In this document: in pieces, positions 1 to 64,000 of the stretch | How the letters are laid out: every line of letters starts with the position of its first letter | Numbering within the stretch: the stretch's first letter is position 1 | From: Lentilactobacillus dabitei | GTDB taxonomy: Bacteria; Bacillota; Bacilli; Lactobacillales; Lactobacillaceae | Direction of reading: 5' to 3' | Assembly (NCBI RefSeq): GCF_019061365.1 | Contig: NZ_JAHPPD010000001.1 | Span: forward strand, 1-64,000 | Length of the DNA stretch: 64,000 nucleotides | Position numbers and translations under genes: made by a program | The notes under the pieces: model-generated | Told to the model about the DNA's origin: nothing | Databases searched by the model: none | Seen by the model: only the letters and a program-made list of their open reading frames with translations

Positions 1-18
1 TAATTCATGCCTAATAAC

Positions 19-44
19 AAAAAAGCATCACCTTTCGGTGATGC
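19..44 (-). terminator. Intrinsic terminator, distal to pyk
   Basis: On the minus strand an 8-bp perfect stem GCATCACC/GGTGATGC closes a GAAA tetraloop and is followed by six T. This is a classical rho-independent terminator. It lies about 135 bases beyond the pyk stop, so it could end pyk read-through or belong to whatever lies further left. Confidence 0.85.
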
Positions 45-94
45 TCATAAGTCGCCATCAATACGATTTGACTTTGACCCTCATAAAGTCAAAA

Positions 95-132
95 GAGGAT
101 GGTAGCAAAACAATATGTTTTGTTCCATCCTC
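95..132 (-). terminator. Hairpin downstream of pyk, probable terminator
   Basis: GAGGATGG (95-102) pairs with CCATCCTC (125-132), and an inner AAAACA/TGTTTT pairing makes a long stem. On the minus strand it is followed by TTTTGAC, a modest T-tract. It lies 47 bases after the pyk stop codon. A small extra hairpin, GACTTT (70-75) with AAAGTC (85-90), follows directly. Confidence 0.65.
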
Positions 133-178
133 CATTTTTATTCATTTAAATAACTAATTGAGTTAATCCAGAAACTCA

Positions 179-1936
179 TTAGATTGAGCTTGATGCGCCA
201 TGGTAGATAACTCCACGATGTGAATCAACGGTAATTAATTCACCATCAGAGATTTTAGTGGTTGCATTTTGGGCACCAACGACAACTGGAATTCCCATTG
301 AAATACCAACAACAGCCGCGTGTGAAGTCAAACCACCGTTTTCAACAACAACGGCACTTGCCTTTTCGATAGCTGGTAAGTATTCTTTGTCAGTTGACTT
401 CGTAACTAAAATGCTACCTTCAGTAACTTTGCTCTTAGCGTCTGCTGCGTTCTTTGCGATCACAGCCTTACCAATAACGGTCTTGTCACCAACACCTTGG
501 CCTTGAACCAGCTTTGAGCCGATCAATTGAACTCTCATCAAGTTAGTCGTTCCACTTTCACCAACTGGAACTCCGGCAGTGACGATGATCAAGTCGCCTT
601 CCTTAGCCAAACCGGTTTCAAGAGCTTTCTTTGAAGCTAATTCAAAGATTTCGTCAGTGCTCTTAACTTCGTCAACTAAGATTGGGTGAACACCCCAGTT
701 GATCATCAAGCCACGACGAGTTCGTTCGTCAAATGTAATGGCAAGAATGTCAGCGTCTGGATGATACTTGGAAATCATCTTAGCAGTGTAGCCTGAACGG
801 GTAGCGGCAACAATTGTATGAACACCTAATTCTTTAGCAACTCGAGCAACTGATTCACCAATTGATTCAGTCACATCGCTTGAGTCAAACTTAGGACGTG
901 GGGTACCGAATTCGCTAAATGCATTTTCAGCCTTAACGTCAATCCGAGCCATTGTTTGAACTGATTGAACAGGATAATCACCGTTTGCACTTTCACCTGA
1001 AAGCATGGTTGCATCAGTACCATCAAAGACAGCGTTGGCAACATCAGATGCTTCGGCACGAGTTGGACGAGGATTTTCTTGCATTGAATCAAGCATTTGG
1101 GTAGCCGTAATAACTGGCTTGCCTAATTGGTTACAACGCTTGATCAAAGTCTTTTGTACCAACGGAACATTTTCTGCTGGAATTTCAACACCCATATCAC
1201 CACGGGCAACCATCAAACCATCAGATACCTTGATGATATCTTCAAAGTTGTTGATACCTTCTTGTGATTCGATCTTTGGGAAGATTTGAACGTGTTCCAT
1301 ATGCTTTTCTTCAAGTAAAGCACGGATATCCAAGACATCTTGGGCTTTACGAACAAATGAAGCAGAAATGAAGTCAATTTCATGTTCCAAACCAAAGCGG
1401 ATATCATCTGAATCTTTTTCAGTAATACCAGGCAAGTTGATTGAAACACCAGGTGCATTAACACCCTTACGTGAGCCAAGAACGCTATCATTTTGAACTG
1501 TTACAAGCAATTCTTTTTTAGCGTCATCTTTTTCGTCAATTACAGTGTCCAACAAACCATCATCAAAAAGAACGTGGCCGCCGACATGAACATCATCGAA
1601 AAGTCCTGGGTAAGTAACAGCGATCTTGTCCTTTGTACCCTCAAGACTGTCATCCATTGAAATTCTGAACTTATCGCCAGTGTGATATTCGATCTTACCG
1701 TCCTTTTGAACAGTGGTCCGAATTTCAGCACCTTTAGTATCAAGGATAATTCCAACAGTTTTACCAGTCTTCTTTTCAGCTTCGTGAACCTTGTTCATAC
1801 GATCAAGATGTTCAGGGTGGTCACCATGTGAAAAGTTAAATCGGAATACATTAGCGCCAGCTTCAATAAGCTTGGTAATGGTTTCGACATCAGTACTTGC
1901 TGGTCCTAATGTACTTACGATCTTAGTTTTCTTCAT
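179..1936 (-). CDS. pyk: Pyruvate kinase with C-terminal PEP-utiliser domain
   Basis: Converts phosphoenolpyruvate and ADP to pyruvate and ATP in the last step of glycolysis or the phosphoketolase pathway, in the cytosol. Visible landmarks are the catalytic Lys in FPKIES (Lys221), the metal-binding segment ARGDMGVEIP (about 244-253) and PTRAEASDVANA (291-302). At 585 residues it is about 110 longer than the E. coli type; the extension is the mobile PEP-utiliser domain with GGLTSHAA near residue 539, typical of Bacillus and Lactobacillus enzymes. The ATG follows AAGGAGAG. It is monocistronic here: dnaE lies upstream with no pfkA between, which differs from the dnaE-pfkA-pyk order common in homofermentative lactobacilli. 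Confidence 0.97.
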   Translation of the reverse strand: MKKTKIVSTLGPASTDVETITKLIEAGANVFRFNFSHGDHPEHLDRMNKVHEAEKKTGKTVGIILDTKGAEIRTTVQKDGKIEYHTGDKFRISMDDSLEGTKDKIAVTYPGLFDDVHVGGHVLFDDGLLDTVIDEKDDAKKELLVTVQNDSVLGSRKGVNAPGVSINLPGITEKDSDDIRFGLEHEIDFISASFVRKAQDVLDIRALLEEKHMEHVQIFPKIESQEGINNFEDIIKVSDGLMVARGDMGVEIPAENVPLVQKTLIKRCNQLGKPVITATQMLDSMQENPRPTRAEASDVANAVFDGTDATMLSGESANGDYPVQSVQTMARIDVKAENAFSEFGTPRPKFDSSDVTESIGESVARVAKELGVHTIVAATRSGYTAKMISKYHPDADILAITFDERTRRGLMINWGVHPILVDEVKSTDEIFELASKKALETGLAKEGDLIIVTAGVPVGESGTTNLMRVQLIGSKLVQGQGVGDKTVIGKAVIAKNAADAKSKVTEGSILVTKSTDKEYLPAIEKASAVVVENGGLTSHAAVVGISMGIPVVVGAQNATTKISDGELITVDSHRGVIYHGASSSI

Positions 1937-2169
1937 AAGTAAAATCTCTCCTTCGGTTTTTGGGCACCAAACACTTTACCGCAACGTCAAAAAACGTTAC
2001 GAACAAACAATTGGTATCCTTTTAGATTTCATTCGTATTTTATCACTTTTTAACCGGATTGTCGCCCACATTTTGCCGTTCTAACCCTGTTTTGAAAGTC
2101 TTTTACACGCAGGAAAGTTAGCATAGCAGAAATGTAAGCCTTTACCAAGTTGATGTGTTATTTTGAAAA

Positions 2170-5100
2170 TTACTTATATACAACGTTCTTTTGACCAAAG
2201 ATTGTGATTAACTTATTTTTTACTTGATCCCCCGATTGGAGATCAAACTGATTATCAAGTTTCCAAGTCCGTTTGGTTTCAGCCTCGTAAACGACCACTG
2301 AAATTGATCCGTGGGCAGTTGTTGCTAATTGGGTCAAATTGTGAAAGATTGTATTTTTATCATGATCCTGGTCAATTCTAAGGTACCACTTAGGCTGGTC
2401 CGCGGAATGACTCAGGCGATGCATTGCATTGTCAGCTGGTTCAATGCGATTAGCCACAACTTGAATATCAGTTGTTTTCTCAACCTTGCCTTGAACTAAA
2501 ATCACCATATCTTTGTGAAGCCAAGACTGGATCTGACTGAAAATGTTTGGAAAAACCGTCACGGAAGTTTCTCCGACTTGATCATTACCATCCACGAAAG
2601 CCATTTGCTTGCCAGTTTTTGTCCGGATAACCTTAACCTTAGTGACGTATAAGATTATGAAAATATGATTCATCCCAACGCTAAGCTGATTGGTCGGCTT
2701 TGCTTGCAACTCATTGGCTAGCTCGGTAAAACGCTCGGTTGGGTGTCCCGATAAATAGGCCCCCAAGTATTGATTCTCCTTGGCCAATTTTTCCATTAAA
2801 GGCAATTCAGGCTTTTTTGGCATTTTCGGCTCAAGGGCCTTAAAAAGACTCATGGAATTGCCGCTAAGCTCAACCGAACTAATAAATTCGGGTGCAGCGG
2901 CAATCAGTTCTGACCTATTAAATGAAAAAGTATCCAATGCGCCTGAATAGATGAGTGCGTTAATTAATTCCGGCTTACGATATTTGCCTGGTAGCCGAGT
3001 TAAAAAATCCGGAAAATTTTTAAAGGCACCATTTTGCTGGCGGTCGCTCAACATATCCTGAACCATGTCATGGCGAACCCCCTTAATGGATTCCAGGCCA
3101 AAGACAATTTGACCACCTTGGAAAGAAAATGCCGCCAAGCTTTGATTAATATTAGGAGCGCTAACACCGACCTTCGTGGCTTTTGCATCGAGCAAATATT
3201 CCTTAATCTTAACGGGATTTCCCTGAACAGAATTGAGCAGCGCAACATGAAATTCCCCTGGATAATAAACTTTTAGGTAAGCCAGTTCGTAAGCCATTTT
3301 ACTATAGGCAACGGCGTGTGACTTGTTAAAGCCATAGTTGGCAAATTTCTCAATATAATCAAAAACTTTGTTGGCAACGGCTTCGGGATGCCCCCGTTTT
3401 TTGGCACCAGAGAGAAAGAGTGATTTCATTTGTTCCATCACGTTCAGCTTTTTCTTGCTCATTGCCCGCCGTAAAATATCAGCTTGTCCAAGTGAAAATC
3501 CAGCTAATTTGGAGGCAACTAACATGACCTGTTCCTGATAAACAATCACGCCATAGGTCGGTTTTAAAATATCAATCAATGAATCATCTGGATAAGTCAG
3601 CCGCTCATGTTCGTTCTTACGTTTCACAACTTCATCAATGTTTTGCATGGGTCCCGGCCGATATAAAGCATTGACCAGTGCCACATCTTCAAAACGTTCC
3701 GGCTTTAGGCGTTGGAGCACATTTCGAATACCCGCAGACTCAAACTGAAAAATTCCGGTCGTATCACCACGAGCAAATAAATCGATTGTTTTAGGATCAT
3801 CAAGTGGAATAGCTGAAATATCCAAGTCCGTTCCGGTAACCTGCTTGACCTCGTTAAGGGCGTCAGCCAAAATTGATAAATTGCGCAATCCCAAAAAATC
3901 AATTTTCAACAACCCCACCGATTCAACATAGTTTTTAGAATATTGGGTCATCAGTAGGCCGTCATTACCATCTTGAAGCGGCACCAAGTTGACCAAGGGA
4001 TTATCACTTAACACCAAACCGGCTGCGTGAGTTGAATAATGCCGTGGCAGGCCTTCCAGTAAGGCGGCAGTGTCAAACAAAGCTTGATTCAATGGGCTGT
4101 CAGCAATCAGATTTTTTAGTTTCTGTGAGTTATTCAGCGCGTCCTTCAGTGACACGTGAAACGCAGCTGGAATTGCCTCACTCCATTGGTCTTGCTGGGT
4201 AGTATTCAACCCGAACACCCGACCAACATCCCGAATAGATTGCTTGGCGGCCAACGTTCCAAATGTAATAATTTGGGCAACCCGCTCATGTCCATAACGC
4301 TTGTGAACATACTGAATGACTTCATCACGCTTGTTATCAGGAATATCCAGGTCGATATCGGGCATCTGCACTCGCTCGGGGTTCAAGAAACGCTCAAACA
4401 GTAGATTGTACTTGATTGGGTCAACGTCCGTAATAAACAACACGTAGGCCACTAATGACCCGGCAGCGGAGCCTCGGCCGGGACCAGTAATAATATGAGT
4501 TTTGTGGGCAAAATTGATTACATCCCAAACAATCAGAAAATAGTTGTCAAACCCCATTGAGTGAATAACGCCAAGTTCGCGATTTAAGCGGTCGATGTAT
4601 GGCTGACTGTCGGTAATTTGATTGCGCTTCAGCCGAAATTTTAATCCCTTTTCGCACAATTGCCGTAAGTATTGGCCAGAGTCAATGCTATTTGGTGTAT
4701 CAAACGCTGGCAACTTTGGTTGTTGCTTTTTTATTTCAACCTGACAGTTATCAACGAGGACTTCGGCTTCTTTGACAGCCCCCTGCAAATGGATCTGCTG
4801 ATATTCTGCCTCCATTTGCTCCGCAGGCCGTAACCAATATGATCCGACTTGTTGGCTGAGTTGAGCGACGTTACTGATCTTAGTCCCAGCCCCAATAGCC
4901 TTTAAAACCTGCATTGGGAAATAATCGGTCGCATTGATATAATCCACCGGACTGTCGGCAATCAAAGCAACTTGGTTATCGGCTGCTAATTTACTGAGCA
5001 TATCAATTATGCTGTCAGGGGAATGATAATCAATCCCAATTTTAAGCGAATGATCATCTAACCCCAGTTGCCGGATTGAATGAAGCAAGGCCGGAATTTC

Positions 5101-5517
5101 CGATTGTCTTCCCTGAAGCAGTAAATCATCGACTTCCGCAAGTGGTGGCAAGATGATAAACAAATGACTTAGGTTGGCTGATAAATCCGCCATGGTTAAA
5201 TCTGGATTGGTCCTTCTTAGTGTTGAAAGTTGCATGAGATTGGCATACCCAACCTGGCCTTTGGCAATCAAAACAATTGGATAATCTTTTTCGTTCAGGA
5301 TAACGCCGGGAAGTTGTAGTGTCAGACCGATAATTGGCTTAATATTTGCCTTCAAACAGGCATCATAAAAAGCAACCGAACCGTACATCACATTGATGTC
5401 GGTGAGAGCCAGGGCCTTATATCCGCGTTCTTTGGCTTCGGTAATCAGTTCAGAAATCCGAATTGGACTTTGAAGCAAACTATATGAACTGATGACTTGT
5501 AATGGCACATAACTCAC
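2170..5517 (-). CDS. dnaE: DNA polymerase III subunit alpha, DnaE type
   Basis: Replicative DNA polymerase. In Firmicutes DnaE works with PolC, also present in this window, extending primers before PolC takes over (family knowledge). The 1115-residue protein begins with a PHP domain (SSYSLLQSPIRI, ALTDINVMYG), followed by the C-family polymerase core with the catalytic acidic motif PDIDLDIPD, the finger motif GFNKSHAVAYS, and a C-terminal OB-fold region around residues 940-1050. It lacks the inserted 3'-5' exonuclease seen in PolC. The start is GTG preceded by GGGG seven bases away. It is followed 233 bases downstream by pyk and divergent from the small DUF2929-type gene. Confidence 0.96.
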   Translation of the reverse strand: MSYVPLQVISSYSLLQSPIRISELITEAKERGYKALALTDINVMYGSVAFYDACLKANIKPIIGLTLQLPGVILNEKDYPIVLIAKGQVGYANLMQLSTLRRTNPDLTMADLSANLSHLFIILPPLAEVDDLLLQGRQSEIPALLHSIRQLGLDDHSLKIGIDYHSPDSIIDMLSKLAADNQVALIADSPVDYINATDYFPMQVLKAIGAGTKISNVAQLSQQVGSYWLRPAEQMEAEYQQIHLQGAVKEAEVLVDNCQVEIKKQQPKLPAFDTPNSIDSGQYLRQLCEKGLKFRLKRNQITDSQPYIDRLNRELGVIHSMGFDNYFLIVWDVINFAHKTHIITGPGRGSAAGSLVAYVLFITDVDPIKYNLLFERFLNPERVQMPDIDLDIPDNKRDEVIQYVHKRYGHERVAQIITFGTLAAKQSIRDVGRVFGLNTTQQDQWSEAIPAAFHVSLKDALNNSQKLKNLIADSPLNQALFDTAALLEGLPRHYSTHAAGLVLSDNPLVNLVPLQDGNDGLLMTQYSKNYVESVGLLKIDFLGLRNLSILADALNEVKQVTGTDLDISAIPLDDPKTIDLFARGDTTGIFQFESAGIRNVLQRLKPERFEDVALVNALYRPGPMQNIDEVVKRKNEHERLTYPDDSLIDILKPTYGVIVYQEQVMLVASKLAGFSLGQADILRRAMSKKKLNVMEQMKSLFLSGAKKRGHPEAVANKVFDYIEKFANYGFNKSHAVAYSKMAYELAYLKVYYPGEFHVALLNSVQGNPVKIKEYLLDAKATKVGVSAPNINQSLAAFSFQGGQIVFGLESIKGVRHDMVQDMLSDRQQNGAFKNFPDFLTRLPGKYRKPELINALIYSGALDTFSFNRSELIAAAPEFISSVELSGNSMSLFKALEPKMPKKPELPLMEKLAKENQYLGAYLSGHPTERFTELANELQAKPTNQLSVGMNHIFIILYVTKVKVIRTKTGKQMAFVDGNDQVGETSVTVFPNIFSQIQSWLHKDMVILVQGKVEKTTDIQVVANRIEPADNAMHRLSHSADQPKWYLRIDQDHDKNTIFHNLTQLATTAHGSISVVVYEAETKRTWKLDNQFDLQSGDQVKNKLITIFGQKNVVYK

Positions 5518-5657
5518 TTTATTACCCCACTTTCTATGTGAAATTATACCAAACTTAACCGGTTAAGTTGTGATTCTTCCAGAAAAGTCTTAGTGATTTT
5601 TACCAAGGTTTGTGCTAAAATACTTTTGATTGTTAATGTAGAGAGGTGGCTGTTGTC

Positions 5658-5840
5658 ATGAAACTGATTAGTTCAAACCTTGTGGCAATTTTTTGGGCAT
5701 TTATTTTCGGCGAAATTGTCGGTTACATAGGTTCTAAGCTTGAAGTAATGCCTTATAATATGTGGCAAGTTGGAATTGCTGCTGCAATAGTTGCATTCGT
5801 TGCTGTTAACGGAATTTACTTAATTAGTAAAGATGCGTAA
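5658..5840 (+). CDS. Small two-TM membrane protein, DUF2929 (YjzD-like)
   Basis: A 60-residue protein with two hydrophobic segments (about 5-25 and 36-56) joined by a short loop, so it probably sits in the cytoplasmic membrane with both ends on the same side. The pattern NLVAIFWAFIFGEIVGYIGS resembles the DUF2929 family, whose function is unknown. A GTG four codons upstream is also in frame, but the ATG is preferred because GAGAGGTGG lies about eight bases before it. It is divergent from dnaE and ends at a bidirectional terminator shared with the convergent hydrolase gene. Confidence 0.8.
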   Translation: MKLISSNLVAIFWAFIFGEIVGYIGSKLEVMPYNMWQVGIAAAIVAFVAVNGIYLISKDA

Positions 5841-5863
5841 CTTATCAAGATAATTGAAGTCAT

Positions 5864-5900
5864 AAAAAAGATTGAAACGATTTTGGTTCCAATCTTTTTT
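5864..5900. terminator. Bidirectional intrinsic terminator
   Basis: The sequence AAAAAAGATTG ... CAATCTTTTTT forms an 11-bp stem, extended by AAC/GTT, with A and T runs at the two ends. It lies between the plus-strand DUF2929-type gene and the minus-strand hydrolase and can terminate both. Confidence 0.9.
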
Positions 5901-5901
5901 A

Positions 5902-6783
5902 TTATCCAAGTTGATTTAAAAATTTCAAAATTAAGCGATAAACCTTCGGGTGATAGCTTTCGTTTAACACTTCATGCTTCATGTGTGGCATGACGATGCT
6001 TGTGACATTCTGATAACCAATTTGGTGCAAAGTTGCAACTGTATCGTTGAGCCCGTGTTTGCCCCCACTAAATTTATCATGATCACCGACAATGGTCAGA
6101 ATTGGCAAGTGTGGTGATTGGCACTTAAAATGAGCAACCTGTTTCAATTCATAATCGCCCCGCCATAACGTCTGGAGACTTTTAACAGGGTATTCGGCAA
6201 TCATTTTCGGATCATCAATCACACTTTGAATATTTTGCTGGTTATAGCTCAACCAACGATGGTTTTTTGGATTGAGTCCCGACATATTGGAAAGGAGCCG
6301 ACAACGCTTATCAGCCAAATCAAATTTCAAAAAGAGATTGGCCAACATCAAGCCAATCGGAACAATCGGAATATAATTGGCCGTTCCGGTCATCGCCAGT
6401 CCCGTCAATTCCTGATCATGCCGCTGAAGATATAACCGAGCTAAAATTGACCCGAACGAATGGCCAAACAGGGCAACTGAAAGTCCAGGCCACCGTTGCT
6501 TTGCATAATGGGTGATTTTCACCTGGTCCGTCAATAATTGGGACAAGTTCGCCATTACGCCTCTAGGATCATCCTTGGATATTGACTGCCCATGGCCGCG
6601 ATTATCCGACAAGATGACATGGTAACCGTGAGTACATAGGTAATTTGCAAAATCATAATACCGCTCTTTGTGCTCCAATGCCCCGTGAACGATTTGAACG
6701 ATCCCTCGCGGATTAGTGGCAGAAAACAATGCCACAGACAAAGTTGCTTGATTATTTGTTGCTAACTGGACCAATTCCGGCAC
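5902..6783 (-). CDS. Alpha/beta hydrolase, monoacylglycerol lipase / lysophospholipase type
   Basis: A 293-residue serine hydrolase of the Hydrolase_4 group. The nucleophile elbow GHSFG is at 107-111 (Ser109), the acid is probably Asp236 in GDHDKF and the base His270 in HMKHEV. An oxyanion-type VHGALEH segment lies near residue 32. Enzymes of this group cleave monoacylglycerols or lysophospholipids, but the true substrate cannot be read from the sequence. There is no signal peptide, so it should be cytosolic. The start is GTG with AAGGAGG eight bases upstream, 21 bases after clpB, so it may be co-transcribed with clpB. Confidence 0.88.
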   Translation of the reverse strand: MPELVQLATNNQATLSVALFSATNPRGIVQIVHGALEHKERYYDFANYLCTHGYHVILSDNRGHGQSISKDDPRGVMANLSQLLTDQVKITHYAKQRWPGLSVALFGHSFGSILARLYLQRHDQELTGLAMTGTANYIPIVPIGLMLANLFLKFDLADKRCRLLSNMSGLNPKNHRWLSYNQQNIQSVIDDPKMIAEYPVKSLQTLWRGDYELKQVAHFKCQSPHLPILTIVGDHDKFSGGKHGLNDTVATLHQIGYQNVTSIVMPHMKHEVLNESYHPKVYRLILKFLNQLG

Positions 6784-6804
6784 CCTGATCGCCTCCTTAT
6801 AGAA

Positions 6805-9417
6805 TTAGATTGTTTGGGTTTCCGGCACTCTTTCCGGTACAAAAGTCAGCTGATTATCAGCCAAATTAATATGCACAATACTGTGCGGCTTAATCTCATC
6901 GGCGACAATCATCTTAGCCAAGGGTGTTTCGACCACGTTGGTGACGTAACGTTGTAGTGGCCGCGCACCGTATTGAGGCTCGTAGCCATTATCGGCAATC
7001 CAGCTCTTGGCTTCAGCTGAAATTGACAGCTTGATGTCTTGGGCTTTGGTTCGCTGCGATAATTGATCAATTAGTTTCTGTACAATCTTCTCAATGTCAT
7101 CCCGTGACAATGGCTTAAACATAATCACGTCATCAATCCGATTCAAAAATTCGGGCTTGAACGACGTCTTGAGCAATTGATCAACCCGTTGCTTTGCTTG
7201 GTCGGAGATGACGCCATTTTCGTCAGTGCCATCCAACAAAATATCTGACCCTAAGTTCGACGTCATAATTAAAATCGTGTTCTTAAAATCAATTGTCCGA
7301 CCCTGGCTATCTGTAAGACGGCCATCATCCAACACCTGCAACAAAATATTGAAAACATCTGGATGAGCTTTTTCGATTTCATCAAATAACACAATTGTGT
7401 AAGGATTCCGGCGAACGGCTTCAGTCAATTGACCGCCCTCTTCATAACCAACATAACCGGGAGCGGCACCAACCAACCTGGAAACTGACTCTTTCTCCAT
7501 GTATTCAGACATGTCAATTCGAACCATGTGATTTTCCGAATCAAACAAGTCTTCAGCCAGAGCCTTAGCTAATTCGGTTTTTCCAACCCCTGTGGGCCCA
7601 AGGAACAAGAATGAGCCCAATGGCCGACTCGGATCCTGCAAGCCGGCACGTGAGCGGATAACGGCATCTGCGACCGCGGTGACAGCCGTGTCTTGGCCAA
7701 TCACCCGTTTATGGAGATTATCAGCCAAGTGGAGTAACTTTTTGCGTTCCCCCTCGACGAGTTTAGTCACTGGAATTCCAGTTTCCCGACTGACCACGCT
7801 GGCAATTTCATTAGCCGTTACTGATTCAGATACCAGCCAATCCGCATGCTGGTCATTCTGTTCTAACTGCTTCAGTTCAGTTTCCAATTGTGGAATCGTT
7901 CCGTGTTGTAAAACAGCCGCTTTATTTAAATCATAAGTATTTTCGGCTTGTTTTAAATCGTTTTTAGCTTGATCAAGTTGCTTCTTCTTGTCACTAATCT
8001 TTTTAATTGCGTCTTTTTCCTGCTTCCAGCGGGCGTTTAAAGCATTGACTTTTTCTTTAGTATTTGCCAATTCACCTTGGAGCTCTTGCAGGCGTTTCTT
8101 GGAAGCCTCGTCGGTTTCTTCTTTTAAAGCGGCTTCTTCGACTTCTTGACGCATCAGTTGTCGCCTTGCCTGGTCTAATTCGGTCGGACTGGAGTTCATT
8201 TCTACTCGAATTTCGGCTGAAGCTTCATCAACCAAATCGATCGCTTTATCTGGTAAATTACGATCAGTAATGTAGCGGTCCGATAACTTTGCGGCAGCTA
8301 CTAAGGCGTTATCGTGAATTCGGACGCCGTGATGAATTTCCAACCCTTCAGACAACCCCCGCAAAATCGTGATGGTGTCTTCAACTGAAGGCTCATGGAC
8401 CATTACCCGTTGAAAACGACGTTCAAGGGCCTTGTCTTTTTCCATGTATTTACGATACTCATCAATCGTCGTTGCCCCAATCAGGTGAAGCTCGCCACGA
8501 GCCAACATGGGCTTCAAGATATTGCCGGCATCCATGCTTCCTTCCGCTTTACCTGCACCAACAATATTATGAATTTCGTCGATGAACATGATAATCTGGC
8601 CCTCAGCCTTCTTCACTTCTTTAAGAACGGCTTGCAGGCGCTCCTCAAATTCACCCCGGTACTTGGCACCAGCAATCAAAGAGCCCATATCCAATTGGAA
8701 AATGGTTTTATCCTTCAAATTCTCCGGAACATCACCAGAAGCGATTCGCAAAGCCAATCCTTCGACAACCGCCGTTTTACCGACGCCGGGTGCCCCAATC
8801 AAGACTGGATTATTCTTAGTTTTTCGGGATAGAATCCGAATGACATCAAGAATCTCTTCATCTCGACCGATGATGGGACCTAATTTGTTGTCACGGGCTG
8901 CTTGAACTAGGTCAGTTCCATATTTTTCCAATGATTGATAACTGTCTTCCTGGTTTTTAGTCGTCACTTTTTGACCACCACGAATTTTCTCAACCACGTT
9001 CCGCACTTTTTGCTCAGTAATTCCCTGAGCGGCTAAATAATCGGAGAACTTGTCACCGTGCAGCTGCATGACAGCAATCGTCAAGGTATCAACGGCAATA
9101 AATGAGTCCCCAAACTCATTCTTAATCTGTTCTGCATCCTGCAAGAGTTCATAGAGGTTTGAGGATAAGGATTGACCGTAATTGATATTGCTGCCCTCTA
9201 CCGTGGCGATTGCATCAATTTCATTGTCAAGCTCGGCATTGAGATCAGTTAAGTTCAGACCTAATTGCGAATATATTTCCCGAGCTAACTCACCAGGCTG
9301 AACCAAGAATTTAAACAAATGGGCAACCGTGATATTCTGTTGTTTCCGGGTTGTGGCAATTTGTTGAGCCTGAGAAATGGCTTGAGTGACTGCTTCAGTT
9401 AAATTATCAGGATTCAT
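6805..9417 (-). CDS. clpB: ATP-dependent disaggregase ClpB
   Basis: Hsp100 chaperone that, with DnaK/DnaJ/GrpE encoded elsewhere in this window, threads aggregated proteins through its hexameric pore. The 870 residues show an N-terminal Clp_N repeat domain (1-150), AAA-1 with Walker A GAPGVGKT (208-215), a charged coiled-coil M domain (about 410-530) and AAA-2 with GPTGVGKT. The M domain and full length separate it from ClpC and ClpE. Upstream are a sigma-A promoter and a CtsR operator, so it belongs to the CtsR heat-shock regulon rather than the HrcA one. Confidence 0.97.
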
Positions 9418-9520
9418 TAAATAATCACCTTATCTATTTGAAATTTTATTTTGCTTTTAAGCTCTAACAAAAAGGTTCGAAATAAAAATGACTCATTTTC
9501 ATCTCAAACCGTCTGTTGTT

Positions 9521-9550
9521 ATATTATCAAATTTTAGGAAACAAAAACAA
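9521..9550 (-). promoter_or_regulatory. Predicted clpB promoter
   Basis: On the minus strand TTGTTT (9545-9550) and TATAAT-like TAATAT (9521-9526) are 18 bases apart. The CtsR box lies just upstream of the -35. The leader to the clpB ATG is about 100 bases and contains a 15-base near-palindrome at 9485-9499. Confidence 0.6.
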
Positions 9551-9553
9551 TTA

Positions 9554-9570
9554 TTTGACCTTTTTTGACC
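9554..9570 (-). promoter_or_regulatory. CtsR operator upstream of clpB
   Basis: The minus strand reads GGTCAAA-AAA-GGTCAAA, a perfect tandem heptad repeat matching the known CtsR consensus. It sits beside the predicted -35 of clpB and three bases from the pepT stop codon. CtsR is expected to repress clpB until heat stress. Confidence 0.9.
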
Positions 9571-9572
9571 AA

Positions 9573-10811
9573 TTATTTTTCTGCGTATAGCTTAACCATT
9601 TCGATGATCACATCAACAGCCTTTTCCATTGTTTGCTCAGAAACGTATTCAAAGCGACCATGCATGTTTTCGCCACCTGCAAATAAGTTTGGTGTTGGCA
9701 AGCCCATGAACGAAATCTTGGAGCCATCTGTTCCCCCACGAACTGGGAAAACGTGAGGTTTAACGCCGATGTTCTTCATTGCTTGTTCAGCAATCTCAAC
9801 GACCGTTGGATCCTTTTCAATAATTTCGCCCATATTGTAATATTGATCTTTTAACGTTACTTTGATTCGTTCAGAGCCAAATTCAGCATTCATACGGTCA
9901 GCAATTCCCTTGAAAAGCCGTTTCCGAGCTTCAAATCGATCACGGTCATGATCACGAATAATGTAAGCTAACTGAGTATGGTCAACGCTTCCTTCAAAAT
10001 CATAAATGTGGAAGAATCCCTGTCGGCCTTCGGTCCGTTCTGGGCGGTCAAATTCAGGTAACGCTTGATGGAAGTCAACACCCAATTGGATAGCATTAAC
10101 CATTACACCCTTTGCTTCAGCCGGATGAACGTCAGTCCCTTGAATTTCAACCTTCGCATCGGCAGCGTTAAAGGTTTCATAGTTCAAATCGCCTAATGGG
10201 CCACCATCAACTGTGTAGGCATAGTCAGCGCCAAAGTCCCTCACGTCGAAATGATCGGCACCAGTTCCAATTTCTTCATCCGGGCCAAAGCCAATCTTAA
10301 TGTCGCCATGCTTGATTTCTGGATGGGCCATCAAGTAAGTAAGAGCTGCAAGGATTTCTGAAACACCGGCCTTATCATCAGCTCCCAACAAGGTCGACCC
10401 ATCCGTTGTAATCAATGTATCCCCCTGGTATTTTTTGAGGCTTGGGAAAACTTTCGGATCCAAGGTATACTTACCTGCCTTGTCCAACGGAATCACAGAT
10501 TTGCCGTCATAGTTTTCAACAATTTGTGGGTTAATGTTTTCAGAATTAAAGTCCGCCGTATCGATGTGAGAAATGAATCCAACGGCCGGCACTTGTTGAC
10601 CGGTATTGGCAGGTAATGTTGCAAAAACGTAAGCACTCTGGTCATTGGTGTGAACGTTACTTAAGCCCATCTTTTCGAGCATTTCTTTCAATGTATTCAA
10701 AAATTTCGTTTCGCGATCAGAAGACGGAATGGTGGTTGAATTTGGGTCAGAACGACTGTTAACCTTGACGAAATCTAAAAAGTAGGCAATTAATTTAGGA
10801 TACTTTGACAT
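9573..10811 (-). CDS. pepT: Peptidase T, tripeptide aminopeptidase
   Basis: Zinc metallopeptidase of family M20B that removes N-terminal residues from tripeptides in the cytosol, a standard part of lactic acid bacterial peptide use. The 412-residue protein carries [11 protein letters not shown] (first metal His), the bridging Asp segment LLGADDKAG, the catalytic GPDEEIG and VDGGPLG. The ATG at 10811 is chosen over an in-frame GTG three codons upstream because AAAGGAG is eight bases before the ATG. It ends next to the CtsR box of clpB; no terminator hairpin was seen at its 3' end. Confidence 0.96.
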
Positions 10812-10830
10812 TTTGAACACTCCTTTTGAG

Positions 10831-11946
10831 TTACATAAATGTGAATGGATCTGTATTTAATTTAGATTGAATCACTTGTAATGGCCAATTGTTTTCAGCT
10901 GTCCATTTTTCGAATAATTCAGCTAATTTAGGGATGCAAATACTTTCGATATGATGTCCGGGATCAACCACTGGTAAATCGGCGGCTAACATATCATGAC
11001 CGGTGTGATAATAAACATCACCCGTCACATAAACATCGGCGCCTTTTTGTTGAGCAAGGTTGAAAAATTTACCGCCATCGCCACCGAGAATTGCCACTTT
11101 TTTAACCAGCCGATTTAAGTCATTGGCAACAACCCGTAATCCGGTAACATTGAAAACGCGTTTACATTGTTCAACAAATTCTTTGAGAGTGATTGACTTT
11201 GGCAGATCTCCAACTCGTCCCATGGTGAAATGGTGCTTCTTATCCTCTAAGCGAATCAAATTATAAAGTGGCTTACTCAGGGGATGGACGTCAGCCAACG
11301 TTTTCAGCACATGGTTGAGATTCTTTTCTGGCACTTCGAACTCCAATCGGGAATCTTCCACTTCACGGGGTTCGCCGGCAGCCCCGATTGTTGGATCGGC
11401 CCCGGCTTTGGGAACATAATAGACCGTGCCATCAATTTCGTAAGTATAACCGGCAAACTGATCGCTGCTAACTTCAGCACCTGCATCGACCAACGACATT
11501 CGCACGGCTGTAGCATAGACTTTGGGAACCTGGACTGTTAGTCGAAAAACTGATTCAGCATAGCCGGGGACCAATCCTTCAAGATGATCCAATCCCAATG
11601 CCTGGGCCAGCCAATCGTTCATGCCGCCATCAGCAGAATCTAGATTGGTATGGGCAGCATAAACAGTGATGCCATGAGAAATTAGCTTGGCATACATCGC
11701 ATTCTGGGGCACATCCAAATCCAGATTTCGGGCCGGATGAAACATCACCGGATGATGGGCAAAAATGAAGTCCACGTGATTGGCAATGGCTTCATCTACG
11801 ACTTCTGGGCGAACATCCAAAGTGGTCATCACTTTGTGAATATCATGATTTAACGATCCAATTTGCAACCCAATCGGATCACGTTCCATCGCCAATTTTT
11901 GGGGTGCAAATTGTTCGAATCGATCGACTAATTGTTTCGCCTTCAT
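10831..11946 (-). CDS. Nif3-like dinuclear metal centre protein (YqfO type)
   Basis: A 371-residue member of the NIF3/YqfO family, which forms hexameric toroids with a dinuclear metal site. The molecular role is not settled, although GTP cyclohydrolase IB-like annotation is often transferred. Metal ligands are visible in [22 protein letters not shown] and the C-terminal VDPGHHIE. The length shows that the central PII/CutA-like insert of Gram-positive members is present (about residues 130-240). It overlaps trmK by one base (TGATG), so the two are translationally coupled, an arrangement common in Firmicutes after rpoD. Confidence 0.92.
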
Positions 11947-12641
11947 CAGGCAATCACTTCCTTTATCATTTGAACTTCAGCTCTGATAGCTGCCATTTTA
12001 GGGATATCTTCATGAGATGCTTTTTTCATATTGTTAAGGACTCTTTCCAGTAGTTTAATTTCACTCTGCCATTTTGCCACAAATATCGGCGATTTTTCCT
12101 TCATTAAGAATGGTCCAAACTTAAGTTCTCTGTCGGTATAGGCTAACTTGGTTGGCGCCTTGACTGCTGTGATAATCTCGTAAATATGATCATCCTCAGA
12201 TAAAATTTGTTCAGCCTTAATCTGGTACCGATGAGTCATCAACCAAGTTCGAACGACCCCTTCGCCAACATTCGGTTGGAGAATCAATTTTTCTTGGCCA
12301 GTCAACTTATCGTACCCGTTTTCTAAAATGTGGCTAATCAGATTGCCACCCATGCCGGCAATCGTAATCGCATCAATTTTGTCTGCAGGCTGGATGGCAT
12401 CAAGTCCATCAGCCAATCGCGGCTGCAAGACGGATAATAAGCCTTCCTTTTTAATTTCTGAAATCGCGTTTGAGAGCGGTCCTTTCGCCACTTCACCAAC
12501 AACCCCATAGGAAATAATATCGTTTTTGGCGAGGTGGATTGGTAAATACGCATGATCAGATCCAATATCAGCTAATCTGCTCCCGGGGTCGACGTGGTCA
12601 CTAACCGTTTGTAAGCGTTTCGATAAATGCGTGCTATTCAT
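11946..12641 (-). CDS. trmK: tRNA (adenine-22-N1)-methyltransferase
   Basis: A 231-residue class I SAM-dependent methyltransferase that makes m1A at position 22 of tRNA in Bacillus relatives. The SAM motif is LADIGSDHAYLPI (near residues 23-35), followed by GEVAKGPLSNA and the catalytic-region ITIAGMGGNLI. The C-terminal third is helical and charged, as in the family. The ATG follows TAGGAG. It lies downstream of rpoD beyond a terminator and directly before the nif3-like gene, the usual trmK-yqfO pairing. Confidence 0.93.
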   Translation of the reverse strand: MNSTHLSKRLQTVSDHVDPGSRLADIGSDHAYLPIHLAKNDIISYGVVGEVAKGPLSNAISEIKKEGLLSVLQPRLADGLDAIQPADKIDAITIAGMGGNLISHILENGYDKLTGQEKLILQPNVGEGVVRTWLMTHRYQIKAEQILSEDDHIYEIITAVKAPTKLAYTDRELKFGPFLMKEKSPIFVAKWQSEIKLLERVLNNMKKASHEDIPKMAAIRAEVQMIKEVIA

Positions 12642-12690
12642 AAATAACTCCTAAATTAGTTTATAGATTCATTATAATTTATAACCTGAC

Positions 12691-12741
12691 AAAAAAACAG
12701 GAGCCCATAAACAAAATTTGTCACTTTGTTATGAACGCCTG
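12691..12741 (-). terminator. Intrinsic terminator of the dnaG-rpoD unit
   Basis: On the minus strand a long imperfect stem runs from CAGGCGTTCATAACAAA to its partner ending in CTCCTG, followed by seven T. It lies 19 bases after the rpoD stop and separates rpoD from trmK. Confidence 0.85.
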
Positions 12742-12759
12742 CTGTTCTGTTGAATCAGA

Positions 12760-13941
12760 TTATTCCAAAAAATCTTTTAATTGCTTGCTACGTGATGGAT
12801 GACGGAGCTTCCGTAATGCTTTAGCTTCGATTTGACGAATCCGCTCACGGGTTACACCAAACACTTTTCCAACTTCTTCAAGGGTCCGAGTTCGACCGTC
12901 ATCAAGGCCGAAACGCAACCGTAAAACATTTTCTTCACGATCGGTTAACGTATCAAGAACACTTTCCAGCTGTTCCTTTAACAACTCATAAGCTGCATGG
13001 TCGGCTGGTGAAGTTGCATCTTGATCTTCGATGAAGTCACCCAAGTGAGAGTCATCCTCTTCACCAATTGGGGTTTCAAGCGAAACTGGTTCTTGGGCAA
13101 TCTTCAGAATTTCTCGAACCTTCTCTGTTGGCATGTCCATCTCAGCACCAATTTCTTCAGGCAATGGCTCACGGCCCAAGTCTTGAAGTAATTGCCGTTG
13201 GATTCGGATCAATTTGTTGATGGTTTCAACCATGTGAACTGGAATCCGAATTGTTCGAGCCTGGTCAGCAATGGCCCGGGTGATGGCTTGACGAATCCAC
13301 CAAGTGGCATAAGTTGAGAATTTGAATCCCTTCCGATAATCAAACTTCTCAACGGCCTTCATTAAGCCCATGTTACCTTCTTGAATCAAATCAAGGAACT
13401 GCATCCCCCGACCCACATAACGTTTGGCAATCGAAACCACCAACCGCAAGTTGGCTTCAGCTAGTTCCTGCTTAGCTTCTTCATCGCCATCTTCAATTCG
13501 TTTAGCAAGTGAAATTTCTTCGTCGGCACTTAAAAGTGATACCCGGCCAATCTCTTTAAGGTACATTCTAACCGGATCATTGATCTTAACACCAGTGGGC
13601 GCAGAAACATCAGAAAGTTCCTTCTTAGTAACCTTCTTAGCAGCGCCAATCGCACGTGGATCTGGCTCGCCATTTTCATCAACGACACTAATTCCTGAGT
13701 CTTCGATTTCTTCAAGGAGTCCTTCCATATCCTTTTCGTTCAAAGAATATGGTTCTTGGATTTTCTTCTGGAGTTCATCATAGGTAATATGACCAATTTG
13801 CTTATTCGCTTTAACAATTGCGTCAAATTCCTTTTTATACGGCTTAGCAGCTTTCTTTGCGGCCTTTGTCTTAGTTGATGCAGCCTTTTTGCTTGTAGTT
13901 GCCTTTGTTACCTTTACCTTGCTTGTTTTTTTGTTAGCCAT
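12760..13941 (-). CDS. rpoD: RNA polymerase primary sigma factor
   Basis: The vegetative sigma factor (SigA) that recognises the TTGACA/TATAAT promoters visible in this window. The 393-residue protein starts with a Lys/Ala-rich basic segment (1-35), then region 1.2 ([11 protein letters not shown]), region 2 with the core-binding and melting sequences ([31 protein letters not shown]), region 3, and region 4 with the -35 helix-turn-helix ([20 protein letters not shown]). The ATG at 13941 follows AGGAGG by seven bases; a TTG one codon before is also in frame. It sits 17 bases after dnaG, the conserved dnaG-sigA arrangement. Confidence 0.98.
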
Positions 13942-13958
13942 CAAAATGCCTCCTGAAG

Positions 13959-15785
13959 TTAGACTTGTTGCTTCGTTCTCTTTTGTTGCTCAAGTTTGAT
14001 AATTTCAATCATTAATTCTTTTTGTTTGTCAACATCGCCAATCTTCGTTGCTTGTTTCAATTCGGTTCGCCTTTGCTTCAACTTGGCGTCTACGGGTGCC
14101 TGATGCATCAACACATTGACACAGTTATCAATTTCTTGATCGCTGGGTTGATCTGGTAATTCAAGCATTTCAATATCAATTAACAAGCTTTGCAGTGAAT
14201 TTTCCGTGATGAGATTACTAAACGCAGCCACATTATAATCGCTGTATTTGGTGAAATAGCCCTCTGCTAATAGATACAACATTTGAAATTTTTCATCAAC
14301 AAACGCAAATCCGGCGATATTACTGACTTTCAACCAAACATCATGATAATGGAGCATTCGATTAAGCAGTTGCATTTCTGCAACCTGCACTTTAGTTAAA
14401 TGCTTTGTCTGCCTTGGCCGAATGGGGGGATTAGGCTGTTGATACTGATTAGTCGAAACCGATGGCGTTCGCTTTAATAACGGCATCAACTGCTGTTGCA
14501 ACAACTTCTTCTCCACCGAAAATTCATCCGCCAACCGATTCAGATAAAGATCCCTCGAAATGCTGGAGTCCACTTTGCTAATTAATTTGACTGCTTCAGC
14601 GATATAGTTGCTCTGGTCAACTTCAGAATTCAAATTGTATTGCTTTTTCAAGTAGCTCAATTCAAATTCAATGGGTGCCTGGGCGTGAGTGAGCAACTCC
14701 TTAAAGGGATCGGCGCCTTTACTGCGAATGAATTCGTCGGGGTCCATACCATCGGGAACCGTGACAACCTTGATACCCATACTGTTATCATGCTCACCGA
14801 ATTCATCAATGGCGCGTTTAATGGCTTTTTGTCCAGGAATATCACCATCGTAGCAAATAATAACATCCCGCGTAATCCGTTTGATATCATAAATTTGCTG
14901 TTCAGTAAGACTAGTGCCCATCGAGGCAATCCCAGACTTAATGCCAGCTTGATACGCTGTAATCACATCCATAAAGCCTTCAAACAACAAGGCAGGTTGC
15001 TGGCTTCGAATGTTTGCCCGCGCTAAATCCAGGTTAAAGAGGATTTTGCGTTTATTAAACGTTTCGGTTTCCGGACTATTCAGGTACTTTGGCATATCTG
15101 GATTCTTCGTCAGCATCCGGCCGGAAAAGCCAACCGTTTGCCCGCCACCATTTCGAATCGGATACATCACCCGATCAACAAAACGATCGCGCAAGTTACC
15201 ATCCTGATCCTCAGAAAACAGCCCCGTTTTGCGTAGCAGCTGATAATCAACCTTGCGTTCATCGAAAAATGGCTTCAACAATCGTTGGACAGGCGCATAT
15301 CCAAGCTTGTAGGTGGCAATCGTTTCATCAGTAATTCCCCGTTTGTGGAGATAATCCAACGCCGGTTGTCCCATCTTGGTGTTTGTCAAAATATGATTAT
15401 ATAACTTGACTGTCTGCTCATGGAGATCAATCAATTGCTTTTGTTGTGAATTCTCATTAGCAGATGGGTCATTCGAATGATCCGCAAAATACTTCTTATC
15501 TAAAGGAATATTTTCGAGTTGGGCAACTTCATTAACGGCTTCTGGGAATGAAATATTCTTTAACTCCATTAAGAACTTGAATACATTTCCGCCGCGGCCA
15601 CAACTGAAACAATGAAAAATCTGCTTATCCTCCGAAACTGAAAAAGACGGGGTCCGCTCTTCATGGAACGGACAGAGGCCAAATAAATTCTTGCCAGACT
15701 GTTTCAATTGAACGTACTGAGAAACAACATCAACTATGTTGACCTGTGATCTAACTTGCTCAATCACATCTTCTGGGATCTTGAT
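13959..15785 (-). CDS. dnaG: DNA primase, apparently starting at AUC
   Basis: Makes RNA primers for DNA replication. Visible are the N-terminal CHC2 zinc finger ([11 protein letters not shown] and CFSCGRGG), the TOPRIM core ([20 protein letters not shown]) and a helicase-binding C-terminal region. The start is unusual. The first ordinary start codon in frame is a GTG at 15839, but that GTG is the 3' arm of the intrinsic terminator behind glyS and has no ribosome binding site. A strong GGGAGG lies at 15795-15800, nine bases before an ATC at 15785, giving a protein beginning (M)[10 protein letters not shown] as expected for the family. No ATG, GTG or TTG lies between. An AUC start (608 residues) or a sequencing error at this codon are the two readings. 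Confidence 0.93.
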
Positions 15786-15827
15786 AGTCTTTCGCCTCCC
15801 ATCTTTAAAAGCCGTATAAATACCGGC

Positions 15828-15852
15828 AAAAAGCCGCACCCAAGAGTGCGAC
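15828..15852 (-). terminator. Intrinsic terminator between glyS and dnaG
   Basis: On the minus strand GTCGCAC (15846-15852) pairs with GTGCGGC (15833-15839) around a six-base loop and is followed by TTTTT. It lies about 70 bases after the glyS stop and only some 30 bases before the dnaG ribosome binding site, so dnaG/rpoD transcripts either read through it or start very close by. A TTGACA hexamer (15894-15899) lies upstream, but no well-spaced -10 is evident. Confidence 0.8.
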
Positions 15853-15920
15853 TCATTGTCTTAGCGATACGTGATTAAATACTATCATACAATGTCAATT
15901 AGTACAATCATAAGCACTCA

Positions 15921-18002
15921 TTATCCCTTGACAACCAATTTATCCAAATCACCTAAGAACATAATCATGTTGGCAATCATTGTCAACTGACGAAGCCGGT
16001 TATTCCTCAGCTTTTCATCCTTAGCCATGATCATTGTAGCGTCAAAATAAGTGTTAATTTCATCTTTAAGCCCTGCTAGCCGTTTAAAATCGGCTTCAGC
16101 AGTCAAGTCTGTGTAACCATCTGCAGCCTTGGCCACAGCATCATGAAGTGACTTTTCGGAATCATTCTCAAACAAACTTGGGTCAACCGTCAAATCATCA
16201 CTGCCAAATGAACCCTTTTTAGCGATCCGTTGAACCCGGGTCAGTGACTCAATGACCTCCTTGAAGTCACGATCATCACTGTGATTTTGCAAGGCCTTGC
16301 CACTAGCAATGTTAAAGACAATGTTGGTATGTGATCCAGAGGTAACGGCATCTGAAATATCATAACGAATACCTAAGTCATCAAGGAACTGTTTGATTCG
16401 ATCCTTAATAAAGTCATCAATCGCTGAAACCCGTCCGCTCATATCCAAATCAGGGGCAACGTTTTGCTGTTTCTGCAACTCAATCACTTTGTTCAACGTT
16501 GAAGTTAAATCAAATTTCCAGTTCTTGTTAGAAACGATTCGAACAATCCCAGTTGCTTGACGACGTAAGGCATAGGGATCGTTTGAGCCACTTGGGATCA
16601 TCCCGGCGGCAAAGAACGTTAAAATGCTATCCAATTTATCGGCAATCGACAAAATTGAACCAATATCTGATTGAGGTAAATCGCCGTTTGCTGAGATTGG
16701 CATGTAGTGTTCGGAAATTGCTTTGGCAACCGCCTCGGATTCGCCATTTAGCAACGCATATTTTTCACCCATTACACCTTGGAGTTCGGCAAACTCGCCA
16801 ACCATGCCGGTAACTAAATCAAATTTGTAAATTTCAGCTGCCCGCTTCAAATCTTTGAGTTGGTCGTCAGAAAGGCTGAATAATTGGCCAAAGTAATGTG
16901 AAATAACTTGCACTCGCTGCATTTTGTCATACATTGTCGAAATTTTGTCATGGAAGCTGACCTTTTTCAGACGTTCCACATAATCAGCAATTGACTTCTT
17001 TTGATCTTCTTGATAGAAGAACATGGCATCTTCCAGACGGGCAGTTAAAACTTTTTCATTTCCTTGAACCACGTTCTGCAAGTCATAATCATTCCCGTTT
17101 CGGACGGAAACAAAATGAGGAAGTAATTTGCCTTCTTGATTAGTTACATAGAAGAAACGCTGATGATCTTTCATCGAGGTAATCAGGACTTCATCTGGGA
17201 TTTTGAGGTATTTGTCATCAAACTTACCCGCAAATGCGGTTGGCCATTCAACCAGGTTATTAACCTCTTCCAATAAATCAGGATCCAGATTGATCTTCCA
17301 GTTGTTGTCTTGGGCAATCTTCTGAATCTGCTTGGTGATCATTTCTTTTCGTTTATCAGCATCGGCAACGACAAATTGTTCAGTCAACTTTTCTTCGTAT
17401 TCATCTGCGTTTACCAATTCAACATCTTTACCAAGGAAGCGATGTCCAGAAGTAATGCGATCAGTTGTCACGTCAAGGATCTTAAAGGGAACAACCTGAT
17501 CGTTAAGTAAGGCGACCAGCCATTTGATCGGTCGGACATATTCAAATGAATAGTTCCCCCACTTCATCATCGTTGGGAAAGTCATTGCAGTAATAACGTC
17601 TTTCATCCCGGTTAAAATCTCGTCGACAGGTTTACCAGCAATGTGTTTTTCAACGAAAACGTATTGTGTCCCTTTAACATCCTTAAACGTGATGTCATCC
17701 GTGGTAGCGCCTTGCCCTCTTGAGAAACCAATCGCAGCCTTCGTCCAGTTACCGTCAGCATCTTGAGCAATCTTTTTTGCGGGTCCTTTGACGGATTTAT
17801 CAATATCTGGCTGCTTATCAGCTAACTCCGTTATATAAAGAGCCAACCGCCGAGGGGTGCTAAAAGTCTTAATGTTGGCAAATGTAATTCGTTGTGCTTT
17901 AAGAAAATCGGTTGCCCGTTTTTTGAGTTGATTAATGCTTGGCGTCACAACATGGGCAGGGATTTCTTCCAAACCGATTTCCAGTAAGAAATTGTTAGCC
18001 AT
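15921..18002 (-). CDS. glyS: Glycyl-tRNA synthetase beta subunit
   Basis: Large subunit of the bacterial heterotetrameric (alpha2beta2) glycyl-tRNA synthetase, needed for tRNA binding and charging. The 693 residues match the usual length (about 690). The N-terminus [19 protein letters not shown] is typical, an HD-like region lies centrally (AEIYKFDLVTGMVGEFAELQ), and the C-terminus resembles a DALR anticodon-binding domain. It begins within the glyQ stop codon (TAATG, one-base overlap), so the subunits are translationally coupled, and the pair is controlled by the T-box leader ahead of glyQ. Confidence 0.97.
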   Translation of the reverse strand: MANNFLLEIGLEEIPAHVVTPSINQLKKRATDFLKAQRITFANIKTFSTPRRLALYITELADKQPDIDKSVKGPAKKIAQDADGNWTKAAIGFSRGQGATTDDITFKDVKGTQYVFVEKHIAGKPVDEILTGMKDVITAMTFPTMMKWGNYSFEYVRPIKWLVALLNDQVVPFKILDVTTDRITSGHRFLGKDVELVNADEYEEKLTEQFVVADADKRKEMITKQIQKIAQDNNWKINLDPDLLEEVNNLVEWPTAFAGKFDDKYLKIPDEVLITSMKDHQRFFYVTNQEGKLLPHFVSVRNGNDYDLQNVVQGNEKVLTARLEDAMFFYQEDQKKSIADYVERLKKVSFHDKISTMYDKMQRVQVISHYFGQLFSLSDDQLKDLKRAAEIYKFDLVTGMVGEFAELQGVMGEKYALLNGESEAVAKAISEHYMPISANGDLPQSDIGSILSIADKLDSILTFFAAGMIPSGSNDPYALRRQATGIVRIVSNKNWKFDLTSTLNKVIELQKQQNVAPDLDMSGRVSAIDDFIKDRIKQFLDDLGIRYDISDAVTSGSHTNIVFNIASGKALQNHSDDRDFKEVIESLTRVQRIAKKGSFGSDDLTVDPSLFENDSEKSLHDAVAKAADGYTDLTAEADFKRLAGLKDEINTYFDATMIMAKDEKLRNNRLRQLTMIANMIMFLGDLDKLVVKG

Positions 18003-18928
18003 TATTTTTCCTCCGTTTCGTCTTTGAGTAGTTCTTGACGTTTCTTCTCGTCTTTAATCAACGGGAATCCTCGACGTTTTCTAGCGGCAACAAATTCCTT
18101 GGCGACCCGCCGGGCTAAATTGCGAATTCGGGATAGATAACCAGCTCGTTCGGTAACTGACACAGCGCCGCGAGCATCCAAAAGATTAAACGTATGACTG
18201 CACTTCAAAATGTAGTCATAAGCAGGATGAACAAGGCTTTGATCCAATAAGCGCTTGGCTTCATGTTCATACTCATTGAAATGCTTCAACAGCATTTCTT
18301 GGTCACTAACCTCAAAGCTGTACTTGGAATGTTCATATTCAGGTTCTTTGAAGATATCACCGTAAAGAACATCGTCTGACCATTCCAAATCAAATACAGA
18401 GTTGACGTTTTGAATGTACGACGAGAGCCGCTCCAAACCATAAGTAATTTCAGATGCAACGGGATCCATTTCGAGGCCCCCAACGATTTGGAAATATGTA
18501 AACTGGGTAATTTCCATTCCGTCTAGCCAAACTTCCCAACCAACACCGGCACATCCCATCGAAGGGTTTTCCCAGTTATCTTCAACAAAACGGATGTCAT
18601 GTTCCAAGGGATTAATACCAAGTTCCTTCAAACTGTTCAGATAAAGTTCCTGAATATTTTCTGGTGAAGGCTTCATAATAACTTGAAACTGATGATGTTG
18701 ATACAGCCGGTTCGGGTTTTCACCATAACGGCCATCAGCTGGTCGTCTGGAAGGTTCAACATAAGCGGCATTCCATGGCTCTGGGCCAATTGCCCGCAAG
18801 AACGTGTAAGGACTCATTGTTCCAGCCCCTTTTTCGGTATCGTATGCCTGCATTAACATACATCCTTGAGCTGCCCAATACTTTTGCAGCCGCAGGATAA
18901 TTTCTTGAACTGATAGTTTTTCAGTCAT
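18002..18928 (-). CDS. glyQ: Glycyl-tRNA synthetase alpha subunit
   Basis: Catalytic class II subunit of the alpha2beta2 glycyl-tRNA synthetase. Signature segments include [40 protein letters not shown] and [20 protein letters not shown]. The ATG at 18928, preceded by AGGAGG at the proper distance, gives 308 residues beginning [10 protein letters not shown], the normal size. A longer frame reaching upstream runs into the T-box terminator and is not coding. First gene of the glyQ-glyS pair. Confidence 0.97.
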
Positions 18929-18952
18929 CAATATTCCTCCTAGTTTAATCAC

Positions 18953-19176
18953 AAAAAAATCCCTATGTTTAAAAGCTATACTTAGCCACTTAAACATAGG
19001 GACGAGTCAATCGCGGTTCCACCCTACTTCTGGTAAATTATTACCAGCACTTAATTGTTCAGCTCAAAAAGCGCCATCTAATTGATCAGTTTGAACTGGC
19101 TCTCACTTACCCAGTCTCGTTGGACAAAATCATCAATCAGTTTCTTTTCTCATTGCCGAATTATTTATTTCAGAAA
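18953..19176 (-). promoter_or_regulatory. T-box riboswitch leader of glyQS, specifier GGC
   Basis: The minus strand carries the T-box core AGGGTGGAACCGCG (plus positions 19012-19025), followed by a strong terminator whose 12-base arms (CCCTATGTTTAA and its complement) end in seven T at 18953-18959. Uncharged tRNA-Gly pairing should favour the antiterminator. The 3' side of stem I reads ATGGCGCTTTTTGAG; the Gly codon GGC is at 19073-19075. The same frame in the hisS-aspS leader reads GTGACACTTTTTGAG, supporting this as the specifier position. Confidence 0.93.
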
Positions 19177-19178
19177 TA

Positions 19179-19207
19179 ATCATAGTTGACATTAAAACGA
19201 TTGTCAA
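19179..19207 (-). promoter_or_regulatory. Promoter of glyQS
   Basis: On the minus strand TTGACA (19202-19207) and TATGAT (19179-19184) are separated by exactly 17 bases, just downstream of the recO stop. Transcription would start near 19172, at the beginning of the T-box leader. Confidence 0.85.
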
Positions 19208-19218
19208 CGCAGCTTACA

Positions 19219-19980
19219 TCAAATTTTGAATTTACCCAGTTGATCAATGAATCGTTTGCTTTTGGGAACCACCCCGACGCTTCGCTGATAGATTTGGTCT
19301 AAAACTTGTCGTAATAACTTTTTGGTTTTGTCACCTACTGCAATGTGCGCTAATTTTGATAAATCCACAACCGAAAATAACCTCAAGTAATAAATGGTTC
19401 TCGCGTCCAGATGCATTCGGTAAGGATCCTTGTCCCAGTGATTTTTGCATAGCAAGCCACCATACGCCTCGGAATAGTCAAACGGCAAATCTCGCCGATG
19501 ACAGATCACACAGTCAACCCAATTAGGGGCAACCCCAAAGGCTTGAAGCAATTGAACTTCAAAGATATTTGTGATAATTTCTGCGTCGAAGCCTTCATCA
19601 ATCAGTTTCAACCCCATTAACAACTTGTCGTACCAAACAGCTATGGGCTCACCGTCGTGAAATGCCAGATCGATTAATGACATTGTGTAAGTTGCATAAG
19701 CATTCTTAGTGATATCTTCAGCGATCTGATTAAAGTGTTCAACATGTTTGCCGTCATTGATGTATGACAAGCCATCATCTTTGATGTCGCCACCGTACAA
19801 GCCATATGTAAACGGTAAAATCGCCGCCCGCATTTTGAAGCGAGGTCGCTTGGCACCACGGACCAAAAACATTTTCTTCCCAAATTCACGGGTCAAAAAT
19901 TTCACCAAAAGGTCATGTTCACGGTAGGGCTTGGTGTAAAGTAAAATTCCATTAAAATCTGTGATTTGGCCTTTGGACAT
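19219..19980 (-). CDS. recO: DNA repair protein RecO
   Basis: Recombination mediator that with RecR loads RecA at gaps (RecFOR pathway). The 253 residues show the N-terminal OB fold (ITDFNGILLYTKPYREHDLLV), a central helical part and a zinc-binding-type segment CVICHRRDLPF ... GGLLCKNHW in the C-terminal half. The ATG is preceded by GAGGTGAT. It lies 305 bases downstream of era, a conserved neighbour in Firmicutes, and just before the glyQS promoter. Confidence 0.95.
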   Translation of the reverse strand: MSKGQITDFNGILLYTKPYREHDLLVKFLTREFGKKMFLVRGAKRPRFKMRAAILPFTYGLYGGDIKDDGLSYINDGKHVEHFNQIAEDITKNAYATYTMSLIDLAFHDGEPIAVWYDKLLMGLKLIDEGFDAEIITNIFEVQLLQAFGVAPNWVDCVICHRRDLPFDYSEAYGGLLCKNHWDKDPYRMHLDARTIYYLRLFSVVDLSKLAHIAVGDKTKKLLRQVLDQIYQRSVGVVPKSKRFIDQLGKFKI

Positions 19981-20183
19981 GAAATCACCTCAGAACGCGA
20001 TAATAAGTGCTTTGATCCCGGAATGTAAGGAAAAATTAATTACTTCCATTTTGGAATGATTGATTTCTAGCTTACATGGTTGAGATCAGCCTCCTGGTGC
20101 ACATTTTTGTTAGGCAAAATAGGACAGCTTCAACCAACATTGAAAAAAGGTAAAGTTGCGTCTACATAGAATAGATTAGCTGT

Positions 20184-20277
20184 GCAAAGTAGGAACTGCC
20201 ACAAAAGCAGCCGGACGATCCCCAGAGCAAAGAATCCATGCGTGGGTGACTTAAGTTCCAGTTCCTAAACGCTTTGC
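20184..20277 (-). repeat. Structured inverted-repeat element between era and recO
   Basis: This 305-base gap between era and recO holds no gene. TAGGAACTG (20190-20198) is the exact complement of CAGTTCCTA (20259-20267), and the outer GCAAAG (20184-20189) pairs with CTTTGC (20272-20277) across a four-base bulge. This gives about 15 paired bases enclosing some 60 bases. There is no T-tract, so it is not a simple terminator. It could be a structured RNA segment or a small dispersed repeat. No second copy was recognised in the window. Confidence 0.5.
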
Positions 20278-20285
20278 TTCGTTCA

Positions 20286-21179
20286 CTATTTTTTGTACCC
20301 ATACGAATCCAATAAGCTTTGCTTGTCACGCCATCTTGGTTGAACCTTTACCCATAACTCCAAGAACACTTTGTTGCCCATCATGTTCTCGATGTCTTTT
20401 CTTGCTAGGGTCCCAATTTTCTTCAACATTGAGCCACCCTTACCGATCACAATTCCCTTTTGACCGTCCCGTTCAACGATGATTGTTGCTTGAATTCTCA
20501 ACAACCCATTGTCATCCTTAATCTTTTCAATATAAACGGCGGTCGAGGTCGGAATTTCTTGGCGAGTTAATTGCATCACTTTTTCTCGAATTAACTCTGA
20601 AATCACAAATCGTTCCGGGTGATCCGTTACTTGATCTTCTGGATAGTACTGAGGTCCTTCTGGCAATTCCTTTACCAAAGCATCAATCAATTCTGGGACA
20701 TTGTTTCCTTGTAAGGCAGAAATTGGGAAAACATCCTTGAATTTTAACGCATTTTGGTACTCACCAATAATTGCCATAATGTCATCAGGCGAAATTTGGT
20801 CAATTTTATTAATTAACAGGTAAACTGGTTGGTCAGTCTTCTTCAACTGGTCAATAATATAATTATCCCCAGCGCCTCGCCGTTCAGTCGCATTGACCAT
20901 GAATAACACAGCGTCAACTTCTTTCAAAGCTGACAAAGCTGATTCCATCATAAAATCGCCCAATTTATCCTTGGGCTTATGAATTCCAGGGGTATCAATA
21001 AACACAATTTGAGCTTCCTTCGTTGTGTAGACTCCCTGGATCTTATTTCGAGTTGTTTGGGCTTTGTCACTCATGATCGCAATTTTCTGACCGATCACTC
21101 GATTTAAGAAAGTTGACTTCCCGACATTGGGCCGGCCAACAATTGCAACAAATCCTGAATGATAATTTGGATTATCCAT
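20286..21179 (-). CDS. era: GTPase Era
   Basis: Ribosome-assembly GTPase that binds the 3' end of 16S rRNA. The 297 residues have the G1 motif GRPNVGKS (15-22), switch/G3 DTPG (62-65), G4 NKID and a C-terminal KH domain containing [15 protein letters not shown]. Length is normal for Firmicutes. It lies 12 bases after dgkA and ends the phoH-ybeY-dgkA-era cluster, a widely conserved arrangement. Confidence 0.97.
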
Positions 21180-21191
21180 TTTTTACCTCAC

Positions 21192-21593
21192 CTAACTTAG
21201 TAACTCAATAAACCGGGGAATAAAGATTAACGACCCGATAATGATTGCAAATAGCGCAGACATCAGGACACCACCAGCGGCGATATCCTTTGCTCGTTTG
21301 GCTAACAAGTCAAAATGATGGCCAACAATTAAATCGACCACATTCTCAATGATTGAGTTCAACACTTCCGATCCAATCACAGAAAAGAATGCAGCAAATA
21401 ACCATAGCCATTCGTTAATTCTTATCTGAAGAATCACGCCTAGACACAACGTTAAAAATGCAATGATAAGGTCAAACCGAAAATTACGTTCCTCTAAAAT
21501 GAGACGTTTGATTCCTTCTAAGGCGTGTCCTACTGATTGGAAAAAAGTCTTGTTCTTATCTATTTGTCTGCTGTCTTTATCTTTTAAGGCCAT
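21192..21593 (-). CDS. dgkA: Diacylglycerol/undecaprenol kinase family protein
   Basis: A 133-residue membrane kinase with three hydrophobic helices in the middle and C-terminal part and the family signature GSEVLNSIIENVVDLIVG. In Gram-positive bacteria this family (DgkA/UdpK) mainly phosphorylates undecaprenol to supply the lipid carrier for cell-wall synthesis. Its start overlaps the 3' end of ybeY by 17 bases, indicating coupled translation in the ybeY-dgkA-era cluster. Confidence 0.93.
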   Translation of the reverse strand: MALKDKDSRQIDKNKTFFQSVGHALEGIKRLILEERNFRFDLIIAFLTLCLGVILQIRINEWLWLFAAFFSVIGSEVLNSIIENVVDLIVGHHFDLLAKRAKDIAAGGVLMSALFAIIIGSLIFIPRFIELLS

Positions 21594-22059
21594 ATTTATT
21601 TAAAATCTCTTTTTGCAAGGGAAACATCACGTCAGCATCAGCTTTCTTCATGTGATCATAGCCATTCAGATGCAAGAAGCCATGAACCACTAGAAAGCCA
21701 AGTTCTCGCTGGAAAGAATGACCCAAGTAATCAGCTTGTTCGGCAACTTTATCAACTGACACAAAGATGTCGCCAATGTTCTCTGGAATGCTTTCTTTGA
21801 GAGATTCATCCATAATAATCGGGAAATCATCATCGGCAGAATCTTCAATCGCAAAACTAATCACATCAGTTGCCCGATCGACGCCGCGATATTTTTTATT
21901 AATCCGGTGAATCTCGTCGTTATTGACCAAGGTCACAGACATTTCCGTGTTATCTGCCAGCTTAATGTACTTACCGGCAAAATCAAGCACGTTGGCAATT
22001 AATTTTCGGTCTTTTTCATCAATGCCGTCCTTTGTTTTATCGTATATCTCTAAATCCAT
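21577..22059 (-). CDS. ybeY: Endoribonuclease YbeY, rRNA maturation factor
   Basis: Zinc-dependent single-strand RNase involved in 16S rRNA 3'-end processing and ribosome quality control. The metal-binding signature HGFLHLNGYDH is present near residue 130, matching HGxLHLxGYDH. Two ATG codons lie close together. The second (22059) is preferred because GAGGA is nine bases before it but only three from the first. It follows phoH by about 20 bases and overlaps dgkA. Confidence 0.95.
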   Translation of the reverse strand: MDLEIYDKTKDGIDEKDRKLIANVLDFAGKYIKLADNTEMSVTLVNNDEIHRINKKYRGVDRATDVISFAIEDSADDDFPIIMDESLKESIPENIGDIFVSVDKVAEQADYLGHSFQRELGFLVVHGFLHLNGYDHMKKADADVMFPLQKEILNKYGLKR

Positions 22060-22079
22060 TCTCATTCTTCCTCGATTAG

Positions 22080-23051
22080 TTAATGACCGCTATTCTCGTA
22101 CGCGGTGATGATTTTTGCAACCACTGGATGTCGAACAACATCTTCCGCAGTGAAGGTTACAAATTCAATTTGGTCGATATTTTTCAAGATTTTTTGGGCA
22201 GCAACCAACCCACTGGTTGTTCGCTTTGGCAAATCAATTTGTGAAATATCACCGTTCACAATCATCTTTGAACCAAATCCTAACCTGGTTAAAAACATCT
22301 TCATTTGCATATTGGTGGTATTTTGAGCTTCATCCAAGATCACAAATGCATTATCCAGGGTCCGGCCACGCATATATGCCAACGGCGCAATTTCAATCAC
22401 GCCACGATCCATCAACCGTTCAGTATGCTCCGCGCCTAAAATTGCGTGCAGGGCATCATAAATTGGCCTGAGATAAGGGTCAACCTTTTCTTTCAAATCA
22501 CCCGGCAAAAAGCCAAGACTTTCCCCGGCTTCAACAGCGGGTCGTGTCAGCACAATTTTATCAACGGTTCCCTGTTTTAAAGCCGCCAGCGCCATGACAA
22601 CCGCCAAATAAGTCTTACCGGTTCCAGCAGGTCCAATGCCAAAAGCCACATCATGATGACGAATCGCTTGAACGTATTGTCGCTGACCAAACGTTTTGAC
22701 TCGGACTGCCTTACCCTTAGCATCTTTGATTAAGACTTGGTTATATAAATCCTGAAAATATTCTAATGTGCCGTTCTTGGCCATATTAATTGCACTAATA
22801 AAATCACTGCTATTAATACTGATGCCCTTTCCAATCAGGGAAAGAATATTTTCCAAAATGTGGATCGTCGTTTTGACTAAATCTTCTGTACCAGAGATCC
22901 GCATCGAATTACCGAACACGTTAATGGAAACGTCCATGCCCTCCTCAAGAATCGTCACAAACTCATCTTGAGTACCGACAATTTGCAATAGCTCATTGGG
23001 ATCGGATACGATAAATTCTTTTGTAATCTGTTCAGTATCAGCCAAATACAC
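22080..23051 (-). CDS. phoH: PhoH-like ATPase
   Basis: A 323-residue cytosolic P-loop ATPase of the PhoH/YbeZ group, associated with YbeY and RNA metabolism. Walker A is GPAGTGKT near residue 141, and Walker B is the ILDEAQN segment. The N-terminal 100 residues form the usual small domain. The start is uncertain: GTG at 23051 is only three bases from AAGGAG, while a TTG at 23045 has the better distance of nine bases, so the protein may begin two codons later. First gene of the phoH-ybeY-dgkA-era unit. Confidence 0.94.
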   Translation of the reverse strand: MYLADTEQITKEFIVSDPNELLQIVGTQDEFVTILEEGMDVSINVFGNSMRISGTEDLVKTTIHILENILSLIGKGISINSSDFISAINMAKNGTLEYFQDLYNQVLIKDAKGKAVRVKTFGQRQYVQAIRHHDVAFGIGPAGTGKTYLAVVMALAALKQGTVDKIVLTRPAVEAGESLGFLPGDLKEKVDPYLRPIYDALHAILGAEHTERLMDRGVIEIAPLAYMRGRTLDNAFVILDEAQNTTNMQMKMFLTRLGFGSKMIVNGDISQIDLPKRTTSGLVAAQKILKNIDQIEFVTFTAEDVVRHPVVAKIITAYENSGH

Positions 23052-23124
23052 AAACTCCTTTTTAATCCTATTATTGTGATACTAGCATAGAAAAAGCCAT
23101 TTCCAAAGCATTATTAATCATTAA

Positions 23125-23574
23125 TTAACCTTGAAGGTGTTTTTTTACAAGTTGATTAATAATACTTCCATCGGCTTTACCTTTAACTTTAGGCATCACA
23201 GCTCCCATCACTTTACCAAAGTCAGCCATTGACTCTGCGCCAACCTGTTTAATGGTTTCCTCGACAACGGCTTTAACCTCATCGGTTGACATTTGTTTGG
23301 GTGCATATTCTTCGGCAATCTTTAATTTGGCTTCTTGATCCTTGACCAAATCATCACGATTACCCTTCTTAAATTCTTCAATCGATTCTTTTTGTTGTTT
23401 AATTTCTTTCATGACGATTGAACTCACTTGATCTTCAGTTAACTTATGATCAGCACTTTCAACTTCAGCGTTCATTATTTGAGCTTTAATGCCCCGAATC
23501 ACACCTAAGCGAATTTTATCATGTGCCTTCATTGCTTCTTTTAAGTCTGCATTCAATTGATCATAAACAGTCAT
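23125..23574 (-). CDS. yqeY: GatB/YqeY domain-containing protein
   Basis: A 149-residue protein of the YqeY family, resembling the tail domain of the GatB amidotransferase subunit that contacts tRNA. No precise role is established. The family pattern is clear in LNADLKEAMKAHDKIRLGVI near the N-terminus and the C-terminal GKVMGAVMPKVKGKADGSII. The ATG at 23574 is chosen over a TTG one codon upstream, with AGAGGTT before it. It lies between rpsU, past a terminator, and phoH, a very common Firmicute context. Confidence 0.93.
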   Translation of the reverse strand: MTVYDQLNADLKEAMKAHDKIRLGVIRGIKAQIMNAEVESADHKLTEDQVSSIVMKEIKQQKESIEEFKKGNRDDLVKDQEAKLKIAEEYAPKQMSTDEVKAVVEETIKQVGAESMADFGKVMGAVMPKVKGKADGSIINQLVKKHLQG

Positions 23575-23614
23575 CAAAGTAACCTCTTTTCAATTTATAA
23601 TTAAATTTTACCAT

Positions 23615-23654
23615 TAAAAAAGATCAGAGACTAATAAAAATTAGGCTCCGATCT
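23615..23654 (-). terminator. Intrinsic terminator after rpsU
   Basis: On the minus strand AGATCGGAGCCTAAT pairs imperfectly with ATTAGTCTCTGATCT, followed by TTTTTT. It lies 14 bases after the rpsU stop and partly insulates yqeY from rpsU transcription. Confidence 0.88.
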
Positions 23655-23667
23655 CTCGAGTAGTGTC

Positions 23668-23859
23668 TTAGAAACGACGCTTCTTCTTGTTATTACGCTT
23701 ACGTGCTGCTTCTGACTTTAATTTACGCTTTACACTTGGTTTTTCATAAAACTCACGTTTACGATATTCCTGTAATGTACCGCTTTTTGAAACTGTACGT
23801 TTGAAGCGTCGAAGAGCATCATCAAGAGACTCGTTTTTACGAACGACTGTCTTTGCCAT
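23668..23859 (-). CDS. rpsU: 30S ribosomal protein S21
   Basis: Small subunit protein near the anti-Shine-Dalgarno region of 16S rRNA. The 63-residue sequence begins [20 protein letters not shown] and ends in a very basic tail ([10 protein letters not shown]), both typical. A very strong GGAGGGAGG site precedes the ATG. It has its own promoter (23938-23966) and a short leader hairpin with five T (23898-23915). Confidence 0.97.
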
Positions 23860-23897
23860 GTGAAATTCCCTCCCTCCGAGCTTGAATGTAACTGTTT

Positions 23898-23915
23898 AAA
23901 AAGCACTCCAAGTGC
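23898..23915 (-). promoter_or_regulatory. Short T-tailed hairpin in the rpsU leader
   Basis: On the minus strand GCACT-TGG-AGTGC is followed by TTTTT, between the rpsU promoter and start codon. The stem has only five base pairs, so it would be a weak terminator. It could act as an attenuator or an S21 feedback site, but this is inference only. Confidence 0.4.
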
Positions 23916-23937
23916 ATCCTAAAACGGTTCTAAATAA

Positions 23938-23966
23938 ATTATACATATTAATGTCTTTGTCGTCAA
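23938..23966 (-). promoter_or_regulatory. Promoter of rpsU
   Basis: On the minus strand TTGACG (23961-23966) and a perfect TATAAT (23938-23943) are spaced by 17 bases. This is one of the strongest sigma-A promoters in the window, fitting a ribosomal protein gene. The divergent ppsR gene begins about 75 bases beyond it. Confidence 0.88.
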
Positions 23967-24039
23967 TGATTTAAGTTAAAAACGCTATCACATGTTAATA
24001 TTTAATTAGGAAATTTTATTTTAGAGGAGAATAACCTAT

Positions 24040-24861
24040 ATGAAAACGCAAAATGTGTTCATTATTTCTGATTCAAGTGGTGCCACCGCTCAAACAATTG
24101 CCCAAACAGCCGTTTCACAATTTCCTAATCTTAAGGCCGAAATGCGGCGCTTTCCGTTCATTCAAACCGACTCAATCTTGCGGGGAATTCTTAAATTGGC
24201 CAAAACCAACCATGCCATGATTTTTCATACATTGGTTAACACCGATTTAAGTGAAATGGTTGATGAATTTTGCACTCAAAATCATATTTATGACTTTGAT
24301 TGTATTCAAGAGCCAATGCGGATGCTCAGCAAGCTAACCGACGAGCAACCTGCCCATATTCCTGGGTTGATCCACGATCTTAATCAAAATTATTTCGAAA
24401 GAATTTCATCAATCGAATTTGCGGTTGAAAATGACGATGGTAAGAATGCCAAAGGCCTATTGGAGGCGGATATTGTCGTACTGGGAGTTTCCAGAACATC
24501 CAAGACACCACTCTCCCTTTATTTGGCTAACCAAAATCAAAAGGTCGCAAACTTACCCATCGGACCAAGTTTAAAAATTCCTGAAGAACTCGACCAAGTA
24601 GACAAGAATAAAGTCTTTGGCCTCTTGAACACCCCTGAGAAGCTCCACAAGATCAGAAGACAGCGGATGTTGTCATATGGTCTAGATGCAGATACACCTT
24701 ACTCAGACACCGAAAATATTAAGAAAGAATTGAAATATGCAAAGGACCTCTACAGAAAGCTTGGTTGCTTGACGATTAACGTTGCCAATAAGTCAATTGA
24801 GGAAACCGCAACAATTATTTTGGAAAGTTTGAACCTGGACACGACAACATTTGAAGACTAA
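24040..24861 (+). CDS. ppsR: Pyruvate,phosphate dikinase / PEP synthase regulatory protein
   Basis: A 273-residue protein of the bifunctional kinase/pyrophosphorylase family (DUF299, YqfL), which switches PEP synthase or pyruvate phosphate dikinase off and on by ADP-dependent phosphorylation. The nucleotide-binding loop is GVSRTSKTPLSLYLA near residues 149-163, and the N-terminal FIISDSSGATAQTIAQTAV is typical. AGAGGAG precedes the ATG. The target enzyme is not in the window, so whether it acts on PpdK or PpsA is not visible. Functionally it opposes the pyruvate kinase encoded at the left end. Confidence 0.93.
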   Translation: MKTQNVFIISDSSGATAQTIAQTAVSQFPNLKAEMRRFPFIQTDSILRGILKLAKTNHAMIFHTLVNTDLSEMVDEFCTQNHIYDFDCIQEPMRMLSKLTDEQPAHIPGLIHDLNQNYFERISSIEFAVENDDGKNAKGLLEADIVVLGVSRTSKTPLSLYLANQNQKVANLPIGPSLKIPEELDQVDKNKVFGLLNTPEKLHKIRRQRMLSYGLDADTPYSDTENIKKELKYAKDLYRKLGCLTINVANKSIEETATIILESLNLDTTTFED

Positions 24862-24971
24862 TGGCCAGGAAGCATTGAGGTGACCTAACGACTTCATCAC
24901 ACTATCAGGAAAGACACGCACGATCGATTTTAACGCAATGTGGGCTTGATGAGCCTGCTTAGCACTTATAA

Positions 24972-25031
24972 AAGAGTTACAAAAGTAGGGCACTTCATGA
25001 TTGGTATGCCACTTCTGTAACTCTTCTTTTT
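24972..25031. terminator. Bidirectional terminator between ppsR and nfo
   Basis: A long hairpin with outer arms AAGAGTTACA and TGTAACTCTT and an inner imperfect pairing around a central loop, followed on the plus strand by a T-rich CTTTTT. It lies between the convergent ppsR and nfo genes. The 110 bases between ppsR and the hairpin show nothing else. Confidence 0.85.
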
Positions 25032-25046
25032 ACAACTGTCAAAAAC

Positions 25047-25970
25047 CTAACTAAATGGCCGACCAGCCTTCATATCAGCAATAATATTTGGGTTGAATTG
25101 CTGCCGTTTGAGCATCGCAACTTCGTAGCCATGGGGATTATATTTAATCTTCTTATCTGTTTCGTCTTTTAAAATCGGTGTTTCCATAATCTTTGGGACG
25201 TTGGTCAACTGTTCATGATGCGCAATATAGTTCAACGTCTCAAAGCCAATGGTCCCCAACCCAATAATTTGGTGGCGGTCTTTATGGCTGCCCTGTTCGT
25301 TCTTGGAGTCATTGAGATGAATGACTTTCAATCGATCAATGCCAATCACATGATCAAATTCATTCAAAACACCGTCGAAATTATTCTTGATATCATAGCC
25401 GGCATCACTGGTATGACAGGTATCAAACGTCACTGAAAGTTTATCATTATCTGTAACCTTGTCAATAATCTCTGCCAGTTGTTCAAACGTGATGCCCACT
25501 TCGGTTCCTTTACCAGCCATGGTTTCTAGCGCGATTTGGACTTTTTGATCGCTGGTGATGACTTCGTTGAGGCCCTTGGCAATTTGAGCAATCGCCTTTT
25601 GCGGACCTGCCCCGACATGCGCACCTGGATGTAAAACAATCTGCTTAGCCCCAATGGCTTCAGCCCGTTTAATTTCTTGCTGCAAGAATTGGATGCCAAA
25701 GGTAAAATTCTGAGGCTTCAAAGTATTCCCCAAGTTGATGATATAAGGGGCATGGACAACAACCTCTTGTAGCCCATGCTCCTTCATATAGGCTTTACCG
25801 GCATCTCCATTTAACTTATCAATTGGTTTGCGAACCGTATTTTGAGGGGCCCCAGTATAAACCATAAAGACGTTTTCGCCGTATGAATCGGCTTCCTTGG
25901 CCGAACCCAGGAACATGTCCTTGCCATTCATACTGACGTGGGAACCAATTAAGAACCTTTCTTCACTCAT
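25047..25970 (-). CDS. nfo: Endonuclease IV (deoxyribonuclease IV)
   Basis: Zinc-dependent AP endonuclease that nicks DNA 5' to abasic sites in base excision repair. The 307-residue TIM-barrel protein shows [14 protein letters not shown] at the start, the metal-ligand segments [38 protein letters not shown] and VIHLNDSKN, and [13 protein letters not shown]. Its ATG overlaps the stop of the preceding teichoic-acid gene (TAATG), so it is expressed as the last gene of that operon although the functions are unrelated. Confidence 0.96.
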
Positions 25971-27181
25971 TATTTTCCTCCTCGTAAAATCAACTGACCA
26001 ATCTTTTCAGCTGCATGACCATTTTCCCAAGTACAGAATTGATGATTAAATGCGCGCAATTGATCATCAAAAGCCGAAAATTGACCAGTCTCAGTGTATT
26101 CTTTTAAGTATTTTGTAAAGGCCGCTTCGTCAGTCGCCATCGGTCCCGGTAAATTGGCTTGGTCATAGTCAAAATAAAATCCTCGCAACTCATCTCGATA
26201 ATGAGCGAGATCATACGGGAAAAACAACATTGGTCTTTCAAGATTGGCATAATCAAACATCACCGAAGAATAATCGGTGATTAGCAGATCTGTGATCAAA
26301 TATAACTCGTTAATATCTTCTTCAGCAAAGATTTTCACCCGATCGGCAAAACCAGTGATATCGATGTGATCTTTGACCAAATAATGGGGCCGAATAATCA
26401 GAACCGTGTCATCAGAAACTGTTTTGAAAAAATTTGCAAGCGAAAACGGCAACGTAAAGTTGTAGCGCCCTTGTTGTTTAAAATTATCATCCCGCCATGT
26501 GGGCGCATACATGATAATCCGTTTTGGCTGATAACCGAATAATCGTTGCTTAATCTCCGCGATGTGGCTTTGACGATTATCCTGATAAAGGGTGTCGTTA
26601 CGGGGATAGCCAACTTCTAAAAAGTCATGTTTGAACTTGAAGGCAGATTTAAAAATATCCTCTGAATATTGATTGGGAGCGATTAAATAATCCCAGCGAG
26701 CAGCTTCATCAACGAATCCCTGATGATATTGTGCCGTGGTCGTTCCGGGAATCTCGACATGTTCAATGTCCACACCCAATTTTTTTAACGGCGTCCCATG
26801 CCAAGTCTGAATATAGGTCGTCTGGTGGTTTTTATGCCACCATTTGGGCATCCGGGAATTCATCACCCAGAAATCTGCGCGGGCTATGTAACTGACCCAC
26901 CCCGGAGTAAACCGCCGAATGAGTTGAATGTCCGGAAATGCTTTGGATAACCGCTGATATTCAGATGGTTTCACACTGAAATAATAATGATCCCGGTCAG
27001 CAGGATTCATTTTCACCAATTGCTTGTAGATAGCAAATGGATTGTCGCTAATATCACGCCCATTAAAGCTTTCAAAAATAACCGTGCCTTTTTTCACTCG
27101 CATACAAAGAAACCCATCGTTCATCACGATGAGTATCCAGCGAGCTATCAATTTAATTAACTGAATCATTTGATTTTTCAA
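25970..27181 (-). CDS. CDP-glycerol glycerophosphotransferase family protein
   Basis: A teichoic-acid polymerase/primase-type enzyme that transfers glycerol phosphate from CDP-glycerol to a lipid-linked acceptor at the inner membrane face. Family marks are [19 protein letters not shown] and [17 protein letters not shown]. It lacks a long N-terminal extension, so it is TagB/TagF-like but cannot be assigned to one of them from sequence alone. A GTG at 27196 is the longest in-frame start, but GGAGG lies eight bases before a TTG at 27181, which is preferred (403 residues). It follows tagG with almost no gap and is coupled to nfo. Confidence 0.88.
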
Positions 27182-27197
27182 CAGCTCATCCTCCACA

Positions 27198-28007
27198 CTA
27201 TATTAAATCAACAAATCTTGATCTGAACTTGTAGTGGAGATGGGACCCAACTAGGAGGAAGAAGAGAATCATTCCCCAAAAGACAACTGTTAAGGTTGGC
27301 TTTTGCCAGAACCAATTCGTCGATAGCATCGAATCCCTGAAGCCAGAAACAACATAGAAGAATGGATTTAGCTGCAAAATGTGGACGAATGGTGCCGGAA
27401 ATGAGTTGGTTTCAAAGTTAAAAAGCACGCCAGACATATAAAATAACATTCTCATCAATGATTGCAATAGGATTCGGTAATCCCGAACGAGCACAGAAAT
27501 GGTTGAATTGAAAATACCAAACGCAATTAACCAGGCAATCATGCAAATGAAGTAATAGAGCCATTGGAACCAATAGATTGATGGTCTAACACCATACATC
27601 CCGCCAACTACAATTGAAAAGACCAACATTGTCCAAAAGGCACTTAAATTGCTGACAATCTTGATGGTTGGCAAAATACTAACTGGAAACTTCATTTTAG
27701 AAACCATCCCAACCCGCTGGTAGATACTCTTTGAGGCATCCAAACTTGCCCGGTTCATGAAGAACCATGGTGTAATTCCAATCACCATCCATGGCAGGTA
27801 ATCGACCCCGTGAGTGGTATTCCCATGTTTCAAGCCGATACCAAATACCAGCCAGTAAATTCCGATTTGAATTAATGGATAGAGATATTCCCAAACAAGT
27901 CCTAAATAATGGCTTTGATACTCAGCTTTATCTTCATACTTGGAAATCCGAAAAATAATCCCAATATTTTCAAACTGTTCTCGTAATAGCGTTAAAACTT
28001 CTTTCAC
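27198..28007 (-). CDS. tagG: Teichoic acid ABC transporter permease, TagG type
   Basis: A 269-residue ABC-2 type permease with about six membrane segments and a cytosolic N-terminus, resembling the TagG/RfbA group that exports undecaprenyl-linked teichoic acid. Typical segments are SHYLGLVWEYLYPLIQIGIY, MVIGITPWFFMNRA and the C-terminal NPFFYVVSGFRDSML. Its ATPase partner TagH is not adjacent or elsewhere in the window, which is unusual because tagG and tagH are normally neighbours. It lies between two glycerophosphotransferase genes. Confidence 0.88.
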   Translation of the reverse strand: MKEVLTLLREQFENIGIIFRISKYEDKAEYQSHYLGLVWEYLYPLIQIGIYWLVFGIGLKHGNTTHGVDYLPWMVIGITPWFFMNRASLDASKSIYQRVGMVSKMKFPVSILPTIKIVSNLSAFWTMLVFSIVVGGMYGVRPSIYWFQWLYYFICMIAWLIAFGIFNSTISVLVRDYRILLQSLMRMLFYMSGVLFNFETNSFPAPFVHILQLNPFFYVVSGFRDSMLSTNWFWQKPTLTVVFWGMILFFLLVGSHLHYKFRSRFVDLI

Positions 28008-28020
28008 TTTCAGGCACTCC

Positions 28021-29181
28021 TTAACGTGACTTCAGCAACTGGATATACCGATCAACGACCCGCTGAGTTGCTTGACCGTCGTTAAACGTATTCCATCTTT
28101 TGTTAAAATCATCAAAATTAGTTGGTTTAGCGTCAATAATTGCTTGTTTTAATTGATGAACCGTCGTAATCGGCGGGGTTGGCAACCAGTCTAAATAATC
28201 ATCTTGAATGCCTGGATTGCGCCGATATTGATCGATGTCAAACATGAAAAAGATCATTGATTTGGCATTGGGCAGTAAACTAAAATCAAAGGCTACCGAT
28301 GAATAGTCGGTTACTAATGTATCTGCAACGGCCAATAAGTCACTGGTCGCCAGTTCATGATAGAACTTGATTCTTGGATTGCCGACTTCCCGCACGGCGA
28401 TTTCCTTATCTCGAAACACCGGATGCAATTTGACAACGACGATCGCATTTGGATCAGCGGCCAAGGCATCACTCAGCCCAATTGGCAGCTTAAAACTTTG
28501 GTGGGGCCGATAAGTCGGGGCATATAAAATGACTCGCCTGCTTCTTAATTCAGGAGCTGCCCGGTAGATTCGTTCCCGAGCGACTTGTTGCCACTTCAAA
28601 TCGAGGTATTGATCGGATCTGGGGTAACCTAACAGCCGAATCTTATCAAAACTTTCATGATAACTTGAAACAAACACATTTCCCATTGCTTTGGAAGCAA
28701 CAATGTATTCATCAAAATGATCATAAACAGATTGGAATCGTCGTTTATCAAATTGACTTCGTTTAGCGGTCGTTGGGTCTTCCCAACCAAACTTTTTGAT
28801 TGCCCCATCCGCATGCCAAATTTGAACGATCTTGGTTGAAGGCCGATGAACCAGCCCTCCCAAGAAAGCATAATAATTATCACAAATAATTAACCTTGCC
28901 CCCATCAACAATGGCACAAAATCAAAAACAAATTTGAGACCATCATTAAATGGCCGAGTGACAATTCCAAACGCGGCCAAATCGGTTGCAGCTGCTTCAG
29001 TATCGGGACGATACAGGACGACCAGCTTCATCTTCGGCGGCATCTTCTGGGCCAGTTCTTTGATGAAGTCAACATTATCATCAAAACTCATCAAGTAAAC
29101 GACTTTATTTCTGCGCCGAAAAACGTTCAACCCAGAAATCATTTTAATCAGCCATAAATATAAAACTTTCAAAATTTTCAC
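28021..29181 (-). CDS. CDP-glycerol glycerophosphotransferase family protein, second copy
   Basis: A 386-residue relative of TagB/TagF and first gene of the teichoic-acid cluster. Family segments are VQIWHADGAIKKFGWED (replacing HGTPLKKLG of its neighbour), YAPTYRPHQSF and VTDYSSVAFDFSLLPN. The different acceptor-site motif suggests a different acceptor or step from the second transferase, for example primase versus polymerase; that split is inference. The N-terminus has a short hydrophobic/amphipathic stretch that may bind membrane. The GTG start has no good ribosome binding site, and a leader hairpin lies just upstream. Confidence 0.86.
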   Translation of the reverse strand: MKILKVLYLWLIKMISGLNVFRRRNKVVYLMSFDDNVDFIKELAQKMPPKMKLVVLYRPDTEAAATDLAAFGIVTRPFNDGLKFVFDFVPLLMGARLIICDNYYAFLGGLVHRPSTKIVQIWHADGAIKKFGWEDPTTAKRSQFDKRRFQSVYDHFDEYIVASKAMGNVFVSSYHESFDKIRLLGYPRSDQYLDLKWQQVARERIYRAAPELRSRRVILYAPTYRPHQSFKLPIGLSDALAADPNAIVVVKLHPVFRDKEIAVREVGNPRIKFYHELATSDLLAVADTLVTDYSSVAFDFSLLPNAKSMIFFMFDIDQYRRNPGIQDDYLDWLPTPPITTVHQLKQAIIDAKPTNFDDFNKRWNTFNDGQATQRVVDRYIQLLKSR

Positions 29182-29185
29182 CGTT

Positions 29186-29224
29186 TTTCAGTATTTTGTA
29201 ATCACACACTGAAATATTATAACA
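29186..29224 (-). promoter_or_regulatory. Extended -10 promoter and leader hairpin of the teichoic-acid operon
   Basis: The minus strand reads TGTTATAAT (29216-29224), an extended -10 element without a clear -35. Immediately after it TTTCAGT and ACTGAAA (29208-29214 and 29186-29192) form an inverted repeat that ends five bases before the GTG start, so it could limit translation. Confidence 0.5.
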
Positions 29225-29353
29225 TAAACATTTTTCAGAACTGGTTTCTTAAAGAATCTTTAGAAAGAAGCGTCGGCTTCAAGCTAGATCCCCCTTTTGC
29301 ATGAATCAGGCAGTCAAGAAAGCTAACTTGAACAACTTGGTTTTCAATCTGCT

Positions 29354-29398
29354 AATTCGAACTCAAACAAAGGATTAGACCAATGACTCTTTCGAATT
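29354..29398 (-). repeat. Inverted repeat after the yitT-family gene
   Basis: AATTCGAA (29354-29361) and TTCGAATT (29391-29398) are exact complements 29 bases apart, starting within three bases of the stop codon of the YitT-type gene. There is no T-tract, so it is a weak candidate terminator or mRNA 3'-end structure. The rest of 29225-29353 shows nothing recognisable. Confidence 0.4.
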
Positions 29399-29400
29399 TC

Positions 29401-30276
29401 TCACGGTTTCGGTTCATAAAATCTTCCCAATATCTTAACTGAGTCTGCGATACTTGCGAACGCATTTGGATCCGACTCCAATAAGGCCTCTTCCAATTCA
29501 TTCATCTCATAACGCGAAATAACCGTGAATAAAATCGTTTTCGCATCATGCCGATAGGCACCTTCTGCATTGTGAACAATGGTAATCCCCCGACGAAGAT
29601 GATTTTGGACACTGTCGATCACTGTATTGGGTCGATTGGTGATGATCATTACCTGCATTCGTTGCTGTTTGGTATAGGTCATATCCATGACCTTTGCATT
29701 GACAACCAAACTCAAGGCCGAGTAAAAGGCATATGGCCAACCATACATGAAAGCTGCGGCAATGATGATCAAAGTATTGAAGGCAATATTAATCGTCCCA
29801 ATACTCCGGCCAGTCCGCTGACGGATGACAATACCAAGAATATCCAAGCCACCGGTTGAAATGCCATTCTTCAAAGCCAAACCAGTTCCGAAACCATTAA
29901 CCGCCCCACCAAAGATCGCGCAGATAATCGGGTCATGGGTTAACGGGATCGGCTTCAATAACTGAATCATAAAACTAGATAGAAAAACGGTAATGATGGT
30001 AAAAACAGTAAATTGTTTACCAATTGCCCGCCAGGCTAAGAAAAATAATGGCACGTTTAAAAGAAACAAACCAAGGCCAGTCGAGATCGTGATTGGCAAC
30101 GCCCGCATCGAAATTGTATTCAGCAGCTGAGCAAAACCGGTGATCCCTGATGAATAGATATGACCAGGTGTCCAAAAAAAGTTCACCGCAATCGAAACGA
30201 GAATTGCATAAATCAGAGAAGTTGAGGTTTTAGTAACATAGGTGTGCCGACGCATAAGTTTTGAAACGTCATCCAT
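29401..30276 (-). CDS. YitT family membrane protein (DUF161 + DUF2179)
   Basis: A 291-residue integral membrane protein with about five to six hydrophobic segments in the first 200 residues, including SLIYAILVSIAVNFFWTPGH and GGAVNGFGTGLALKNGISTGG, then a cytosolic DUF2179 domain (MQVMIITNRPNTVIDSV onward). The family is widespread in Firmicutes; no transport substrate is established. It stands alone between aspS (307-base gap) and the teichoic-acid operon. Confidence 0.88.
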   Translation of the reverse strand: MDDVSKLMRRHTYVTKTSTSLIYAILVSIAVNFFWTPGHIYSSGITGFAQLLNTISMRALPITISTGLGLFLLNVPLFFLAWRAIGKQFTVFTIITVFLSSFMIQLLKPIPLTHDPIICAIFGGAVNGFGTGLALKNGISTGGLDILGIVIRQRTGRSIGTINIAFNTLIIIAAAFMYGWPYAFYSALSLVVNAKVMDMTYTKQQRMQVMIITNRPNTVIDSVQNHLRRGITIVHNAEGAYRHDAKTILFTVISRYEMNELEEALLESDPNAFASIADSVKILGRFYEPKP

Positions 30277-30434
30277 ATTAGTTTCCTTTCATAAATCGCA
30301 AAAGTATCTTCAGGTTTTATGATAACCTTGATGCCGCAATAATACATCAAAATTGGCTGAAATATTAGTCAGAAAAGTGTTGATAAACGCAACTTGGCTT
30401 TCTAAAGCCTGCAGTTAATGACTAACCCCTGCCA

Positions 30435-30491
30435 TTTAAGCCAAGAAAGCAATGCATCCAAAACTAGAATGCATTGCTTTCTTGGCTTAAA
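30435..30491. repeat. Perfect 23-bp inverted repeat between aspS and the yitT-family gene
   Basis: Arms 30435-30457 and 30469-30491 are exact reverse complements over 23 bases with an 11-base loop; the core is CCAAGAAAGCAATGCAT. Neither side is followed by a T-run, unlike the terminators elsewhere here. It is the only notable structure in the gene-free stretch 30277-30583. A weakly related CTTGGCTTTCT lies at 30393-30403. Confidence 0.7.
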
Positions 30492-30583
30492 TTCTGGGAT
30501 CAAATTGCCTTTTCTCCCAATCTCTTGCTTAAAAATGGCAATTATTTGCCTAAGACGATTCAAATAGTGATAAAGAACGTCGT

Positions 30584-32371
30584 TTATTTTTGATCGTCAT
30601 GATCAGCAACAAACAAGCCCAAGTCCTCAAGCTGTTTGTTAGCAACGGGTTGAGGAGCACTGGTCAATGGTTCGACAGCTTTAGAATTCTTAGGGAACGC
30701 AATGACGTCTCGAATGTTCTCTCGATCAGCAAGCAATCTGACAAAACGATCCAAGCCGATTGCCAAACCACCATGAGGTGGAAAACCGTAGTCGAGCGCA
30801 TTTAGGAAGTAACCGAATTGAGCTTCGGCACTTTCTTTAGTAAACCCAAGGGCTTCAAACATTTTCTCCTGAAGGGCTCGAGTATGAATACGAATGGAAC
30901 CTCCACCAAGTTCAAGGCCGTTCAAGATAATATCATAACTTTGAGCATAAGCCTTATGAGGATCTTCACCCTCGTTCATTAAGTAGTGAACATCGTTTTC
31001 ATTTGGCATTGTAAATGGATGATGGGCAGCGACGTACCGTTTTAAATCAACATCCCATTCAAATAATGGCCAGTTAACAATCCACAGGAAAGCAAATTTG
31101 GATTCATCGATCATATTTTGTTGCTTAGCAATTTCAACTCGTAAGTAACCAAGTGTATTGGCAACAACCCGGGTATTGTCAGCGGCGAACAAAAGTAAAT
31201 CGCCAGGTTTTGCTTCTGCCTTGGCTAAAATCTTTTCTCGGAGATCAGGATCCTTGAAGAACTTTGCAATTGGGCCATTGAAGCTATCGTCAGTAACTTT
31301 TAACCAGGCGAGCCCCTTAGCACCAAATCGTTCAACATAGTCGGCAAATTGATCTAAATCTTTTCTAGAATACTTATCAGCACCGCCAGGAACGGCAATC
31401 GCCTTAACTTGGCCGCCATCTTTAACGGCACCTGAAAATACCTTGAAATCGACGTCTTTCATAATGTCTGAAAGATCTTTCAATTCCATTCCAAAACGTA
31501 CATCAGGCTGATCGGTCCCAAAGCGGGCCATTGATTCATCCCAGTCCATCCGCTTGAATGGCAATTGAACATCGATTCCCATGGCATCCTTCATGACCTT
31601 GGCAATGAAGCCTTCAGTGACGTCTTCAATTTCCTCTTGGTCGGCAAATGACATTTCCATATCAATTTGGGTAAATTCAGGTTGACGATCACCACGCAAA
31701 TCTTCATCACGGTAACAACGCGCGATTTGATAATATTTATCGAAGCCAGCGCCCATCAACAATTGTTTAAATTGTTGAGGAGATTGTGGCAGTGCATAAA
31801 ATGACCCTGGATAAACTCGTGAAGGAACCAAGTAATCCCGAGCACCTTCTGGAGTTGATTTTGTCAACGTTGGCGTTTCAATATCGATGAACCCTTCTTT
31901 GTCAAAGAAACTGTGAATTGATTGAATAATTCGATTTCTTAACAAAATGTTTTTTTGCATCTCAGGACGACGAAGATCCAAATATCGATACTTGAGTTTA
32001 AGGTCTTCAGAAACATTGATATTATCCTGAATATAAAATGGTGGTGTCTTGGCAGTGGCCAAAATCTTTGCATCGGTGATGTCGACCTCAATTTTACCGG
32101 TCTTCATCTTCGAATTAATTTCTTTAGGGTCTCGGGCAACAACCTTCCCCTTAGCTTCAACAACGTACTCGCTTCGAAGCTTATCGGCTACTGCAAGCGC
32201 ATCCTTGCCGAACTCCTCACTAAACACGAGTTGAACGATTCCTTCACGGTCACGCAGTTCAATAAAAATCAAGCCACCAAGGTCTCGGCGCTTTTGAACC
32301 CAGCCTTTTAAAACAACTTCTTGGCCGATCAACTTATCGTCAACCAAGCCAGCATAAGTGGTTCTCTTCAT
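30584..32371 (-). CDS. aspS: Aspartyl-tRNA synthetase
   Basis: Class II synthetase charging tRNA-Asp. The 595-residue bacterial-type protein has an N-terminal OB anticodon-binding domain ([20 protein letters not shown]), the catalytic core with motif 2 ([20 protein letters not shown]), the bacterial GAD insertion domain (about 290-420) and motif 3 near [13 protein letters not shown]. It starts two bases after the hisS stop and shares the hisS T-box leader. Whether it also charges tRNA-Asn is not decided by what I can see. Confidence 0.97.
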
Positions 32372-32373
32372 GT

Positions 32374-33681
32374 CTAATCAATCTCCTCATCATCATTAAA
32401 ATATTCATTGATCACATCATCAAAATCAAGAATAATGTCATTCAACGAAACTGAAACTTCTTTTCCAGTAGCCATTCGTTTAACATTTGCGGTTTTGGCC
32501 TTAAGTTCACTTTCACCAACTGTAATCGTATACTGGGCATTTAATTTATTAGCGGTCCTGAACTGAGCCTTTGGTTTCCGGTCAAGGTAATCGCGGTCAG
32601 CCGCAAATCCATCTGCCCGCAGTGCTTGAACAATCCGGAGGGTTTCAACGCTGGTTTGTTCACCAATCCCCACAACATAAGCATCAAGTTGATCAAGAAC
32701 TGGAAATTTAACGTTTTGAGCTTCCATCAGCAACATTAACCGCTCCATTCCCATTCCAAACCCAATTCCGGGCATTTCTGGGCCGCCAAGCTGTTCAACC
32801 AGACCATTATAGCGACCACCGGCACAAATGGTGGTGTAACCATCGCCAAGGACTTTTGAATTGACCATGATCTCAAAGATCGTGTGATTATAATAATCCA
32901 ACCCTCGAACCATATCAGGATCAATCACATAGGGAATGTTCAAGGCATCTAACAACGATTTAACTTTATCAAAATGACGTTTCGAATCCTCATTAAGATA
33001 GTCAAGAATTGATGGGGCATCCTTGACAATGGCTTGATCCCGCTTGTCTTTACTATCTAGAACCCGCAGCGGATTCTTGTGGAGACGAACCTTGGAATCG
33101 TCACTTAACTCATCGAAATGAGGATCCAAGTAATCAATTAAAGCCTGACGATAAGCATCTCGAGATTCTTGGTCACCAAGAGTGTTAATTTCTAGTCTCA
33201 TATCAGAAAGGCCGAATTGTTTGAGCAAATCCATGCCCATTGCAATCACTTCAACGTCTAACTCGGGCTCGTTACTTCCAAATGCTTCAACGCCAATCTG
33301 ATGGAATTCTCGTTGCCGGCCAGATTGTGGCCGTTCATAACGAAACATTGGCCCCATGTAGAACACTTTAACCGGCCGTGGATGCTCCGGACCATACAAT
33401 TTATTTTCAACAAACGCCCGAACAACACCAGCCGTTCCTTCTGGGCGCAGGCTCATGTGCCGTCCACCCTTATCATCAAAGTCATACATCTCTTTGGTGA
33501 CAACGTCTGAAGTATCACCAGATGTTCTGGAAAAGACATCAAAGCTTTCAAACATCGGTGTGCGAATTTCATGATACCTGTAATCTTCAAACAACATCCG
33601 AGCAGTTTCTTCAATATAGCTCCATTTTTTTGCATCATCTGGAAGAATATCAGCTGTTCCTTTTGGTCGTTGATATTTCAT
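32374..33681 (-). CDS. hisS: Histidyl-tRNA synthetase
   Basis: Class II synthetase charging tRNA-His. The 435-residue protein begins [20 protein letters not shown], carries motif 2 ([20 protein letters not shown]) and the two HisA boxes ([13 protein letters not shown] and [13 protein letters not shown]), and ends with an anticodon-binding domain (about 330-420) plus a short acidic tail. GGGAGG lies nine bases before the ATG. First gene of hisS-aspS behind a T-box leader. Confidence 0.97.
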
Positions 33682-33710
33682 TAATTGTTGCCTCCCATTT
33701 ATATTTTCCG

Positions 33711-33925
33711 AAAAAAAAGACCCCTGTCCTCAGACAAGGGTGCAAACGCACGGTACCACCTTTATTAACTCTCAAGAATAACGCTCGCGCGAATAGCAAT
33801 CACTATTAACCATTAACTCAAAAAGTGTCACTTCAGAATCATTACCACATTCTCTCAGCAAATGAATGTTCTCTGTCAGGCAATTCCTCTTACTGTTCTT
33901 TTCATTCGGTTGAATATTTAACTGT
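33711..33925 (-). promoter_or_regulatory. T-box riboswitch leader of hisS-aspS with GACAC specifier region
   Basis: The minus strand carries the T-box core AAAGGTGGTACCGTGCG (33747-33763) followed by a terminator (CCCTTGTC, loop, GACAGGGG and eight T, 33711-33741). Stem I can be folded from ATTGCC/GGTAAT and a distal CATTC/GAATG. The specifier side reads GTGACACTTTTTGAG. Aligned with the glyQS leader, where GGC occupies this place, the codon is GAC (Asp, 33827-33829); shifting two bases gives CAC (His, 33825-33827). Confidence 0.92.
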
Positions 33926-33930
33926 AATTA

Positions 33931-33959
33931 AGATTAGTTGACAACGACTGAAAAGTCAA
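33931..33959 (-). promoter_or_regulatory. Promoter of hisS-aspS
   Basis: On the minus strand TTGACT (33954-33959) and TAATCT (33931-33936) are separated by 17 bases. The start point would be near 33924, at the 5' end of the T-box leader. Confidence 0.8.
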
Positions 33960-34048
33960 GAACCGATTGATGGGAACCGTCAACAAAGCTAGCCTCCTTG
34001 GCAATTTTCAACTATAATAATGTTATTTGAGTGAATGGAAGACATTTA

Positions 34049-34894
34049 ATGAAAACGATTAAGGAAAATAAGAATTGGATAATCACCACTGCAGCAATCG
34101 TGATCACGTTCCTCATCCTATTGCTGGCACTCTACTCCAACTCAGTCACGGTTAAAGTAAACCAGTTAAATATTCGCAGCGGCCCGGCAGTCACCTACTC
34201 AGTCAAAGCAAAGGTCAAACAAGGCCAGCGCCTGCAGGTCATCAGCCGTAAAGATGACTGGCTTAAAGTAGTTTATAATCACAAAATTATCGGCTGGGTG
34301 GCATCGTGGTTAGTCACCAATCCGGACATTAAAAATGTCACCAAGCTTTCCGAAGCGACGGTCGTCATTGATCCCGGCCACGGTGGTGACGACACAGGTG
34401 CCTTGTCCGCAACTGGGCAACCAGAGAAGCGCTATACTTTAGATGTCGCCAAATTAGTGGCCCAAAAGTTGCGGGCTCGGGGGATAAAAGTCATTATGAC
34501 CCGAGATAGTGATCGAACTGTTCCGCTTTATTCGCGGCCACGAACGGCAATCAATGCGTCCGCCAACGCCTTTATTAGCTTTCACTTTGATTCCTCTGAT
34601 GCCGATAACACCGCTTCGGGTTACACGTGTTATTATTACCACAATGGGCAATCTAAGGATCTCGCCAAAGCTGTTAATACCCAAATGCAAGCGCTACCGC
34701 TAAGGAGTCGAGGCGTTGATTTTGGCAATTACCTCGTGATTCGGGACAATTCGGTACCGGCAATTCTGATTGAAGGCGGTTATATTAACACCAACAAAGA
34801 TTTCAAGCTCATTGAAAGCAAGTCTTATCAAGAAGCATATGCCGATGACGTTGTTTCTGGATTGGCAAACTACTTTAAAAATCATAATCATTAA
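34049..34894 (+). CDS. N-acetylmuramoyl-L-alanine amidase with SH3b domain
   Basis: Cell-wall hydrolase that cuts the bond between MurNAc and the peptide stem. It has an N-terminal membrane anchor/signal segment (about 11-30), a bacterial SH3 domain (about 32-92, VNQLNIRSGPAVTYSVKAKV) and an Amidase_3 domain with zinc ligands His111 (DPGHGG), Glu126 and His179 (FISFHFDSS) and catalytic Glu242 (ILIEGGY). The ATG at 34049 with GGAAG before it is preferred over a GTG six codons upstream. It is divergent from hisS and 12 bases before the next plus-strand gene. Confidence 0.92.
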   Translation: MKTIKENKNWIITTAAIVITFLILLLALYSNSVTVKVNQLNIRSGPAVTYSVKAKVKQGQRLQVISRKDDWLKVVYNHKIIGWVASWLVTNPDIKNVTKLSEATVVIDPGHGGDDTGALSATGQPEKRYTLDVAKLVAQKLRARGIKVIMTRDSDRTVPLYSRPRTAINASANAFISFHFDSSDADNTASGYTCYYYHNGQSKDLAKAVNTQMQALPLRSRGVDFGNYLVIRDNSVPAILIEGGYINTNKDFKLIESKSYQEAYADDVVSGLANYFKNHNH

Positions 34895-34906
34895 GGAGAT
34901 CATCCT

Positions 34907-35749
34907 ATGTCTTTAAGCAAAAGTTGGCTTCAACAATTACCAATCGATGACGTCAGAACTATCAAATCAGTTTCAGGCGGTGATATCAACGATTCTTACA
35001 TGTTGGAAACCCAAACCAACAAATATTTTATGAAGGTTCAACCAAAACGGGGAAAAGAATTCTTTGCTCATGAAGTTGAAGGCTTGGAATTACTGGGAAA
35101 AGTTGCCAATACACCCCAAATTGTCGCGACCGGTGAAGTTGGCCTTGATGGCTTCCTTATTTTAAATTGGATTGATACTGGCAGCGGTAGTCAAGTCGAA
35201 CTCGGCAAAATGGTCGCCAGGGTCCACCAACAACACGCTAAGCAGTTTGGCTTAGATCATAATTTTACGGCAGGTAACTTACCCAAAAATAACACTTGGC
35301 AGTCGGACTGGACAACCTTTTATCTCAATCAGCGACTTCAACCGCTTGTCGATTTGGCCATCAAAAAAGGCCGCTGGAATGACTGGCGAAAAAAACAATT
35401 CCAGTCAATGAGCAACCAATTTAAAAAGTACTATTCAACTCATGAAGTGACCCCAAGCCTTTTACACGGAGATCTTTGGTCTGGCAACTATATGTTCACT
35501 TCAGATGGCACCCCAATGCTGATCGATCCGGATGTCTTTTATGGCGACCGGGAACTCGATATTGCCATGACCACTATTTTTGGGGGCTTTTCTCAAGAAT
35601 TTTATCAAGGCTATAATTCCGTCTATCCACTCAAAATCGGTGTCGATAAAAGACTCGGCTGGTATCAACTGAACTACCTATTAGCCCATTTGAACCTATT
35701 CGGGGAAACTTATGGGCCAATGGTCGATCAAATTCTGAGAGCTTACTAG
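34907..35749 (+). CDS. Fructosamine kinase / aminoglycoside-phosphotransferase-like protein
   Basis: A 280-residue kinase-fold protein. The catalytic loop LLHGDLWSGNYMF and the metal-binding PMLIDPDVFYGDRELDIAMT fit the fructosamine/ketosamine-3-kinase family, which phosphorylates sugar adducts on proteins or small amines so they can be removed. The N-terminal VSGGDINDSYMLET is the glycine-rich nucleotide loop. The physiological substrate is unknown. AAGGAG precedes the ATG. It probably shares a transcript with the amidase and overlaps the end of the convergent HAD gene by four bases. Confidence 0.85.
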   Translation: MSLSKSWLQQLPIDDVRTIKSVSGGDINDSYMLETQTNKYFMKVQPKRGKEFFAHEVEGLELLGKVANTPQIVATGEVGLDGFLILNWIDTGSGSQVELGKMVARVHQQHAKQFGLDHNFTAGNLPKNNTWQSDWTTFYLNQRLQPLVDLAIKKGRWNDWRKKQFQSMSNQFKKYYSTHEVTPSLLHGDLWSGNYMFTSDGTPMLIDPDVFYGDRELDIAMTTIFGGFSQEFYQGYNSVYPLKIGVDKRLGWYQLNYLLAHLNLFGETYGPMVDQILRAY

Positions 35750-36387
35750 GATTTAGACAGCCAAGGGATTAGATCGGATAACGCGGTGATCCGAATATCC
35801 GGATTCCCAGAATCACCAATAATCCCATCAGGATCAAACAAACAAGCAGCAATATTTGCATTGTGCCCCGCAGCAACATCTAGCTTACGGTCACCAATCA
35901 TTATTGCTTTTTTTCTGTCGACATTATTTTTGGTAATCAGGTAATTGATCGATTCTGGATTGGGCTTTCGAGGAAATTTTTGGTTAGAAGTCACGTAATC
36001 TGTAAAATGCTGCTCCAGATCAAAATGAGCCAATAATGCCTTGGCTTGATTGTCACGATGAGTCAGCAAATAATTATGACCGCCAAGCTGTTCTGCAAGG
36101 GCAAGAACGGCTTTTGCCCCCGGAAACGGTTCGGCAGCAGAAACCAGTTCCGTCTGATACCGCTTATTCAATGTTCGCAATGTTTTTTCGTCAATGCCAT
36201 AAAAGGCCGCACTCTTTCGAATCGCCGTTCCGACATCATGCTGACGCATCGTGAGATAAATATCGTGCTCATCAATTTCAACTTCATCAATATCGAGGTC
36301 AATTAAGGCGTGTTTGAACGCCTGCACCATTTTTGGATAGGTGTTGAATAAAGTACCATCAAAATCCCAAAACAATTGATTGATCAT
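35746..36387 (-). CDS. HAD-superfamily hydrolase
   Basis: A 213-residue phosphatase of the HAD subfamily IA type. Motif I is WDFDGTLFNT (nucleophile Asp9), motif II is the LLTHRD segment, motif III is Lys in FPRKPNPE, and motif IV is MIGDRKLDVAAG. The helical cap lies between residues 15 and 85. Substrates of this group include phosphoglycolate and sugar phosphates; none can be named here. The nearest ribosome binding site, GGAG, is 12 bases from the ATG, unusually far. The gene is convergent with the phosphotransferase gene. Confidence 0.88.
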   Translation of the reverse strand: MINQLFWDFDGTLFNTYPKMVQAFKHALIDLDIDEVEIDEHDIYLTMRQHDVGTAIRKSAAFYGIDEKTLRTLNKRYQTELVSAAEPFPGAKAVLALAEQLGGHNYLLTHRDNQAKALLAHFDLEQHFTDYVTSNQKFPRKPNPESINYLITKNNVDRKKAIMIGDRKLDVAAGHNANIAACLFDPDGIIGDSGNPDIRITALSDLIPWLSKS

Positions 36388-36465
36388 TTAGTTATGTTGC
36401 TCCTTCTGTAAGAGATTGCTGAGTCAAGCTGTTGAAAAAGCCGAAAATTCTTCAAATATTAACTC

Positions 36466-36510
36466 AAAACAACCAACGATGAACGAACTTGATCCATCAT
36501 TGGTTGTTTT
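36466..36510 (-). terminator. Probable terminator after dtd
   Basis: AAAACAACCAACGATG (36466-36481) pairs with CATCATTGGTTGTTTT (36495-36510) except for one mismatch. On the minus strand the stem ends in GTTTTGAG. It lies about 70 bases after the dtd stop. Confidence 0.7.
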
Positions 36511-36581
36511 GCTACGGCGCAAGAATGATCTTAGGAAACCTAATGTTACGTTGATTAACGATCATCCTCTTTGGTTGTCAC

Positions 36582-37028
36582 TCACTTATTCTCGGTGTCA
36601 AATAAAATCGTGACTGGGCCATCATTTTGGATGTCCACCAACATATCAGCACCAAAGACGCCGGTTTGGACATCTAGTCCTGCATCCCGTAATTTGTCAT
36701 TAAATTGTTCATATATCTGATTAGCATGACTGGGTTCGCCTGCTCCAGTAAAACTGGGTCGATTCCCTTTTCTGGTATCAGCAAATAAAGTAAATTGTGA
36801 AATTGACAAAATCGAACCACCAACCGTATCGATATCTAGATTCAGTTTGTCATTGTCATCTTCGAACACTCTTAACTTATGAATCTTGTGGGCCAGATAG
36901 TCAATTTCTTCTTGGCCATCAGAATCCTGAACGCCAACCAATAAGACAAAGCCCTGACCAATTTTCCCGTGGACCTTACCATTAATCGATACTGACGCTT
37001 GTTTCACTTTTTGTAAGACAACTCTCAA
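36582..37028 (-). CDS. dtd: D-aminoacyl-tRNA deacylase
   Basis: Proofreading enzyme that hydrolyses D-aminoacyl-tRNA and mischarged Gly-tRNA-Ala. The 148-residue protein shows the family motifs SQFTLFADTRKGNRPSF (active-site SQF) and the C-terminal NDGPVTILFDT (Gly-cisPro type loop). The N-terminal MRVVLQKVKQASVSI is typical. It lies 12 bases after relA, the conserved relA-dtd pair of Firmicutes, and is followed by a hairpin. Confidence 0.97.
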   Translation of the reverse strand: MRVVLQKVKQASVSINGKVHGKIGQGFVLLVGVQDSDGQEEIDYLAHKIHKLRVFEDDNDKLNLDIDTVGGSILSISQFTLFADTRKGNRPSFTGAGEPSHANQIYEQFNDKLRDAGLDVQTGVFGADMLVDIQNDGPVTILFDTENK

Positions 37029-37040
37029 TTGATTAACTCC

Positions 37041-39269
37041 TTACCTGAATTTTCGTTCAACCAAATAAACGTCATGAACATTCTTAATTGCGTTAATTAA
37101 CCGTTCTAATTGTTCAAGATTTCGAATGCCAACCAATAAACTGATTGTTGCCATTTTATTATTGTCCACCTGACCATTTACTGACGAAACTGTTTTGGTC
37201 ACGTTATTGACTGCGGTCAAAACATTTGTGAGCAGCCCAGCTCGATTGTATCCCTGAACCGAAAGGCTGGCTTCATAAGTGGTTCTGGCCCCCGGATCAT
37301 TTGCCCATGCAACCTCAATCAACCGCTCACCATTTTCTTCAGCCTTGACGATATTCGGACAGTCGACTCGGTGAATTGAAACACCCCGACCTTTGGTAAT
37401 ATAACCAACAATTTCATCGCCAGGAACTGGGGTACAACAATGACTCAACCGAACCAGTAAATTATCGACGCCCTCGATGACAATTCCATTTGAGGATTTA
37501 CGAGCCTTCTTTTTGGCCGCTTCACTGGTATTCTCGGTGATCGTTTGATGGCCTTCGAGCACTTCTTTTTCAGCTTGATCCTGACGCTCCCGCTTCTGTT
37601 GTGCTCTGACATCTTCAGTAAGTCGATTCACAACACCGGTGGGTTGAACATCTCCAAACCCAATGGCTGCCAGCAAATCTTCTGCATGCTGATAATGCAT
37701 GTTGGTAGCAGTCGTTTCTAATTTATCAGGCGTCATCACTGTATGTGGATCAAATCCTTCTTCACGCAGCTTGCGAGTAATGATCAAGCGACCATCTTCA
37801 ATGTTTTTAGCCCGATCTTCCTGTCTAAAGTACTGCTTAATTTTATTTCGGGCCCGTCTCGTATGAACCAATGGCAGCCAGTCACGACTCGGACCAGCAG
37901 AACCTGTTGAGGTAATGATATCGACAATATCACCCGTTTTGACTTGATGATCCAGTGGCACAATTTTGCCATTGACCCTCGCACCAGTTGTGTGATTACC
38001 AACTTCTGTGTGAATCATATAGGCCATATCAAGTGGACCGGCACCCTTTGGTAATTCGTAAACGTCTCCCTTTGGGGTGAATACATAAACGTGATCGCCA
38101 AAAAGTTCACCTTTAACACTGTCCATAAAATCAGCGGCGTCATCGGTATCCTCTTGCAGCTCAATGATCTGTTTGAACCAGTTCAGCTTATTGTTGTCTT
38201 GGGAAGCTTTAACCTCACTACGAATGCCTTCCTTGTATGCCCAGTGAGCTGCAATACCAAATTCAGCGACCCGGTGCATTTCCTCAGTCCGAATTTGAAC
38301 CTCAAGGGGCTTGCCTTCGGGGCCAATGACTGTCGTATGCAGGGATTGATACATGTTGGCCTTAGGCATTGCAATATAATCCTTAAATCGACCAGGCATC
38401 GGCTTCCATTTGGAATGAATTGCCCCTAAAACGGCATAACAATCCTTGATTGAATCAACAATCACCCGAATTGCCAGCAGGTCATATATCTGACTAAATT
38501 GTTTATGCTTTTCAACCATTTTTCGATAAACGGAATAAATGTGCTTTGGGCGGCCATAAATTTCACTCTTAATGTCCAAATCAGCAATCGCGCTTTTAAC
38601 CTCCGCGATTGCTTTTTCGATATAATCCACTCGTTGATCCCGACGTGAATTCATCAAATGAACAATTCGATAGTATTGCTGGGGGTTCAAATAACGTAAT
38701 GAAATATCTTCAAGTTCCCACTTAATCGTTCCAATACCTAAACGATCAGCGATTGGGGCATAAATCTCCAGCGTTTCTTTTGCAATCCGCCGTTGTTTAT
38801 CAGGCCGTAAGGATTTTAGTGTCCGCATATTGTGTAGTCGATCAGCCAACTTAACGATCATCACACGGATATCTTTACACATTGCCAAGAGTAGTTTTCG
38901 GTGATTTTCCGCCAACCGTTCTTGACTGGACTTGTACTTAATCTTGGAAAGCTTCGTGACCCCATCAACGATCAAGGCAACATCGTCCCCAAACAGCTCT
39001 CTAATGTCACCAAGAACTGCGCCGGTATCTTCGACCACATCGTGCAAAAAACCGGCTGAAACAGTCTCAGGATCCATATGAAGGTCAGCTAAAATCCCGG
39101 CCACTTGAATGGGATGAGTAATATAAGGCTCTCCCGATTGCCGTCTCTGATCCTGATGAGCGATTTTGGCAAATTCATAGGCTTTCTTGACTTGCTTAAC
39201 GTGCTCATCATTCATATATTCAGACACTTTTTTAATGACATCGTCCGCTGTCCAAATTTTAGTCGCCAT
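37041..39269 (-). CDS. relA: Bifunctional (p)ppGpp synthetase/hydrolase
   Basis: Stringent-response enzyme of the long RSH type, making and degrading (p)ppGpp. Domains in order: HD hydrolase with intact HDVVEDT (about 45-150), synthetase (about 230-350; VYRKMVEKHKQ, RFKDYIAMPKANMYQSLHTT), TGS (about 390-450; VYVFTPKGDVYELP), a zinc-finger-like helical part with CCTPVPGDEI, and a C-terminal ACT domain. Both catalytic halves look intact. The ATG at 39269, giving MATKIWTADDVI, is preferred over a GTG 11 codons upstream that lacks a ribosome binding site, though the site before this ATG is also weak. Confidence 0.96.
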   Translation of the reverse strand: MATKIWTADDVIKKVSEYMNDEHVKQVKKAYEFAKIAHQDQRRQSGEPYITHPIQVAGILADLHMDPETVSAGFLHDVVEDTGAVLGDIRELFGDDVALIVDGVTKLSKIKYKSSQERLAENHRKLLLAMCKDIRVMIVKLADRLHNMRTLKSLRPDKQRRIAKETLEIYAPIADRLGIGTIKWELEDISLRYLNPQQYYRIVHLMNSRRDQRVDYIEKAIAEVKSAIADLDIKSEIYGRPKHIYSVYRKMVEKHKQFSQIYDLLAIRVIVDSIKDCYAVLGAIHSKWKPMPGRFKDYIAMPKANMYQSLHTTVIGPEGKPLEVQIRTEEMHRVAEFGIAAHWAYKEGIRSEVKASQDNNKLNWFKQIIELQEDTDDAADFMDSVKGELFGDHVYVFTPKGDVYELPKGAGPLDMAYMIHTEVGNHTTGARVNGKIVPLDHQVKTGDIVDIITSTGSAGPSRDWLPLVHTRRARNKIKQYFRQEDRAKNIEDGRLIITRKLREEGFDPHTVMTPDKLETTATNMHYQHAEDLLAAIGFGDVQPTGVVNRLTEDVRAQQKRERQDQAEKEVLEGHQTITENTSEAAKKKARKSSNGIVIEGVDNLLVRLSHCCTPVPGDEIVGYITKGRGVSIHRVDCPNIVKAEENGERLIEVAWANDPGARTTYEASLSVQGYNRAGLLTNVLTAVNNVTKTVSSVNGQVDNNKMATISLLVGIRNLEQLERLINAIKNVHDVYLVERKFR

Positions 39270-39352
39270 TCTTATCAACTCTTCTCTAATTCTACCCCTC
39301 ACCGGGTTTGTGAATGCTATTATGAATATTTTAGCATGATTTACACGTTTAT

Positions 39353-40099
39353 TCAGCTACCTTGTAATTCGGTCAGGACGGAAACTGCCGTTAGAAAATA
39401 TAACGGCGCCGTTTCGGTTCTCATAATCCGCGGCCCCAAGCCAACGTTAGTAAACCCATTTTGGTTCAATAATTGGATTTCTTCAGGGGCAATCCCGCCT
39501 TCGGGTCCAAACACCGCCACAATTGAATGGCCAACCGGCGTGGCTTCTACCTGCTTAAGCAGTTCAGCCTTTTCGCCAACTTTTGCAGATTCTTCGTAGG
39601 CAACCAGCTTGGTGTCAAAATTCATCGCCACAAGAGCTTTCAAACTCTTTAAATAGCTCACTGTCGGCACCACATTTCGATGTGACTGTTCTGCCGCGCT
39701 CAAGGCGACTTCATTGAGCCGCTTGATCTTTTTAACACTTTTTTGATCCCACTTAACAATCGACCATTTCATTGGTAAAAAGACTATCTGAGAAACCCCC
39801 AGTTCAGTCGCTTTTTGGACGATCAGTTCCGGTTTATTCCCCTTTGAGAGACCACTGACAATTGTCGCCTTAACGGGAAGTTCAACGTTCACAGGTAATT
39901 GCTTAGTAACTGACACGGTGACTTTTTGCCTGACTAATTGGCTTACTTCAGCTTGAAAAACAAGCTGTTCTGAAGAAACAACCTCAATTTGGTCGCCAAC
40001 TTCAGCTCGAAGCACTCGGCTTAGGTGATGGCTGACGTCATCAGGAAGTTGGATTTGATCGCCAACTTTAATTGTTTGGCTTAAAAAATAATGTTGCAT
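39353..40099 (-). CDS. rsmE: 16S rRNA (uracil-1498-N3)-methyltransferase
   Basis: SPOUT-family methyltransferase modifying U1498 of 16S rRNA. The 248 residues contain an N-terminal PUA-like domain (DDVSHHLSRVLRAEVGDQIEV) and the knotted SAM-binding domain with VAVFGPEGGIAPEE and the C-terminal GLGPRIMRTETAPLYFLTAV. Its ATG immediately follows the prmA stop with no gap, so the two are translated together, the usual prmA-rsmE order. Confidence 0.96.
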   Translation of the reverse strand: MQHYFLSQTIKVGDQIQLPDDVSHHLSRVLRAEVGDQIEVVSSEQLVFQAEVSQLVRQKVTVSVTKQLPVNVELPVKATIVSGLSKGNKPELIVQKATELGVSQIVFLPMKWSIVKWDQKSVKKIKRLNEVALSAAEQSHRNVVPTVSYLKSLKALVAMNFDTKLVAYEESAKVGEKAELLKQVEATPVGHSIVAVFGPEGGIAPEEIQLLNQNGFTNVGLGPRIMRTETAPLYFLTAVSVLTELQGS

Positions 40100-41059
40100 T
40101 TACTCCTCATCCTTTGGCTTTTGGGCAATAATCGCGTACCAATCTTTCATTTTCATTGATTCTAAGACTTGAAAGCCACCATCAACCATCACCTGTTTGA
40201 CTAAATCATATTTGTCATTAATGATGCCAGAAGTTAGAAAGTACCCGCCCACTTTGAGGTTGGCAAATGCCTGAGGAACCAGTGGCACAATAATCTCCGC
40301 CAAAATATTGGCAACCACGATATCAACGTGTTCATGAATGCCCTTCAGCAAGTCATTAGCAGAAATTTGAATATCCTTGGCTGCTGGATTTAAATCAATA
40401 TTTTTCTTTGCAGATTTAACCGCCACATCATCGACGTCAAACGCCTGCACGTTACCGGCACCCATTAACTTAGCGGCAATGCTGAGGACTCCTGAGCCAG
40501 TGCCAACGTCCAAAACCGATTCGCCACCGTGCATGACAATTTCGAGCGCCTGCAGGGATAGTTGAGTTGTCGGATGCGTTCCGGTCCCAAAAGCCATTCC
40601 TGGATCCAATCGAATGATTTTTTCAAACTCAGTTTTCGGTTGATAGTCTTCCCAACTTGGAACCACCGTCAACATTCTTGTAATTGAAACGGGATGATAA
40701 TATTTTTCCCAAGCAGTCCGCCAGTTTTCGTCTTCGACAGCGTTAGTGGTCACTTCAGCGGGACCAGGATTTAACCCGAATGATGATAATTGCTGAACCC
40801 GTTTGGTTATTTCAGGCACTTTTGTTTGAATATTTTTGTTATTTGGAAAATAAGCAGAAACAATCGCTCCAGTTGCAACATGGGTTAATGATGCCGGATC
40901 CACAATTTCTCCGTGGCTCCCATACCGGCCAGCTTTGAGCTTATCAAAATCCTTGGCGTCTTCTATTGATACGCCTGTTGCACCATTGGCCATCAAAATA
41001 TTTGAGACTGCCTCGACAGCCTCACTGCTTGTGATGATCGAAACTTCTGTCCAGTCCAT
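40100..41059 (-). CDS. prmA: Ribosomal protein L11 methyltransferase
   Basis: SAM-dependent enzyme that trimethylates ribosomal protein L11. The 319 residues comprise an N-terminal substrate-recognition domain and a class I methyltransferase fold with [14 protein letters not shown] (motif I), the preceding [14 protein letters not shown] and [13 protein letters not shown] (motif IV), all diagnostic. Length is normal. It lies about 40 bases after an unrecognised 122-residue protein gene, past a terminator-like hairpin, and directly precedes rsmE. Confidence 0.96.
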
Positions 41060-41090
41060 GTTGGTTCCCCTTTGTTAATTTAATAAATAC

Positions 41091-41138
41091 AAAAAGAGCA
41101 TCCTACTTGGATGCCCCATCAGGTACTTGATGCTCTTT
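41091..41138 (-). terminator. Terminator overlapping the end of the 122-residue protein gene
   Basis: On the minus strand GCATCC-AAGTA-GGATGC is followed by a T-rich CTCTTTTT. A longer alternative uses AAAGAGCATC (its complement at 41093-41102) with GATGCTCTTT (41129-41138). The two pairings share bases and cannot form together. The stem lies partly inside the coding region. Confidence 0.7.
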
Positions 41139-41471
41139 GTCGTCATTGTTCTCATGAGCTTTCTGAGCCTTTTCCTCACGAGCACGAACTTTGGCCTCAT
41201 GCTTCAGAAGATGTCCTTCCAAATATTGCAGCAACTCAGATTCATTATCAAAAATCCGCGGATGCTTTTGCTTGTGAAGGCGTAGGTCAATTTCATTGAT
41301 TCGTTGCCTGCCGGTCCACTTATGACTGTAACGAATAATTAACCGATTGTCTAAACGATCACGACCAAATCGGAAAATATAAATGTTATCTGGCGTAAGT
41401 AAGGGGCGAATATATTCTTTTTTATAAAAATAACCATTTTTTCTGAGATATTGTTTTGTTCTACTTAACAA
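41103..41471 (-). CDS. Hypothetical protein, 122 residues
   Basis: Not recognised. It begins at TTG, nine bases after a strong AAGGAGG. The first 85 residues are rich in basic and aromatic residues (RKNGYFYKKEYIRP, RLIIRYSHKWTGRQR), suggesting a small folded, possibly nucleic-acid-binding protein. The last 35 residues are a highly charged Lys/Glu/His helix-like tail (HEAKVRAREEKAQKAHE). There is no signal peptide or membrane segment. A promoter TTGCGT-17 bases-TATTAT (41541-41569) lies upstream. It precedes prmA but is separated from it by a hairpin. Coding character is good; function unknown. Confidence 0.75.
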   Translation of the reverse strand: MLSRTKQYLRKNGYFYKKEYIRPLLTPDNIYIFRFGRDRLDNRLIIRYSHKWTGRQRINEIDLRLHKQKHPRIFDNESELLQYLEGHLLKHEAKVRAREEKAQKAHENNDDKEHQVPDGASK

Positions 41472-41540
41472 CGATAGCCACCTCCTTACTTGTTATTTTA
41501 TTAAAGGAACTCAAATCGAATAAAAAACGAATTAATATAT

Positions 41541-41569
41541 ATAATAATTGAATGTGATCGAAAACGCAA
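41541..41569 (-). promoter_or_regulatory. Predicted promoter of the 122-residue protein gene
   Basis: On the minus strand TTGCGT (41564-41569) and TATTAT (41541-41546) are 17 bases apart, in an AT-rich stretch about 70 bases before the TTG start. Confidence 0.55.
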
Positions 41570-41642
41570 ACATTTTGTTGACAATCCCGCTTGCTTTCCT
41601 TGATCTATCTATCATATTATTGAAGAAAGGAGTTGAAAGGGC

Positions 41643-42038
41643 ATGGAACTATTTCGTATTCGGTTTATCAACAAAATTCGGCCAGATACCATTGAGATCA
41701 GATATTGGGCAGTCTTAGAAGCTCATTCAAGCGATACAATCTTTGAAGGGCATCAGTGTTTTAATCGAAATTACTTAGATTATACAATTTAAAAAAACGG
41801 TGAAGTGGCGTTACGAGCCATCACAAATATTTTTTCGGCAGTCCCGAAAAATCTTGTTTTGGATAAAGTCAGTTTCGAGCAATCCCATGATCGTAATCTA
41901 TTACAAGTTCCAACCAAGCAGTTTTTTGATGACTATATTATCAATAATCATCAAATAGATCGCGTCATCAAGAAAACAGACGATGAGCACCATGCGATCA
42001 TTGACACAAAATTGATTACCGAACTCCGAATTGGGTGA
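41643..42038 (+). pseudogene. Small gene interrupted by an in-frame TAA
   Basis: An ATG at 41643 with AAAGGAG upstream opens a frame of 49 codons (MELFRIRFINKIRPD...) ending at TAA 41790-41792. Without any frame change the same frame continues for 82 more codons (KNGEVALRAITNIF ... KLITELRIG) to TGA at 42036. Both halves read as ordinary protein, so one nonsense change in a 131-codon gene is the simplest reading. Stop-codon read-through, or two separate genes with a GTG at 41805, are less likely. The product is not recognised. It lies just before the HTH gene in a small accessory patch. Confidence 0.6.
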
Positions 42039-42145
42039 TCCCTTTCCAAGTCAGCATATTCTCAGAATATTGTGCAGACGGGGCTGAAATTGAAAGCCTG
42101 TTTTCTGTTTGTATATTCTCCAAGCCCAAATAATTAATAAAAAAT

Positions 42146-42174
42146 TTGACTCTATATGTCAGCTGACATATGAT
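42146..42174 (+). promoter_or_regulatory. Promoter of the HTH gene
   Basis: TTGACT (42146-42151) and TATGAT (42169-42174) are separated by 17 bases. The spacer is filled by an 18-base palindrome that reaches into the -10, so a bound dimer would block RNA polymerase. Confidence 0.85.
42154..42171 (+). promoter_or_regulatory. Palindromic operator, ATATGTCAGCTGACATAT
   Basis: A perfect 18-base palindrome lies in the spacer and -10 of the promoter. It is a strong candidate binding site for a dimeric repressor. The adjacent HTH protein is the natural candidate for autoregulation, but this is inferred from position only. Confidence 0.75.
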
Positions 42175-42275
42175 ATAAGTGTAATTATTAATTTAAACAA
42201 TTTAATGTGGAAATTGATTTGGGGAATTGATGACATTTGTTATCAAAATTAGTGATCAATTCCGGGTGAAGGAAT

Positions 42276-42701
42276 ATGAACGTCAGGGATAAAATTCAAG
42301 TGATTATCGATAGCGGGGATAGTGCTTATCAAATCCAACAGTTGACTGGAGTTAACTCATCAGTCATTATTCGCTTAAGAAATAATAACCGTTCGATTGA
42401 TAATTTATCATTGAAAACCGTTGAGAAACTTGAACAGTACTATGATTATCACTTATCAGCCAAACATCCAGCACCAAAGGATGTCCATTTATCACATTTT
42501 CGCCACCGACTCATCAACGTTTTACAGGAATTGTATGAGTTCCAGCAGGAAAAGGTTGAACAAGTGGACGCCCCTGATGATGAACAGGCAATGGCTGCAG
42601 TCATCGAGCAACTCTTTAATGACATTTTGGCTGATCAGTTAGAAATCGAAAAAATGAAACAAATCTACAACCAGAAGTTAACTAAGAAGCCAACAGTGTA
42701 A
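42276..42701 (+). CDS. Putative HTH DNA-binding protein, 141 residues
   Basis: Residues 1-58 (VRDKIQVIIDSGDSAYQIQQ, LTGVNSSVIIRLRNNNRSID, NLSLKTVEKLEQYY) resemble the helix-turn-helix of XRE/Cro-type repressors found on phages and plasmids. Residues 70-135 form a long, charged, probably helical region that could dimerise (EFQQEKVEQVD, LADQLEIEKMKQIYNQKLTKK). The family is otherwise unrecognised. It has its own promoter overlapped by a perfect palindrome, a hairpin leader, and a strong 3' terminator, so it forms an isolated self-contained unit between housekeeping operons. Confidence 0.75.
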   Translation: MNVRDKIQVIIDSGDSAYQIQQLTGVNSSVIIRLRNNNRSIDNLSLKTVEKLEQYYDYHLSAKHPAPKDVHLSHFRHRLINVLQELYEFQQEKVEQVDAPDDEQAMAAVIEQLFNDILADQLEIEKMKQIYNQKLTKKPTV

Positions 42702-42726
42702 TTCAAAAAACATAAGACAGTAAAAA

Positions 42727-42763
42727 TGGGAAGCAGATCATGATGATCGCATCCCGTTTTTTT
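42727..42763. terminator. Terminator shared by the HTH gene and lepA
   Basis: GGGAAGCAGATCAT and its partner ATGATCGCATCCC form an imperfect stem (GGGA/TCCC, GC/GC, ATCA/TGAT), followed on the plus strand by GTTTTTTT and on the minus strand by ATTTTTAC. It lies between the convergent HTH gene and lepA. Confidence 0.85.
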
Positions 42764-42767
42764 ACGC

Positions 42768-44606
42768 CTATTTGTCGCCTTTTTCTTCCTCGTCAGTCTG
42801 CAAAACCGCCATGAAAGCGGCCTGTGGGATATCGACCTTGCCCACAGCTTTCATCCGTTTCTTACCGGCCTTCTGCTTCTCAAGTAACTTCATCCGTCGA
42901 GTTCGATCACCACCATACAACTTGGCGGTCACGTCTTTTCGATAAGCCTTAATATTGGTCCGGGCAATAATCTTTGCCCCAATTGCGGCTTGGACCGGAA
43001 TTTCAAAGTTTTGTCGTGGAATGATGTTCTTTAATTTGCCAACGATGTCACGAGCACGAGTGGCCGCAAACTGTCTGTGTGAAATGAAACTTAAGGCATC
43101 GACCTGTTCGCCGTTTAAGAGAATATCAATTTTAACCAGATCACTTGGCTTGTAGTCTTCCAAATCGTAATCAAGCGAAGCATATCCCTTAGTGCTGGAT
43201 TTTAACTTATCAAAGAAATCAAAGATAATTTCTGACAATGGCATGTGATAAATCACATTTACCCGGTATTCATCGAGGTATTCCATTGTGTCAAATTCAC
43301 CCCGGCGGCGTTGGCAAAGTTCCATGACAGGTCCTACATACTCGTTAGGCACCATGATGGTTGCTTTCACATAGGGTTCAGAAATCTGTTTAATTGCTGA
43401 AACGTCGGGCATTTCAGATGGGTTTTCAACTTCTTTCTTTTCACCATCTGTCATATCGACTTCATAGGTAACTGACGGCGCGGTGGTAATTAACTCAAGA
43501 TTAAATTCCCGCTCTAACCGTTCCTGAACAACATCCATGTGAAGCAAGCCCAAAAAGCCACAGCGAAAGCCAAACCCCAACGCCTTAGAAATTTCTGGTT
43601 CAAATTCCAACGCAGCATCGTTCAGTTTTAATTTCTCAAGAGCCTCACGTAAATCGTCGAACTTCGCGTTGTCGGTTGGATAAAGTCCGGCGTATACCAT
43701 TGGATTCATAATCCGATAACCAGGCAGCGCTTCGTCAGCGGGGTCGTCAGCGTTGGTAACCGTATCACCGACACGAGTTTGAGTAATATCCTTAATACTG
43801 GCAGTGATGTAGCCAACATCGCCAGACATCAAGTAGTCACGTTTAACCGGCTTGGGTGAGTTTACACCAACTTCGGTTACTTCATATTCACTGCCACTGT
43901 TCATCATCCGAATCTTGTCACCAGGCTGAACGGTTCCTTCGAACAGACGGACGCTCAAAACAACCCCACGATAGTCATCGTAAACTGAGTCAAAAACCAA
44001 CGCCTTTAATGGCCCGTTCACATCACCATCGGGAGCCGGTATTTTATGAACAATTTGTTCAAGCAAATCTTCAATTCCAATGCCCTTCTTAGCACTTGCC
44101 AAAACAGCATCAGATGCGTCAATTCCGATGACATTCTCAATTTCAGTTCGTACTTTTTCAGGTTCAGCTGACGGCAAATCAATTTTGTTAATCACCGGAA
44201 CAATTTCAAGGTTGTCATCGATAGCTAAATAAACGTTAGCCAACGTTTGAGCTTCAACCCCTTGAGCAGCATCGACGACCAAAACAGCCCCTTCACAGGC
44301 CGCCAAACTTCGTGACACTTCGTATGAGAAGTCAACGTGTCCAGGGGTATCAATTAGATGAAACTCATAGTCATGCCCGTCTTTGGCATGATAAGTCAAC
44401 TCAACGGCATTCAACTTGATCGTAATACCCCGTTCTCGTTCCAGATCCATGTTATCCAACAATTGATCCTTCATGTCCCGTTTAGCAACTGTATCAGTCA
44501 TTTCGAGAATTCGATCAGCCAGTGTCGATTTCCCATGGTCGATGTGAGCAACGATGGAGAAATTGCGAATATACTTTTGATGTTCCTTCATTTTTTCTAA
44601 ATCCAT
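42768..44606 (-). CDS. lepA: Elongation factor 4
   Basis: Ribosome-associated GTPase (EF4) thought to act on stalled or misassembled ribosomes. The G domain shows [17 protein letters not shown] and NKIDLP in the first 150 residues, followed by domains II, III and V and the LepA-specific C-terminal domain ([10 protein letters not shown]-type end reading [14 protein letters not shown]). The ATG at 44606 gives 612 residues beginning [17 protein letters not shown], the family norm; an ATG six codons upstream has a poorer context. It follows dnaJ by about 116 bases with a hairpin between. Confidence 0.96.
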
Positions 44607-44660
44607 GTTGTATCTCACTTTCATTCTTCATTAAATCTCTTATACCAACCATTATAACAA

Positions 44661-44690
44661 TTAAGAGGCTGGATTTAACCAACCTCTTAA
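44661..44690 (-). terminator. Hairpin between dnaJ and lepA
   Basis: TTAAGAGGCTGG (44661-44672) pairs with CCAACCTCTTAA (44679-44690) over 12 positions with one wobble. The minus-strand downstream sequence TTGTTATAAT has only a weak T-tract, so termination would be partial. It lies about 30 bases after the dnaJ stop. Confidence 0.55.
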
Positions 44691-44722
44691 AATAATGTCA
44701 CTTATTTAAGTTTAGAATGCCT

Positions 44723-45871
44723 CTATTTTTTGTTATCGAAAGCATCCTTCATTTTGTCAAAAAAATGACCGCCGCCTTTGCCATCCAGGCTTTCACCACT
44801 CGCTTTGGCAAATGCTTCCAAAGCAACTTTTTGGTCCTTATTTAAATTCTTAGGGGTTGTAACAGTCACCGTAACCCGTTCATCACCAGTGCCATTACCA
44901 CGAAGACGAGGAGCGCCTTTACCTTTCAATCTAAACGTCGTTCCAGTTTGCGTTCCAGCAGGGATCTTCAATTCAACATCTCCATGGACCGTTTTCACTT
45001 TGACCTTGCCACCTAAAGCAGCACGGGCAAAACTGATTTTCTCGTCAACAAAAATAGTTGAGCCGTCTCGAGTAAAGTCTTTACTTGGTTTAACTTTAAA
45101 GACAATGTACAGATCACCGTAAGGGCCGCCATTTTCGCCAGCTTCACCTTGTCCTTGAAGGCGCATTTGTTGACCATCGTCGATTCCGGCTGGAACATTG
45201 ACTTCTAATTCATGACGTTCGTCAACTCGACCACGACCACCACAGGTTGGGCACTTTTCTTTAATTTCTTTACCAGTTCCATGACAAACTGGGCAGGTTT
45301 GCCGAGACTGCATTCTGCCGAGCGGCGTATTCGTTTCAGTCGTGACATATCCACGGCCGCCACAACGAGAACAGGTTACAGGTGAGGTCCCTGGCTTGGC
45401 ACCAGTTCCACCACAAGTCTTACATTGAGCTTCACGATTATATTTAATAACCGTCTTCTTACCAAAAATGGCTTCTTCAAATTCCAGCGTCATTTGATAC
45501 TGGAGATCGCGGCCCTGCCTTGGTGCAGAAGGATCCGCATTCCGTTGGCCGCCACCAAAGAATTGGCTGAAAATATCATCAAAACCAAAACCGCCGCCAC
45601 CATCGAAATTACCGAATCCACCAGCGCCGCCACCGCCAAATCCGGCACCAGCACCATCGGCTGATCCGTATTGGTCATAGTTTGCCCGCTTCTGTGGGTC
45701 ACTTAACGTTTCATATGCTTCGTTAATTTCCTTGAACTTCTCCTCAGCATTAGGAGCCTTGTTGATGTCAGGGTGCCACTTCTTGGACAACTTACGATAG
45801 GCGTGTTTGATTTCATCGTCGCTGGCGTCTTTTGAGACCCCGAGGATATCATAATAATCTTTACTTGCCAT
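44723..45871 (-). CDS. dnaJ: Chaperone DnaJ (Hsp40)
   Basis: Co-chaperone that delivers substrates to DnaK and stimulates its ATPase. The 382-residue type A protein has a J domain with HPD (WHPDINK), a Gly/Phe-rich linker (about 75-105), four CxxCxGxG zinc repeats ([32 protein letters not shown]) and a C-terminal substrate-binding domain. All key residues are intact. It follows dnaK by 111 bases that contain a T-tailed hairpin and a possible secondary promoter. Confidence 0.98.
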
Positions 45872-45925
45872 TAGAAACTCCCATCTTCAATCAATTGTTT
45901 ATCCTTGATAGAATACCATATTTTA

Positions 45926-45957
45926 ACAAAAAGCCAAAGCCAGATTGGCCTTGACTT
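45926..45957 (-). terminator. Intercistronic terminator-like hairpin between dnaK and dnaJ
   Basis: On the minus strand AAGTCAAGGCCA-ATC-TGGCTTTGGCTT forms a 12-bp stem with G-T wobbles and is followed by TTTTG. It lies about 25 bases after the dnaK stop and could lower dnaJ expression relative to dnaK. Just after it TTGGCT and TATTCT (16 bases apart) may form a weak promoter. Confidence 0.65.
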
Positions 45958-45982
45958 CTCGTCTAAATAACAATCTCAAAGA

Positions 45983-47854
45983 TTATTTTTTATCATCGTG
46001 AACTTCATGGAAGTCACCGTCAACGGTACCGTCGCCGCCTTTACCATCATCTTTGTTATCATCAGATGAACTTTGCGAACCGGTTTGAGCACCCTGAGCA
46101 CCGCCATCTTTTGGCGCTTGTTGTTGATATAACTTAACGGCAAGGTCTTGGACGATCTTGTTCAAATCATCTTTCTTAGCCTTCATGTCGTCAACGTTAT
46201 TGTCTTCCTTAGCTTTCTTAAGTGCATCACGGGCATCTTCGGCCTTCTTAATTTCGTCATCGGAAACCTTACCTTTAACTTCCTTAAGGGTCTTGTCAGT
46301 CTGGAAGAGTAACTGGTCAACTTCGTTATTGAGATCAGCAGATTCCTTACGTTGCTTATCTGCCTCTTCGTTTTCCTTGGCTTCCTTCATCATCTTCTTG
46401 ATTTCATCATCGGAAAGACCTGACGAATCTTTGATGGTAATCTTTTGTTCCTTACCAGTTCCTTTATCCTTGGCAGAAACGTTCACAATTCCGTTCTTGT
46501 CAATGTCAAAGGTAACTTCAATTTGAGGAACACCTCTAGGGGCAGCAGGAATGTCAGTCAACTGGAATTGACCCAGTGTCTTGTCATCGGCAGCCATCGG
46601 TCGTTCACCTTGAAGAACATGGATATCTACGGCTGGTTGATTATCTGCGGCAGTTGAGAAGACCTGTGACTTACTAGTTGGAATGGTTGTATTCCGATCA
46701 ATTAACTTAGTGAAGACCCCACCCATGGTTTCAATACCAAGTGACAATGGGGTAACATCAAGCAAAACAACATCCTTAACATCACCAGTAATCACACCAC
46801 CTTGAACAGCAGCCCCTAAGGCAACCGCTTCATCAGGGTTAATTGAGTGATTAGATTCCTTACCAGTCCATGACTTAACGGCTTCTTGAACAGCTGGGAT
46901 TCGAGTTGAACCACCATTTAAGATCACTTGATCGATGTCTGAAGTTTGTAATCCGGCATCCTTCAGAGCGTTGTCAAATGGCACCTTGGTCTTTGCAACC
47001 AAGTCAGATGTCAATTCGTTGAACTTTGCACGAGTCAAAGTCGTTTGCAAATGTAATGGACCGTTATCGCCAGCTGAAATAAATGGCAGGCTAATTTCGG
47101 ATTCAGTCACACCTGACAAGTCTTTCTTAGCCTTTTCGGCAGCATCCTTCAAACGTTGAAGAGCCATCTTATCCTTAGAAAGATCAACTCCATTTTCTTT
47201 TTTGAAGTTATCAACCAACCAATCAATAATCCGTTGATCAAAGTCATCCCCACCAAGGTGAGTATCACCATTAGTTGAAAGTACTTGGAAGACACCATCA
47301 CCTAATTCAAGGATGGAAACATCAAAAGTACCACCACCTAAGTCGTAAACTAAGATCTTTTCATCTTTATCTTGCTTATCAAGGCCGTAAGCCAAAGCTG
47401 CAGCAGTTGGTTCGTTGATGATTCGCTTAACATTTAAACCAGCAATCTTTCCAGCATCCTTGGTTGCCTGACGTTGGGCATCATTAAAGTAGGCAGGAAC
47501 AGTGATAACAGCATCTGTCACTTTGTCACCCAAATAATTTTCTGCGAAATCTTTAATATACTGCAAAATCATTGCTGAAATTTGCTGTGGTGTATATTTT
47601 TTGCCTTCGATATCAACTGTATAACCTTGTTCACCCATATGACTCTTAATTGACCGAACAGTGTTAGGGTTTGTAATCTCTTGACGCTTAGCAACTTCAC
47701 CAACCTGAGGCTTGCCATCTTTAAATGCCACAACAGATGGTGTAGTTCGGGCTCCTTCAGGGTTTGCAATGATTTTAGGCTCGCTGCCTTCCAATACGGC
47801 AACGGCTGAGTTAGTGGTACCTAAATCAATACCGATAATTTTATTACTTGCCAT
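45983..47854 (-). CDS. dnaK: Chaperone DnaK (Hsp70)
   Basis: ATP-dependent chaperone for nascent and stress-damaged proteins. The 623 residues include the nucleotide-binding domain ([17 protein letters not shown] at the start, [33 protein letters not shown]), the substrate-binding domain ([16 protein letters not shown]) and a helical lid ending in a Gly/Asp/Lys-rich tail. The N-terminal domain has the shorter Gram-positive form. Third gene of hrcA-grpE-dnaK-dnaJ; controlled by HrcA through the CIRCE element upstream of hrcA. Confidence 0.98.
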
Positions 47855-47881
47855 AGATAATCCTCTTTTTCTTTTAAAGAT

Positions 47882-48487
47882 TTATTTTGCTACAACAACC
47901 ATTGCTGGTCGTAAAACACGGTCCTTCAAACGGTAACCGTCCTGAAGAACTTGAACAACCGTTTCAGCAGGATGATCCTCATCCGCATCTGCAGTTTGGA
48001 TAGCCTGTTCAAACTTTGGATCAAATGGTTTATTCAGGGCGTCAACAACCTCCACACCATTATCCTTGAGTGCTTTGTTAAGATGCTCATAAACCATCGA
48101 TACACCCTTTTTAAGCTGTTTCCCATTGTCGTCAGTGACTTCAACGGCAAGTGCTCGTTGTAAATTATCAACAATTGGTAGGATGTCATGAGCCAACTGC
48201 TGGCCATCATACTTAATTAAATCAGCTTGTTCTTTTTTTGCGTGATTCTGAATATTTTTCATATCAGCTTCAGCACGAAGATATCGATTTTCCATATCAT
48301 CAAGCTTTTTTTGAAGTTGAACAACTGTCTGCTTCAACTTGGTAACATCTTCAGCACTCTTACTGGAATGGTCAGCCGCAACCTTTTTTTCATGATCATT
48401 TTTTGCCTGATCTTTGGGTTGGGCAGTCGACTGTTCCTTTGGCTGGTCCTGCTTCTTATTCAGTGATTCTTCCTTATTCTCTGCCAA
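47882..48487 (-). CDS. grpE: Nucleotide exchange factor GrpE
   Basis: Dimeric factor that releases ADP from DnaK. The 201 residues start with a disordered Lys/Gln/Glu-rich tail (1-60), then a long coiled coil (about 60-110, VVQLQKKLDDMENRYLRAEA) and the C-terminal beta domain with VVEVVDALNKPFDPKFEQAI and the family end VLQDGYRLKDRVLRPAMVVV. Located 27 bases before dnaK and 34 bases after hrcA. Confidence 0.97.
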   Translation of the reverse strand: MAENKEESLNKKQDQPKEQSTAQPKDQAKNDHEKKVAADHSSKSAEDVTKLKQTVVQLQKKLDDMENRYLRAEADMKNIQNHAKKEQADLIKYDGQQLAHDILPIVDNLQRALAVEVTDDNGKQLKKGVSMVYEHLNKALKDNGVEVVDALNKPFDPKFEQAIQTADADEDHPAETVVQVLQDGYRLKDRVLRPAMVVVAK

Positions 48488-48521
48488 ACAATCGCCTCCT
48501 TAGGTTGCCAAATCGCTGGCA

Positions 48522-49559
48522 TTAGTCCTGGTCATCATCATAGTAGCCGAGAAGCTTCTTAGTCAGTTCCTCTCGTAATGCACCAACTATGCCAATAACC
48601 TTCGAATACGGCATCCTTGTCGGCCCAATGACCGCAATGACCCCGTGTCCATACTCCTTTAAATCATAAGTTCCAGTGATTATACTGTAATCTTTCAACA
48701 GATCGTTTCGCAATTCACCACCGATCCGAACCTGAACGTCGTTGGACTTGGTATTAATGATTTTTTGTACCGTGTCCTCGGTTCCAAGTAAGTTATAAAG
48801 GGGCTTCAAGCGATCAACATCTTGACGCTCGACAAATCGCAGCAAGTTCAACTCACCATCAACGTGAACTTTGTCCTTACCGGCTTCGTTAAGCATCTCA
48901 CCAAATATCTTCAAAAATCCTTCAGGAGTTTGAATATACTTGGTCATTAGCATTGGAATATCGAACTTGAGTTTCTCTAAAACCTGTCGCAACGGCTTGC
49001 CAACCAATTCGGAATTAATAATGTTAACAATCGTTTCCAGCTGCTCAGACGATACATTTGCCAGGCGGAAAATCTTATTCACAACATGACCGTTATTCGT
49101 GACGATAATTGCCATCACCTGTCGGTCATCAAGCTTCACAAGTCGAAAGCCACCCAACGTCACATCATCGCCTGATTCTGGATTGAATGTTAACGCCATA
49201 TAATTGGTTAAATCAGACAAAACCTTCGCAGATTCTTGGACGATCTCATCAATTCTATTAAACTCACTGTTAAAAGAGCTCTTAATCAAATCTTCGGCAC
49301 TATCATCAAGTGGATCCGGTTCAACCAAGTTATCCACATAATACCGATAACCTTCAATGGATGGTACCCGGCCTGATGAAAAATGTGTCTTGGTAATCAA
49401 GCCCTTTGATTCAAGTGCAGCCATATCGTTTCTAACCGTCGCAGAACTGACATGGGTTGGAAACTCTGAAGCTAATGCCTTGGAACCAACTGGCATTCCC
49501 GTTCTTGTATAATCACGAATGATTATTTGAAGAATATTTTTTTGCCTATCCGTTAACAC
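48522..49559 (-). CDS. hrcA: Heat-inducible transcription repressor HrcA
   Basis: Repressor of class I heat-shock genes that binds CIRCE; its folding depends on GroEL in Bacillus. The 345-residue protein has an N-terminal winged helix (LTDRQKNILQIIIRDYTRTG, SSATVRNDMAALESKGLITK) and the dimerisation/GAF-like part including the C-terminal GTYDLKEYGHGVIAVIGPTR. The GTG at 49559 with GAGG eight bases before it gives the family-typical MLTDRQ start; a GTG three codons earlier lies inside the ribosome binding site. First gene of the chaperone operon. Confidence 0.97.
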   Translation of the reverse strand: MLTDRQKNILQIIIRDYTRTGMPVGSKALASEFPTHVSSATVRNDMAALESKGLITKTHFSSGRVPSIEGYRYYVDNLVEPDPLDDSAEDLIKSSFNSEFNRIDEIVQESAKVLSDLTNYMALTFNPESGDDVTLGGFRLVKLDDRQVMAIIVTNNGHVVNKIFRLANVSSEQLETIVNIINSELVGKPLRQVLEKLKFDIPMLMTKYIQTPEGFLKIFGEMLNEAGKDKVHVDGELNLLRFVERQDVDRLKPLYNLLGTEDTVQKIINTKSNDVQVRIGGELRNDLLKDYSIITGTYDLKEYGHGVIAVIGPTRMPYSKVIGIVGALREELTKKLLGYYDDDQD

Positions 49560-49574
49560 CAGAATCACCTCTTT

Positions 49575-49601
49575 TTAGCACTCAATATATTCGAGTGCTA
49601 A
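49575..49601 (-). promoter_or_regulatory. CIRCE element, HrcA operator
   Basis: TTAGCACTC-9 bases-GAGTGCTAA is a perfect match to the CIRCE consensus. It lies in the 5' untranslated part of the hrcA transcript, between the -10 (49613-49618) and the hrcA ribosome binding site. Confidence 0.98.
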
Positions 49602-49612
49602 GGCACATTTAT

Positions 49613-49641
49613 AATTTAACAAACCACTCCACATTAGTCAA
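49613..49641 (-). promoter_or_regulatory. Promoter of hrcA-grpE-dnaK-dnaJ
   Basis: On the minus strand TTGACT (49636-49641) and TAAATT (49613-49618) are spaced by 17 bases, flanked by CIRCE on one side and a degenerate CIRCE on the other. Confidence 0.8.
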
Positions 49642-49658
49642 GGAATTATGGCCGATTT

Positions 49659-49685
49659 TTAGCATTATTTTGTTTTGAGTGCTAA
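49659..49685 (-). promoter_or_regulatory. Degenerate second CIRCE element
   Basis: TTAGCATTA-9 bases-GAGTGCTAA has one perfect CIRCE arm, the correct nine-base spacing, and six of nine matches in the other arm. It lies upstream of the -35 and close to the ribF stop codon. It could be a weaker HrcA site. Confidence 0.7.
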
Positions 49686-49690
49686 TTGTG

Positions 49691-50647
49691 CTAATTCAAA
49701 CTCTTGGAATGGTCTTTGAAATATTGACGGGTTTCGTTGGCATCCTGATCGAGTTGGTTAATCAATTGCTCTGGTGTCTGGAATTTAATCTCATCTCGCA
49801 GATAATGCAGCCAATCAACTGTCACAATTTCGCCGTAAATATTTTGATCAAAGTCCAATAAGTTGATTTCGACGGTCATTGGATGGACATCTGAGAAAGT
49901 GACATTCTTGCCGATTGAAGCCATTCCAAGGTATTTTTTCCCAGCAATCGCAACGGTCACAACATAGATCCCAATTCGGGGTAACCACTGGTATTCTGAA
50001 TGCTCAACGTTGGCGGTGGGATAACCCAACAAACGGCCGCGTTCTTCACCGTGGACGATCACCCCTTTTGTTTGAAACGGCCGACCAAGCAACTCATTGA
50101 CTTCATCGATATTACCGGAATCCAACTCAATTCGAATTCTGGTAGAGCTGACCTTTTTCCCATCGCTATCAACTGGAGGAACGGTAATGACTTTGAATTT
50201 CCCGTTGGCATACTTTGGGAGATTTTTCATGGTGGCAGTTTGTTTATCACCGTATGTATGGTCAAATCCAGCAACTACAGCGACGGCATTAAAACGATCA
50301 ATAAAATTCGTAACAAATTGGGCTGGCGGCTGGCTTTGAAATGCATAAGAATAATTAACCAAAAAGACTTGATCAACCCCAAATTTTTCAAACAACTCCA
50401 TCTTGTAGTCGAGTAGTGTCAAATAACGTTTTTCATGAGCGGCCATTTTTTTATAAACTAGGGCAGGATGATGGTCATAAGTGAGGACTGCGAACTTAGC
50501 TCCCACTTTTTCCGCCTCTACTTTGGCTCGTTGAAGCACCTCTTGATGCCCCTTGTGGAAGCCGTCAAACAACCCCATTGCAACGACTGTCTTTCCTTCG
50601 ACATGAAAGGAGTCGGCCAGTGGATAATGAAGTTTAGATATTTTCAT
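49691..50647 (-). CDS. ribF: Bifunctional riboflavin kinase / FAD synthetase
   Basis: Converts riboflavin to FMN and FMN to FAD. The 318-residue protein has the N-terminal nucleotidyltransferase domain (ALGLFDGFHKGHQ-type reading MGLFDGFHKGHQEVLQ, VAGFDHTYG, SSTRIRIELDSG) and the C-terminal flavokinase domain (GRPFQTKGVIVHGEERGRLLGYPTANV, shown only in part: GEERGRLLGYPTAN). Two ATGs lie close; the second (50647) has AAGG at the better distance. It follows truB by about 20 bases, a conserved truB-ribF pair. Confidence 0.95.
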   Translation of the reverse strand: MKISKLHYPLADSFHVEGKTVVAMGLFDGFHKGHQEVLQRAKVEAEKVGAKFAVLTYDHHPALVYKKMAAHEKRYLTLLDYKMELFEKFGVDQVFLVNYSYAFQSQPPAQFVTNFIDRFNAVAVVAGFDHTYGDKQTATMKNLPKYANGKFKVITVPPVDSDGKKVSSTRIRIELDSGNIDEVNELLGRPFQTKGVIVHGEERGRLLGYPTANVEHSEYQWLPRIGIYVVTVAIAGKKYLGMASIGKNVTFSDVHPMTVEINLLDFDQNIYGEIVTVDWLHYLRDEIKFQTPEQLINQLDQDANETRQYFKDHSKSLN

Positions 50648-50668
50648 AATCATTTACACCTTCTTAAT

Positions 50669-51574
50669 TTACGCGATAAACATTTTATAGGGACGATATT
50701 TCATAAGCTCAGCATCAAATTTGTACAGGGCTTTGACTGCTCCCATGTAGGTTAAACAAACAACGGGCTTGTGATCAGGATTGATGGATTGATCCAGAAA
50801 ACCACCATGGGAAACAATTTCCCAACGGCTCTCATCAAGTCTGTATTGAGGATAATCGGCTAAAGCCTCTGCCAGGGGCCGAAAGATCGTTTTCAAGTTG
50901 TCGTTGTCAACTGCTGCTTGAATCTGTTTTAAAGTGACACACTGGGAGATATCAAAACCCCCGCTCTTTATCCGGGTTAAATTCGTCATTACTGAGGGAA
51001 CGTTGATCAGTTTGCCGAAATCTACCGCAAGGGTCCTCACGTAGGTCCCTTTTGAACAACCAACTTCGAAATAAATCGTCTGGGTCTGCTTTTCCTGATC
51101 ATAGGCGGCCGGTTTAAGCTGTTTAAAATAATCAATGTGAATTGGCCGAGGGTCACGGTCAATTGTTAATCCTTTACGGGCATATTCATACAACTTATGA
51201 CCATTCACTTTAACTGCGGAATACATTGGTGGCACTTGCATGATATCGCCTGTTAATTTCGCCAAGACATCATCAATCTGGGCAGATGTTAACGGAGATT
51301 CAATCGGCTGTTGCGCAATCAGCGTTCCATCCAAATCCTCAGTATCGTAGGCCATTCCTAGCGTAATTTCACCTTGGTAGACTTTACCTGATTGCATCAT
51401 CAATTCACTAATTTTCGTTGCCTGGCCAATACAAATAGGCAGAACTCCATCAACATTTGGATCTAAGGTGCCAGTGTGCCCAACTTTTTTTGTGTGTAAA
51501 ATTTTTCGTAATGAGCTCACACATTCATAACTCGTCATTCCGCGTTCTTTATATAAAGCAATTACGCCATCCAT
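50669..51574 (-). CDS. truB: tRNA pseudouridine-55 synthase
   Basis: Makes pseudouridine 55 in the T-loop of tRNAs. The catalytic Asp lies in GHTGTLDPNVDGVLPICIG, and VGCSKGTYVRTLAVDFG is the second signature. The ATG at 51574, with AGGAGA before it, gives 301 residues beginning MDGVIALYKERGMTSY. The longer reading frame upstream runs through AT-rich noncoding sequence. It is separated from rbfA by about 210 bases that hold a long inverted repeat. Confidence 0.96.
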   Translation of the reverse strand: MDGVIALYKERGMTSYECVSSLRKILHTKKVGHTGTLDPNVDGVLPICIGQATKISELMMQSGKVYQGEITLGMAYDTEDLDGTLIAQQPIESPLTSAQIDDVLAKLTGDIMQVPPMYSAVKVNGHKLYEYARKGLTIDRDPRPIHIDYFKQLKPAAYDQEKQTQTIYFEVGCSKGTYVRTLAVDFGKLINVPSVMTNLTRIKSGGFDISQCVTLKQIQAAVDNDNLKTIFRPLAEALADYPQYRLDESRWEIVSHGGFLDQSINPDHKPVVCLTYMGAVKALYKFDAELMKYRPYKMFIA

Positions 51575-51695
51575 TGTTTCTCTCCTAATAAAATCATGTA
51601 GTAAAATTATATCATAAAAATCAGCATGGGTAATAGCGTGTTTTGGCCTTACTGCCATCTTATTAACAGCATCATACGGCGAAAACTGCCATTAA

Positions 51696-51758
51696 TTACA
51701 TAAGAGCTCCTGAACTAAATCCCCAAATCAGGGGTTTAATTCAGGAGCTCTTATGTAA
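51696..51758. repeat. Long inverted repeat between rbfA and truB
   Basis: TTACATAAGAGCTCCTGAA (51696-51714) is the exact complement of 51740-51758. After one mismatch the stem continues with TAAA/TTTA and CCCC/GGGG to a six-base loop AAATCA. Neither side has a proper T-tract, so it is not a classic terminator although it sits about 30 bases after the rbfA stop. Confidence 0.7.
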
Positions 51759-51786
51759 CCGAAAGACGTTTTTCTTCAGACACTTC

Positions 51787-52140
51787 TTATTCGCCTTGTT
51801 GCTTCAATTTATTAATCAATTGGTCAATCTTATCACCATATTGAACTGAACTATCCAATTCAAACTTAATTTCAGGTGTTTTATAAATACTCAATCGATG
51901 TCCTAACTCGCCACGAATCAGCCCAGCGGCCTTTTCAAGCCCCGTCTGAGTTGTTTGTTCATCCTCTGGTTTATCGGAGAGAATACTATAATAGATCGTC
52001 GCTTGCTGAAGATCACCGGTTACCTCGACTCCAGTTAAAGTCACTCCCTGTACTCGAGGATCCCGGACTCGTTTGAGCAAAATATCGTTAACTTCTTTTT
52101 GAATTTCTTGTTCCAATCGACCAACGCGATAATGAGCCAT
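51787..52140 (-). CDS. rbfA: Ribosome-binding factor A
   Basis: Small KH-fold protein needed for late 30S maturation, especially 16S rRNA 5'-end processing. The 117 residues start MAHYRVGRLEQEIQKEVNDI and include VTLTGVEVTGDLQQATIYYS and the C-terminal LDSSVQYGDKIDQLINKL, all typical. CGGAGG precedes the ATG. Last gene of the rimP-nusA-ylxR-ylxQ-infB-rbfA operon. Confidence 0.97.
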   Translation of the reverse strand: MAHYRVGRLEQEIQKEVNDILLKRVRDPRVQGVTLTGVEVTGDLQQATIYYSILSDKPEDEQTTQTGLEKAAGLIRGELGHRLSIYKTPEIKFELDSSVQYGDKIDQLINKLKQQGE

Positions 52141-52155
52141 GAAAACACCTCCGAA

Positions 52156-54735
52156 TTACTTAACAGGAACTTCCTTCATCACATAGGCCTCGATCACGTC
52201 GCCGACCTTGATATCGTTATAGTCCTTGATTGTTAAACCAAGTTCAAATCCTTGTTTAACTTCATTCACATCATCTTTAAAGCGTTTCAGACTGTTCAAT
52301 TCACCAGTGTAAACAACGACACCGTCCCGAATTAGACGAACCTTACTGTTCTTCTCAACAAAACCGTCAACAACCATTCCACCTGCAATTGTTCCGACTT
52401 TAGAAGCCTTAAAGATATCACGAACTTCAACTTGACCGGTAACTTCTTCCTTGTAAGTAGGAGCAAGCATCCCTTTCATAGCTGATTCCACCTCATCAAT
52501 TGCATTGTAGATCACTTGATGAAGACGAATGTCAACGTGGTCACTTTCAGCTTGTGATTTAGCTTGAGGAGTTGGTCGAACATTAAAACCAATGATGATC
52601 GCATTACTTGCTTCAGCCAAAGCGACATCACTTTCATTAATCGCGCCAACAGCCGCATGAATAATGTTAACTTTCACGCCTTTGACCTCAATCTTTTGAA
52701 GACTGTTAGAAAGTGCCTCAACGGAACCTTGAACGTCCGCTTTAATGACAATGTCAACTTCCTTCATTTCCCCTTCCTTGAGGGAATCAAACAAGCTATC
52801 TAAGGTTACTCGGGTGGTCTTTCGACGCTCTTCAACTTGAGCTTCTTTAGCCCGTTCCTCACCAACTGAACGAGCGGTCTTTTCGTCCGCAAAGACGACG
52901 AATCGATCACCAGCTTCTGGCACGTCGTTTAGTCCGGTAATGGAAACTGGTGTAGCTGGGGTGGCCTTTTTCAGATCCCGTCCCCGTTCGTTCGTCATTG
53001 TCCGAACTCGACCGAAGGTATTACCAACAACAATTGGATCACCAACCCGCAACGTCCCTTGCTGAACAAGTAAGGTTGCAACTGGTCCTTGGCCTTGATC
53101 CAGTCGAGCTTCAATTACAGAACCTGCCCCTGGTTGATCAGGGTTGGCCTTCAATTCAAGCATTTCAGCTTCGAGAATGATCATATCAAGCAATTCATCA
53201 ATATTCTTCCCAAACTTGGCAGAAATATTAACAAAAATAGTATTACCACCATTATCTTCTGGGATAAGGCCATACTGCATCAATTGATCAGTCACGTGCT
53301 GTGGATTAGCATCCGGCTTATCAATTTTGTTAATGGCAACGATAATTGGTGTCTTAGCTGCCTTTGCATGGTTAATCGCTTCAATTGTTTGAGGCATCAC
53401 CCCATCGTCGGCCGCAACCACCAAAACAGTGATATCGGTGATGTTAGCACCACGGGCTCGCATTTCAGTAAATGCGGCATGCCCAGGGGTATCCAAGAAG
53501 GTGATCAAGTTATCGCCGTGGCGAACTTGGTAAGCACCAATTGCTTGAGTAATTCCACCAGCTTCGCCAGCAGTGATATGCGAATGACGCAAATGATCAA
53601 GTAAAGTGGTCTTACCATGATCAACGTGACCCATAATTGTCACAACGGCTGGGCGTGATACTTGATTATCCGTGTTGGCTTCTTCTTTTTCAAAGATTTT
53701 ATCCAAGTTGGATAGATCTTGATGAACCTTTTCTTGAGCTTCAATTCCATAATCAGCTGCGAGAATTTCAATTGTGTCCTTATCGAGTGATTGGTTTTGG
53801 TTAACCATCACACCAAGCATGAATAACTTTTTAACAATTTCAGCCGGCTCCCGATGCAAAATCTTACCAAGATCTTGAGCATTCATCCCATCTTGATATT
53901 CAAGCACCTTTGGTAATGGTCGTTCCTTACGTTCTGGAGCACCATGATGTTCAACTTCACGCAACCGTTGATTCTTTTGCTTCCGTTGCTTTTTGTTGCG
54001 CTTCTTATTGAACTTTCTGGAACCGCCGCGATTGTTATTGTTATTACGGTTCAAACTGCCGCCAAATCGACCGCTTCCAGTATTTCGATGGGCATTATTT
54101 GAATGCGCATTGCCGCTGTTGTTGCTGGTCCGATTGTTAGACGATCTCGTGTTGGAAGCTGCAGGCCGAGATGTCCGCGTAGTGTTGTTACTGTTGTTAT
54201 TACGATTGTTTGTATTATTATTACGTGAATTGCTATGGTTCTGGTTTTGATTGCGACTGTTTTGATTGCCGCCGTTATGATTCCCATTGTTGTTAGAGCT
54301 TGAGTGGTTCACGTTATTATTGCGATGCGTATCATTATGAGCCGCATTACTAGTGTGCTGGGCTGAATTACTGTGATTTGTCCGGGCACTTTGATGTTGG
54401 TCACGAGAATTGTGATTACCATTTCTAGAATCACTATTCCGATTGTTTGGCCGACTTGCAGTGTGGCTTGAACTGCTGGTTGTCGAATGAGTTTCATTAG
54501 GCTTCTTGGCTACATGAGAAGTTGAATGTTGTGACTTGTTTTGTTGTGGTCTAGCAGAGTGACTAGTCGCACTTGCACCCTTGCTAAACATCTTTCTGAT
54601 TTGCTTTTCTTGGTTATCATCAACGGTTGACATATGGTTTTTAATTGTAAATCCTTCTTTGTCAGCGCGATCGACGATTTGTTTACTGGAGACATTGAGT
54701 TCTTTAGCTAATTCATAAATCCGCTTTTTCCCCAT
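52156..54735 (-). CDS. infB: Translation initiation factor IF-2
   Basis: GTPase that brings fMet-tRNA to the 30S subunit. The 859-residue protein has an N-terminal IF2_N helix ([20 protein letters not shown]), a long low-complexity segment (about 55-235) dominated by Asn, Ser, His, Gly and Thr, a basic stretch ([17 protein letters not shown]), a second IF2_N domain, then the G domain ([34 protein letters not shown]) and the C-terminal barrels with GKVG-type [16 protein letters not shown]. Everything from the G domain on is normal; the Asn-rich linker is unusually extreme. Part of the nusA operon. Confidence 0.97.
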
Positions 54736-54739
54736 ATCA

Positions 54740-55057
54740 TCACTCTCCCTTATTGTTATCGGTTAATTCAACCAATTTTTTTGCCATACCCCGATCGGAA
54801 ATTCCGATGATTGTACGTTTCATACCAATTGCATCACTCAACACTGCTTTAGTGTACATGGTATTGACGGGGACATGATAGTAATTAGACTTATCTGTAA
54901 ATTTTTTTTGAGTTGCCTGGCCGGTATCTGAAGCGATAAACAGGAAATGAACTTTGCCATTTCGAATTTCAGATAACAATTTATCTTGTCCAGAAACAAT
55001 TTTGCTGGCTCTTCTGGCAATTCCAATAAAATTTAAAATTGCTTGCTTATTGTCCAT
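54740..55057 (-). CDS. ylxQ: L7Ae-family ribosomal protein YlxQ
   Basis: A 105-residue K-turn RNA-binding protein of the L7Ae/L30e/YbxF fold, starting [20 protein letters not shown]. Typical are [20 protein letters not shown] and the C-terminal [19 protein letters not shown]. It is encoded in the nusA-infB operon of most Firmicutes; the RNA partner is not certain. The internal ATG at 55057 is used because the upstream extension would lie almost wholly within ylxR. It overlaps the end of ylxR by 11 bases and stops four bases before infB. Confidence 0.9.
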
Positions 55058-55346
55058 TCTCAAACAACTCTTTTCGAGCCTGTTTATGATCAACGTAGGC
55101 AATTAGTTCATCGTAGAAGTTTTCATCCAGTTTGGTGGAAAATACTTTTTCAAAAGTATGCTCTGACTTGGCCTTCTTCGCAATGTCTACATTGATGGAA
55201 ATGTAAGCACCTCTACCGGATTTCTTACCAGTTTCATCAATGGAAACCTGACCATCTGAATCTCGGACAATCCGAACTAATTCTTTTTTAGGAGCCATTT
55301 CTCCAGTGACGATGTCTTTTCTCATTGGAATCTTTCGCTTTTTCAT
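55047..55346 (-). CDS. ylxR: YlxR family RNA-binding / nucleoid-associated protein
   Basis: A 99-residue DUF448 protein, beginning MKKRKIPMRKDIVTGEMAPK and containing the family core GRGAYIS. YlxR is described as RNase P-associated or nucleoid-associated in other Firmicutes; the exact job here is unknown. It sits between nusA (18-base gap) and ylxQ (11-base overlap), the standard order. Confidence 0.93.
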   Translation of the reverse strand: MKKRKIPMRKDIVTGEMAPKKELVRIVRDSDGQVSIDETGKKSGRGAYISINVDIAKKAKSEHTFEKVFSTKLDENFYDELIAYVDHKQARKELFENGQ

Positions 55347-55364
55347 ACAATCGCCTCCTAAAAA

Positions 55365-56567
55365 TTAGTCTTCATCAGATTGATCAGAATCCGGATCATT
55401 TGGATTTGTCACTGATGCTTCTGCAGAATCCTCGTCACTTGATGGGTCAACTGAATCATCGGTCGAATCGGTTGAATCATCGACCGGATCATCTGAATCA
55501 TCAGCTGCAGCTTGGCGCTGGTCCATCAATTCTTTGGCTTCTGTTTCAGATTTAATATCAATCTTAAATCCAGTTAATTTAGCGGCCAACCGAGCATTTT
55601 GACCCTTCTTACCAATTGCTAGTGATAACTGATAATCCGGAACAATGACCGTACATGCCCGATCATTATCCTCATCGAAGATCACATCAACCACTTCAGC
55701 AGGATTTAAAGCATTGGCAATATATGACGCATCGTCTTCATCCCATTCTACGATATCCATATTTTCGCCGTGCAGTTCATTCACAATTGTTTGCACCCGT
55801 TGTCCACGGGGGCCAACAGCCGTTCCGACTGGGTCGATATCGGAACTATTCGAGCGAACAGCTACTTTAGCCCGATCCCCAGCCTCTCTTGCAATTGAAA
55901 CAACCTCTACAGTACCATCATAAATCTCTGGGACTTCTTGTTCAAATAAACGTTTTAACATTCCAGAGGCAGTCCGGCTCACAAAGACTTGTGGGCCTTT
56001 GGTGGCATTCTCAACCTTCGTTACATAGACCTTAATCCGGTCCTGTGGCCGATACACTTCATTTGGCATCTGATCTTTGACACCCATAACGGCTTCCACT
56101 TTACCCAGGTTAACGTATACAAAACGCGTATCCTGACGTTCAACGGTTCCAGTGACCAATTCGTCCATGTATTTGGAGTACTCATCAAAGACGTTCTCTC
56201 GCTCAGCTTCACGAACCCGTTGCATGATCACTTGTTTTGCAGTCTGAGCGGCAATTCGACCAAAGTTCTTTGGCGTCACCTCAAACTTTATTTCATCGCC
56301 CAGTTCGTACCCCTTATTGATTTGAAGGGCGTCGTCCAAGGTCACTTGAAGTTGATCGTTCACAACGTCTTCCACAACGGTTTTAACAGAATAGACGTGC
56401 ATTTCACCCTTTGTTTCATCGAAGTCAACCTCGACGTTCTGAGACTGACCGTAGTTTCGCTTGTATGCAGAAACTAGGGCTGCTTTCAAGGCGTCGATCA
56501 CAACCTCTTTCTTGATACCCTTCTCTTCTTCTAGTGCAGAAAGGGCACCCAAAAGTTCTTTACTCAT
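55365..56567 (-). CDS. nusA: Transcription termination/antitermination protein NusA
   Basis: RNA polymerase-bound factor influencing pausing and intrinsic termination. The 400-residue protein has the N-terminal RNAP-binding domain (1-125), S1 (about 135-200), and KH1/KH2 (about 205-345; GTAVGPRGQRVQTIVNELHG, SLAIGKKGQNARLAAKLTG). The last 40 residues are an Asp/Ser-rich acidic tail (DDSDDPVDDSTDSTDD), replacing the AR repeats of proteobacterial NusA. Second gene of its operon, downstream of a leader attenuator that NusA itself may influence. Confidence 0.97.
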   Translation of the reverse strand: MSKELLGALSALEEEKGIKKEVVIDALKAALVSAYKRNYGQSQNVEVDFDETKGEMHVYSVKTVVEDVVNDQLQVTLDDALQINKGYELGDEIKFEVTPKNFGRIAAQTAKQVIMQRVREAERENVFDEYSKYMDELVTGTVERQDTRFVYVNLGKVEAVMGVKDQMPNEVYRPQDRIKVYVTKVENATKGPQVFVSRTASGMLKRLFEQEVPEIYDGTVEVVSIAREAGDRAKVAVRSNSSDIDPVGTAVGPRGQRVQTIVNELHGENMDIVEWDEDDASYIANALNPAEVVDVIFDEDNDRACTVIVPDYQLSLAIGKKGQNARLAAKLTGFKIDIKSETEAKELMDQRQAAADDSDDPVDDSTDSTDDSVDPSSDEDSAEASVTNPNDPDSDQSDED

Positions 56568-56585
56568 TTTTATTGTCTCCTTTAG

Positions 56586-57059
56586 CTAAAATTTAATCGC
56601 CAACCGCGCCTTAGCAACTAAATCACGGGGAACTTTCAAAGTTGGATTCTTGCCCCACTTGTCGTTTTCCATGATCAATTGATCGTCATCAACAGCTGTC
56701 AGTGTTCCTTCAAATGACTTGCTGCCATTTAAATTCTTATAAAGTGACACATTGATGTACTCGCCTATTGCCTGTTTAAGCTCTTCTTCATTACGAAGCG
56801 GCCGTTCTGCACCTGGCGATGATACTTCCAAGAAATAAGCTTGGGGTATCGGATCTGGATCCAGGGCATCTAATTTTTCACTTAATTCATCACTCACGAC
56901 AACACAATCGTCAATGGTGACGCCCCCGGGCTTATCAATATAAACCCGAAGGTACCAACCGCCTTTTTCTTTTACAAACTCAACATCGAATAAGTAAAAT
57001 GAATGTTCATCTAAAATTGGTTTGACGACCTGCTTCACCGTTTCAACAACATTGCTCAA
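56586..57059 (-). CDS. rimP: Ribosome maturation factor RimP
   Basis: Assists 30S assembly. The 157 residues show FYLFDVEFVKEKGGWYLRVY and IDKPGGVTIDDCVVVSDELS in the N-terminal domain, the hallmark YFLEVSSPGAERPL, and a C-terminal SH3-like domain. The start is TTG, eight bases after AGGAGG; no ATG fits. First gene of the operon rimP-nusA-ylxR-ylxQ-infB-rbfA, with its own promoter and a leader hairpin upstream. Confidence 0.96.
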   Translation of the reverse strand: MSNVVETVKQVVKPILDEHSFYLFDVEFVKEKGGWYLRVYIDKPGGVTIDDCVVVSDELSEKLDALDPDPIPQAYFLEVSSPGAERPLRNEEELKQAIGEYINVSLYKNLNGSKSFEGTLTAVDDDQLIMENDKWGKNPTLKVPRDLVAKARLAIKF

Positions 57060-57086
57060 AAAAAGGCCTCCTAAAAATTATCCATT

Positions 57087-57113
57087 AAAAAGAGCGAGCA
57101 TTTCTGCTCACTC
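57087..57113 (-). terminator. Leader terminator/attenuator before rimP
   Basis: On the minus strand GAGTGAGCA-GAAA-TGCTCGCTC (one G-T wobble) is followed by TTTTT. It lies between the rimP promoter (57137-57165) and the rimP start, so transcripts from that promoter must pass it. It would also end transcripts from polC. Confidence 0.88.
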
Positions 57114-57136
57114 CTTGCAAGTTATTTTATAAATTA

Positions 57137-57165
57137 AGTATAACATATCGCTGAAAATATTACAA
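57137..57165 (-). promoter_or_regulatory. Promoter of the rimP-nusA-infB operon
   Basis: On the minus strand TTGTAA (57160-57165) and TATACT (57137-57142) are separated by 17 bases, between the polC stop and the leader hairpin. Confidence 0.75.
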
Positions 57166-57183
57166 ACACGACTATTAACCACG

Positions 57184-60100
57184 TTACATCATATCAAAAA
57201 GGCTGAGCTGATTTTCATCAGGAAGACCATCCAATACATGATTTTCAGTCATAAAGTCAATCAAGGTTTTGGATACCTTCCCCCGTTTAGACAAGTCTTC
57301 CTTAGACAGGAATGGCTTATCTTCTCGAGCAGCCACAATCTGCTTGGCTACGTTGAGACCCAGACCCGGCACAGAGTTAAACGGGGCAATTAACGTATCT
57401 CCATCAATCAACCACTGGCTGGCATCCGATTTGCTTAGATCAACCATCTGAAATTGGTATCCACGTTCAAGCATCTCATTTGCAAGTTCCAGAACCGTTA
57501 ACAAATTCTTTTCCTTGGTCGAAGCTTCCATCCCTTTATCATTAATCTGCCGCATTGCATTCTTAACAGCTTCTTTACCACGGCACATCGAAACAATGTC
57601 GAAGTCATCAGCCCGAACTGAGAAGTAGGCAGCATAGTAAATCATTGGGAAATAGACTTTGAAGTAAGCAATTCGAAGCGCCATTAGAATGTAAGCAGCC
57701 GCATGGGCTCGTGGGAACATGTACTTGATCTTTAGGCAGGATTGGATATACCAGTCGGGAATTTTGGCTTTCTTCATTTCAGCTTGCCAATCATCTGGAA
57801 TTCCCCGGCCATGACGAACGCTTTCCATGATCTGGAAGGATAATTCAGAATCCAGGCCCCAATTAATCAAATCAGTCATAATGTTATCCCGGCAGCCGAT
57901 CACATTGGCAATCGTTGCCGTCCCGTTCTTGATCAATTCATCGGCATTGCCCATCCACACGTCAGTCCCGTGAGACAAACCAGAAATTTGAAGCAACTCT
58001 GAATAATTACTTGGATGAGTTTGTTCAAGCATCCCCCGAACAAACCGCGTCCCAAATTCCGGCACTCCCAGCGTTCCAGTCTTGGATTGGATCTGGTCCT
58101 CGGTTACGCCCAATACCTTAGGACTTGAAAAGATTGACATGACGCCAGGATCATCCATTGGAATTGTTTTTGGATTAATGCCAGATAAATCTTGAAGCAT
58201 TCGAATCATCGTCGGATCATCATGACCCAGAATATCGATTTTTAAAATATTGTCATGAATCGAATGGAAATCAAAGTGGGTCGTTTTCCATGCAGCATCT
58301 TGGTCATCAGCGGGATATTGGATGGGCGTAAAGTCGTAAATATCCATATAATCCGGCACAACGATAATCCCAGCCGGATGTTGCCCAGTTGTCCGCTTAA
58401 CCCCGGTGGCGCCTTTTGCAAGCCGATCTTCTTCAGCTTGACGGTAAACTTTACCCTTGTCCCGCTCATAGGCCTTCACGTATCCATAAGCAGTCTTATC
58501 AGCGACCGTCCCGATCGTTCCGGCACGGAATACGTTCTTCTCACCGAACAGCACCTTAGTATAATTATGAGCGATTGGTTGATAGTCACCAGAGAAATTC
58601 AAATCAATATCTGGAACCTTATTTCCTGTGAATCCCAAGAAAGTTTCAAACGGAATATTGTGGCCATCGCCAATCATTAGGGTGCCGCATTCTGGACACT
58701 TTTTCCGAGGTAAATCATAGCCTGAACTATATTCGCCCTTTGTGAAGAACTCTGTGTGGCGACAATTTGGGCAACGATAATGGGGTTGCAATGGATTTAC
58801 TTCGGTAATTCCTGTCAGTGTCGCCACCAGACTTGAACCAACAGATCCTCGTGACCCAACCAAATACCCATCTTTGTTACTTTTGGCAACCAGTCGTTGA
58901 GCAATTAAATAAATAACGGAAAATCCGTTGCCGATGATACTTTTCAGCTCTTTATCCAAACGATCAGACACAATTTTAGGCAACGGATCACCATACCACT
59001 CGTGAGCAGTATTCATGGTCCGGGTTTTAATCTCGTCTTCGGCACCCTCCATTCGAGGCGTGTAGAGCTTATCTTTTAATGGATGGACATCATCAATCTC
59101 GTCGGCAATTTTATTTGTGTTGGTGACAACGATTTCTTCAGCCTTGTCCGCACCAAGAAAGCCAAAATCACCTAGCATTTCGTCGGTCGTCAAGAAATGC
59201 AAATCAGGCAGCTCCTGGCGATTCAGTGGATTGGCGCCACCTTGAGAATTAATCAGAATTTTTCGATAAATATAGTCCTGCGGGTTGAGATAGTGGACAT
59301 CTCCGGTAGCAACCACTGGTTTACCCAGTTCATCGCCAAGTTTCACAATGTTAGAAATAATTTCCTCTAAGTTATCTTCATCAGCAATCAATCTAGATTC
59401 GATCAGTGGTGCATAAGCCCGTCTTGGCTGAACTTCAAGATAATCATAGAATCGGGCCTTTTGGCGAGCTTCATCCATCCCTTTTTGCATCATCGCAGTG
59501 AAAACTTCCCCTGATGAACAGGCAGATCCTACGATAATGCCGTCACGATATTTCTCAAGTTGGCTCCGAGGAACCCGGGGGACCCGGTGGAAATATTGAA
59601 CGTTGGAAAGTGAAACAATCTTAAACATATTCTTCAATCCAGCTTGAGTTTGGGCAAGCAAAATTGCGTGGGACGGGCGCGCGTGACGATAGGCGTCATT
59701 ATCCGTCATATGCTCATTCAATTGGTCATGATAAACAATCCCATAACGCTTTTCCGCATCTTTTAAAAAGAGATAGTTCAAGTGACCAGTGGTTTCAGCA
59801 TCATAGATTGCTCTATGGTGGTGCTCCAAGCTGACATCAAATTTCTTTGCTAAAGTGTTTAACCGATAACCCCGCAGGTTAGGGTACAAGAATCGGGCAA
59901 GTGTCAGCGTATCGATGATAGGATTGGCCATTTCGTGCATGCCATGGCGAACATAGCCTTTATTCATAAAGCCCATATCAAAAGTAACGTTATGGCCGAC
60001 AACAATTGCATCGCCACAAAATTCTCTAAATAATTTGAAAACTTCTTCTTCGGATTTAGAACCGTGGACCATTTCATCGGTAATTGACGTCAAGTTTGTC

Positions 60101-61500
60101 GTCTGTTCCGAAAGATGAAAACCGGGATCGATGAACTCTTCAAATTGATCGATCACATTACTATTTTTCATTTTAACAGCTGATAATTCAATGACCCGGT
60201 CATACATGGCAGACAATCCCGTTGTTTCGGTATCAAAAATAACGTACGTTGCATCAAGTAACGGAATATGCTGATCATTGTAAGTAATCGGGACACCATC
60301 ATCAACCAAGTTAATTTCAACGCCATAAAGCATTTTAATATCATTTTTTTCGGCAGCATGAAAGGCATCTGGGAATCCTTGCACCGCGGCATGATCCGTG
60401 ATTGCGATGGCTTTGTGCCCCCATTTTTTAGACTGCTTGGTAAAATCAGCGATGTTGTTTGTCGCATCCATTTGACTCATTGAGGTGTGGAGATGAAGTT
60501 CAACTCGCTTTTTATCATCAGGCGCACTGTCTTGACGGGAAACCGTTTTGACAGGATTAATGTCATAGGCATTAAGGGTTAACTCATGAGAATAATTGTC
60601 TTCTTGAACATTCCCACGGACTTTGACCCAATCGCCTTCGTTAACCCCTTCAAACAAGGCTTCTTCACCCTTATTAGAGAACTTCTTCACCTGAATAGAA
60701 GAGGTATAATCAGTTATTTTTAGCATTAGTAACTGACGACCAGAGCGCAATTCCCGAATTTCTTTGTTAAAGACATATCCGGAAACAACAATGGACCGCT
60801 CTTCTTCGGTAATCTCTTCCAACTGGGTGACCGGCAAATCATCCTTGATTTTTCGGCCAATTAAACTTTTGGCTGAACCACCATGTTTTGGTTTAGCGGC
60901 ATTGGTTTTTTGAATGGCTTCGTTGGCTTTTTTGACCAACTCAGCATTAGCCGCCTCATTTTTCTTCTTGAATGCCTGAATATTCTGTTGAGACAAGCTT
61001 TCATCAACGATTGTATGAATTGTAAAGTCGGGAAAACCAGCCTGTTGGTACATTTCTTCGATTGGTCCTAAGGCAGTATTGGTCATGAAATCCTTGACAA
61101 TGTCATTTTCGGCAATGAATTCAATTCTCGAATCAACAATTGAAGGATATTTATCTTCACACAATTCCTTGATTAAAGGCGAAGTGACTCCACTGTTAAC
61201 CACGACCCACTGCCAATATTGCCGAAGCAGTTGTTCATTGAAATTGTTGTTGGCCGCTGAAATATTAAGTGATACCTGGGCAATCTCGTCGAACGCGGAC
61301 TTAAGGCGGGCATTGAAATCTGTGAAGACTTCAAATGGTAGAATTCGGGGCGTTGTGATGTCAAACTGCCAACGATTACTTTTCTGATGGACTTCCAAAT
61401 GATCAATTTTGGCACCGTCGAAGTACGGCATTTGGCCGGCTTGCGACCATTGAAGTTGTTGTAATAATTTATCAAATAATGCGTTCCGATCCAAACTCAC
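57184..61500 (-). CDS. polC: DNA polymerase III PolC-type
   Basis: Main replicative polymerase of low-GC Gram-positive bacteria. The 1438 residues contain an N-terminal domain, an OB fold (about 230-320), a PHP domain ([14 protein letters not shown] near 335) interrupted by the DEDDh 3'-5' exonuclease ([26 protein letters not shown]), a zinc-binding segment ([10 protein letters not shown] ... CPECGT), and the polymerase core ([24 protein letters not shown]). The GTG start follows GGAGG. It lies 245 bases after proS; that gap contains an AACTGAT/ATCAGTT inverted repeat (61704-61721) and no gene. Confidence 0.98.
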
Positions 61501-61745
61501 GGCAGGTCCTCCTATAAGTGGTGAAAAAGACGATTGTCTTCTAAAATATCAGCAATAGAAAAGACTTTTTGTCCTGTTGCTAATACTTAATGACAGAAAG
61601 TAGTCGCCCAAAATCACAATTTAGCAATCAAACAGTCAAACTTCCTCAAATAAAAGAGAAGACCAAGGACAAAACACAGCTTTGCCCCAGCCTCCTCAAA
61701 TTGAACTGATGACAATCAGTTACATACTAGAAGGTATATACGAGA

Positions 61746-63485
<1,740 letters not shown>

Positions 63486-63489
63486 TTAA

Positions 63490-64000
63490 TTAATGTAAGA
63501 AGTAACGCTCGATATCATTCCAAGTTACGAGAATCATGAGTAACATTAAAAATGCAAACCCAATCAAGGTCACAACTGTTTCGGTTGTCTGAGAAACAGG
63601 TTTGCGACGAATAGCCTCGATGATGTTCAGAACTAACTTACCACCATCTAAACCTGGAATTGGAATGAGATTAATAATCGCCAAGTTGAGAGAGAGGAAC
63701 GCCAAGAAATTCAAGACGCCACTCAATCCCATGGAAGCGGCCGTAGAAGTAGTTGCGAAAATTGCAACCGGACCACCAAGATCATTCAAACTAAAATGAC
63801 CACTCACCATAGACCAAAGCGCCCCCAGCAAAGTTTTACCCATCGACCAGGTTTTCGTGAAGCCAGATAGGATTTTTGCTTTAAAACTGGTGTCCATGGA
63901 CTGGGTAACCCCAATGAAACCACTCTTCTTGCCGTTGAGGGTTTGGGCTTTGGGTTTCATTGAAAGGGACTTATTCTGGCCATCACGATTGACAATAACT
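63490..64000 (-). CDS. rseP: RIP metalloprotease RseP/RasP, C-terminal part
   Basis: The 3' portion of a site-2-protease gene whose start lies beyond the right edge; the frame is open to base 64000. The visible part holds the end of the PDZ domain (VIVNRDGQNKSLSM), a linker, the motif IINLIPIPGLDGGKLVLN (the NPxPxxDGG-type zinc-ligand region, here LIPIPGLDGG) and two membrane helices at the C-terminus. The HExxH site would be encoded off-window. It precedes proS, as in other Firmicutes. Confidence 0.93.
   Translation of the reverse strand, partial: VIVNRDGQNKSLSMKPKAQTLNGKKSGFIGVTQSMDTSFKAKILSGFTKTWSMGKTLLGALWSMVSGHFSLNDLGGPVAIFATTSTAASMGLSGVLNFLAFLSLNLAIINLIPIPGLDGGKLVLNIIEAIRRKPVSQTTETVVTLIGFAFLMLLMILVTWNDIERYFLH

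Follow-up and report, generated by a model that had tools for sequence, protein, structure and literature searches.

We report that dnaG, the gene for DNA primase, is probably translated from an AUC codon in Lentilactobacillus dabitei, and that AUC or AUU appears to have replaced AUG, GUG or UUG at the dnaG start several times within the Lactobacillaceae and then to have stayed. The gene lies in the window, that is, the whole stretch of 64,000 nucleotides that was analyzed (positions 1 to 64,000 of contig NZ_JAHPPD010000001.1). Its predicted start is the AUC at 15785-15783 on the minus strand, set by the Shine-Dalgarno (SD) sequence GGGAGG. Judging from comparison of sequences, we assign a probability of roughly 0.8 to this reading, in which the codon is not a chance leftover, starts of this type having been gained repeatedly and kept. 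AUC and AUU are among the rarest of bacterial start codons, and to our knowledge very few natural AUC starts have been documented in bacteria. As a kind, AUH starts (AUU, AUC or AUA at the start position) are already known, for example in infC, pcnB and ccpN.

The gene order on the minus strand of the window is glyQ-glyS-hairpin-dnaG-rpoD, with glyS at 15921-18002, dnaG, as read from AUC, at 13959-15785, and rpoD, the next gene, at 12760-13941 with a canonical ATG start. The identity of dnaG is given by a match to TIGR01391 (475.6 bits, versus a cut-off of 283.6). The SD sequence at 15800-15795, recognized from the letters and by its score, is separated from the ATC by the nine-base spacer CGAAAGACT, and the codons that follow, AAG ATC CCA GAA GAT GTG, encode the KIPEDV start of primase. 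The first-pass annotation, made from the letters of the window, had stated that no ATG, GTG or TTG occurs from GGGAGG to the IPED codons, that ATC lies nine bases past GGGAGG, and that the nearest upstream GTG (15839) belongs to a hairpin, GTCGCAC/GTGCGGC, with TTTTT behind it. A renewed reading of the minus strand bears out all three statements, the first for in-frame codons, and places the GTG (15839-15837) in the 3' arm of the hairpin. An out-of-frame ATG overlaps the SD sequence (aaagATGGGAGG), and the first in-frame canonical codon 3' of the ATC is a GTG at codon 7 (counting ATC as codon 1), past the conserved IPED. The candidate start, placed by its position, by relatives and by SD score, lies behind a normally spaced SD sequence. 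That no usable canonical start competes with it holds for the window species by SD score only, since its upstream frame has no stop until past the hairpin GTG, and holds strictly at seven other loci, described below.

To determine how widespread such starts are, the dnaG start was read in 209 Lactobacillaceae genomes, comprising 24 of Lentilactobacillus (genus code g1), 30 of g12, 8 of g14, 28 of g18, 111 of other genera, and 8 more. The 111 derive from 120 fetched loci among the matches listed, nine of which belong to g12, g14 or g18. Starts were chosen by a home-made SD-spacing score with a required lead of 2, a value of our own choice. By contrast, a looser rule accepting any canonical codon within eight codons labeled all 120 loci canonical, masking the AUC cases. 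We also scanned 397 family genomes for an SD sequence followed by ATH-AAR-ATH-CCN-GA. The five matches were the four known Lentilactobacillus cases and one in G266 (L112), which was dropped because it lies in the interior of another reading frame and is not dnaG. This pattern is blind to AUC-GCN starts, and therefore the census was done by reading the letters.

An AUH codon was the best fit in 25 of the 209 genomes (4 in g1, 8 in g12, 2 in g14 and 11 in g18), of which 24 were assigned by score and one (L260, where AUC scores 9.7 and ATG 8.0, a lead under the threshold) by clade. The codon is AUC in 23 of these genomes, AUU in two and AUA in none. Over 161 loci, the dnaG starts are ATG (66), TTG (46), AUH (25), GTG (23) and ACG (1). 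At L004, L265, L267, L303, L304, L306 and L309, the stretch from an in-frame stop upstream to the IP motif contains no ATG, GTG or TTG, and at all of these except L004, no canonical codon occurs for 15 codons downstream either. At these seven loci, AUC is the only possible candidate start before the conserved protein. Elsewhere, canonical codons are present as poorer alternatives: an ATG three codons 3' of the ATC and far from the SD sequence in g12a (5 species), an ATG two codons 5' of the AUH and against the SD sequence in g18b (6 species), and, in the SD region itself, a TTG at L302 and a GTG in g14 (L292/L294). In 72 genomes read from other families of the order (of 103 outside the family), no AUH was found at dnaG. 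All of 71 named loci from outside Lentilactobacillus have canonical dnaG starts; some of them may be identical to genomes in the coded set, and so they were not added to the counts.

To assess the evolution of the codon, 105 DnaG proteins were placed on a tree by quick search under LG+G4, with the start codon excluded from the data. The fewest start-codon changes on this tree number seven. The AUH genes form seven groups among relatives with ATG, GTG or TTG, each group being a clade or a single species, and in the six groups with two to six species (SH-aLRT 98-100), the AUH start is shared among relatives. Because two of the g12 groups descend from poorly supported parent nodes (54 and 70), the true origins may number fewer than seven. 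AUC (AUC or AUU in g1) was retained despite fourfold identities that fall within groups to 0.37 in g1, 0.34 in g12a, 0.50 in g14, 0.22 in g18a, 0.37 in g18b and 0.79 in g12b. In g18a, the AUC persists among proteins that are 64-84% identical, with fourfold identity at 0.22-0.41. For a rough contrast only, since other genomes and methods were used there, passages of PMC5622118 give switches of ancestral starts to AUU at 1 of 61,358 AUG and 1 of 5,080 GUG codons, and leave AUC unmentioned.

Two other genes served as controls. At rpoD, directly downstream of dnaG, 155 of 161 starts are canonical with an SD sequence, six are unscored (L020, L071, L272, L285, L286 and L302; the layout around rpoD differs at L071), and none is AUH. 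An initial rpoD run had flagged 19 of the 161, and in 18 of these the dnaG stop is followed by an SD-like run and an ATG that the mapped frame does not include. Of the 24 Lentilactobacillus genomes (L113-L136), 23 have an infC that reads ATA GCN after GGAGG, as do 18 of 20 others (L404-L423); the exceptions, L126, L416 and L423, were unmatched by the motifs used and were left out. AUH starts therefore seem to be at home in these cells, though none was seen at rpoD.

From the sequence comparisons, we infer that ribosomes initiate at the dnaG AUC. The fMet-tRNA would read this codon with a third-base mismatch, and the weak initiation that results would lower the yield of primase and keep the enzyme scarce. 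The cell would benefit from a low and constant supply of primase, even with rpoD in one gene row with dnaG. IF3 rejects near-cognate start codons, so primase synthesis might track the amount of IF3 relative to 30S subunits if IF3 modulates initiation at this AUC. That the AUC is a selected control of this kind, tying the priming of replication to the translation machinery and invented repeatedly beside an AUA-started infC, is a tentative proposal that we regard as rather unlikely to be correct. At slightly less than even odds, the AUC could instead be used but merely tolerated as nearly neutral, with the product needed in small amounts and no regulation by IF3. The dnaG starts of the family are often weak anyway, as the TTG and GTG counts among the 161 loci attest. 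However, AUC has outlasted strong fourfold divergence in five of the six multispecies groups, though one base change would restore AUG, and its repeated origin in dnaG has no counterpart seen in rpoD.

Published measurements indicate how weak such a start can be. An excerpt of an in vitro study has IF3 favoring strong third-base pairs, with weak pairs yielding very little (PMC10158994). In Bacillus subtilis, according to a passage of PMC10303841, a rny-lacZ fusion with an AUC start retained regulation at much lower expression. In Staphylococcus aureus grown in poor medium, AUU and AUA starts yielded roughly 10% of the AUG level, and ccpN reached up to 30% in rich medium (passages of PMC13009471). 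Low, possibly IF3-sensitive synthesis of primase seems to us the likeliest purpose of the dnaG AUC.

Initiation elsewhere in dnaG was weighed against the AUC. A start at an internal canonical codon, such as the GTG at codon 7 in the window or the ATG at codon 4 in g12a, would give a shorter DnaG; we consider this improbable. Such codons do exist in g1 (GTG) and in g12a (ATG), but the g12a ATG has no SD sequence at the right distance (score 5-8, versus 9.7-13.5 for the AUH), the IP motif ahead of the g1 GTG is conserved, and the six loci that lack any canonical codon for 15 codons offer no such start. Moreover, pairwise differences over codons 2-10 number 7 in g1, 15 in g12a and 4 in g14, none of them nonsynonymous, so coding constraint appears to extend back to near the AUH codon in these groups. 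The g12b pair is identical over these codons. The differences in g18a (20 nonsynonymous versus 19 synonymous) and g18b (5 versus 11) speak against the AUC reading.

It is very unlikely that translation begins at the upstream GTG (15839-15837) within the hairpin, which would add an N-terminal extension to DnaG. In the window, as in L003 and L005, an open frame runs from this GTG. Its SD score is poor, however (5.6-7.0, versus 13.7 for the AUH), the GTG is buried in a strong stem, single-base indels distinguish the spacers of the four AUH species of the genus, and the GTG is not common to the other genera. Decisively for one species, L004 (G008) has an in-frame TAA seven codons before the ATC, between hairpin and ATC, which separates the GTG from dnaG and excludes it, together with the other upstream starts, in L004. 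An extension of the RLFAGIYTAF type, which the first-pass annotation had named as the product that would speak against the AUC, is thus impossible there.

Within Lentilactobacillus itself, four of the 24 genomes have AUH at the dnaG start (ATC in G000, ATT in G017, ATC in G008 and ATT in G005), and the remaining 20 have canonical starts, with TTG at exactly the same codon in five of them (L012-L016). The four species make up one supported clade (SH-aLRT 100), all of it carrying ATC or ATT, and these two codons are exchanged even between species whose DnaG proteins are 99% identical (L002 and L003). A record of L. rapi (L028), which matches G017, also has ATT. A sequencing or assembly error, conceivable because the genome is a draft in 224 contigs, is refuted, since the relatives in which the earlier note had advised looking for ATG, namely the three other species of the clade, have ATT, ATC and ATT at this codon, and 21 more AUH genomes occur in three other genus codes. 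On the minus strand, in the part around window positions 15765-15805, the DNA AAGATCCCAGAAGATGTGATT is nearly invariant across L002-L011.

The region between glyS and dnaG has features of its own. The terminator-like hairpin spans 15828-15852, with its arms GTCGCAC/GTGCGGC at 15852-15833 and T5 behind them. It folds at -16 kcal/mol (z -4.7 versus 200 shuffles), and its pattern has a single match in the window, compared with 0 of 100 shuffles. Hairpins of like form stand before dnaG in 19 of the 24 Lentilactobacillus genomes. The hairpin was not among the hits of a generic terminator scan of the region. Farther upstream lies a hypothetical promoter-like site, TTGTAC-N17-TAGTAT (15876-15904), suggested by conserved placement: at 13 of 24 loci of the genus (L002-L009 and L012-L016), TTGTNN-N17-TANTAT is found between -125 and -129, ahead of the hairpin. 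A generic promoter scan of the region gave 5 sites versus 5.6 expected, and this site was not among them. Together, the hairpin and the promoter-like site make an attenuated dnaG leader possible, and the hairpin may also lower the amount of dnaG mRNA. Neither of two folds spanning the dnaG start has a structure of note (z 0.30 and -1.16). In the latter, a 111-nucleotide fold, UGGGA of the SD sequence pairs with UCCCA of dnaG codons 3-4, but the fold as a whole is not unusual. Rfam gave no matches in 12500-19500.

Several known systems resemble this one in part. The E. coli pcnB gene, for a low-abundance enzyme that is held low by a near-cognate start, begins with AUU; it is a different gene with a near-cognate start like that of the AUH dnaG genes, and we know of no repeated origin of its AUU. 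Like dnaG, infC has an AUH codon behind a strong SD sequence, and its GGAGG...ATA GCN resembles the ...ATC GCN of dnaG in g12, g14 and g18. However, infC has AUA in these genomes, whereas dnaG has AUC or AUU, and dnaG is no translation gene, whereas infC is autoregulated by IF3 in E. coli, as stated in a passage of PMC13009471. The same passages describe conserved AUU and AUA starts in S. aureus, including cvfC1 (AUU) and ccpN (AUA), that carry an extended SD sequence and limit expression, as demonstrated by Ribo-Ret and reporters. These differ from the dnaG case in genes and codons, and the terms AUC and dnaG are absent from the main text of that study. An ATC start was predicted for L12ae of Staphylothermus marinus for want of a valid start codon (PMC2678158, in excerpt), but this is one archaeal gene in one genome, unlike the recurrent dnaG AUC.

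The gene order also invites comparison with E. coli, where a terminator lies upstream of dnaG, as the terminator-like hairpin does in the window. The first-pass annotation had drawn this parallel to the rpsU-dnaG-rpoD operon, and it stands with respect to the hairpin (in 19 of 24 genomes, as noted) and to rpoD, which follows dnaG in both (macromolecular synthesis operon; gene order from an excerpt of PMC2824700). The parallel does not extend to the preceding gene, which is glyS, glyQ-glyS taking the place of rpsU, or to the AUC start.

We found no report of an AUC or AUU start for dnaG in the open-access literature (titles and beginnings of abstracts), most subscription papers being outside this scope. 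Recurrence of AUC at an essential replication gene, which is not visible from the window sequence alone, suggests that very weak initiation of primase synthesis has been selected, and perhaps that translation factors and replication are directly connected. If the assignment is true, dnaG of these species would be given a wrong start or an extension by gene finders that avoid AUH codons, with consequences for cloning, proteomics and start-codon statistics.

Some other dnaG loci have unusual features. At L301 (G200, g18; identical with L236), the codon behind GGGAGGTGACCGTC is ACG instead of the ATG of its relatives; this is a possible ACG start and was kept out of the AUH count. One stop lies within the dnaG match at L022, L023 and L024 (G018, G019 and G010), and also in G353, G204 and G477, and the dnaG matches of G399 are split into three pieces. 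Finally, dnaG at L149, L153-L155 and L161 reads GGAGAT ATG CTG ACA/ATA ATG ATT, with the first ATG nearly on the SD sequence, which leaves the CTG and the second ATG as candidate starts.
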